The translations under genes and the position numbers were made by a program. Below, piece after piece: positions 1 to 31,329 of a stretch of 31,329 nt of DNA. The notes beneath the pieces are model-generated. The model saw only the letters and a list, made by a program, of their open reading frames with translations, was not told where the DNA came from and ran no database searches. Origin of the DNA: a virus; the IMG/VR virus record IMGVR_UViG_3300023179_000342, positions 1 to 31,329 of that record; one strand, written 5' to 3'. Numbering within the stretch: position 1 is the first letter of the stretch; every line of letters begins with the position of its first letter.

Positions 1-44
1 TAGCAGCTAAAGCCGCACGTATTAAGAAAGCAAAGGAGCAATAA
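1..44 (+). CDS. 3' end of a plus-strand gene, probably the ERF-type single-strand annealing protein
   Basis: An open frame entering from the left edge reads AAKAARIKKAKEQ and stops at 42-44, directly before the exonuclease start at 45. The gene's GGAG-like ribosome site for the exonuclease (AAAGGAG, 33-38) lies inside it. Only 13 codons are visible, so no domain can be assigned. Assignment rests on context: a YqaJ exonuclease normally follows a single-strand annealing protein, and an ERF-like N-terminus begins at the right end of the window (31259). The lysine/alanine-rich tail is compatible with, but not diagnostic of, such proteins. Confidence 0.5.
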   Translation, partial: AAKAARIKKAKEQ

Positions 45-677
45 ATGATAGAAATGATAGAACAACGCACAGAAGAATGGTTTGCCGCACGTTTGGGCAA
101 AGTCACGGCAAGCAGGGTGGCTGACGTAATCGCCAAAACTAAGACAGGCTACAGCGCCAGCAGGGAAAATTACATGGCGCAACTGGTAGTTGAAAGGATT
201 ACCAATCAACCTACTGAGTCATACACAAATTCCGCTATGCAATGGGGCACAGACCAAGAGCCGTTTGCTAGGGCTGCATACGAACTTGCCAAGGGCGTAA
301 TTGTGGAAGAAGTAGGGTTTGTGCCTCACACCAACATTCCGATGGCAGGGGCTAGTCCTGATGGGTTTGTAGGAGTTAATGGCTTGGTAGAAATCAAATG
401 CCCCAACACGGCAACCATGATCGAAACCCTGCTAACCAAGAAATGCCCACAGAAATATTTCACGCAAATCCAGTTTCAGCTTGCCTGCACGGACAGGGTG
501 TTTTGCGACTATGTTGTGTTTGACCCACGTATGCCTAAACACTTGCAATTGTTTGTCACACGCATAGAACGTGATGAAGACTACATTGCACACATTGAAG
601 ATGAAATTCAGACTTTTCTTGAAGAAGTCGATCACAAAGTTAAATTGCTCAACTCGTTAGGAAATCCAAATGTCTAA
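45..677 (+). CDS. YqaJ-family viral recombinase (lambda-exonuclease-like 5'-3' exonuclease)
   Basis: A 210-residue protein of the YqaJ/lambda Exo family (PD-(D/E)XK fold), which resects dsDNA ends so that a partner annealing protein can pair the exposed strands. Visible family motifs: the N-terminal QRTEEWFAARLGKVTAS, MQWGTDQEPFAR (residues 65-76), the catalytic core SPDGFVG...LVEIKCP with D106, E116 and K118, and YFTQIQFQLACTD (138-150). Length is typical for the family. The ATG at 45 lies one base after the stop of the preceding gene and is served by AGGAGC; a second ATG four codons in is less well placed. It overlaps the next gene by 8 nt. With the ERF-like gene it forms a two-component recombination module, likely used for genome circularisation or repair. 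Confidence 0.9.
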   Translation: MIEMIEQRTEEWFAARLGKVTASRVADVIAKTKTGYSASRENYMAQLVVERITNQPTESYTNSAMQWGTDQEPFARAAYELAKGVIVEEVGFVPHTNIPMAGASPDGFVGVNGLVEIKCPNTATMIETLLTKKCPQKYFTQIQFQLACTDRVFCDYVVFDPRMPKHLQLFVTRIERDEDYIAHIEDEIQTFLEEVDHKVKLLNSLGNPNV

Positions 678-891
678 GCTCAAAAAAGAAATCTCCACCA
701 TTGTTGGCAATTACACCAACGCCCAAGGTCAGCAAAAGAACCGCTACCAACGAATCGGCAGCATCATCGAAACCAAAAGTGGCGATATGCTGAAGCTAGA
801 CGTAATTCCCTTGCGTGATGGTGGGTGGGACGGCTGGGCTTACTTGAACGATCCTAAACCTAAAGATTTGGGGTTTGATGATGAGTTTTGA
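670..891 (+). CDS. small conserved phage protein with acidic, SSB-like C-terminal tail
   Basis: A 73-residue protein, not assignable to a named family with certainty. It is rich in charged residues, has a central GWDGWAYLNDPKPK segment and ends in LGFDDEF. Proteins of this appearance are common beside phage recombination genes. The acidic-aromatic tail resembles the DDxPF-type tips by which ssDNA-binding proteins recruit partners, but no OB fold can be recognised by eye and the protein is short for one. The gene overlaps the exonuclease by 8 nt and the next gene by about 14 nt, so it is translationally coupled in the recombination operon. A role in recombination or replication is inference from context. 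Confidence 0.65.
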   Translation: MSKLKKEISTIVGNYTNAQGQQKNRYQRIGSIIETKSGDMLKLDVIPLRDGGWDGWAYLNDPKPKDLGFDDEF

Positions 892-1174
892 ACACATTAG
901 AGCCAGGTCTTCAGACCCTATCACATCATTCATGGCGGCTGACGCCGTTCCTAAATTTGCTAACAAGCACGTCAATACGATTATGGAATGCTTGGCAAAG
1001 CACGGGCCGCTAGGCAAAGATGGCATTGCCAAACACACGGGGCTTGATGGCGTTCAGATTTCTAGGCGGCTGCCTGAACTGCAAAAAGACGGTTTAATTA
1101 TGCTGACAGGAAAAACTGTCAAATCTAGTACAGGCAACCAAGAACGTGAATGGAGGCTTGCAATACCATGTTAG
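878..1174 (+). CDS. winged-helix DNA-binding protein
   Basis: About 98 residues with a MarR/ArsR-like winged-helix arrangement: a helix NKHVNTIMECLAKHGPLGKDGIA, a helix-turn-helix around IAKHTGLDGVQISRRLPELQKDGLI, and a wing (LTGKTVKSSTGNQEREWRL). The frame opens with TTG at 875, but the ATG at 878 or the adjacent ATG at 881 is the more likely start. The start overlaps the end of the preceding small gene. It probably binds DNA as a small regulator or replication accessory factor; its target is unknown. Similar wHTH proteins are common in phage early operons. It ends in an overlap with the membrane miniprotein at 1168. Confidence 0.75.
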   Translation: MMSFEHIRARSSDPITSFMAADAVPKFANKHVNTIMECLAKHGPLGKDGIAKHTGLDGVQISRRLPELQKDGLIMLTGKTVKSSTGNQEREWRLAIPC

Positions 1175-1254
1175 AAATCGTTTTATTGTTGCTGTTAGGT
1201 GGTGCGGTGCTGTTATTGGCGGTTTTGGTTGCCTTTAACATTTTTAAAGACTAA
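1168..1254 (+). CDS. 28-residue single-span membrane miniprotein
   Basis: An ATG at 1168-1170, overlapping the end of the winged-helix gene by 7 nt, opens a frame of 28 codons that is almost wholly hydrophobic (LEIVLLLLLGGAVLLLAVLV) and ends NIFKD. The coupling, the clean membrane helix and the charged tail suggest a real small membrane protein, although a chance frame cannot be excluded at this length. It is the last plus-strand gene and its stop overlaps the stop of the convergent endolysin gene by 4 nt (1251-1254). Function unknown; possibilities include a small holin/antiholin partner or an early membrane effector. Confidence 0.5.
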   Translation: MLEIVLLLLLGGAVLLLAVLVAFNIFKD

Positions 1255-1760
1255 GCCAATTTTTTGCTTTCGTCTTCAACTTCCGCAACACGCCTAGTCC
1301 AACCCCTGCCGAAATCACCGAAAGTAGGCAGGCTTTCTAGAAATCTTTGCCGTGTATCGGTAAATTTTTCTATGGTTTGTTGTGTGGGCTTGCCTTTAAC
1401 TGCAGCCAAAGTTGCAGGGCCAATCAATCCATCATCTTTTACGCCTACCGTTTGTTGTAACAAGCGTATAGCCCTGCCAGCGCCTGAATTGACTGCACAA
1501 TCAAAAACACACAAATCAACACCGGCAGGCAGATCATCACCCTTAACAGCGTCCCAATAACGCTGTTTGTAGAGTGGTGCAACCATTTCGGGCGTAAGTG
1601 ACCGCATGGCTTGTTCATCTACTTCATGCCCTACAAATGCTTCCCAAACCCTTTTGGTAACACCAAGATTGGTGATGCCGCCTGGGTCTTTAGGATGATT
1701 GACAAACCCGCCTTCGTGCTTGAGCAGGGCAGCTAAAGCAGTCTGAAAGTTCTGTTTCAT
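1251..1760 (-). CDS. GH108-family endolysin (N-acetylmuramidase)
   Basis: A 169-residue lysozyme-like protein of glycosyl hydrolase family 108, which cleaves the glycan strands of peptidoglycan at host lysis. The diagnostic N-terminal catalytic motif HEGG is present with E16, followed by DPGGITNLGVT (25-35). The C-terminal half (DGLIGPATLAAV...) matches the peptidoglycan-binding domain normally fused to this enzyme. Length is typical. No signal peptide or N-terminal membrane anchor is seen, so release through the upstream holin is expected. The ATG at 1760 overlaps the holin stop by one base (TGATG), indicating coupled translation. It is the last gene of the leftward late operon; no clear terminator follows before the convergent plus-strand genes. 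Confidence 0.9.
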   Translation of the reverse strand: MKQNFQTALAALLKHEGGFVNHPKDPGGITNLGVTKRVWEAFVGHEVDEQAMRSLTPEMVAPLYKQRYWDAVKGDDLPAGVDLCVFDCAVNSGAGRAIRLLQQTVGVKDDGLIGPATLAAVKGKPTQQTIEKFTDTRQRFLESLPTFGDFGRGWTRRVAEVEDESKKLA

Positions 1761-1924
1761 CAGTCAGGTGTAACTGCGCCAATCAAACCCGCAATGGCCA
1801 ACCCTGCAGAGACAATCATGTCGGCCATGGCAGGGGCAATTGGCACACCAATAGCAGTCAGCAACAAAATAATGCCGCGCCATGTGGAAGATTCCTTAAG
1901 ACGTTCTAAAACATAGTTTTTCAT
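1760..1924 (-). CDS. small holin
   Basis: A 54-residue protein. A polar N-terminus with positive charge (MKNYVLERLKESSTWRG) is followed by two hydrophobic segments: IILLLTAIGVPIAPAM and MIVSAGLAIAGLIGAV. This fits a two-span class II holin, which forms the inner-membrane lesion that lets the endolysin out. Similar short proteins starting with an ESSTWRG-like segment are common beside phage lysozymes. Start and stop both overlap neighbours: ATGA with the upstream 73-residue gene (1921-1924) and TGATG with the endolysin. Function is inferred from size, topology and position. Confidence 0.75.
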   Translation of the reverse strand: MKNYVLERLKESSTWRGIILLLTAIGVPIAPAMADMIVSAGLAIAGLIGAVTPD

Positions 1925-2142
1925 TTGTCGGCCTTTCGATCAAGTTTGTCAAAAATTTGCTTGCAGATTTCTTTTAGCTCATCAACATCCCTGCGGTAAT
2001 CGTCCTTTGCTACGTAACGCTGCGGAAAATCCTCTAGTCTATCTTCTAACCTGTTAAGACTTTTGGTGATGTTGTTCAGTACCCAGCCTGCCAAAAAACC
2101 AGCACAGGTCACAACGATATTAAATACTTGTTGATTGTCCAT
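1921..2142 (-). CDS. membrane-anchored coiled-coil protein of the lysis cassette
   Basis: A 73-residue protein with one N-terminal hydrophobic segment (VFNIVVTCAGFLAGWVL) followed by a charged helical stretch (LNRLEDRLEDFPQRYVAKDD, then DELKEICKQIFDKLDRKADK). Proteins with this plan (FPQRYVAKDDYRRD-type centre and DKLDRKADK-type end) are widespread in phage lysis regions without a settled function. An N-terminal anchor plus a coiled coil would also suit an inner-membrane spanin-like protein, but it is short and no partner outer-membrane lipoprotein gene is nested in or beside it. It sits between the ejection protein and the holin, overlapping both (TAATG at 2142; ATGA at 1921). Confidence 0.65.
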   Translation of the reverse strand: MDNQQVFNIVVTCAGFLAGWVLNNITKSLNRLEDRLEDFPQRYVAKDDYRRDVDELKEICKQIFDKLDRKADK

Positions 2143-4520
2143 TACATTTCACTAAGTTTGTTTTTGCCGGTTTGTTTTGTGCCTGCACCAAGCTCCAATG
2201 CTTTGCGTGTTTCAGCTTCTGCGGCACGTCTTGCTCTCATTTCCATTACAGATGTTCCAAGTTGCAAGCCAGGCACGGCTACGTTCAAACCTTTTTCAAT
2301 ACCAGCTTGAGCCAAACCACCAGCTTTTTCAGCCAATGCACCTACCAAAGTGTTGCTGTTGTTTACAAACGCACCACGGGGCTGCGCTTGGGTGTAACGA
2401 GCCACGTTACCTAGTGTCTTAAGTTGTGAGGCGGTTTCAGGGTTAAAAATCTCTTGCACGTTTTTAACGTCATCCAAACGCTTCAATGCTGTGTTGTATC
2501 CCTTTTGGGTAAAGTTGCCTTGTCCATCAACAATGCCTGCCTTGTCTGTAAGCCAATTGATAGTTCCTGCAGCCATGTGTTGATGTGCAGGCGAATCTTT
2601 GCCAAGATTATTGACCATTGTTTGGATGTTCTTGTTTACACCATTGACAACAAACTTATCAATAAACTTGTCTGCGGGTACAGCGTCATCTACGGCTGCT
2701 TTATAAGCAGGGTCTTTTTTCAGTAAATCAAACCGTGCTTTAGCCAAAGTCCTAGCTTTGTCAGCCAAGGGTTTTAAGGCTGATGCGCCGCCTTGTAGTG
2801 GCAAATCTTCCAATGCCTGACGCACAATGCTTGATGCTTGCGCTGCATTCCCGTCACCGCTACGTTCTGCCTTACGGATTTCTGATGCCAAGTTGGTACG
2901 CATCGCCTCAAACTGCTCAAACGTCATTGGTTCGGTTTTAAACCGTTCAAGCTGCTTGGCAATAGATGGGGGCAAGAATTCTGTTTTAAGTTTCTTACCC
3001 AATGCGGCTTCAGCGTTTTTGGCTATGGTTGCGCCATCAACAGGAAATTGACCGCCGTTGGCATCTTCCAATGCTTTGTAAGCAGCACGAATGTCTGTGT
3101 TTTTGGTTTCGTCTAGTGCTTTATAGGCGTCAATGATGCCTTGGCTGTTTTCTATGGTCTTTGTTCCATAGACATCAGGTGCGGCTTTTTCCCGAATCAA
3201 TCCTAAATTTTCAATAAGCTGACCATTTTGTTCATTGAACCGCTGCGCCAATTCAGGGTCTTTGCCTCTGCGGTTTTGTTCATTGGACAATTTAACAATG
3301 TCGCCTGTAGCTTGACCTCTCGTAAGACGCACGGGCACAGGCAAAGAATCAGCTTCAATGTGCCGCATAAATGTGGGTACATTGGTCTTTTCTACCGGAA
3401 TTGCAGACAAGGCTTTTTGTAGTTCAGGCGTAGCAACCGACAAAGCCTGTTTGATAGTCACCTCATCAGGCACAGCGGCAGCGCCAAGACTTTTTCTTTG
3501 GGCTTCTTGTGTTCCAGCTATGGTTGCGCTAGTTGCTGGCAAAACAGTTTGTTTAGGTGGCGTTAATTGAGCTTTGTTTGCCTCAAATCGAGATTGCATT
3601 ACTTGCACTTGCTGGGGGGTCATAACTTCACCCTTGGCAGTTTTTTCAGCAATAGCAGCACGGACGGATGGAGGCAGATTTACATCTACGGCCATTGCTT
3701 TTTGCATTTCCAATGGATTTGCCAAATTACCTTTTAATGCATTCGTTGTTTGAATAGCTGGTTTTTTTACAAAAGGCAAAGCCATAGTCAAAGCATTAAA
3801 GCCTTGCTCAATGTCAGTTGGACTAATTCCTGTTTTTTCGCTTGCAAACTCTGCGCCTTTTTTGATTGCGCCACCTATGAACTCCATTGCTTGTGATGGC
3901 AACGATTCTTTATAAGCCTGTGTTTCTGCCAAACCGGTTAAACGACCAATTGGGTTGGCAATAGCACCAGCAAGTTTTTGAGATGATTCTGTGGCTTCTT
4001 TGTCTGTTAATCCAAAAGCGCGTCCTGCCCAATATCCACCAGTTCCAGCTATTGCCGATGGCAAATTGGCAACAACGTCTGCGGCAGATGCTAAAAATGC
4101 AGGGCCAGTTGTTTTGGCTTTTTCTTCATTTTGGAAAAATTTTTCTTTTAGCTTTTGAACTTCTGACTTTTCTTTAACAGATTCTGTAGGCGCTTCAGCT
4201 ATGGCTTGACCTGTCAAAGCCTTTTCCCACATATCTGCCGTGCTAAATGCAAGTGCGGCAGGAGCAGCAGGAGCAGGAGCAGCCGTTGGTGCGTTTTTAG
4301 ACTTAGCTGAAATCTCTCTTAACAAAGCATTGACATCGCCTTGCAAACGTGCTTTTTGCTGTGGGTCTGTGGTTTTGCTTAGTGCGTCTTGGGCTTTTCT
4401 TAGCTCGCCCTGAATGACCTGCAAAGCCTCGGTGTCACGCTCGGCTTGCACGTTCTTTGGAACTTGCGTTCCTACAGATTTGCCTGTAAGGGCTTGCTCC
4501 CAAAGATCAGCGGTTGCCAT
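2142..4520 (-). CDS. large ejection (internal virion) protein, gp16-like by position
   Basis: A 792-residue alanine/lysine/glutamine-rich, largely helical protein. It is the third and largest of three consecutive genes in the same order as the P22 ejection proteins gp7-gp20-gp16, so it probably leaves the capsid with the genome and helps DNA cross the host envelope. A glycine/alanine-rich segment near residues 140-170 (FLASAADVVANLPSAIAGTG) could insert in membrane. The N-terminus holds a duplicated motif: TADLWEQALTG (3-13) and TADMWEKALTG (94-104), separated by an Ala/Pro-rich linker (about 79-90). The start overlaps the upstream stop (TAATG at 4520). P22 gp16 is about 609 residues, so this one is longer. 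Sequence identity to gp16 was not established. Confidence 0.65.
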   Translation of the reverse strand: MATADLWEQALTGKSVGTQVPKNVQAERDTEALQVIQGELRKAQDALSKTTDPQQKARLQGDVNALLREISAKSKNAPTAAPAPAAPAALAFSTADMWEKALTGQAIAEAPTESVKEKSEVQKLKEKFFQNEEKAKTTGPAFLASAADVVANLPSAIAGTGGYWAGRAFGLTDKEATESSQKLAGAIANPIGRLTGLAETQAYKESLPSQAMEFIGGAIKKGAEFASEKTGISPTDIEQGFNALTMALPFVKKPAIQTTNALKGNLANPLEMQKAMAVDVNLPPSVRAAIAEKTAKGEVMTPQQVQVMQSRFEANKAQLTPPKQTVLPATSATIAGTQEAQRKSLGAAAVPDEVTIKQALSVATPELQKALSAIPVEKTNVPTFMRHIEADSLPVPVRLTRGQATGDIVKLSNEQNRRGKDPELAQRFNEQNGQLIENLGLIREKAAPDVYGTKTIENSQGIIDAYKALDETKNTDIRAAYKALEDANGGQFPVDGATIAKNAEAALGKKLKTEFLPPSIAKQLERFKTEPMTFEQFEAMRTNLASEIRKAERSGDGNAAQASSIVRQALEDLPLQGGASALKPLADKARTLAKARFDLLKKDPAYKAAVDDAVPADKFIDKFVVNGVNKNIQTMVNNLGKDSPAHQHMAAGTINWLTDKAGIVDGQGNFTQKGYNTALKRLDDVKNVQEIFNPETASQLKTLGNVARYTQAQPRGAFVNNSNTLVGALAEKAGGLAQAGIEKGLNVAVPGLQLGTSVMEMRARRAAEAETRKALELGAGTKQTGKNKLSEM

Positions 4521-6025
4521 TACCGTATCACTCCAAGCTGTCTTGCCAATCTAATTTTGGCAAGCATATCTTCTTTTTCTTTTGGCGACATGGCTTGTGC
4601 AGCTTTTGCGACTTCTTCAGCAGTCATATCTTGGAAAATGCGCGGATCGGCAATTTGATTAAATTGCAGTTGTTTTTGGGCATATTGAGCCGCATCATTT
4701 TGTGCAGGCGTTAAAAAGTTTGCTCTTGCTAATTTCATGTTTTCTATGCCAATCATTTGATTAGCAATAGCAAGAATAGCTTTTTCGTTCAGTTTCTTGT
4801 TTGGTGTCGCAACTTCAGCCAATGCCCTTGCAGCATCTGTGTTGCCGCCAGCAAGAGCCAACAATGCAGAATTTTTAGCCAATTCTTCTGTATTAACTTT
4901 TTCTTGCTCATATGCAGGAATGCCAATAGCGTTAAGGATTCCTGCTGCCAATTCTTTGCGCTGACCGCCTACGCCTGTAAAGGATTCGGGTGCAAATTTT
5001 TTAATGTTTTGGAAAATGGCAATTCTTGGTTGTGCTTCTGCAGCATCTTTGACCGTTGTTTTAAAGTCTTCAGAAATAGAAGCACCACCTGCACCAAGCA
5101 AACTTGTTTGTGCAGGGCCAAGACCCGTAACCATAGGCTGATTACCACGTTGCGACATAGGGCCAACCAATTGAGTTTGACCAGTTGGGGTAACAATTTG
5201 TTGAGTTGGCGGTATTTGTGTTTCAAATGCAGTACCAGGCAAAATCTGACCTGGCAAATAAGGCCCAAATTGCCCTGTTTGTACAGTAGCACCGCCTGCG
5301 CCTGTGTTGATTCCTATACCTGTCGGCTGCATTGCAGACAAACGTGAGCCTTGATCTAAAGTTGTAAGCAGCTTGTCTTTTAGAAATTGTCTTAAACCTG
5401 CGGGGTTTTTTGCTTCTGCAAGGTAAGGAGCAATCAATTCTTTGGCACGTTCTTTAGGTATGCCCAATGCTCTAGCTTGTTCATCAGCATAGCTTAGAAG
5501 TTTTTTTTCAAGCGCTTCAGGTGCTATGGCTTCAGGAGTTTGCTCTGAAGCAATGATTAAAGGATTGTTTATCAGGGACGTTAGCCTGCTTGCAATGCCT
5601 AAAACTTGCTTGTTTGCAAAGTCTTGTTCTGCGGATCGCGTTCCGATAGCGCTCGTTTTAAATGTTTCCTGTGCACCAAAAGAGCCTGCCATGTCTTTTA
5701 GGTAGCTCAATCCCATTAAAGGCGCAACTTCGCTTGTAATTTTGGCTGCTTTTACAGGGTCATATTCGCCATTGGTTGTGTAAAGACTAGGATTAGCCAT
5801 CACAGCTTGCATATTGCGGCGTTCTTTGTCTTTTTGTTCTTCAACGGACAAAGCAATTTGTCCCGTCCTAGCGGCTTGTTGTTGCTGCTGCAGAGCCAAA
5901 GGATTAGTTTGCTCGGCTTGTTGGTAAGCCTGTGCACCACGTACAACATTTATCATGTCGCCAAGGCTCATGCCTTGTATAGGACGTATTTGTGTGCCTA
6001 TGGGTTGGATGTTGAAATCAGCCAT
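4520..6025 (-). CDS. ejection (internal virion) protein, gp20-like by position
   Basis: A 501-residue Gln/Ala-rich, predominantly helical protein with low-complexity stretches (LALQQQQQAARTGQIALS, residues 43-60) and a Gly/Thr/Pro-rich middle (about 230-300). No enzymatic motif is seen. It lies between the gp7-like gene (8-nt overlap at its start) and the large ejection protein (TAATG overlap at its end), matching the order of P22 genes 7-20-16; P22 gp20 is 471 residues. The likely role is an internal virion protein delivered during infection. The call is based on size, composition and gene order. Confidence 0.65.
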   Translation of the reverse strand: MADFNIQPIGTQIRPIQGMSLGDMINVVRGAQAYQQAEQTNPLALQQQQQAARTGQIALSVEEQKDKERRNMQAVMANPSLYTTNGEYDPVKAAKITSEVAPLMGLSYLKDMAGSFGAQETFKTSAIGTRSAEQDFANKQVLGIASRLTSLINNPLIIASEQTPEAIAPEALEKKLLSYADEQARALGIPKERAKELIAPYLAEAKNPAGLRQFLKDKLLTTLDQGSRLSAMQPTGIGINTGAGGATVQTGQFGPYLPGQILPGTAFETQIPPTQQIVTPTGQTQLVGPMSQRGNQPMVTGLGPAQTSLLGAGGASISEDFKTTVKDAAEAQPRIAIFQNIKKFAPESFTGVGGQRKELAAGILNAIGIPAYEQEKVNTEELAKNSALLALAGGNTDAARALAEVATPNKKLNEKAILAIANQMIGIENMKLARANFLTPAQNDAAQYAQKQLQFNQIADPRIFQDMTAEEVAKAAQAMSPKEKEDMLAKIRLARQLGVIR

Positions 6026-6764
6026 TTGGTCTACCTATTGCGTTGTATGCATTCATAAAATTGCTCCCCGATACATCACCTGTATAAGAAGATGGCCCTA
6101 AATTAACGCCAGCAGGTCGAATCAAAGATGCCAAGGTTGCTGCATTGCCAATATTAGACAAACCCCCTGCCATAGCATTAGCTGCACCAATTTGACCCGC
6201 ACCTGCGGCTGTAGCACCTCCTATGCCCAACTGACCAATGTTGGCGGCTGTGGTTTGACCTAACGTTTGCGCTTGACCTTGTGATGTTTGACCAATTCCA
6301 GCCAAGTTGCTCAACCTATTGTAAATGTCGGTCTGTTGATTGCGCCAATTGCTTAAAGCATCTTGATAAGCCCCTTGAGCCAAGCCGGTAGCAAACTTTT
6401 GACGCGCAAGGTCAACGTTAGAGCCTGGACTTCCTACGTTCATATTTTGGCTTACAGCCCCAAGACCTTGCTGCCTAATAAATTCATAATTGGGGGCAAG
6501 ATTAGTTTGCAAATCAGCAGGTGTAAATGTTTTTGTAAACTGTGGCAACATCTGTTGAATGTTGGTCAATGCGCCGTAGCCTGCTTGCCTATAAGGAGCT
6601 TGTTGGGCATTGAGAATGTCAAACATTTCCCGTTGCTGACGGGCGGCATCACTAGCGGCTTGAACTTGACCTGCTGCGGCAGATTCGGCAGCACCAGCTT
6701 GACGCTGCGAACCCATGTACCCTAAAAGTGCGCTTCCACCAATTGCTACGGCAACCCAACTCAT
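6018..6764 (-). CDS. DNA transfer/ejection protein, gp7-like
   Basis: A 248-residue protein starting with a hydrophobic Gly/Ala segment (MSWVAVAIGGSALLGYMGSQ), then QAGAAESAAAGQVQAASDAA, a QQREMFDILNAQQAPYRQAG segment and a Gly/Ala/Gln-rich tail. These features are typical of phage DNA-transfer proteins placed like P22 gp7 (229 residues). It is ejected with the DNA and probably interacts with the host membrane. It lies one base downstream of the cupin-like gene's stop and overlaps the gp20-like gene by 8 nt. The repetitive Ala/Gly/Gln composition of the C-terminal 80 residues suggests a flexible region. Confidence 0.75.
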   Translation of the reverse strand: MSWVAVAIGGSALLGYMGSQRQAGAAESAAAGQVQAASDAARQQREMFDILNAQQAPYRQAGYGALTNIQQMLPQFTKTFTPADLQTNLAPNYEFIRQQGLGAVSQNMNVGSPGSNVDLARQKFATGLAQGAYQDALSNWRNQQTDIYNRLSNLAGIGQTSQGQAQTLGQTTAANIGQLGIGGATAAGAGQIGAANAMAGGLSNIGNAATLASLIRPAGVNLGPSSYTGDVSGSNFMNAYNAIGRPNG

Positions 6765-6765
6765 A

Positions 6766-7203
6766 TCATTCTCCTGTTAACTTTTTGAGATCATTTCGAG
6801 CATCAAAAAGCGCGGTTTCATCCGGCTCGATCAATTCAGCCTCAATTTCATCAAGGTCGGTCTTATCAGTTCTGTGAATGGTGATGCCTATTGCATCGGT
6901 CACAGCCAGAGTCACCCGCTTAGTACCAGGCTTGGATTCGATAACGTCACCTGCCTGCAAACGCTTCATGCCGTTTTCTGTCCATGCAATTATTTCACCT
7001 TTTGCACATAAAAAAAAGTGCGGCTCTTTATGTACTTTGCCCACAATCAATGTGCCTGCAGGACGGTAAAGTTTTCGCATATACATACCAGGGCTAAATT
7101 GATGTTCAGTCACCAATTCGGCTTGCGGCATAGCAGCCATTTCTGACTGCAAACGGTCAACTTGCTCACGGCTTACAAAAGCAGGTAGTTCTAAATCATT
7201 CAA
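6766..7203 (-). CDS. cupin-fold phage protein in the head/tail cluster
   Basis: A 145-residue protein whose middle reads as a small beta barrel: LVTEHQFSPGMYMRKLYRPA, TLIVGKVHKEPHFFLCAKGE, MKRLQAGDVIESKPGTKRV and a final IGITIHRT strand. The H...H...G pattern and the PG-type turns fit a cupin-like double-stranded beta helix. The acidic C-terminus (DLDEIEAELIEPDE) is probably helical. Such genes recur in phage structural operons with unknown function; here it occupies the place where P22 has gene 14 (head assembly), between the gp10-like and gp7-like genes, but homology to gp14 is not claimed. It overlaps the upstream gene by 4 nt. Confidence 0.6.
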   Translation of the reverse strand: MNDLELPAFVSREQVDRLQSEMAAMPQAELVTEHQFSPGMYMRKLYRPAGTLIVGKVHKEPHFFLCAKGEIIAWTENGMKRLQAGDVIESKPGTKRVTLAVTDAIGITIHRTDKTDLDEIEAELIEPDETALFDARNDLKKLTGE

Positions 7204-7463
7204 AACGTACCCCCACCAATCCCGTTTAAAGCAGTCAGGCTTGTGAACTTACCTGCTGCAGGTGTGGTCAATCCAATTGTGGAATTGTTGATTGCCACGT
7301 TTTGGATTGTTCCACCATTGATCACCACCGTGTTTACGGTTTGCGTCCAAACGTTAGGGTTCATCAGCCACAACAACCAAGGTTGACTCGGCCTGCCTGT
7401 CGTCACATCCAAAAATGGACTATATGGAATGTTGACGTTGTTGTTGGGTAATGTGGTGGCCAT
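7200..7463 (-). CDS. short fibre/adaptor-like structural protein
   Basis: An 87-residue protein with a polar start, a tryptophan-rich segment (PSQPWLLWLMNPNVWTQ) and a C-terminal repeat-like module (VAINNSTIGLTTPAAGKFTS) ending GIGGGTF. The STIGLTTPAAGKFTSL pattern is the module typical of phage tail-fibre shafts, and the GGTF end is shared with the 707-residue fibre at 14015-16138. It follows the gp10-like gene with a one-base overlap, the place P22 uses for the gene 26 tail needle, but it is far too short to be a normal needle. Most likely a small virion protein or fibre adaptor. Confidence 0.6.
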   Translation of the reverse strand: MATTLPNNNVNIPYSPFLDVTTGRPSQPWLLWLMNPNVWTQTVNTVVINGGTIQNVAINNSTIGLTTPAAGKFTSLTALNGIGGGTF

Positions 7464-8938
7464 CAGTTATCACCAGCGCTTGCTTTTAGCTCGGCAGACA
7501 CAACCACGGCTTTTATGGGGTCAGAAATTGCAACTTCAAAAATCCTGTCCCTAGACCAACCCAAACGCCGCCAAAGCGCACGATTTACATAATTGCCCAT
7601 CATTCCTATGCTGACCCAATGCTCATTTGACCAAGTGCTGCCGCCATCGTTAGACCACCTCAACATGGCTTGGGGGTTTTGGCCTTGACCTGTATTCAAA
7701 CCAACGCCAGGCTGAAATTGAATCTGAAATGAATCAAAATATTGCCTTTGCAGGTCTGTGGTCAGGTGTGGCGCTCGGCGCAGTCTGCGAATTCTTGCGC
7801 CATCTTCTGTATAGACTTCGTTTTCTACGCTGTAGATTTTGCCGTTTTCGTAATCGCCCACCAAATAACGGTTCGCAAAAAAACACCCACAATTAGCTCG
7901 ATGGCGTTTATAAACAGCCAAATCAGAATCCCATGCCAACCATTTGTGCCAAGACTTTGTGGAAAGGTCATAGACCCATGTTAGTCCGTACTCACCTACG
8001 CTTGGAAAAGTTACGACATACATTTCATGGCCTTCAATCTGATAGGTAAAAGCCACAGCATCCGATACCACTTGATTCAACAAAGACTGCTCAACAGCAT
8101 GAGTTGATATTTTTTGGTACTCATAGCCCGACATCATTTCGATGGTGGAATTGCCTCGCGTATCTTTACAGACCATCACAAAAGATGTTCCGAAACGCGC
8201 CACGGAAAATGCAGCACCACAACCGGCTTGGGCTGTAGTGCCTGGCACTCTTTGAAACGGAAAACTTGTGATTCCAGCAATCACATTACCCACGTCTGTC
8301 CAAACTTCGGTGGTCACGTCTTTAAGAAGATAAACCTGCCTGCGATCCACAATCATGCTGATAATGGGGTCAGGGAAGCCGTTGGCAGAGCCGTAAAGGG
8401 CTTGTGTGGATAGGCGCGAATCCAAGTCGGTGCAAGCCCAATTGAATGTGCCAGGCTCATTGTAGATGTTGTAGCCGTCCACAGAATCTACCACCGTAGC
8501 ACCTTGCCATGGGCCATCACTAGATGGCAGGGTTGCAAAGCTGTTTGTGGATTGCACCCATGTGTATCGGTTTACACCGTCCACAATATAAGCCACCATG
8601 CCTTGAGTGGTCATGTTGTCTGATATGGACACATAGCCCGTGGTAGTGGTTAATGTGCCAATTTGTGTTGCGGTAAAGGATGAATCTATCTTATAAACTT
8701 TGTTATAGGAAACCGCTATGGCATATTGATCATTGGATAAGGTATGCAGACCGCGAACCGCGCCGTATTGAAGTTGAGTTCGCAGGGTAAGACCTGGCGT
8801 TGGATAAAGCGCCACAATGCCACGATCACCAGGCTGTTTAGATGTGTCAATCTCAGCAAAGAAATTGATGCACTCTTGGTCACCCTGATAAATAGATGGG
8901 GCAACGTAGCTTGTGCCGACAAAGCCAAAATCAGGCAT
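7463..8938 (-). CDS. P22 gp10-like packaged-DNA stabilisation protein (tail hub)
   Basis: A 491-residue beta-rich protein matching the gp10 family (P22 gp10 is 472 residues), which binds below the gp4-type adaptor ring and closes the portal after packaging. Family features: an N-terminal strand with SYVAPSIYQGDQECINFFAE, the YPTPGL turn (residues 46-51), successive blade-like repeats (AVSYNKVYKIDSS, MVAYIVDGVNRYTWV, VYDLSTKSWHKW) and a C-terminal FEVAISDPIKAVVVSAELKA. Start and stop touch neighbours: the ATG overlaps the HNH gene's stop at 8938. In P22, genes 4 and 10 are adjacent; here an HNH gene separates them. Confidence 0.85.
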   Translation of the reverse strand: MPDFGFVGTSYVAPSIYQGDQECINFFAEIDTSKQPGDRGIVALYPTPGLTLRTQLQYGAVRGLHTLSNDQYAIAVSYNKVYKIDSSFTATQIGTLTTTTGYVSISDNMTTQGMVAYIVDGVNRYTWVQSTNSFATLPSSDGPWQGATVVDSVDGYNIYNEPGTFNWACTDLDSRLSTQALYGSANGFPDPIISMIVDRRQVYLLKDVTTEVWTDVGNVIAGITSFPFQRVPGTTAQAGCGAAFSVARFGTSFVMVCKDTRGNSTIEMMSGYEYQKISTHAVEQSLLNQVVSDAVAFTYQIEGHEMYVVTFPSVGEYGLTWVYDLSTKSWHKWLAWDSDLAVYKRHRANCGCFFANRYLVGDYENGKIYSVENEVYTEDGARIRRLRRAPHLTTDLQRQYFDSFQIQFQPGVGLNTGQGQNPQAMLRWSNDGGSTWSNEHWVSIGMMGNYVNRALWRRLGWSRDRIFEVAISDPIKAVVVSAELKASAGDN

Positions 8939-9492
8939 TACGTTTTCCTTCTTATCAAGGACTTAACAGTTGCTATTTTTGCGTTAATTTTTTCGGCAAT
9001 TTTTGACATAGTGACGCCATTTTTACGCAAAGACAGGATTTCATCAATCTGCTCATCAGTAAAGACTGAACGATGATGACTGCCGCCAGTTTTATGCTTG
9101 ACCCTGCCTTTTTCATGCATATCAAAATTGTTTTCATGCAAATTAGCTACACGCAAATGAGCAGGATTACAACAAACACGATTGTCGCAAAGGTGCATCA
9201 AAAAACCTCGGGCTTTTTTATTGGTAGGCGCTCTAAGCTCAATCATGTTTGGGTTTGCTAAATTAAAGATAACCCGATGGGCGTAATAGCCTTTGTCATT
9301 AATCCAAGTGCGACCATAGCCACTTTTCTCAATTGTCCCAATCCAAGGCCAGCACTCGTCAGGATTTTTAACATCAACTTTGCTCCATAAGACTTCAGGC
9401 GTGTTTTGGGGTCTGCCAGGTTTTTCACCAATTGTTCCAGCAGCAATTTTTGCTTTGCGGTCTGCATATTCTTTACGGTGGTCTCTTGCCAT
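8938..9492 (-). CDS. free-standing HNH homing endonuclease with C-terminal HTH
   Basis: A 184-residue protein of the HNH type found in phage homing endonucleases. The sequence LWSKVD...DECWPWIGTIEKSGYGR leads into H72, then MHLCDNRVCCNPAHLRVA (about 99-116), giving the conserved H, Cys pair and N-P-x-H. The C-terminal segment (FTDEQIDEILSLRKNG, then MSKIAEKINAKIATVKSLI) is a helix-turn-helix that would recognise the target. The frame extends upstream to 9591, but the ATG at 9492 is preceded by an AAAGGA site and gives a protein starting MARDHRKEYADRKAK, so that start is chosen. It lies between two virion genes, 46 nt after gp4's stop, as expected for a mobile endonuclease. Confidence 0.85.
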   Translation of the reverse strand: MARDHRKEYADRKAKIAAGTIGEKPGRPQNTPEVLWSKVDVKNPDECWPWIGTIEKSGYGRTWINDKGYYAHRVIFNLANPNMIELRAPTNKKARGFLMHLCDNRVCCNPAHLRVANLHENNFDMHEKGRVKHKTGGSHHRSVFTDEQIDEILSLRKNGVTMSKIAEKINAKIATVKSLIRRKT

Positions 9493-9538
9493 ATCAAATT
9501 TCCTTTCCGAAAACCTGATATTAGCGCATTTCCGTAAA

Positions 9539-10513
9539 TCATCTGAAGCCGCCGTCCATAATAAAGCCCGCATCTTTAGCGCGTCCAACAATTAGGCTTT
9601 CAGGGTATCGCGCAATCTGAGCAGGACGCATATTGGTTCGTTTGATGGTCGCTTTGCCTTGTGCGGCATAGCCGTTAATCATGGCGGCCTGAATCTGATT
9701 CACTTTGCCGAACATAGGCATCAGTCGTTCTGCAAGACACCACCGCAACGCCATGTTGTAGCCCTGTGGTAGCTGGATGATGTCGTTCAAGGTTTGGAAC
9801 TGACGAAAAATGGTTTGTGTGAACAGGTGCAGTTCACCTTGCTGCGGATTGGGATAGACATAGATTGTTCCCAACAGTTCACTTGGCTGGTAATAAATGG
9901 CTTTTGCCCAAGGGCCATTCAGTTGTTTGATGCCTATGGATTCGTATTCTTCCAAGCTCAAAATGGACAAAGGATAGTCCAAATATCCACCTGCAATGTT
10001 AGAACCGCCTTGCATGGTAGCAACGCGCACAAAGCCTGATTCAATCGTTAAGGGGCGCTCATAGTAGGCTGTAATGGTGGTGCTTGCAGCGGTTTGGCTT
10101 GGTGTGACGGTGTACGTACCACCTTCATTGACGTTGCCACCTGCGCCCGTGGTAAAGCCGACAATCCTTGTTCCTGCTGTAATGCCTGTGCCTGATAGCG
10201 TCATGCCGATATTGATGCCGCCTGCAGTAACACCGTTAGCAGGAACGGTCAAAACAGTTCCAGCAATCGAGCCGGTGAATGTCGCGCCTACCTGACCTGA
10301 TGGGCCAATCGTGTATTGGACTTGATTTTGTGTGGTTTGGAAGATGATTTCGCTGCGGTAGAAAACCATCATGTTTTCATTTGACCATTGCGCCACCATG
10401 TCGTTGAGCATATCTAGCCCATCTTGCGCTTCGTCAGCCGTTGGCACTTCACCAGCGGCAACTGCGCCAATGTCTTTCATGGCTCGAGTGATAATGTCAA
10501 TTGGCTGGGTCAT
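9539..10513 (-). CDS. P22 gp4-like head-tail adaptor with an inserted beta domain
   Basis: A 324-residue relative of P22 gp4 (166 residues), the ring that attaches under the portal and completes the head. The N-terminal helical part ([20 protein letters not shown], then [20 protein letters not shown]) and the C-terminal part (SLEEYESIG..., [39 protein letters not shown]) match the family. Between them, at about residues 75-149, lies an extra Gly/Thr-rich beta domain ([14 protein letters not shown]... to ...[16 protein letters not shown]) of a kind often grafted into phage structural proteins; it explains much of the length difference. The role of the insert is unknown, possibly surface decoration. 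Confidence 0.8.
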
Positions 10514-10516
10514 GGT

Positions 10517-10753
10517 TTATTCCAATATTGGCAATTGTGCCGCTTTGTATGCCGCAACAACTTCGGGCGTATGAAGTGCAACGCAAATGGCTTGAACCTT
10601 AGCATCCTCGGCGCTGTAATCATCGCCAGGCGCAATTGCATGACGATGGAATGTGTTGCCACCTTCTACTGTATAGGTGCAAGTGCGTACTTGAACGCAA
10701 CCGTTTGCAATGTGTTGGATTTGGTCAACAAGAGTTTGCTTTTGTATCGACAT
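10517..10753 (-). CDS. small conserved phage protein next to the tailspike
   Basis: A 78-residue protein starting MSIQKQTLVDQIQHIANG, with a conserved-looking centre (FHRHAIAPGDDYSAEDAKVQ) and a C-terminal helix (VVAAYKAAQLPILE). Small proteins with a GDDYSAEDAKVQAIC-like motif are frequent near phage tail genes; the function is not known. The frame runs upstream to 10783, but the ATG at 10753 is preceded by GGAAATAA and lies 11 nt after the tailspike stop, so it is preferred. It is followed 3 nt later by the gp4-like gene. Confidence 0.65.
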   Translation of the reverse strand: MSIQKQTLVDQIQHIANGCVQVRTCTYTVEGGNTFHRHAIAPGDDYSAEDAKVQAICVALHTPEVVAAYKAAQLPILE

Positions 10754-10764
10754 TTTATTTCCAA

Positions 10765-12099
10765 TCAATTTCCAGCAGCCCAAGTATATGAACCCGATAT
10801 AAACAATGCGCTGTTTGACGAATTAAGACTTGCCAAAGTAATTGCTGCTTCATCATTGCCACTTGTTGTTTGCACAATGTCTACATAGGTGGAATTACTT
10901 GCAACCCGTGCAAATGGAACACCAGTAAAAGTTAATTTATTTGCTGATACGGGTATACGATTGAATGCAACTGACCCTGTGTTTGTACGGCTAGTTAGCG
11001 GCAAACCACTAATTTGCAAATTTCCCGACCCACCTGTGTATGAAGTTATATTTAAGAAAATACTAAAATTGACTGTTGTTCCAACAACCTCATAGAATCC
11101 TTGTTGTCCATTTGCCGCATAAGTAACAGTAGGCGCACCGCCTGTTGAATTTAAAACAGGCGTAAAAGTTCCATAATCGGTATAGTAAGAACCATTCACA
11201 ATACCAATAATGTCGCAAGTATTTGGTGTTGGATTGAAAGCAATGCCATCCATGATGCCCCTAAAGGTATCAGTTGTTAAAGCCGACCCTGTACCCATAA
11301 CCCAACCAGTAGCTGATGATTCATAGCGAATATAGCCGCTTGCTCTGATTGGCGTTGCAGAATCATTTTGCAGAACAGCGCTTGTTGCATTTGTCCATAT
11401 AGTCGCAAATATAGGCATATTGTAGCAATTAGGCGCAAGTGAATTTAAAAGATATACTCGCACCAATCTTGCATTAGCAACTGTCGTTAAATCCATGTGG
11501 CATTCGGAACTAAAACCCGTGCCCCTGAAACTATCTTCTGTTGAACCAGCTTGTCGAGCAAAACCTAAAAAATATTTACACGCTGCCGCCCAGCAATTAC
11601 TCAATACATTCTGTTCAGAAAAGCCGCCGCCAGCATTTTCAAATCGAACGCCTTCTTGCAAAGAGTTAAAATTAATATCATCATAATTTACAAAGCAAGT
11701 GTTAATGTGATGAATTCCATACTGACCATTTGCAGCGCCTGTGCCAAGCAATTGAAATCCAGTCCATTTAGAATTTGTGGATGGGCTTGCGCCTTGGTGT
11801 TTTAGAATTGGGTTTGCACCAAGCCCTGATCCAGCTTTAATAATTGTTGCTTGCGAACCTTCGCCAACAATTTGTGGCACAACGCCATTTGTCGTGTTAG
11901 GGTTTACCGTCAATGTTGAATTGGTGAGATAAGTGCCAGCAGGAAAATATACAGTTTTTGGTGGCGTTGTATCTGCCGCACTAAAAGCCGCTTGAATAGC
12001 CGCAGCATCGTTTGTTGTTCCATCACCAGTAGCGCCATAGTCAATCACATTGACATATGCGCCTGTGATCATTGAATAACTAGCTTTAGTTAAACTCAT
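10765..12099 (-). CDS. tailspike protein with pectate-lyase-like beta-helix
   Basis: A 444-residue receptor-binding or depolymerase-type protein. Near the N-terminus it has the pectate-lyase-3 signature VIDYGATGDGTTNDAAAIQ (about 18-36) followed by TVYFPAGTYLTNSTL, the usual entry to a right-handed beta-helix. The middle is repetitive beta (GIHHINTCFVNYDDINF and similar rungs). The C-terminal third (YGTFTPVLNSTGGAPTVTY... to ...FISGSYTWAAGN) matches a separate beta module common at the ends of phage spikes. The short N-terminus lacks a P22 gp9-type head-binding domain, so it may attach through other fibre proteins. It would bind or degrade a surface polysaccharide. Confidence 0.8.
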   Translation of the reverse strand: MSLTKASYSMITGAYVNVIDYGATGDGTTNDAAAIQAAFSAADTTPPKTVYFPAGTYLTNSTLTVNPNTTNGVVPQIVGEGSQATIIKAGSGLGANPILKHQGASPSTNSKWTGFQLLGTGAANGQYGIHHINTCFVNYDDINFNSLQEGVRFENAGGGFSEQNVLSNCWAAACKYFLGFARQAGSTEDSFRGTGFSSECHMDLTTVANARLVRVYLLNSLAPNCYNMPIFATIWTNATSAVLQNDSATPIRASGYIRYESSATGWVMGTGSALTTDTFRGIMDGIAFNPTPNTCDIIGIVNGSYYTDYGTFTPVLNSTGGAPTVTYAANGQQGFYEVVGTTVNFSIFLNITSYTGGSGNLQISGLPLTSRTNTGSVAFNRIPVSANKLTFTGVPFARVASNSTYVDIVQTTSGNDEAAITLASLNSSNSALFISGSYTWAAGN

Positions 12100-12100
12100 G

Positions 12101-12265
12101 TTAATCCCTTAACTGATCTTGCGATGGTTGTTGGTATGTTGGATGATTCCATTCTTTAATGTAATCACCTTTTTCATTCAAATCATTTTGTAAAACAATA
12201 ATTGTTTTAAAATCATTTTCTGTCAAATCAGGGTATATTTGCATTATTTTTTCATATAATGTCAT
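12101..12265 (-). CDS. 54-residue XkdW-like tail-fibre companion protein
   Basis: A short gene with ATG at 12265 and TAA at 12101-12103. It starts the base after the preceding fibre gene's stop and ends one base before the tailspike start. The protein contains IVLQNDLNEKGDYIKEWNHP followed by TYQQPSQDQL. The pattern 'xxDxxGxYIxEWNHP...QPTxxQL' is typical of small XkdW-type proteins encoded next to phage tail fibres, which are thought to assist fibre assembly. The tight packing and the recognisable motif make this a real gene despite its length. AT-richer than the fibre genes around it. Confidence 0.7.
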   Translation of the reverse strand: MTLYEKIMQIYPDLTENDFKTIIVLQNDLNEKGDYIKEWNHPTYQQPSQDQLRD

Positions 12266-13240
12266 TTATGTCCCCCTTAAATAAGCGCCACTCATTTGGC
12301 AGCAGGCAGTAGCGTTTGCATAGTTGAAATTAGGCGATGTGCCTGATATCAGGCCATACATTTCAATGGTATCAGTTGAACCATTGCAATAAACCACAGC
12401 ACTTCCAGACAAAGTGAAATCAGTTCCAATTGAAAAATTGGTTTCAACAACTCTAATAAATGCAGAACCATTTTTATATATTGCAACAATTCCACCAGTT
12501 ACTGTTACGCCATTAAACCTAATAGTGCAGTTTATTTGGTAATACCCTGCAACAGTCGGCGTAAAAGTTGATGATGCAAAATTGTTATTTGGGTCAAATT
12601 CTTCTGTATCTAATGTAACTTTGGTAAAAGTTGCACTAGAAATTGATTGATTTGAACTGTTTCTAGCACTAAAACTTGGCCCAAATGTTGTTAAACCAGT
12701 TCCTCCATTAGCAACAGGCAACGTCCCGCTGACATGAGTTGTAAGCCCGATCTTTCCCCAAGAAGGAGCAACACCAACGCCACCAGAGATAAGTGCATTC
12801 CCCGTGGCTACATCAGCAAGTTTTGCAAGGGTTGTAGTAGTGTCTGCATAAAGCAAATCACCCACCGCAAACGATGTTTGGCCAGTACCACCGGCTTTGG
12901 CTTTTAAAAATTGCGACCATTGCGGCGCTGTGCCGCTGCTAGTCATAACATAATCAGCCGTTCCAATGCCAAGTTTTGACAACGTTGTGCCGGTAGCAAA
13001 ATAAAGCAAATCGCCAGTCGTGTAACTGGTCAGGCCCGTACCGCCAGCCGTGGTGGGCGTGGTTTTCCAGCCAATTACTTGAACAGCGTTGGCGTTGTCT
13101 TTGTAAAAAAGTTTGCCGTCTGTAATGTTGATGGCAAGCTCAGACCCTAACGTGCTGTTGGTCAAGTTGCCAGCAGATGGCGCAGTTGACGCCGTGCTGC
13201 TGCTGTAAAGCAGGATGGGGGTGTAGCCTGTTGCTGCCAT
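12266..13240 (-). CDS. tail fibre protein with shaft repeats and a C1q-like tip
   Basis: A 324-residue fibre. The N-terminal segment (TPILLYSSSTASTAPSAGNL) and LGSELAINITDGKLFYKD are the standard start of a phage fibre adaptor. Two shaft repeats begin AGGTG (about 65-113 and 116-164), each with GDLLYxxTxTTLxKL and a terminal P-x-W, and a third partial one starts NGGTG (about 178). Residues about 188-324 (FSARNSSNQSI..., FTPTVAGYYQINCTIRFNG, SGAYLRGT end) read as a C1q/TNF-like jelly roll that would form a trimeric tip for receptor recognition. It abuts the XkdW-like gene without a gap. Confidence 0.75.
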   Translation of the reverse strand: MAATGYTPILLYSSSTASTAPSAGNLTNSTLGSELAINITDGKLFYKDNANAVQVIGWKTTPTTAGGTGLTSYTTGDLLYFATGTTLSKLGIGTADYVMTSSGTAPQWSQFLKAKAGGTGQTSFAVGDLLYADTTTTLAKLADVATGNALISGGVGVAPSWGKIGLTTHVSGTLPVANGGTGLTTFGPSFSARNSSNQSISSATFTKVTLDTEEFDPNNNFASSTFTPTVAGYYQINCTIRFNGVTVTGGIVAIYKNGSAFIRVVETNFSIGTDFTLSGSAVVYCNGSTDTIEMYGLISGTSPNFNYANATACCQMSGAYLRGT

Positions 13241-13241
13241 G

Positions 13242-13739
13242 TTAGTTAAACATCACTTCAATTAGTGAAGTTGTTGGTGGGGCTTCAGAAAACAACAACG
13301 TTGTGCCTGTAACGGAATAAGTGTTTTTGTTTTGATAAACACCATTGATATAAACAAACGTGTAATTTTCACCCAAAGATGGTGAACTTAACGTAAAACT
13401 CAATGTTGAACCATTGCCAGTAAAATTTTGAACATTGTAGGAAGCCGCACCTGACCCAGTAATGTTGTCATAAGTTGATATCAACACATCAGTAGATGTA
13501 TTTAAAACAAATTTATAAGGCGCTGCGGTCAACCATATTTCGCCGCCTGGAACTCTACCTGCTGAATTTAAAATTATTGGATTTGTGTGGGCAATGTTTC
13601 CAGCAGATGTTGTGTAAGTGGCTTGATTTGTTGTTGTGCCAGCAGCATAGGTGTAAATCTTGCCCCCCGACAGAACAGTTCCATCGTTGTTGAAAAATTG
13701 CCAACCAGCACCCCCGATAGGTGATAAAAATACAGCCAT
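13242..13739 (-). CDS. tail fibre/spike adaptor protein
   Basis: A 165-residue beta-rich protein. The N-terminal 80 residues carry the pattern FFNNDGTVLSGGKIYTYAAGT, TTSAGNIAHTNPIILNSAGR and EIWLTAAPYKFVL, which recurs as the virion-attachment part of many phage tail spikes. The C-terminal half (about 95-165, VQNFTGNGSTLSFTLSS... FVYINGVYQNKNTY) looks like a small adhesin-type beta sandwich. It probably serves as an adaptor or short fibre. It abuts its neighbours (1 nt to the C1q-like fibre; no gap to the gene before). Confidence 0.7.
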   Translation of the reverse strand: MAVFLSPIGGAGWQFFNNDGTVLSGGKIYTYAAGTTTNQATYTTSAGNIAHTNPIILNSAGRVPGGEIWLTAAPYKFVLNTSTDVLISTYDNITGSGAASYNVQNFTGNGSTLSFTLSSPSLGENYTFVYINGVYQNKNTYSVTGTTLLFSEAPPTTSLIEVMFN

Positions 13740-14015
13740 TTATAACTCCGGTGTAAAGACTTGTGGCAACCAAGGCGCGACCACAACTTTAGATTTATCT
13801 TGCGCTTGGACGTCCAAACGGGCTTCAACTTGCTCACCAATCTCAGCTTTGACCCATTCCAAAACCATTCCTTCAGTCACTTCTGAAAATGGAACGATCA
13901 GTTTAGGCTCTGCAAAATGCCACCAGCCTTCGGTTTCTACGCCGTTTTTTTCGCAAAAATAGCGTGCTGATGTGATAAGTCCGTTATCAGCCTCAATGTT
14001 CAGAATTTTCCACAT
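13740..14015 (-). CDS. small conserved phage protein between fibre genes
   Basis: A 91-residue protein: MWKILNIEADNGLITSARYF, then a CEKNGVETEGWWHF segment, a helix EVTEGMVLEWVKAEIGEQVE and a C-terminal PWLPQVF. This layout is common in small proteins located after phage tail fibres and often annotated as a domain of unknown function (DUF7936-type, from memory). The start overlaps the fibre stop by one base at 14015. A role as a fibre assembly helper is plausible but unproven. Confidence 0.6.
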   Translation of the reverse strand: MWKILNIEADNGLITSARYFCEKNGVETEGWWHFAEPKLIVPFSEVTEGMVLEWVKAEIGEQVEARLDVQAQDKSKVVVAPWLPQVFTPEL

Positions 14016-16138
14016 CAGAAAGTGCCTCCTGCCACGCCACCTGTTGCGGTTAAAACGCCTGTGGACGGGTTGTATTTGAGTTTAGTGGATGACACCGTAA
14101 TAGGCAAATTGCCTGTGCTGTTGGTGACGTAAGTGACGTAATAATCAGAATTTGTGCTGGTATTGTCGGTCACCGCCACGTTGTTTGCGTTGGTTGCGGT
14201 TGTTGCTGTAGTCGCAGAGCCTGCTGACCCGTCAATGCTTGTGCCTGTCAAGGTTTGGCTGGCGCTGGTGCGGTTTAACGCTATGCCGGTTGTCCCGATA
14301 TAGACCGTAGAGTTGCCCAAAACACCGCTTGGAATCGTGCCTGATAGCTCTGCAGCAGGTAGGCTTGTCAGACTAGCGCCAGACCCACTAAACCCTGTGG
14401 CGGTTAAAACGCCGGTAGATGGGTTGAATTGGTATTTTGTGGACGCCACATATTCTGTGGACAAATTGCCTGTAGTCTGATTAGCAAATAACGGATACCG
14501 CACCGCATTGGTGGTGGTATCGTCAGTTACCGTGGCATAAGCCGTAGGCGTCACCCATGTGGGTGCTGATGCGCCGTTGGACTGCAGAACCTGACCCGCC
14601 GATCCAGTTGATCCCGAAGCCGCCAAGGTGCTGCTGAAATCAATCGTGGTGAATTTGCCGGTGGATGCTGTAGTTGCACCAATCGACATATTGTTGATTG
14701 TTCCCAAATTGGTCGGCGCAATCTCAATTGCACCTGATCCTGTGGGTTTCATGTGGACATGGCCTGTCCCTGTCGGGCTAATGTCAATTTGAGCATTAGA
14801 TCCATTCATGTTTGTCGAAACATTTAGCGACAAATTGTCGCCACCACCACCGCCCCATTGCAATTGTGCTGTGCCTGTAGCGTTTCTTAATGCGCCGCCT
14901 GCGCTGCTGGCGGCATCAAAATAAGGGCTGACAAACTTGGTGGTTGCGGTCACAGTCGTGCCTGTGATTGTGTTAGCTGACGTCCCACCGATAGCAGGAG
15001 GGCTAGACAAATCTAAAGAGCCGCCCAAGGTAATCGTGCCGGTGGTGGTGATTGTGCCGCCTGTCAGGGTAATGCCGCTGACTGAACCGCTAGTTCCAAC
15101 TGATGTGACTGTCCCTGTGGTGGGCGTTGCCCAAGTCGGCAGTCCTGCAGCCAAAGTTAACACTTGACCGTTAGAGCCTGGCGCTAAAAATGTAGTTGTA
15201 TCAACGCCGCTTTGATAAGGCACATATCCCGCTGCACCGCTTGACAGATTGCTTGCCTTGCTTGCGGTGGCTGCATTTCCAGTAATTGAACCGGAAATAG
15301 GGTTCGTTACAGTTAAATTTGTCAGAGTTCCTAGACCTGTGATGCCTGAATAAGACCCCGAAACACGCGCAGTATCAATCGTTCCTGTGGTGATTTGATT
15401 GGCATCAATTGCTATGTTGACATTCGCTGCGGTGGTGATTTGGCCTTGTGCATTAACGGTAAACGTGCCAACGGCTGAAGCAGACCCATACGCCGTTGCG
15501 GTAACACCTGTATTGGTGATGCTGAATGTGTTGCCTGTTAGGGTTAACCCTGTACCTGCCAAATAAGAGCCTGCGCCGCTAAATTGCGACCAAGTGATAG
15601 GGGTAACATCAATTGTGCCACCACGGTTTGATGTACAAACCCATCCTGTGTCGGCTAATGTCGTCCCTGACTCGATAAAAGTGAAAGCACTTGGCACTTC
15701 TGCCCATGTGTTCATGTCAGCAGATCGCGCCCATGCACCAGCGGCTGCGACATAAATGCCGTTGAACTGACTAGACGTTTGGTTTTTAACCAAAATCCTG
15801 TCGCCTGCAGTCAACGTGCTAGTCCAATCGCCGTTTCCTTGTACGCCAAGACCCGATAAAGAGATATTTCCTGTGGTCGAATAAAGGCAGGATGCTTTGA
15901 CATTCAAACCTTGCGCGACAGAATCTACATAGGATTTGTTGGCTATGTCATTAGCAGCCGTGGGCAAGGTCGAAATTTGACCTGTTGTGATGCTTAGATT
16001 GTTAAAAACAGCGTTTTCAGGGCCATAAAAAGGCGTACCAGCAGGCCCGACAAAATACTGCAGGGCAAAGGTCGGCTCGGGCGAAAAAACGCCCTGAACC
16101 GGCACAAAATTGATGGTCTGAGTGACCGCTGTGGTCAT
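14015..16138 (-). CDS. long tail fibre protein
   Basis: A 707-residue fibre dominated by Gly/Thr/Ser/Val beta-repeat sequence. An N-terminal virion-binding part (about 1-60) includes LQYFVGPAGTPFYGPENAV, followed by a helical trimerisation-type segment (TAANDIANKSYVDSVAQGLN, about 60-80). The shaft has modules such as SAGQVLQSNGASAPTWVTP and GSNGQVLTLAAGLPTWATP. The C-terminal region holds two copies of a roughly 40-residue unit (TGNLSTEYVASTKYQFNPST and TGNLPITVSSTKLKYNPSTG), each ending GVLTATG, and the protein ends GGTF. There is no obvious enzymatic domain, so this is likely the main structural fibre. It lies 3 nt after the 87-residue gene. Confidence 0.8.
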   Translation of the reverse strand: MTTAVTQTINFVPVQGVFSPEPTFALQYFVGPAGTPFYGPENAVFNNLSITTGQISTLPTAANDIANKSYVDSVAQGLNVKASCLYSTTGNISLSGLGVQGNGDWTSTLTAGDRILVKNQTSSQFNGIYVAAAGAWARSADMNTWAEVPSAFTFIESGTTLADTGWVCTSNRGGTIDVTPITWSQFSGAGSYLAGTGLTLTGNTFSITNTGVTATAYGSASAVGTFTVNAQGQITTAANVNIAIDANQITTGTIDTARVSGSYSGITGLGTLTNLTVTNPISGSITGNAATASKASNLSSGAAGYVPYQSGVDTTTFLAPGSNGQVLTLAAGLPTWATPTTGTVTSVGTSGSVSGITLTGGTITTTGTITLGGSLDLSSPPAIGGTSANTITGTTVTATTKFVSPYFDAASSAGGALRNATGTAQLQWGGGGGDNLSLNVSTNMNGSNAQIDISPTGTGHVHMKPTGSGAIEIAPTNLGTINNMSIGATTASTGKFTTIDFSSTLAASGSTGSAGQVLQSNGASAPTWVTPTAYATVTDDTTTNAVRYPLFANQTTGNLSTEYVASTKYQFNPSTGVLTATGFSGSGASLTSLPAAELSGTIPSGVLGNSTVYIGTTGIALNRTSASQTLTGTSIDGSAGSATTATTATNANNVAVTDNTSTNSDYYVTYVTNSTGNLPITVSSTKLKYNPSTGVLTATGGVAGGTF

Positions 16139-16141
16139 TAT

Positions 16142-16405
16142 TTACTCAAAGTAAATAGTGCAACTGACAGTTCCACCAATGACTACATAAATGCCAAACT
16201 CGGTATTGATGCCATCATAAAAATTGTAATTGGTTGCTGCTACAGGAGTAAAAGTATCAATCACTTTTAAGCTAGTCGCTGGCGTTTGTTGGTCATAGAT
16301 GGTAATGGTAGGAGTGCTGCTTGCTGCACTTACCATGATGCCTTTGATTTTTCCTGCTTGATTTTTAATCAAAGTGTTGCTGGAAATCTGTGCGTAATTG
16401 GACAT
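16142..16405 (-). CDS. small beta-rich virion protein
   Basis: An 87-residue protein with alternating polar/hydrophobic strands (AQISSNTLIKNQAGKIKGIM, TPTITIYDQQTPATSLKVID, INTEFGIYVVIGGTVSCTIYF). Proteins of this size and pattern are common just after the coat gene in phages and are assigned as minor or decoration proteins. It is the first gene after the terminator at 16441-16472 and has AAAGGAAT before its ATG. It probably begins the fibre/tail transcription unit. Function unknown. Confidence 0.65.
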   Translation of the reverse strand: MSNYAQISSNTLIKNQAGKIKGIMVSAASSTPTITIYDQQTPATSLKVIDTFTPVAATNYNFYDGINTEFGIYVVIGGTVSCTIYFE

Positions 16406-16427
16406 GACTATTCCTTTCAGTCATCAA

Positions 16428-16433
16428 ATTATA
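16428..16433 (-). promoter_or_regulatory. candidate -10 box restarting transcription after the terminator
   Basis: On the minus strand a perfect TATAAT occurs 7 nt beyond the U-tract of the terminator at 16441-16472 and 22 nt before the start codon of the 87-residue gene. There is no good -35 at 16-18 nt, because that position falls in the terminator stem and U-tract, so the box would depend on an activator or on a phage-modified polymerase. The placement suggests transcription of the tail genes is reset here. Confidence 0.35.
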
Positions 16434-16440
16434 GACTTGC

Positions 16441-16472
16441 AAAAAAGAAAAGCCATCCCTTTTGAGGATGGC
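16441..16472 (-). terminator. rho-independent terminator after the head genes
   Basis: Read on the minus strand, a 7-bp stem (GGATGGC pairing with GCCATCC; arms at 16466-16472 and 16452-16458) with a 7-nt loop is followed at once by TTTTCTTTTTT. It lies between the head genes and the fibre genes and is the only clear terminator inside the structural region. It would reduce read-through from the abundant coat transcript into tail genes. Confidence 0.8.
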
Positions 16473-16495
16473 CTTCTTAGTTATTTCATGCTGGT

Positions 16496-16918
16496 TTAGG
16501 GCAGGAAAGTCAGGTCGTAGCCGTAGATGAACACATCAGCGGTTGCGGCTGCACCTTGTGGGGTGGTACAACGAATATACAGGGGTGTGCCTGTAATCGA
16601 GTTGGTAGAAGTTGCTGCTGTCACCACAACTGCGGTAGTCGAGTTGTTACCCGACAAAGCGTAAGCAGATTTTACTGCTGTGCCTGTAGCACCTGCGCCT
16701 GTGTACACAGCCAATTGTGCGGTGGTCAAGCTGATGCTTGCGTTGGCAACAATGATGCTTTGTACGCTGACATTCCCTGCAACCAAGATGGGTGCAATTG
16801 TGTCGGCGACCAAGTTCAGGTTTACACCTTGGGCAGAGGCAATCAAGCGCAAGGCTTGGTTGGTTGCCAAATTACTTGGGTGGTTTGTAGTGGTGGATGC
16901 TGCGCCTGGATTAGACAT
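16496..16918 (-). CDS. probable capsid decoration or minor head protein
   Basis: A 140-residue Thr/Ala/Val-rich beta protein (LVADTIAPILVAGNVSVQSI, ASISLTTAQLAVYTGAGATG, TAVVVTAATSTNSITGTPLY, ending DVFIYGYDLTFLP). No signal peptide or enzyme motif. Directly downstream of the coat gene and before a terminator, so it is co-transcribed with coat and likely abundant. This position is typical of decoration or head-stabilising proteins. Codon use is GC-richer and more regular than in the fibre genes, as in the coat gene, which fits high expression. Confidence 0.65.
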   Translation of the reverse strand: MSNPGAASTTTNHPSNLATNQALRLIASAQGVNLNLVADTIAPILVAGNVSVQSIIVANASISLTTAQLAVYTGAGATGTAVKSAYALSGNNSTTAVVVTAATSTNSITGTPLYIRCTTPQGAAATADVFIYGYDLTFLP

Positions 16919-16937
16919 GATCTGTTTCCTTTCTTAG

Positions 16938-18185
16938 TTAAGCTGCGACACGGCAGGCAAGTTCAGGGTATAGGGGCGCCCAGCCATACAGAACGTCCAC
17001 ACGGGTAGGAATGGAATCGTTATTAATGGTGTACTGACGTACCACACGCATAGACAGACCAAGTTCCTTGTCGGAAGCACGGCCTGCAAACACCACGCCA
17101 TCAGGCAGTTCCAAGTCAGCGGTAGCCAAAGTGAAAGCATTTTTGTGCATCACGATGTTCTGTGGGCTGACAGTACCTGTCTTGTTGAATGGAGTCACTA
17201 CAGCAGATGCGCTGGTGGTTGTCACGGTCACGTTTTGGAACTGGCCACCAGTAATCACGGCAGGGCTTACGGTCACAGAAGTTGTGCCTGAAGTTGCTAC
17301 GGTCACGGCTTGAGTCACCACGAAGTTACGCAGCTTACCCGAACCGTAAGCAGAACGGTTTTGTGGGTTGACAGCGAAAATGCCAGCGATTTGAATAACG
17401 TCACCAACTTGCAGACCAGCGGTAGCGGTGGCTGCGGTCAATGCGATAGTGGAAGTTTGCGCCCAACCTGTAGACAGGAAACCTGTGCCGGTGGCGGTAT
17501 CGCAAGACAGGGTGGCAGTAGCGTATGAACCAAATGTTTGATTCACAACGTTCTGATCCATCTTCCAGTTCATGCCTGCAGAGTCACGACCCATCAAGCC
17601 TTTTTCGTACTGCTGACCAATGCGGTCAGATGGCACAAACAGACCTTTCAGGCTGTCCACGATGGTTGCGCCGGTGAAAGGCTCAACGATACATGAACGG
17701 CGGCCATCTCGGGGTGCGCCTTCAGCATCCAAGTAAGCACCTGCGGTCAGGTAAGTCAGCAAGGATGTGGGGGGTGTACCGGCAGTACCAACGATGTTCG
17801 CTGTGCTGTTTTTAGCCATTGTCAAACCGTCAAAGTCAATCTTGTTGGCTACGGCAGCGACAGCGGGTTTCAAAACACGGTCAGAGAACATATCCAAAGA
17901 CAGAGCCAAATCCTGTGTAGTGAATTGGGTGTCAACGTGGAACTGTGTGGACAAGGTAACAGGTACGCTGGTTTCGTTGAAGTCTTCAACGTTCAGCGCA
18001 GGGCCTGTAGTACCGATAAAACGACCTGGACGGCGAACGTTCAGGGTGTTACCGATTTTTGCGCCGCTAACGGCAAATTGGTCATCATAGTTACGTTCGA
18101 CTTCGCTAGAGAAAGTCAATTCGTTTTCCAAGACCATCAACGCTTCGTTGGTGATCATGGAGATGGTAAGTAAATTGTTACTCAT
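16938..18185 (-). CDS. major capsid protein, P22 coat (gp5) family
   Basis: A 415-residue protein of the P22 coat family (P22 gp5 has 430 residues), HK97 fold. Visible family features: MSNNLLTISMITNEALMVLE at the N-terminus, NTLNVRRPGRF (about 46-56), TQFHVDTQFTTQDLALSLD (about 80-98), an insertion-domain segment (VGDVIQIAGIFAVNPQNRSA) and SLLTYLTAGAYLDAEGAPRD in the middle, and a C-terminus ending PTRVDVLYGWAPLYPELACRV. It follows the scaffold gene and precedes the decoration-type gene. Confidence 0.88.
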   Translation of the reverse strand: MSNNLLTISMITNEALMVLENELTFSSEVERNYDDQFAVSGAKIGNTLNVRRPGRFIGTTGPALNVEDFNETSVPVTLSTQFHVDTQFTTQDLALSLDMFSDRVLKPAVAAVANKIDFDGLTMAKNSTANIVGTAGTPPTSLLTYLTAGAYLDAEGAPRDGRRSCIVEPFTGATIVDSLKGLFVPSDRIGQQYEKGLMGRDSAGMNWKMDQNVVNQTFGSYATATLSCDTATGTGFLSTGWAQTSTIALTAATATAGLQVGDVIQIAGIFAVNPQNRSAYGSGKLRNFVVTQAVTVATSGTTSVTVSPAVITGGQFQNVTVTTTSASAVVTPFNKTGTVSPQNIVMHKNAFTLATADLELPDGVVFAGRASDKELGLSMRVVRQYTINNDSIPTRVDVLYGWAPLYPELACRVAA

Positions 18186-18212
18186 TTCAAATCCTTAATT
18201 AAAAAAATGGTT

Positions 18213-19127
18213 TTAGCGGATTCGCCCTGCCAAACGTGCTGCTTTCCAAGCTTGATATGACCCATGAAATTGACCATCGCTAGTCAAGGCCACATCACGA
18301 CCATTGGCAGCCGATTTGATTGGGTTTATCGGCGCTGGCGCTTTACTTTTCCCAACAACAGGTTTGGCTTCAGTCTTTTCGAACTGTGCCTCAAGTTTCC
18401 CAATAGCTCTCAAAGCGCCTGTAACGGTCATGCCCTGCAGTTTTTCAGCAATATCAGGGTTTTCAGCCAAGTGATAAAGGATTCGTGGCCCAACTTCTGA
18501 TTCAAAGATAGCGTCACGCACTTCGTTGCTCACCACAACGTCAGCAGACCCTACCATGTCTTCAAAATCAGGCATTTCAGACTTGGCTGCTTTAACACGG
18601 TCTGACCAAGTGTTGATCACTTTTTGGCGTTCCGCTTCAGCTTTTGCCTGAGATTCCCTTATCTTTTCCTCTTGTAAACGCTGCTCTACCTTGTAGTCTG
18701 TCAATGCTTTCGCATATTCAAACATATCGCTAAACTGTTCGGGTTTAGGTTCTTCAGAAATGTCAGGCGCTTTAGGTTGCACCTTGGTTTCAAGTTCCCT
18801 TAACCGTGCTTCCAAAGCTTCCCTTGCTTCACGTTCCCGCTTGGCTTCTGCCCTAGCTTCTTCGCGTTGCTTGGTAATATCTGAAAACCGCTTTTCCAAC
18901 TTAGGATTCTTTTTTTCCTCTGTTGCTGTCGCTTCACTCTCAGCTTTTGGCTCACTCTGACTAGACGATTCTGCCGGCTCTGTAGGAGTTGTCTCAACTA
19001 CAGCCTCGGCAGGCGCACGATCAGCTAAACCCATTTTTTTAGCATTGAACTCAGCTAAATTTTCACTTGTCACCACATTAGCGGCGACTTTTGGTTGCGC
19101 TTGTGGCGCTTCCTGAACTTCCGACAT
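18213..19127 (-). CDS. capsid scaffolding protein
   Basis: A 304-residue, highly charged, mostly helical protein with an acidic N-terminal half (VVETTPTEPAESSSQSEPKA), a long coiled coil (about 85-180: ITKQREEARAEAKREREARE and on) and a short basic C-terminus ending YQAWKAARLAGRIR. Charged helical build, length near that of P22 gp8 (303 residues) and location between portal and coat identify it as scaffold. In P22 a basic C-terminal helix-loop-helix binds coat, and the basic end here fits that. It would direct procapsid assembly and then exit. Confidence 0.85.
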   Translation of the reverse strand: MSEVQEAPQAQPKVAANVVTSENLAEFNAKKMGLADRAPAEAVVETTPTEPAESSSQSEPKAESEATATEEKKNPKLEKRFSDITKQREEARAEAKREREAREALEARLRELETKVQPKAPDISEEPKPEQFSDMFEYAKALTDYKVEQRLQEEKIRESQAKAEAERQKVINTWSDRVKAAKSEMPDFEDMVGSADVVVSNEVRDAIFESEVGPRILYHLAENPDIAEKLQGMTVTGALRAIGKLEAQFEKTEAKPVVGKSKAPAPINPIKSAANGRDVALTSDGQFHGSYQAWKAARLAGRIR

Positions 19128-19179
19128 TGAGTTACCTCAAAGAATTAACCCCATGAACCCATGGGTAGGTGAATACATA

Positions 19180-21303
19180 TTACATCAAATTGCTTTGCTG
19201 AACAAATGGGCTTGCGCCTTGGCTTATATCCATAGCTGCAGCTTGGGCATAAGCGGCCTGTTCTGCATTCAATCGGTCAATTTCCATCAGCAATTGGTCA
19301 GGCGGCATTTTTGCCAACAGAATTTTGACCAAAGCCTCAATTTCTGTTTTGTTTTGGCTGGTAATTGATCGAGTATTTTGGTCGTTGACCTTTACCTCTG
19401 CAATGGTTTCGGTGTTGTGTGCCTTGGCAGTCACATCCATGAGTTTTCTGCGGGTAGCGCCTTCTTCTTTAATCTGTGCCACTTGCATACGATTGTTAAT
19501 TTCCAACCCTGCGGCTTGTAATTGCTGCTGAAGTTCCTCAATCATCTTTTGGGATTGAGCCAAACGCATTTGAATTTCAGGCGGTATATCTGATTTTTCA
19601 TCAATCTGCGCCATTGGGTTCAAGGCAGCCAAACGGTCAGCAATGACATCAGCGCCAGGGAAATCCATATTCCTGAACACCAAATCACCGGCAATATTGA
19701 ACAGTTCTTGATTGCCTGTAAGCAGGGGCATCATGGCTTCCACCGCTTGTTGGCGTTTGGATTGGAAGCCTGGCCCTGTGTCCATCACCACATCGTATTC
19801 GCCAACGGTCACGTCATTCAATACTTGGTCGGTGGCTATGCGCTCGTTGATGATGGTCATGTCCGGCTGCCCATCAGAGCCAATAATACGCATGACCCTT
19901 TGGGTGTCGTAAATCTTGGGTATCAAATCCAAGATGATTTTGCCCGTGTGCCTAATGCTGCGGGTCATGTTGTCGTAAAAGTGGAAGTTGGACAGGTCAA
20001 CTTGTGCCTGCTGACCCATCAAAGCCTTGCCTGAGATATTACCGCTAGGCAGTTGGTTGGGGTCTAATATGCCCAAAACCATCTGTAGGTCGGCAGAAAT
20101 GGCGGCTGCGCTTTCCATGATGCCTGCAGGTGGCGGCTCGGGCTGCAATCTTTGTGGCGCAGGAGCAGGCACACCTTCGATGTCTTTTTGCTTGTAACGC
20201 AGGACAGGCATTGACTTGATGTTCGCCATTGCCCATTCGTTTTCATGGCCTTCGTCTTGACCTTCTGCAAGCAGCCATTTGGCTTTTGGAGCTAACGCCA
20301 CGGATTCGGTCATGGATGTGCGCCAAAAGTTGTACATCCGTTGCGGGTCTTTAGCGAATCTGACCAATCCGTATTTCTTGCGTTTGTCGTCCACAATAAC
20401 CTGTGCGCCGTAGCAGGGCACAACAGGAATGTATTTGCCTGCCCACGTCTTTTCTTCTAAGACTTCCATAGCGGTCATCTTGGCCCATTTCACGGCTTTA
20501 CGGAATGAATCGCGCTCATCCAGCACGGTCAGACCTGCAGCTTCAACCCTTTCAAAAAACCTGTCTGAATCTGCAAATGACGTTGTGCCATCACTTAAAA
20601 GATACAGCTTGGCACGTTCGCGCTCAATCCAAAAGTATTCTGCAAGTCGGATGTCTTCTTTGGTAATCCATGCGGCGCTGTCATCACCAGTTGAACGTTG
20701 CTGAAAGTTAGCCCCATCATCTGCGCCTGGGTACATTTCTCTGAACACTTTTTTATCCAACACGGTTGTAATCAGGCAACGTTCAGCGTCTGAGCCATCA
20801 GGCAAGATGCTGTTAGGATCAAAATAAACGGTGAATGGGTTTTCTACAGGGTCAATGTAGATTTCCTGATCGAACGAATCTTCCCGCACATAACGGTAAT
20901 TGACGCGCCAATAACCCCAACCCATCCTTACGGCATAGTCAAAAGCCGTGTCATAGGCTGTGTCAGCATTGGAGTTAATCTCGATATGGCGAGTGATGCC
21001 CTCAATGACTTGGGCAATTTTGTAATCAGCCAAGTTATTTACAGGATGAACTTTGATCCTTGGGCGCTGCTGTCTTTGTTGATTTGTCACCTGACGGATA
21101 TAAGCATCAATCTTGTTGATGGTCAGGCAAGGGCGTGATTCCAAGTTGCGGCTATTCTGAATCTCAACAGGCCATTGCTCACCGGCTGCAAACTTGACAT
21201 CCTGCAGAGCTTCGGCGCGGTTGGTTGAATCAGAATCATTGACCAAACGCCAAAATTTGATGGCTTCGGTGATTTTGCTGTTAGTGGTGTCTTGATATGC
21301 CAT
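19180..21303 (-). CDS. portal protein, P22 gp1 family
   Basis: A 707-residue portal (P22 gp1 is 725). Portal-family marks include AAGEQWPVEIQNSR, the helix-rich RPCLTINKIDAYIRQVTNQQ (about 57-76), NSNADTAYDTAFDYAVRMGW (about 110-130), then GYWRV, and RALEMYPGADD-like and SGKALMGQQAQVDLSNFHFY (about 424-445) segments. The C-terminal helical part (EELQQQLQAAGLEINNRMQV) is the barrel-type coiled coil. It forms the dodecameric DNA gate at one capsid vertex, working with the terminase during headful packaging. It lies 3 nt after the terminase gene, with a GGATAA site before its ATG. Confidence 0.9.
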   Translation of the reverse strand: MAYQDTTNSKITEAIKFWRLVNDSDSTNRAEALQDVKFAAGEQWPVEIQNSRNLESRPCLTINKIDAYIRQVTNQQRQQRPRIKVHPVNNLADYKIAQVIEGITRHIEINSNADTAYDTAFDYAVRMGWGYWRVNYRYVREDSFDQEIYIDPVENPFTVYFDPNSILPDGSDAERCLITTVLDKKVFREMYPGADDGANFQQRSTGDDSAAWITKEDIRLAEYFWIERERAKLYLLSDGTTSFADSDRFFERVEAAGLTVLDERDSFRKAVKWAKMTAMEVLEEKTWAGKYIPVVPCYGAQVIVDDKRKKYGLVRFAKDPQRMYNFWRTSMTESVALAPKAKWLLAEGQDEGHENEWAMANIKSMPVLRYKQKDIEGVPAPAPQRLQPEPPPAGIMESAAAISADLQMVLGILDPNQLPSGNISGKALMGQQAQVDLSNFHFYDNMTRSIRHTGKIILDLIPKIYDTQRVMRIIGSDGQPDMTIINERIATDQVLNDVTVGEYDVVMDTGPGFQSKRQQAVEAMMPLLTGNQELFNIAGDLVFRNMDFPGADVIADRLAALNPMAQIDEKSDIPPEIQMRLAQSQKMIEELQQQLQAAGLEINNRMQVAQIKEEGATRRKLMDVTAKAHNTETIAEVKVNDQNTRSITSQNKTEIEALVKILLAKMPPDQLLMEIDRLNAEQAAYAQAAAMDISQGASPFVQQSNLM

Positions 21304-21306
21304 GAT

Positions 21307-22578
21307 TTATCCCATCCATGAGCCAGCGGTTGCAATAAGCTGTTTTTTGCGTTTAACAGGTTCTTTGATCATAAGGGCAATGTACCTGAATGCGTCAGCC
21401 CCATGCGAGTAATGATCATGCAAGGGCGTTCGGCTGAATTGTTTGGTGTCGGGGTCAACGTCATACCGATAGTGCCGCAAGCAGGTCAATCCATCGGCAG
21501 CGTGTTCACGGTCAAACCAGCAATTAGGAAATATGGTTCGGGCTGCGTTAATAGAGTCCACAATCGGCACTCTAGGCAAGATTTGGGTTTTATATCCTGC
21601 TGCCCTCACAATGTCGTCAATACTGCGCCCTGCTGCTGCCAATGTCTTGTTCTCAGCGTCATGGGGTAGCCAAATCGTGTCGTAGACATATCCATACGTT
21701 TGCATGGTTGCCAAGTAGTAGCTGATCGTCTGTTGGCTATCTTCGATGTACCTAATCAGGCGGGTTTCCATGCCTACATACTGAAGAAACCAAATGGCTG
21801 TGCTGTCCGACCATCCCAAATCAAATACCGCATGGACAGGTTTGGATGGGTCGTAGGGCACTCGCGTAATGCGCCCATCCTTTTCGGCCTGCTGCATTTC
21901 TTTGGCAAAGATAGCCCCATCTACCGTCTGCCTGCATAGCCCTTCCCAAACTTGGTTGTAGGCCTCTTCGTCTCTTTGCTTAAGTGCGTCTTTTTCTAGG
22001 CGCAAGGTTTCGGGAAACCAAGGGTTGTCGTACCAATTCACCCTCATGGTGATGCAATCTTGTGGTGGGTTGGCCACAAATCTTTGGTAGGTTTCATCCG
22101 TTTCTAGCTCGGGGTTGAAGCTAACCCATATTTCTGAGCCTTCTTTACGAATGGTCGGAATCAGGATGTTCCAACTCAAACGGCTAATGCTTTGCGCTTC
22201 CTCGCACCAGCAGATGTCTATGCCTTCGTAACTTTTTACATTCGCCACATTGTTCTTCAGGCCAACAAAAGAGAATTCTGTGCCGTTTTTGCCCCTAATG
22301 CTGGCTTGGGTGATTTCATAAAAGTTCAGCAGCCCCAGGCTTTCGATTTGGTCACACAGCAGCTTGTGTACCGAATCCCTCATGGAAGTCATAAATTCTC
22401 GGGCGCAAAGAATGCGTATGGGATTTTTTGCCCCAAGAATGAGTAAGGCTCTAGCTATGCCCCAACTCTTTGCTCCACCCCTGCCGCCATAACAAACTTT
22501 GTAGCGGCTTTTCTTGAACAGACCTTCCAGCTTGATTGGGAATTCTGCCCTTGCTATTGCGTCTTGGACATCAGTCAT
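21307..22578 (-). CDS. terminase large subunit (ATPase and nuclease)
   Basis: A 423-residue packaging motor protein. ATPase: Walker A GGRGGAKS (31-38), Walker B ICWCEE (122-127) and SFNPE (153-157, coupling motif). Nuclease (RNase H fold): VFDLGWSDSTAIW with D253 and D258, then PHDA (305-308, D307) as a further acidic ligand. It cuts concatemers and translocates DNA through the portal. The similarity is to the PBSX/P22-type large terminases, consistent with headful packaging and a circularly permuted genome. The ATG overlaps the small-subunit candidate by ATGA. Confidence 0.92.
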   Translation of the reverse strand: MTDVQDAIARAEFPIKLEGLFKKSRYKVCYGGRGGAKSWGIARALLILGAKNPIRILCAREFMTSMRDSVHKLLCDQIESLGLLNFYEITQASIRGKNGTEFSFVGLKNNVANVKSYEGIDICWCEEAQSISRLSWNILIPTIRKEGSEIWVSFNPELETDETYQRFVANPPQDCITMRVNWYDNPWFPETLRLEKDALKQRDEEAYNQVWEGLCRQTVDGAIFAKEMQQAEKDGRITRVPYDPSKPVHAVFDLGWSDSTAIWFLQYVGMETRLIRYIEDSQQTISYYLATMQTYGYVYDTIWLPHDAENKTLAAAGRSIDDIVRAAGYKTQILPRVPIVDSINAARTIFPNCWFDREHAADGLTCLRHYRYDVDPDTKQFSRTPLHDHYSHGADAFRYIALMIKEPVKRKKQLIATAGSWMG

Positions 22579-22847
22579 TCGGGCTTGACGAATGTGACTT
22601 GGATGCCTGACAGTAGGGGCGTTCCATCAGCGTTCTCTACGCTTACGGCTTGATGGGCTTTACCGTCCATTCTGTCCATGATTTCTTTGATTGCCCAAGG
22701 CTCGCCTTCTTCGGCCTTTTTTACTAGGGTGTCTGCAATAGCTCTTAGGCGGTGTGGCTCTTGCGTCAGAACAAGGCGCAACTTGTCATAGAACATTCTG
22801 CTTTTGGCAGCGTTCTGATTGCCTTGTTGTCCACCTCTTTCAGCCAT
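22575..22847 (-). CDS. candidate terminase small subunit
   Basis: A 90-residue protein starting MAERGGQQGNQNAAKSRMFY, followed by a helical stretch (LTQEPHRLRAIADTLVKKAE, EGEPWAIKEIMDRMDGKAHQ) and a beta-like tail (LLSGIQVTFVKPE). The GNQNAAK start and the AIKEIMDRMDGK segment are common in small proteins directly upstream of large terminases (DUF5681-like). Small subunits normally bind the pac/cos site and recruit the large subunit. Position and an ATGA overlap with the large subunit support the call, but it is shorter than P22 gp3 (162 residues) and lacks an evident HTH. Confidence 0.55.
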   Translation of the reverse strand: MAERGGQQGNQNAAKSRMFYDKLRLVLTQEPHRLRAIADTLVKKAEEGEPWAIKEIMDRMDGKAHQAVSVENADGTPLLSGIQVTFVKPE

Positions 22848-22878
22848 TCGTGTCGAATCCTAAGTATTTGTCGCTAAA

Positions 22879-23043
22879 TTACTTTTTTGACTTAGGCGCA
22901 GGCTTTTTATGCGCTTTTTTCTCAGCTTCACGTTTTACAGAATAGGCAATAGCCACCGCTTGCTTGGGTGGTTTGCCTGCTTCTATTTCTTTTTTGATGT
23001 TGGCTTTAAGAGCCTTCGGTGTCATTGATGCTATCAGGGGCAT
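22879..23043 (-). CDS. small lysine-rich phage protein
   Basis: A 54-residue protein with ATG at 23043 behind CAGGAGAAAACAA. Sequence: MPLIASMTPKALKANIKKEI, then EAGKPPKQAVAIAYSVKREA, and a lysine/proline-rich tail. The segment KPPKQAVAIAYSVKR is a recognisable phage small-protein motif (function unknown). The first 38 nt overlap the preceding 55-residue gene in another frame. Its position before the terminase genes and its basic charge would fit DNA or procapsid binding, as inference. Confidence 0.7.
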   Translation of the reverse strand: MPLIASMTPKALKANIKKEIEAGKPPKQAVAIAYSVKREAEKKAHKKPAPKSKK

Positions 23044-23173
23044 TTGTTTTCTCCTGTTGAAGCCAATTCGTTAACTCTTGGATTGCACCGCTGATCTGAA
23101 GCAGTACAGCTTCATGTTGTTTGGCTGTGCTTCTTAGTTCCTCTATGCGCTTTTCAATCTGTTGGGGGGTCAT
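23006..23173 (-). CDS. small coiled-coil protein
   Basis: A 55-residue protein: MTPQQIEKRIEELRSTAKQH, then EAVLLQISGAIQELTNWLQQ and a polar tail. It is helical with heptad-like leucines and isoleucines. The ATG at 23173 has an AGAGG site about 6 nt upstream, located inside the previous gene; it overlaps the previous gene by 20 nt and the next by 38 nt. Unknown function; the design resembles small accessory proteins upstream of phage terminase genes. Confidence 0.6.
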   Translation of the reverse strand: MTPQQIEKRIEELRSTAKQHEAVLLQISGAIQELTNWLQQEKTNAPDSINDTEGS

Positions 23174-23294
23174 TTTTTGCCTCTAGTTCTTTAAGCTGTC
23201 GAAATAAGGCGGCAGCTTGTGCCACCGCCTGATCTCTTTGCTGCTCAAGCATTTCGACCAAGAATTGAACTTCAGGGTCAGGGTGCTTGATCAT
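23154..23294 (-). CDS. small helical protein
   Basis: A 46-residue protein: MIKHPDPEVQFLVEMLEQQR, then DQAVAQAAALFRQLKELEAK and NDPPTD. Mainly one amphipathic helix. The start overlaps the stop of the 199-residue gene by 4 nt (ATGA at 23291-23294), and the gene overlaps the following 55-residue gene by 20 nt. Translational coupling and clean helix pattern support a real gene; function not recognised. Confidence 0.55.
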   Translation of the reverse strand: MIKHPDPEVQFLVEMLEQQRDQAVAQAAALFRQLKELEAKNDPPTD

Positions 23295-23890
23295 GCTGTG
23301 GTTGTACACATGATGTAGTAGGTTGTCCCTGCGTCATCCACAAACTTAATGCTGTGGGTTTGAGTAGGTGAACCGATTTTTGCAGCCAAAACACCGCCTA
23401 CGGCAGGTGCAGGCATATTCAGGAAGTTGCTGATCTTGACGGTGTTGGTGTTGGTCACACGCATAAAGGCAGCAGAGCCTGGCAATGTAACGCCGCTTGC
23501 AAAGTTGGTGTCCAGTTGCAGGGCTGCGAGTGTGCCGCCAGGTGCTGCGGTTGTGCCGCCGATAGTGGCGCGAACTGCGTTTGCTGCGCCGCTGATAGAG
23601 CCGCCTTGCATTTCGCAGCTAAAGTGTGCGCCGTTGATAGTTCCTGCGGTGGCGGCACTTGTGCCTGTCACCACAGAAAAGCCACGCATGGTTTCACCGC
23701 TACCTGTGCTGCTGAATGTAAGTTTTTGGTAAGTCAGGCGGGTGTCGCCACTTGTGGCGCTGGTGGTGGCGTATGCGCCGTTGATGATTCCGCTGGACGT
23801 GACAGCAACTGGAGTAGTGCTGTTACCTACCTGAACGGATACGAATTCGGGGTCTGCGTATGCTACGCCGGTTGCAATGCTATTTGACAT
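23291..23890 (-). CDS. beta-rich probable structural protein upstream of the terminase genes
   Basis: A 199-residue Ala/Gly/Thr/Ser-rich protein, without a recognised family. It has an N-terminal SVQVGNSTTPVAVTSSGIIN, repeated Gly/Thr strands (TSAATAGTINGAHFSCEMQG, TAAPGGTLAALQLDTNFASG), and a C-terminal THSIKFVDDAGTTYYIMCTT. No transmembrane helix is visible. GC-rich, regular codon use resembles that of the coat and decoration genes, which suggests strong expression. It may be a virion surface or fibre-type protein. Its location among small non-structural genes, away from the head and tail block, is unusual. Confidence 0.55.
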   Translation of the reverse strand: MSNSIATGVAYADPEFVSVQVGNSTTPVAVTSSGIINGAYATTSATSGDTRLTYQKLTFSSTGSGETMRGFSVVTGTSAATAGTINGAHFSCEMQGGSISGAANAVRATIGGTTAAPGGTLAALQLDTNFASGVTLPGSAAFMRVTNTNTVKISNFLNMPAPAVGGVLAAKIGSPTQTHSIKFVDDAGTTYYIMCTTTA

Positions 23891-23917
23891 GATGTTTCCT
23901 TTATTACTTCCAAAAGT

Positions 23918-24196
23918 TTAACAATTCCAGCTTTTAAGAGCAGCTTTTGCCCTCTCTGCTGGGCCTTTAGAGTGTTTTACCACTCCTTCCATTCTTGCAC
24001 AAAATGATGCTTTTCTGCCTGCGTCTGCTTTGGTTTTTGGGTTTGGTGCAGGCGGTTTTAGGTTTGCGTTGTTCTTTTTGTTGTATTCGGCACGACCTTT
24101 AGCGGTCATTCCTGCGCCTTTGTCGGTAGGGTTGTAGTTTTTGCCCTTGCCTGTAGTGGTGTGGGCAATCGGTTTGTCGTGCTTTTTAGTGGCCAT
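23918..24196 (-). CDS. lysine-rich DUF6321-like phage protein
   Basis: A 92-residue basic protein. It opens MATKKHDKPIAHTTTGKGKN, continues YNPTDKGAGMTAKGRAEYNK and ends with RKASFCARMEGVVKHSKGPA and KAALKSWNC. The KGAGMTAKG...SFCARM...LKSWNC framework matches a widespread phage/host small protein family (DUF6321-type, from memory) of unknown function. High lysine and lack of hydrophobic core segments suggest a nucleic-acid-binding or virion DNA-associated protein. It follows the 57-residue gene after 2 nt. Confidence 0.7.
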   Translation of the reverse strand: MATKKHDKPIAHTTTGKGKNYNPTDKGAGMTAKGRAEYNKKNNANLKPPAPNPKTKADAGRKASFCARMEGVVKHSKGPAERAKAALKSWNC

Positions 24197-24198
24197 GA

Positions 24199-24372
24199 TT
24201 ATTTCTTCTTGGCGGTTTTGGCAGACTGTTTAAATGCCTCGGCAGTCGGTGCGCCTTTTGAACCTGGCGTTCTCATGCGTTCAGGGGTCTTGCCTGCAGC
24301 TTTTTGGCGTTCAATGCGCTCTTGCTTGGCATGGATTGAAGCGTACAAACCTGGGTCACCTGGTTTTTTCAT
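24199..24372 (-). CDS. small basic phage protein paired with the DUF6321-like gene
   Basis: A 57-residue protein: MKKPGDPGLYASIHAKQERI, then ERQKAAGKTPERMRTPGSKG and APTAEAFKQSAKTAKKK. The LYASIHAKxERI and RxPGSKGAPTAxxFKQSAKTAKK pattern recurs in small phage proteins, often beside DUF6321-like genes, as here (2-nt gap). The ATG at 24372 overlaps the HNH gene stop (ATGA). Basic and probably unstructured; unknown function. Confidence 0.7.
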   Translation of the reverse strand: MKKPGDPGLYASIHAKQERIERQKAAGKTPERMRTPGSKGAPTAEAFKQSAKTAKKK

Positions 24373-24866
24373 TTGTAAGCCCCTACAGATAAATTTAACG
24401 ATTCATCGCCTAAAAACTTCACAACATCAGCGCACATTTCATAAAACTGATCAAACGTAAAGTCCGACTTCATGCGATTGATTGCCTGACATACCAATAT
24501 CGTGTTTTCAGGCGTGTAACCAATTGCGCTATTTATACGCTCAATTGAAACCGTATCCAATCTTCCAGCATCAAGTGACATCGGACGACCACTATACGCA
24601 CAAATCTTAGCTTGGTTATTCCAACAATCAACCACATCTTGTATGGTTAATGTAAATTCTTGACCACGCTTTTGTGCGCTTTTACTAGCGTTTTGTAAAA
24701 AAACCTTTGCCCTGCCTTCAATTGTAGAATTATTTTTAACCCTAGCCTTTTGGTTACCTATTCTGCAACAGCTTTTGCACCAACTGTGATAACCATCAAC
24801 GGTTTGATTGTGCTTAAAAAACAAATCATACGATTTGCTTTCTTTGCAACGAAAGCATTTTTTCAT
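24369..24866 (-). CDS. HNH/endonuclease-VII-like nuclease with N-terminal zinc finger
   Basis: About 165 residues. The N-terminus has a four-cysteine zinc ribbon (C4, C7, C30, C33) around FRCKESKSYDLFFKHN, the arrangement seen in endonuclease VII-like phage proteins. The C-terminal half has an HNH-type core: ICAYSGRPM (88-96), DTVSIERINSAIGYTPENTI (104-123) and VCQAINRMKSDF (125-136). It would cut DNA, as a homing or junction/packaging-associated nuclease. The frame extends six codons further up, but the ATG at 24866 forms an ATGA overlap with the GroES-like gene. The same overlap occurs at its end with the next gene. Confidence 0.75.
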   Translation of the reverse strand: MKKCFRCKESKSYDLFFKHNQTVDGYHSWCKSCCRIGNQKARVKNNSTIEGRAKVFLQNASKSAQKRGQEFTLTIQDVVDCWNNQAKICAYSGRPMSLDAGRLDTVSIERINSAIGYTPENTILVCQAINRMKSDFTFDQFYEMCADVVKFLGDESLNLSVGAYK

Positions 24867-25120
24867 TCTTCCACAACGGCGCAAATGTCCGCTTCTTGAA
24901 TGATTTGATACATCTGACCATCAATCATGTGGGTGGGCCACTTTAGATAGTCGCCATTCCCATATTTGATGAAGTCACCAATTCGGGTTTCTGTCACCAA
25001 TGGGCCTACAGATACAACTGTTCCCTCATTAAAAGGCTCTTTGTTGTCCACATGGATGATTTCGGACAATGTACGCACTTGGGGGCGTACTACCACACGG
25101 TCACGCAGCGGTTTCAGCAT
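24863..25120 (-). CDS. GroES-like co-chaperonin
   Basis: An 85-residue protein with the Cpn10 fold pattern: LKPLRDRVVVRPQ at the start, a region where GroES has its mobile loop (SEIIHVDNKEPFNE, about 19-32, with an I-I-H-V in place of the I-V-L anchor), then GTVVSVGPLV, GDFIKYGNGDYLKW and EADICAVVEE. GroES has about 97 residues, so this is slightly shortened in the loop. It would cap host GroEL and help fold phage virion proteins, as T4 gp31 does. The first 20 nt overlap the preceding zinc-protein gene. Confidence 0.85.
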   Translation of the reverse strand: MLKPLRDRVVVRPQVRTLSEIIHVDNKEPFNEGTVVSVGPLVTETRIGDFIKYGNGDYLKWPTHMIDGQMYQIIQEADICAVVEE

Positions 25121-25328
25121 TTTTAGGCTTCCTTCCCCTGCGTTTTTCGGTCACTTGGTCGGTGGTGATGTCATACACCTTCAAAGGCAATACTTCAATT
25201 GCCCTGATGGTGTGTTCACCGCACCAATCGGTTTCATGTTTGTTGTGCTGTTCAGGAAATCTCCTGCAAACACCCATGATTTGCATACTTCTAAAGTAGG
25301 CGCAAGTTTTACAATAATTCTCAGCCAT
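25101..25328 (-). CDS. small cysteine-rich, probably zinc-binding protein
   Basis: A 75-residue protein with CKTCAYF (6-12), GVCRRFPEQHNKHETDWCGE (19-38) and a basic tail KRRGRKPKNAE. The C-x2-C ... C ... WCGE spacing is typical of small phage zinc-ribbon proteins of unknown function. It precedes and overlaps the GroES-like gene by 20 nt. The AT-hook-like RGRKP near the C-terminus may contact DNA. No role is assigned. Confidence 0.65.
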   Translation of the reverse strand: MAENYCKTCAYFRSMQIMGVCRRFPEQHNKHETDWCGEHTIRAIEVLPLKVYDITTDQVTEKRRGRKPKNAETAA

Positions 25329-25388
25329 TCAAACTACCTTTTGTTTGGTTAGAAATCCCTTCGGTCTGCACACCGTTGGGGTTTCGCT

Positions 25389-25589
25389 TTATTGACAGGA
25401 TTTGCGATCGTGTGTGTAGCAAACGCCATTCATGCGTCCACCCTCAAACTTCATGTCTTTGCCGGTTTTATTGGTCATAGCGTCAGGAATGCGCTTTTTA
25501 GCCATGCCTTCTTCGCCTGATTTCATGTCTTTGGCAGGGCTGCCCTTCATCATGAAAGCATTGCCGTATTTTCCGTTGAACTTTTCCAT
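25389..25589 (-). CDS. small basic protein of unknown function
   Basis: A 66-residue protein rich in Lys, Gly and Met: MEKFNGKYGNAFMMKGSPAK, then KKRIPDAMTNKTGKDMKFEG and GRMNGVCYTHDRKSCQ. Not recognised. It lies 3 nt downstream of the DUF5856-like gene and is followed by a 60-nt gap, in which no convincing promoter or terminator was seen. The composition resembles the other small basic proteins in this cluster. Confidence 0.55.
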   Translation of the reverse strand: MEKFNGKYGNAFMMKGSPAKDMKSGEEGMAKKRIPDAMTNKTGKDMKFEGGRMNGVCYTHDRKSCQ

Positions 25590-25592
25590 AAA

Positions 25593-25958
25593 TCACCTCA
25601 AGGTTAGTAAGTAAAGAGTTGAATTGATTAAATCTGCAATTTCATCCACCAAGTTTTGCAATTCCGTGTCTTGGGGGATTTCTTGCCTTGCTTCCTCTAC
25701 AAAACCCTTGAGTTGGGTCAAGTAGTCTGTTGGGCTTTCCTGTGGCTGATGTAGCTCATCAGGAAAACGCTCCATGCGGGTGTTGTAGCGGCCTTGGTAG
25801 CTTTCTGCAAGCTGGTCGGCTAGGTCAACAATCTTGGGGTAGAACTTTCCTAGTGCTTTATGCACAGGATATTCACGGGTCTGTAAGTGCTGAAAATGCG
25901 TAATCGTCCCTGCGTGAAACAGGGTCGCAATAAATTCCGCAACTTCGGCATTTTTCAT
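25593..25958 (-). CDS. DUF5856-like helical phage protein (ferritin-like)
   Basis: About 121 residues. MKNAEVAEFIATLFHAGTIT, HFQHLQTREYPVHKALGKFY and KIVDLADQLAESYQGRYNTR give a four-helix pattern with His and Glu spacing like a Dps/ferritin-type bundle; this matches a widespread phage family (DUF5856, from memory) without known function. A GTG lies three codons upstream at 25967, but family proteins typically begin MKNAEV, so the ATG at 25958 is chosen. Neither start has a Shine-Dalgarno, and a TATAGT box sits 7 nt before the ATG, so a leaderless transcript is possible. Confidence 0.7.
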   Translation of the reverse strand: MKNAEVAEFIATLFHAGTITHFQHLQTREYPVHKALGKFYPKIVDLADQLAESYQGRYNTRMERFPDELHQPQESPTDYLTQLKGFVEEARQEIPQDTELQNLVDEIADLINSTLYLLTLR

Positions 25959-25973
25959 GTGTTGCACTATATC

Positions 25974-26000
25974 AAAAAAGCGGGGGGCGCAATACCCCCC
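25974..26000 (-). terminator. rho-independent terminator ending the replication/modification operon
   Basis: On the minus strand GGGGGG (26000-25995), a TATTGCG loop, CCCCCC (25987-25982) and then GCTTTTTT. A strong GC-only stem of 6 bp followed by six Ts. It sits 18 nt past the stop of the HNH gene at 26018 and separates the early/replication operon from the small-protein and packaging genes. Confidence 0.85.
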
Positions 26001-26017
26001 TTAAGATGTGGCAACTG

Positions 26018-26335
26018 CTAACCACTAGGTAATGGTACATCAGCAGGCCATAACCCACGTTTACAAAGTAGAAAAACCGTTGATCTGTGGGCGTTGTTCC
26101 ACATGATTTGTCTATCTAGCTTGCTGAGATTCTTGCCTTGGTCTATTTCATAGTGGCAATTTAGGCAAAGCGCAGCCACCAAGTTATCGTCAGCCTTTAC
26201 GCCTCTGCCTTTGCCGCCACCCCAATTGCTGTGTGCCGCCTGCACCATGTGTTCCGCACCGCAATGTTGGCAGGGTAGCTCTGTCACCAGCTTAAGCAGC
26301 TTTCGGCTTCTTACGTACTGGTGCTTGGGAATCAT
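26018..26335 (-). CDS. YbcO/DUF1364-like HNH nuclease
   Basis: A 105-residue protein with PCQHCGAEHMVQAAHSNWGG (21-40), GKGRGVKADDNLVAALCLNC (41-60) and HYEIDQG. C22/C25 and C57/C60 can hold a structural zinc; H35, H61 and E63 are the HNH-type active-site candidates. This matches YbcO-like nucleases found in lambdoid phage ninR-type positions (DUF1364). It may act in recombination or host DNA handling. The ATG overlaps the methyltransferase stop by 4 nt, and a strong terminator follows. Confidence 0.75.
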   Translation of the reverse strand: MIPKHQYVRSRKLLKLVTELPCQHCGAEHMVQAAHSNWGGGKGRGVKADDNLVAALCLNCHYEIDQGKNLSKLDRQIMWNNAHRSTVFLLCKRGLWPADVPLPSG

Positions 26336-27003
26336 AAAAAACTTACTTGTTCTTGTTTTTGCGGTTCAGGCTCAAACAGTTGACCTTGGGCTACAGCTTG
26401 CTCTATGCGCCTGCAGGCAATGTCAAAGTATTTTGTCTCACGCTCTATGCCTATGAACTTTCTACCCATTTGGATAGCTGCCACGCCTGTTGTGCCGCTA
26501 CCCATAAATGGGTCAAGGATGGTTTTAGGATTTCCCGCTTGTTCAATGCACCATCGCATTACTGCGATTGGCTTTTGAGTTGGATGTTGTTTTTCGTCTT
26601 TTAATGCCAACACTCTTGGATAGTTAATCCTTCTTGACGCTTTTTGTTGATTTGTCCATGCAAGTTCAAAATCTGCTAAAGAAAAACCATCTTGCCCTTT
26701 ATCCCAAGAAAGCCATTTCATAGATGGCGGCAACCAATCAGTAAAATAATTTCCACCCCAAACAATAATTGTTTCACCAAGATGCAAAAATAAATCAAAT
26801 GTTTCTTTTTTTGGGCGTTCTTTATCCCATTCTAATTTTCCAAATTGATTCCAACCATTTTTTGCATCATGTTTGCTTTCATGGTAAGAACCTAAAATTC
26901 CATAAGGCGGGTCAGTAATCACCGCATCCACCTTGTCTAAAGTCTGCAGAATGTCCATGCAGTCACCCAAATACAAGGTTGCGTCACCAATTTGAACTTT
27001 CAT
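26332..27003 (-). CDS. DNA methyltransferase (N6-adenine/N4-cytosine type)
   Basis: A 223-residue methyltransferase. Catalytic motif IV DPPYGILG (31-38) precedes the S-adenosylmethionine motif I DPFMGSGTTGVAA (164-176), giving the beta-class order. HPTQKP (140-145) and the FIGIE (183-187) segment are typical. It would transfer a methyl group from AdoMet to an exocyclic amino group of adenine (or cytosine) at a specific site; the target cannot be read from sequence. No restriction partner is seen next to it, so it may protect the phage DNA. AT-rich codon use in the middle (26600-26900) differs from neighbouring genes. ATGA overlaps join it to both neighbours. Confidence 0.88.
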   Translation of the reverse strand: MKVQIGDATLYLGDCMDILQTLDKVDAVITDPPYGILGSYHESKHDAKNGWNQFGKLEWDKERPKKETFDLFLHLGETIIVWGGNYFTDWLPPSMKWLSWDKGQDGFSLADFELAWTNQQKASRRINYPRVLALKDEKQHPTQKPIAVMRWCIEQAGNPKTILDPFMGSGTTGVAAIQMGRKFIGIERETKYFDIACRRIEQAVAQGQLFEPEPQKQEQVSFL

Positions 27004-27326
27004 TGGTGAGATTTGTCCTGCATTCGGTTATTGGCTTGCTGAGTGCGCCAAATCTCTACGTCTAGCCTTGCTGCTTCCAATTCCCACCGCAGGGTTTCTT
27101 CCTGTTCAATTGCCGCAGCCAAGCCTTTAAGAAGCTGTTGATAACTTGGGTCGGCATAGGCTTCACGCTCTTGTGCGTTGGCGGCTTCATAGCCCATAGT
27201 CAGGGCTTCCTTCATTAGCAGGGCTTTTTTGGATTTCCTAAATTCTTCAAGGTACACGCGCTGCGCTTTGGCTGCGCCGTAGGCGGGTGCTTTGTCTCTA
27301 ATGTCTTGCGTCTTTTGCTCAATCAT
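27000..27326 (-). CDS. conserved phage coiled-coil protein
   Basis: A 108-residue helical protein: EQKTQDIRDKAPAYGAAKAQ, RVYLEEFRKSKKALLMKEAL, then EREAYADPSYQQLLKGLAAA and LRWELEAARLDVEIWRTQQA. The layout (YLEEFRKxxKALLM, AQEREAYA, LRWELEAARLxVExWRT) recurs in phage operons with recombination or replication genes, without a known role. ATGA overlaps at both ends. No enzymatic motif. Confidence 0.7.
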   Translation of the reverse strand: MIEQKTQDIRDKAPAYGAAKAQRVYLEEFRKSKKALLMKEALTMGYEAANAQEREAYADPSYQQLLKGLAAAIEQEETLRWELEAARLDVEIWRTQQANNRMQDKSHQ

Positions 27327-27607
27327 TTAATCACCCCTAATGCTCTTAAAGCCGCTTCAGGCCCGTCAACAACAGAAATTGGGCCTTGCCATGTCCCATG
27401 AAATTTAATTTGGTCTTCTGTAAGTTTTTGGCGTGATGGTGATTTGTTGCCATCTTTAACCTCCATCAAAAGGTTTACACCCTTGAACGAAACCAATAAG
27501 TCAGGTACGCCTTTGCCAACGGCAGCCAAGGATTGAACCGTAGCGCCAGCGGCACGTAGAGCCGAGACAACCTGGATATGGTTGGCATCAACCTTCGCCG
27601 CCCTCAT
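27323..27607 (-). CDS. VRR-NUC-like nuclease-fold protein
   Basis: A 94-residue protein with the PD-(D/E)XK-type core VGKGVPDLLVSFKG (30-43) and NLLMEVKDG (45-53), so D36, E49 and K51 are the candidate catalytic residues. An N-terminal helix (ANHIQVVSALRAAGATVQSL) and the tail WQGPISVVDGPEAALRALG fit small stand-alone VRR-NUC-like phage proteins. These are thought to cleave structured DNA. The ATG overlaps the preceding 94-codon frame (ATGA) and the 68-codon frame by 20 nt. Confidence 0.75.
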   Translation of the reverse strand: MRAAKVDANHIQVVSALRAAGATVQSLAAVGKGVPDLLVSFKGVNLLMEVKDGNKSPSRQKLTEDQIKFHGTWQGPISVVDGPEAALRALGVIK

Positions 27608-27794
27608 GCCTCAGCCGATTCATTCTGCTCCGCAGGTCGGCTAATGCCGATTCCCCACGAAACTTGGCTATGTCGGATGACATTTTTTGCCACCACGCTC
27701 GGGCATCGCCCATTTCCATCATACGTTTTCTGTATCTCCTCATCCATTCTCTTGCCTCGCAATCCCTCATGTGTTCTATCTGCTCTTGCGTCAC
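27588..27794 (-). CDS. small helical phage protein with GTG start
   Basis: A 68-residue protein read from GTG, with GGAG 7 nt upstream. MTQEQIEHMRDCEAREWMRR, YRKRMMEMGDARAWWQKMSS, DIAKFRGESALADLRSRMNR. The CEAREWxxRYR and RxWWQxxxxDIxxxRG...ADLRxRM pattern is familiar from small conserved phage proteins, so this frame is considered real. It overlaps the 27604-27888 frame out of phase for 190 nt and the VRR-NUC-like start by 20 nt. Function unknown. Confidence 0.65.
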   Translation of the reverse strand: MTQEQIEHMRDCEAREWMRRYRKRMMEMGDARAWWQKMSSDIAKFRGESALADLRSRMNRLRHEGGEG

Positions 27795-27888
27795 CTACCA
27801 TCTCCAATGCTTTCAATACGATTTGTGGGGAGTAATTTGTACCATCTTTGACCCGATCAAGAATGGCATGGGCTTGGTAGTAGTTCAT
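27604..27888 (-). CDS. small phage protein overlapping the 68-codon gene
   Basis: A 94-codon frame from ATG 27888 (ATGA overlap with the Mom-like gene). The first ~31 residues, MNYYQAHAILDRVKDGTNYS then PQIVLKALEMVGDA, resemble short conserved phage proteins and look genuine. The remaining ~60 residues run out of frame under the 27588-27794 gene and are low in hydrophobic residues, so they may be a by-product of open reading. The frame stays open to 27604, where its stop overlaps the nuclease start (ATGA). Either an overprinted pair or a short protein that has lost its original stop. Confidence 0.6.
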   Translation of the reverse strand: MNYYQAHAILDRVKDGTNYSPQIVLKALEMVGDARADRTHEGLRGKRMDEEIQKTYDGNGRCPSVVAKNVIRHSQVSWGIGISRPAEQNESAEA

Positions 27889-28691
27889 TTTTCGCGCTTT
27901 GGATATGGCTTTAAAAGATGTGAAATGGCCGCCAAATGATTGCGCTCAACGTATTTGCCACCACGAAAAGCAAAATATCGGCCTTTGCTGTGTTGCTTGA
28001 TTTTTTGGACATGGGGAAAATGTTTTTTTATGTTGTCTAACTGGGTGTTTCCACAAACAGCCCTGATGCTTCTAGATGTCCAAATCTTTCCATCAATCAG
28101 CCAACCATCTCTATCTAGCTTTCTGCTTTTTACATTTGGATTACCGTCACGCATAGAACCAACGTAATGAAAACCGCAGGCTTGGTAAATTGTTCCGATT
28201 TCACCCGCAGATTCATCAACCGTTGATGTAACAACTTCGTATTTTTCGGGCAACAACTTCATGCTTTGGCGAATCAGCTTACTTGCGCTATGTGGGTGCG
28301 CCCAATGAACACAAGCGCCACGGCTTAACAAAATCATCTTGCCTTCAAATCCGTACTTGCTCCAATCTGCACCCGCCAATCCTTTTTCCCGTGTAATTTT
28401 TCCAAGGTTTTCAGAGTATTCAGGGCCGTAACAAACTACGCCAGCGCAGAAGCCATTAAAAAAAATGCCGTAGGTGTGCCATACAACAGCAGGCATACAA
28501 CCAAGCCATTCGTAATCAAGAATAATTTTCTCTGCAACTTTGTAGGGAACTTCTTTGACCTCCGCTTTTTTGATGTCAACGTTAATTCCCTCCCACCAGT
28601 TGCCCAACAAATCTGAATCTAAATTTTCCTGCTTTCGCTGTTCACGAATTTGCTTTTGCCAAGAAGTTGTGTTATCCAGCAAAAAATTCAT
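27885..28691 (-). CDS. Mom-like DNA hypermodification protein (GNAT fold)
   Basis: A 268-residue protein resembling phage Mu Mom-family proteins, which convert adenine to N6-(1-acetamido)-adenine and so shield DNA from restriction. Family marks: DYEWLGCMPAVVWHTYGIFF (59-78), AGVVCYGPEY (83-92), then LLSRGACVHWAHPHSASKLI (121-140), VDESAGEIGTIYQACGFHYV (158-177) and a tail with WTSRSIRAVCG. The SASKLI and AGEIGTIYQA segments are the GNAT-like core. Mu Mom is about 230 residues; the N-terminal ~45 residues here are extra. ATGA overlaps at both ends; the upstream gene encodes a putative zinc-binding protein. Confidence 0.75.
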   Translation of the reverse strand: MNFLLDNTTSWQKQIREQRKQENLDSDLLGNWWEGINVDIKKAEVKEVPYKVAEKIILDYEWLGCMPAVVWHTYGIFFNGFCAGVVCYGPEYSENLGKITREKGLAGADWSKYGFEGKMILLSRGACVHWAHPHSASKLIRQSMKLLPEKYEVVTSTVDESAGEIGTIYQACGFHYVGSMRDGNPNVKSRKLDRDGWLIDGKIWTSRSIRAVCGNTQLDNIKKHFPHVQKIKQHSKGRYFAFRGGKYVERNHLAAISHLLKPYPKREK

Positions 28692-29107
28692 ACAACCCTC
28701 AAGGCTTCACGCCATGCCTTTTTCTGAATCACGCTTAATTTTTGGCCAGTTTCTTCACGGTTTTTGAGCTTGTGCGCCCATGCCTTTGGGTCTTTAGGCG
28801 CTTTGAATGCTTCTAAAACGTCTTTAATGGTCTTTTGAGGCGTTTTTTTATAGGGGTCTAGGGGTAGGTAGCCACTCTGCTCAATTTTGCCTTTAAACGT
28901 CTCTAATGTGCCCATCACAACTTTGCTTTTTAGCCATTCCGTGATTTTTGGCCAATCATGTGATTCTGACCATGCGTGATGGCTGCAGAGCTTCATGCCT
29001 TTGTCAACCGACCATTCCATCGGGCATTCAAACGCGCTGCAGAGCAGGTCAAATTTGTCAGGCATTTGCGCCTGTTCGTGCTTTTGTTTGGCTTCGTAGT
29101 AGCTCAT
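28688..29107 (-). CDS. putative zinc-binding protein upstream of the Mom-like gene
   Basis: A 139-residue protein not assigned to a family. The N-terminus has C23, C28, C41, H43 and H44 (LLCSAFECPMEW ... MKLCSHHAW), a spacing that can hold zinc. After that it is helical and basic (GTLETFKGKIEQSG, KAWAHKLKNREETGQKLSVI). It lies between the DUF1376 initiator and the Mom-like gene with ATGA overlaps at both ends. Two roles are possible: a replication accessory (helicase-loader position after the initiator) or, by analogy to Mu Com, a zinc-binding translational regulator of the mom-like gene. Neither is shown. Confidence 0.6.
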   Translation of the reverse strand: MSYYEAKQKHEQAQMPDKFDLLCSAFECPMEWSVDKGMKLCSHHAWSESHDWPKITEWLKSKVVMGTLETFKGKIEQSGYLPLDPYKKTPQKTIKDVLEAFKAPKDPKAWAHKLKNREETGQKLSVIQKKAWREALRVV

Positions 29108-29856
29108 GTTTGCTCCTGATGGTATGCACCTTCAACAATTCGGGGGAATTTGCTTGCCGTGAAAAGAAACTCAAAGTTGGCTTTCCAATCTTTTGATCTT
29201 CCTGTCAGAAATTTGGATTTGCCTACATAAACAAAAAACCAATCAAAAAACTCTAACCCTCTATCCCTGTCTAGCTTGTCGGCAGAAACCACATCACGCC
29301 ATCTTGCCGCCACCAAACGCTTTCGGGAATCGCTGACCACGGTTACTCGAGGAAGCATTGGCAAGCGGCTGTTGTACAGGTCAACAATTTCAGCAATTGG
29401 CGCTGATGGCGTTTTCTCGCTTGGCGAGACAACAAGAACCGTAGGTTCAGTATTTATTAGTTCTTGGTTTATGGTTATTGGTTCTTGGTTAGGTGGCGCT
29501 TCGTTTACGCCTTGTGCACGATTCGTTCTTTTTTCTTTACGTTTCGTTTCACGTTCTATAGCGATTCGTTTATTTGTTTGTGATTTAGAGTGGTACTCAA
29601 GCAACTCTTGCAAGATGCGGTCTTGAACATATTGACCATCTTTATCCAACACAAAAAACCTGCTCAACACAAACTTTACCGCCTCAATTTCAGCCTCCGT
29701 AGATGCCCAAGTCCATTCAAGGGCTTGTTCTAACGTAGGAAAAACCTCACGGTCATAGCACGAATCAATAAGAAGCGTGTACGCTCCGTGCTGCAGCATG
29801 GTCAAACGACCTGCTTTCTTGGCATAGTCGCCAAGATTTCTTTTGTAGTAATGCAA
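29104..29856 (-). CDS. DUF1376 replication initiator-like protein
   Basis: A 250-residue protein. The N-terminal 90 residues match DUF1376: YYKRNLGDYAKKAGRLTMLQ, HGAYTLLIDSCYDREVFPT, then WASTEAEIEAVKFVLSRFFV and RILQELLEYHSKS; this is a winged-helix fold of phage replisome-organiser proteins. A linker (about 105-150) has PNQEPITINQELINTEPTV encoded by near-repeats. The C-terminal part (IVDLYNSRLPMLPRVTVVSD, VGKSKFLTGRSKDWKANFEF) is the usual helical domain. It starts with TTG at 29856, with GGAG 6 nt upstream. It would bind an origin and load replication proteins. Confidence 0.8.
   Translation of the reverse strand: MHYYKRNLGDYAKKAGRLTMLQHGAYTLLIDSCYDREVFPTLEQALEWTWASTEAEIEAVKFVLSRFFVLDKDGQYVQDRILQELLEYHSKSQTNKRIAIERETKRKEKRTNRAQGVNEAPPNQEPITINQELINTEPTVLVVSPSEKTPSAPIAEIVDLYNSRLPMLPRVTVVSDSRKRLVAARWRDVVSADKLDRDRGLEFFDWFFVYVGKSKFLTGRSKDWKANFEFLFTASKFPRIVEGAYHQEQT
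29459..29490. repeat. direct repeats in the initiator linker, possible origin iterons
   Basis: The 10-mer GTTCTTGGTT occurs at 29460-29469 and 29481-29490, 21 bp apart (two helical turns), within an AT-rich stretch of the DUF1376 gene (29440-29500). The sequence between them, TATGGTTATTG, repeats part of the motif. Phages such as lambda carry origin iterons inside the initiator gene, so these may be binding sites for the protein; alternatively they only reflect the repeated NQE-type linker codons. Confidence 0.4.
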
Positions 29857-29913
29857 ATTTTTCTCCGCAAACTCCCTGAAAAGAAACGGACGGCAGGGGG
29901 GGAGTACCCTTTT

Positions 29914-29942
29914 CGGTTAGGAGATCAGGCCCAACCTAGCCG
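29914..29942 (-). other. imperfect inverted repeat between the Cro-like and initiator genes
   Basis: CGGTTAGG (29914-29921) and CCTAGCCG (29935-29942) pair over 8 positions with one mismatch and a 13-nt loop. The minus-strand transcript from the Cro-like gene would fold this before reaching the initiator start. There is no U-tract, so it is not a canonical terminator; it may be an RNA processing, anti-termination or protein-binding site. Confidence 0.3.
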
Positions 29943-29952
29943 TGTTTCAAAC

Positions 29953-30108
29953 TCAAATACTAAACCATTCAGGTTTCAGCACCATTAACTGATATAGCCT
30001 ACCTTGCGGCAGGGCTTTCCATTGCCACACAGCACCTCTAGACACGCCTAATAGACGGGCTAAAGCTGATTGTGACCCTGCAAGGGTGATGGCTTGTTCT
30101 TTTGTCAT
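29953..30108 (-). CDS. Cro/YdaS-like helix-turn-helix regulator
   Basis: A 51-residue protein: MTKEQAITLAGSQSALARLL, GVSRGAVWQWKALPQGRLYQ, LMVLKPEWFSI. QSALARLLGVSRGAVWQWK is a textbook Cro/YdaS helix-turn-helix, with the turn at G-V-S, followed by the short C-terminal segment typical of phage Cro-type proteins. It is the first leftward gene of the replication operon and lies beside a divergent control region with a palindromic site at its own start, so autoregulation is likely. No Shine-Dalgarno precedes the ATG. Confidence 0.8.
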   Translation of the reverse strand: MTKEQAITLAGSQSALARLLGVSRGAVWQWKALPQGRLYQLMVLKPEWFSI

Positions 30109-30128
30109 GTGTGAATTTTACTACACAT
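30107..30128. promoter_or_regulatory. candidate Cro-like operator overlapping the regulator's start
   Basis: ATGTGT (30107-30112) and ACACAT (30123-30128) form a perfect inverted repeat with a 10-nt AT-rich spacer, 22 bp in all. It covers the leftward -10 box (TAAAAT, 30115-30120) and the ATG of the Cro-like gene, so binding there would shut off its transcription. A matching half-site ACACAT occurs at 30214-30219 behind the rightward promoter. Confidence 0.55.
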
Positions 30129-30144
30129 TAAAAAAAAACAACAA
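30115..30144 (-). promoter_or_regulatory. leftward sigma70-type promoter for the Cro-like gene and early left operon
   Basis: On the minus strand: TTGTTG (30144-30139), 18 nt including a T9 run, then TAAAAT (30120-30115). The expected start site falls at or next to the A of the ATG at 30108, and there is no Shine-Dalgarno, so the mRNA could be leaderless. Confidence 0.5.
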
Positions 30145-30146
30145 AT

Positions 30147-30161
30147 TAGGGTTTATCCCTA
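30147..30161. promoter_or_regulatory. palindrome between the divergent promoters
   Basis: TAGGG (30147-30151), TTTAT spacer, CCCTA (30157-30161). This 15-bp inverted repeat lies between the leftward -35 and the rightward -35, a position typical of a shared operator. Its sequence differs from the ATGTGT/ACACAT site, so a second regulator may bind it. Confidence 0.4.
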
Positions 30162-30171
30162 CCCAAAAGTC

Positions 30172-30199
30172 TTGTTGTCTGTTTAGATGCCTATACAAT
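30172..30199 (+). promoter_or_regulatory. rightward sigma70-type promoter for the plus-strand early operon
   Basis: TTGTTG (30172-30177), 16 nt, TACAAT (30194-30199) on the plus strand, giving a start near 30206 and a leader of about 40 nt before the ATG at 30245. It is the only good candidate between the divergent genes for rightward transcription of 30245 onward. Confidence 0.5.
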
Positions 30200-30244
30200 A
30201 TCAATCAACCCGCACACATTGCAGCGGTCTTTTTAGGAGTAAGC

Positions 30245-30439
30245 ATGATGACAAACACAACACAGAAACAAGACGTACACGGTGCTGTACGTATTGGCGG
30301 GGGCACTAAATTGCATCCTGCCGTAATAGACGCTCACTACGGCTTAACAATCCGTTGCTCATGCCCAGGCACACAACAAGGTGCGGCTTATCACAAAGCA
30401 CGGTTTTTTCAGGGCGTGCAAGGCAATTGCAAACGTTAA
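30245..30439 (+). CDS. small early protein of unknown function
   Basis: A 64-residue protein starting MMTNTTQKQDVHGAVRIGGG, then TKLHPAVIDAHYGLTIRCSC and PGTQQGAAYHKARFFQG. AGGAG 5 nt before the ATG at 30245 fixes the start, though a longer frame opens upstream at 30086. IRCSC near the centre and a later GNCK could bind a metal. First gene of the rightward operon; not recognised. Confidence 0.7.
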   Translation: MMTNTTQKQDVHGAVRIGGGTKLHPAVIDAHYGLTIRCSCPGTQQGAAYHKARFFQGVQGNCKR

Positions 30440-30446
30440 ACCCACG

Positions 30447-30460
30447 GGGGCTTGGGCCCC
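30447..30460 (+). other. short GC hairpin between early genes
   Basis: GGGGC (30447-30451), TTGG loop, GCCCC (30456-30460), followed by TATCTTTAGG. It lies right after the stop of the first early gene. It lacks a long U-tract, so it may be a weak attenuator or an mRNA 3'-end stabiliser rather than a full terminator. Confidence 0.4.
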
Positions 30461-30480
30461 TATCTTTAGGAACAAAAATC

Positions 30481-30627
30481 ATGAAACAAAGTTACGTTGT
30501 CGAATGGAATCCAACCCACACCGCTGATGGTTGGTCACGCATGGAATTCACTTCCATTACCAAAGCCCTGGGCTTTATTTCTTTGATGGCGAAAAAAGGT
30601 TGCCATTGCCAAATCTTCAAAGCATAA
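30481..30627 (+). CDS. small early protein of unknown function
   Basis: A 48-residue protein: MKQSYVVEWNPTHTADGWSR, MEFTSITKALGFISLMAKKG, CHCQIFKA. A compact beta-alpha-beta pattern is likely (strand at start, a helix TKALGFISLMAKKG, strand at end). AGGA lies 10 nt upstream of the ATG at 30481. The frame is open further upstream, but no better start is seen. Similar tiny proteins populate phage early operons as host-takeover factors; none is recognised here. Confidence 0.6.
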   Translation: MKQSYVVEWNPTHTADGWSRMEFTSITKALGFISLMAKKGCHCQIFKA

Positions 30628-30637
30628 GGAGTACACC

Positions 30638-30760
30638 ATGTTCGAAATTCAAGGCCCATATCCCAATCAGAAAAAGCGCAAGGTTGACCGCATCATTGTC
30701 TGCCTTACCTTGGTTGCTTTAGCAATCGTTGCCCTCGACCTTTTCCTGTGGAGGCCGTAA
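30638..30760 (+). CDS. 40-residue membrane miniprotein
   Basis: MFEIQGPYPNQKKRKVDRII, VCLTLVALAIVALDLFLWRP: a short basic cytoplasmic part followed by one membrane helix. The ATG at 30638 has AAGGAG 6 nt upstream. Its stop overlaps the next start (TAATG at 30758-30762), so it is coupled. Too short for the standard search length, but the strong ribosome site and the KKRK-before-helix topology support it. Function unknown. Confidence 0.65.
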   Translation: MFEIQGPYPNQKKRKVDRIIVCLTLVALAIVALDLFLWRP

Positions 30761-30948
30761 TGATGACTGCTAACCAAGTAATTGCCAACATATCAGCCAC
30801 GGCTTACCGTATGTATGCAGGTCAACCTGCAGAAGACCGCCTAGCCTTTCAGGTAGGAATGCTGGAGTCAAAGATTCGTGAATACGTTTACCTTTTGGAC
30901 AGCATGAAGCAGGAAATCCAAGACGTTATAGAAATCTTGGAGGACTGA
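30760..30948 (+). CDS. small helical early protein
   Basis: About 62 residues: MMTANQVIANISATAYRMYA, GQPAEDRLAFQVGMLESKIR, EYVYLLDSMKQEIQDVIEIL. Almost wholly helical, with a C-terminal coiled-coil-like end. GGAGG lies 6 nt upstream of the ATG at 30760; a GTG at 30748 would add four codons but is less likely. Coupled to the membrane miniprotein before it and to the lipoprotein after it (TGATG). Small proteins of this type are common in phage early regions; no function assigned. Confidence 0.65.
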   Translation: MMTANQVIANISATAYRMYAGQPAEDRLAFQVGMLESKIREYVYLLDSMKQEIQDVIEILED

Positions 30949-31211
30949 TGCGAGTGATTACCTACCCCCTACTCTGCTGGCTGGCTGTAATCACCACAGG
31001 TTGCAGCACATTTCAGCCCAAGCCACCCAATCAGGAACTGGTTGTGGATGCCCGTGTAGCTCCTATGGGCCGCAATGAAGTCATAGATGCCGTTAAGCAA
31101 TGCGAGACATCAGGCTTACGGGCTGTGCCTCTGTATGCCAAGCGGCAAATAGGTGGCTATTCCGTAGAAACGGTAATAGAAGTCACTTGTGGCCCTAAGT
31201 ATGTCTATTGA
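30948..31211 (+). CDS. small phage lipoprotein
   Basis: An 87-residue protein with a signal peptide (MRVITYPLLCWLAVITTGC) whose lipobox is VITTGC: the Cys at residue 19 is the expected lipid-modified residue after cleavage. The mature part, STFQPKPPNQELVVDARVAP then VIDAVKQCETSGLRAVPLYA, is compact with two Cys (CETSG; TCGPK) that could form a disulphide in the periplasm. The residue after Cys19 is Ser, which permits outer-membrane sorting. Early expression of a lipoprotein suggests a role at the envelope such as superinfection exclusion; this is inference. Confidence 0.75.
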   Translation: MRVITYPLLCWLAVITTGCSTFQPKPPNQELVVDARVAPMGRNEVIDAVKQCETSGLRAVPLYAKRQIGGYSVETVIEVTCGPKYVY

Positions 31212-31258
31212 TATGTCCCAACAACAATTTTTTGAAACAGTACAACTGCAGGAACTTT

Positions 31259-31329
31259 ATGAAACAGATAGCAACAGCTTTAGTCAAAGCCCAAAAACAA
31301 TTTGGGCCTGCCCTCAAAACCAATACCAA
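31259..31329 (+). CDS. 5' end of ERF-type single-strand annealing protein (truncated by window end)
   Basis: The ATG at 31259, with AGGA 5 nt upstream, opens a frame reading MKQIATALVKAQKQFGPALK then TNT before the right edge. The start IATALVKAQKQF followed by KTNT matches the N-terminus of ERF-superfamily annealing proteins, which usually continue with NPHFxSKYADL. Such proteins anneal complementary ssDNA and pair with a YqaJ exonuclease, which here is at the far left. The left-end fragment (1-44) is the best candidate for its C-terminus, but the two cannot be joined in frame across the window ends. Confidence 0.7.
   Translation, partial: MKQIATALVKAQKQFGPALKTNT

Follow-up and report, generated by a model that had tools for sequence, protein, structure and literature searches.

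A P22-like freshwater phage with a Mom-family gene in its replication operon

A gene resembling mom of phage Mu lies in a P22-like freshwater phage (window of 31,329 nucleotides, the whole stretch of DNA that was analysed), overlapping an upstream gene for a small protein with potential zinc ligands, and in a row with genes for a methyltransferase and nuclease-like proteins (Table 1). Is this a com/mom regulatory pair as in Mu, and do the neighbouring genes form a DNA protection system of their own? The original prediction favoured both views. Every sequence fact that it stated is present in the window, and its assignment of Mom is borne out by the family HMM, by the predicted fold, and by residues of the active site, while neither the Com-like role nor the multi-gene protection operon withstood the comparisons described below. 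The arrangement is very probably a Com-independent, coupled mom cassette within the replication operon of the phage.

Table 1. Features of the block, in gene order.
Feature	Position	Strand	Basis
O-like/primosomal replication initiation protein (DUF1376), first gene of the block	29104..29856	(-)	PF07120 E=4.5e-19
139-aa replication-module protein (assignment inferred)	28688..29107	(-)	synteny; tail common to P-like helicase-loader proteins
GAGGG Shine-Dalgarno-like site of mom	28696..28700	(-)	sequence; within last codons of the 139-aa gene
mom, 268 aa, Mom-family GNAT-fold DNA-modification enzyme	27885..28691	(-)	PF25680, phrog_1384, Foldseek
94-aa backbone protein	27604..27888	(-)	L001, L002 synteny
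94-aa protein (p94b), probable PD-(D/E)XK (Hjc/VRR-NUC-like) nuclease, backbone gene	27323..27607	(-)	phrog_93 E=8e-8
108-aa backbone protein (p108)	27000..27326	(-)	98% identical in mom-less L002
N6/N4-type DNA methyltransferase, 223 aa	26332..27003	(-)	PF01555 E=6.6e-23, phrog_67 E=1.5e-53
HNH endonuclease (DUF968/phrog_131), backbone gene	26018..26335	(-)	phrog_131 E=2.7e-22
Intrinsic terminator-like hairpin closing the block	25982..26000	(-)	GGGGGG-TATTG-CGCCCCCC then GCTTTTTTGA

The Mom-family protein

The 268-residue product is a true and well-conserved protein of the known Mom family. The segments by which it had been recognised, SASKLI (residues 135-140) and AGEIGTIYQA (residues 162-171), are present. 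The Mom family HMM PF25680 matched it with E=2.2e-17 and 63.8 bits (curated cut-off, 27.1 bits), and phrog_1384 matched with E=1.6e-16; the assignment is far above chance. In a Foldseek search with the predicted model, which is of moderate confidence (pLDDT 74.5), the best PDB match was the crystal structure of Mu Mom (8bv8, S124A; E=8e-10), with TM-scores of 0.53/0.63 against 8bv8_A. Mu Mom was also found by a profile search of PDB sequences (E=7e-6).

The putative active site consists of R124, S137, D159, and Y169, which map onto R111, S124, D149, and Y159 of Mu Mom, respectively. Roles for R111, D149, and Y159 are described in the Mu literature. S124 is the residue mutated in the "inactive" Mu protein, according to the title of 8bv8. 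S137 and Y169 are invariant across 18 relatives. Comparison with the mom gene of one relative (L009) gave a dN of 0.052 and a dS of 0.954 (dN/dS ~0.05), and mom is therefore under purifying selection.

The protein is very probably a working enzyme, predicted to modify DNA adenines at N6 with a carbamoylmethyl-type group, and this modification may shield phage DNA from restriction. An enzyme that has drifted from Mu Mom could modify another group, base, or substrate, since just 50 of the 227 aligned residues match (22% identity) and functions vary across the wider GNAT superfamily. We consider such a change improbable: the catalytic S, R, D, and Y and the DE-x2-G-x2-G-x2-YQA block are kept, the gene sits among phage DNA replication genes, and no other PDB fold matches nearly as well as Mu Mom.

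The 139-residue protein and the translation of mom

The gene directly upstream of mom overlaps it, as had been claimed, and encodes a 139-residue protein with an N-terminal zinc-type module, C-x4-C-x3-W-x8-C-x2-H. Of the ligands originally proposed (C23, C28, C41, and H43 or H44), the three cysteines and H44 do not vary among 17 relatives, and neither do W32 and D35; H43 is unconserved. These four conserved potential ligands, together with the overlap, invite the view that the protein binds RNA as Com does and activates mom by opening a structured start site, and the same arrangement recurs in a few other mom loci (L009, L011, L022, L024, and L058). Com homology was nevertheless rejected by Pfam, hhalign, and a zinc HMM compared with Mu Com. 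The Com family HMM PF10122 matched Mu Com, the positive control, with E=2.7e-9, but not the 139-residue protein, and hhalign of the protein to Com gave a probability of 0.2%. The Com zinc module is CCCC (PMC6483171), as opposed to the C-x4-C/C-x2-H pattern found here, and the 139-residue protein is more than twice as long as Mu Com.

Genetic linkage also speaks against a com/mom pair. Relatives of the 139-residue protein were surveyed at 80 of 277 zinc-module loci, the matches listed; among these, an O-like replication gene was directly upstream in 70/72 loci, while mom was directly downstream in only 3/76, the other 73 lacking it there. This is a pattern that the original prediction had itself named as refuting its view. 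Conversely, most mom loci are without any gene of the 139-residue type, and most mom relatives follow unrelated genes. The Com family did not score above the cut-off in any of 45 mom contigs (the source contig and 44 others), where five weak sub-threshold matches (≤13.5 bits) were seen; similarly weak matches also appeared in unrelated control genomes.

The start of mom gave no indication of a sequestered ribosome site. RNA folding z-scores over this region (0.08, 0.72, and 0.27) revealed no inhibitory structure. The sequence upstream of mom is unconserved (0.31 vs 0.76 within the gene), and the overlap is 4 nt (ATGA), compared with 80 nt for Mu com/mom. Hence, the Com-like role fails by family, ligand pattern, overlap, RNA structure, and linkage to mom alike, and we regard it as most unlikely.

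Each of the seven gene junctions in the block is such an ATGA overlap of 4 nt, which makes ordinary termination-reinitiation coupling the most likely mode of translation for mom. Coupling would proceed from whichever gene precedes mom, without Com, and may be aided by the gene's own GAGGG site. A point against this reading is that the start-site region of mom is as closed as the sequence around it (unpaired probability, 0.30). Mom would probably be co-expressed with the replication genes.

The 139-residue protein itself is probably a replication-module protein in the position of lambda P. The O-like protein encoded before it matches phrog_3992 (primosomal protein, E=4e-31) and phrog_345 (O-like, E=1e-19), and, as in the lambda O/P pair (PHROG 345/109), the gene that comes after this O-like one has a product with a P-like tail; unlike lambda P, the protein has a zinc-type module where the P-like N-terminal domain would be. 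The last 37 residues of its C-terminus recur in P-like helicase-loader proteins encoded at the same slot (hhalign 98.5%, E=1.8e-15), although most P-like proteins in this comparison had been found via that very tail, and the P-like PHROG matches behind the link are weak (E ~4e-4 to 1e-2). Similarity is confined to this tail, with no match to a P family HMM over the whole length. Searches with the 139-residue protein yielded no match in Pfam (even at E≤10), NCBIfam, or PDB folds, and none among known phages at E≤0.01 (tblastn). Its predicted model has a well-predicted zinc core and a global pTM of 0.43. A scan of bacterial genomes with the 139-residue alignment returned a sole match, a P-like protein of Comamonas that has the tail in common. 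For the scan of the collection, two smaller alignments took the place of a 9-sequence one that was too diverse.

Presence and absence of the block genes in relatives

Among the remaining genes, the methyltransferase claimed originally is real and carries DPPYG and FMGSGTT motifs; PADLOC returned generic methyltransferase matches only. The two nuclease-fold proteins that were to complete the operon are p94b and the HNH protein. The call of a PD-(D/E)XK/Hjc-type nuclease for p94b is weak (phrog_93 endonuclease, E=8e-8; phrog_5702, E=8e-4; Pfam below threshold), and the HNH gene lies outside the interval for which the prediction was made.

The relative L002 is without exactly two genes of the block, mom and the methyltransferase gene, each cleanly missing at an ATGA seam, while its p94b, p108, and HNH proteins are 97%, 98%, and 99% identical to those of the source phage. 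The first 94-residue protein adjoins the 139-residue gene in both mom-less relatives, L001 and L002. Mom and the methyltransferase gene are separate single-gene inserts, and the other genes of the block belong to the phage backbone. Of the seven loci with methyltransferase relatives at ≥50% identity, none is close to mom, and in the DNA examined this methyltransferase is absent from every other mom locus.

This pattern bears on whether the two nucleases act together with Mom and the methyltransferase as a dedicated modification-restriction system, in which the marks would protect phage DNA and the nucleases would attack unmodified host or competitor DNA. Co-direction of the PD-(D/E)XK-like and HNH genes with mom fits such a system, and there is a precedent in the jumbo-phage proteins in which Mom is fused to nuclease domains, for which such a role has been proposed (PMC7824862). 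The nuclease genes, however, are 97-99% identical in L002, whose operon has neither mom nor the methyltransferase, and also occur in L001, and no relative of the methyltransferase was seen beside mom at any locus examined. A distinct protection operon is accordingly very unlikely; unlike the jumbo-phage fusions, the nucleases here are separate backbone genes.

It is conceivable, if doubtful, that DNA-modification genes are swapped at a slot formed by the seam that follows the replication genes, leaving mom early, replication-coupled, and free of Com/Dam/OxyR control. The occupants might then be mom and C5-cytosine and N4/N6 methyltransferases, as single genes at ATGA overlaps, though this too is tentative. 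If such exchange occurs, Mom would modify DNA while it is being replicated.

Relation to other mom genes and implications

The protein shares with Mu Mom (PF25680; 8bv8) its family, fold, putative catalytic residues, and phage origin. Mu mom, however, is a late gene, whereas mom here lies in a replication operon and has no com. Resemblance to Mu com/mom (PF10122 and PF25680) extends to a small protein with zinc-type ligands encoded just upstream and overlapping mom, but the upstream gene is tied genetically to replication genes, not to mom. Genes for mom have been annotated in Bacillus phages Riggi, Thornton, and SerPounce, Psychrobacter phage Y8A, and mycobacteriophages; no com was recognised in Riggi, and in Thornton and SerPounce, which are Bacillus podoviruses, mom is inserted as a single gene (PMC3853051, PMC9965433, PMC10434257). 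Unlike these Com-less genes, the insert described here is within a tightly overlapped replication operon.

The results correct a tempting Com/mom reading and document a widespread environmental lineage of phage Mom (>40 contigs, 58-92% identity) in which no Com was found. Close relatives whose operons are set apart by mom and the methyltransferase gene alone offer a clean comparison for the role of each. Mu Mom is toxic on mis-expression (PMC4461284), and because of this toxicity control by Com, Dam, and OxyR has been thought necessary; the placement of mom in an operon that is apparently early and not tightly controlled therefore needs explaining. The finding raises the question of how phages can keep such a toxic enzyme among their replication genes when they lack the elaborate control of Mu.

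Mom identity and the phage background

Both open reading frames of the original prediction, with the motifs and Cys/His positions quoted for them, are present, and the assignment of the 268-residue protein to the Mom family was borne out by profiles, fold, and aligned residues. The Pfam Mom profile matched it at 63.8 bits (E = 2.2e-17), a wide margin over the cut-off of 27.1, and PHROG 1384, "Mom-like DNA modification protein", matched at E = 1.6e-16. A structure model built on 18 aligned sequences from the protein's own lineage (pLDDT 74.5, pTM 0.71) had the Mu Mom crystal 8bv8 as its best PDB match (E = 8e-10), followed by unrelated GNATs (5e-4). S137 aligns with Mu S124, the residue changed in the "inactive mutant" crystal, while R124, D159, and Y169 align with Mu R111, D149, and Y159, which act in catalysis; S137 and Y169 are invariant (18/18 sequences). 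Since dN/dS against the related mom of locus L009 is ~0.05 (0.052/0.954), the gene is maintained by selection.

Among the genes of the window, a 31,329-base IMG/VR virus record, are structural ones of P22 type (portal, scaffold, major head, ejection protein, head closure). The closest relatives of the portal come from spring-water phages that are uncultured; Xanthomonas and Rhodoferax phages follow with lower identity. The two large proteins of 792 and 501 aa that adjoin the DNA-ejection protein had no PHROG family match at E <= 1e-4, and are possibly divergent ejection proteins. GATC, the sole tetranucleotide palindrome counted, occurs 47 times in the window (1-31,329) versus ~120 expected from base composition, a ~2.5-fold depletion.

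Features of the window and of compared loci
Feature	Location (strand)	Remark
Initiator, O-like	29104-29856(-)	operon
Zinc gene	28688-29107(-)	operon; 139 aa
mom	27885-28691(-)	operon; 268 aa
p94a	27604-27888(-)	operon; 94 aa
p94b	27323-27607(-)	operon; 94 aa, probable PD-(D/E)XK nuclease
p108	27000-27326(-)	operon; 108 aa
Methyltransferase	26332-27003(-)	operon
HNH	26018-26335(-)	operon
Strong terminator-like hairpin	26000-25982	after last operon gene
Endonuclease VII-like protein	24369-24884(-)	outside operon; phrog_1035, E = 4e-28
792-aa and 501-aa proteins	2142-6025(-)	
C5-cytosine methyltransferase	L145:1631-3001	behind zinc gene; PF00145, E = 1e-55
N4/N6 methyltransferase	L151:215-1162	behind zinc gene; PF01555, E = 1e-52
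Distant mom	L005:2909-3679	
PAPS-reductase-like gene	L001:8982-9722	PF01507, E = 7e-4, below cut-off
P-like protein	L083:4283-4741	Comamonas testosteroni

The zinc-type protein upstream of mom

The 139-residue protein had been proposed to act like Com of phage Mu. By every test run, it is not Com. Mu Com, the positive control, matched PF10122 at 2.7e-9; the 139-residue protein had no Pfam match even at E <= 10, and its hhalign probability against Com was 0.2%. Its zinc ligands, C-x4-C and then C-x2-H, are invariant across 17 sequences, whereas the Com module is CCCC (PMC6483171). PF10122 exceeded its cut-off in 0 of 45 mom contigs, many of them fragments. Among the matches listed, counted over non-redundant loci found with the zinc protein as query, homologues stand mostly without mom (directly 3' in 3/76) and beside an O-like replication gene (directly upstream in 70/72). 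A zinc gene precedes mom in just a handful of the 43 mom loci with at least 600 bp upstream, the genes at this position elsewhere being unrelated and of many kinds. Identity between loci is near background in the 60 nt upstream of mom (0.31) and conserved in its first 60 nt (0.76), and shuffled sequence folded as well as the RNA over the mom start (z = 0.08, 0.72, 0.27). The gene overlap is 4 nt, in contrast to 80 nt for com/mom in Mu.

Position and a shared tail are most economically read as pointing to a replication-module protein at the place of lambda P, whose usual N-terminal domain is replaced by a zinc-type module. The last 37 residues recur (hhalign 98.5%, E = 1.8e-15) in proteins that look like P-like helicase loaders (PHROG 109, E ~4e-4 to 1e-2) and have their genes close to that of the initiator in related phages, a comparison set found mostly via the tail itself. 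Kept across otherwise different second replication genes, the tail may bind a common partner, e.g., the host helicase. This DPKAWA...REAL tail also occurs in P-like proteins of loci L083, L007, L078, and L080-L082.

Single-gene inserts in the operon

Eight genes, from 29856 down to 26018, are joined by seven identical 4-nt ATGA overlaps. Mom-less relative L002 has the same order minus exactly mom and the methyltransferase (protein identity 79% for p94a, 97% for p94b, 98% for p108, and 99% for HNH), and its sequence runs unbroken across the ATGA seams at the mom site (...AAAGCATGAACTACTACC...) and the methyltransferase site (...CACCAATGATTCCCAAGC...); the window thus carries each of the two as a single-gene insert of its own. 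The small genes, and the nuclease-fold genes that were earlier said to complete the operon, are backbone and not partners of mom, since mom-less phages keep the same order. Relatives of the methyltransferase (at least 50% identity) lie in seven of the zinc-gene loci listed, all of them without mom, and none was found in any other mom locus in the DNA examined. L002 has a different methylase gene upstream of the initiator, called from an SPPYGD motif alone. In L001, also mom-less, the PAPS-reductase-like gene between the matches of p94b and p108 is another swapped single gene.

The 83 genes listed directly 3' of a zinc gene are mostly backbone genes or HNH endonucleases, with five C5-cytosine and two N4/N6 methyltransferases in the slot that holds mom in the window; it looks like an exchange place for DNA-modification genes. 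The mom rate of 5/83 is biased upward, because most of the five loci were first found through mom; the unbiased rate, among the matches listed, is 3/76. In L005 the gene immediately ahead of a distant mom (~30% identity) is ParB-like, and a zinc-type gene belonging to the same family stands ~2.5 kb ahead, which suggests that within related genomes mom changes place as well.

Expression and possible role of mom

Mom without a recognised Com has already been reported in Bacillus phage Riggi (PMC3853051), as has mom as a single inserted gene in Bacillus podoviruses (PMC9965433); jumbo phages have Mom-nuclease fusions (PMC7824862). The operon position of mom in the window is unusual. In Mu, Mom is toxic if premature or in excess, and is tightly controlled (PMC4461284). 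Translation of the window mom would most likely depend on coupling to whichever gene precedes it and on its own GAGGG site at 28696-28700. Mom would be made alongside the replication proteins and, by modifying adenines of the phage, would make host restriction enzymes fail.
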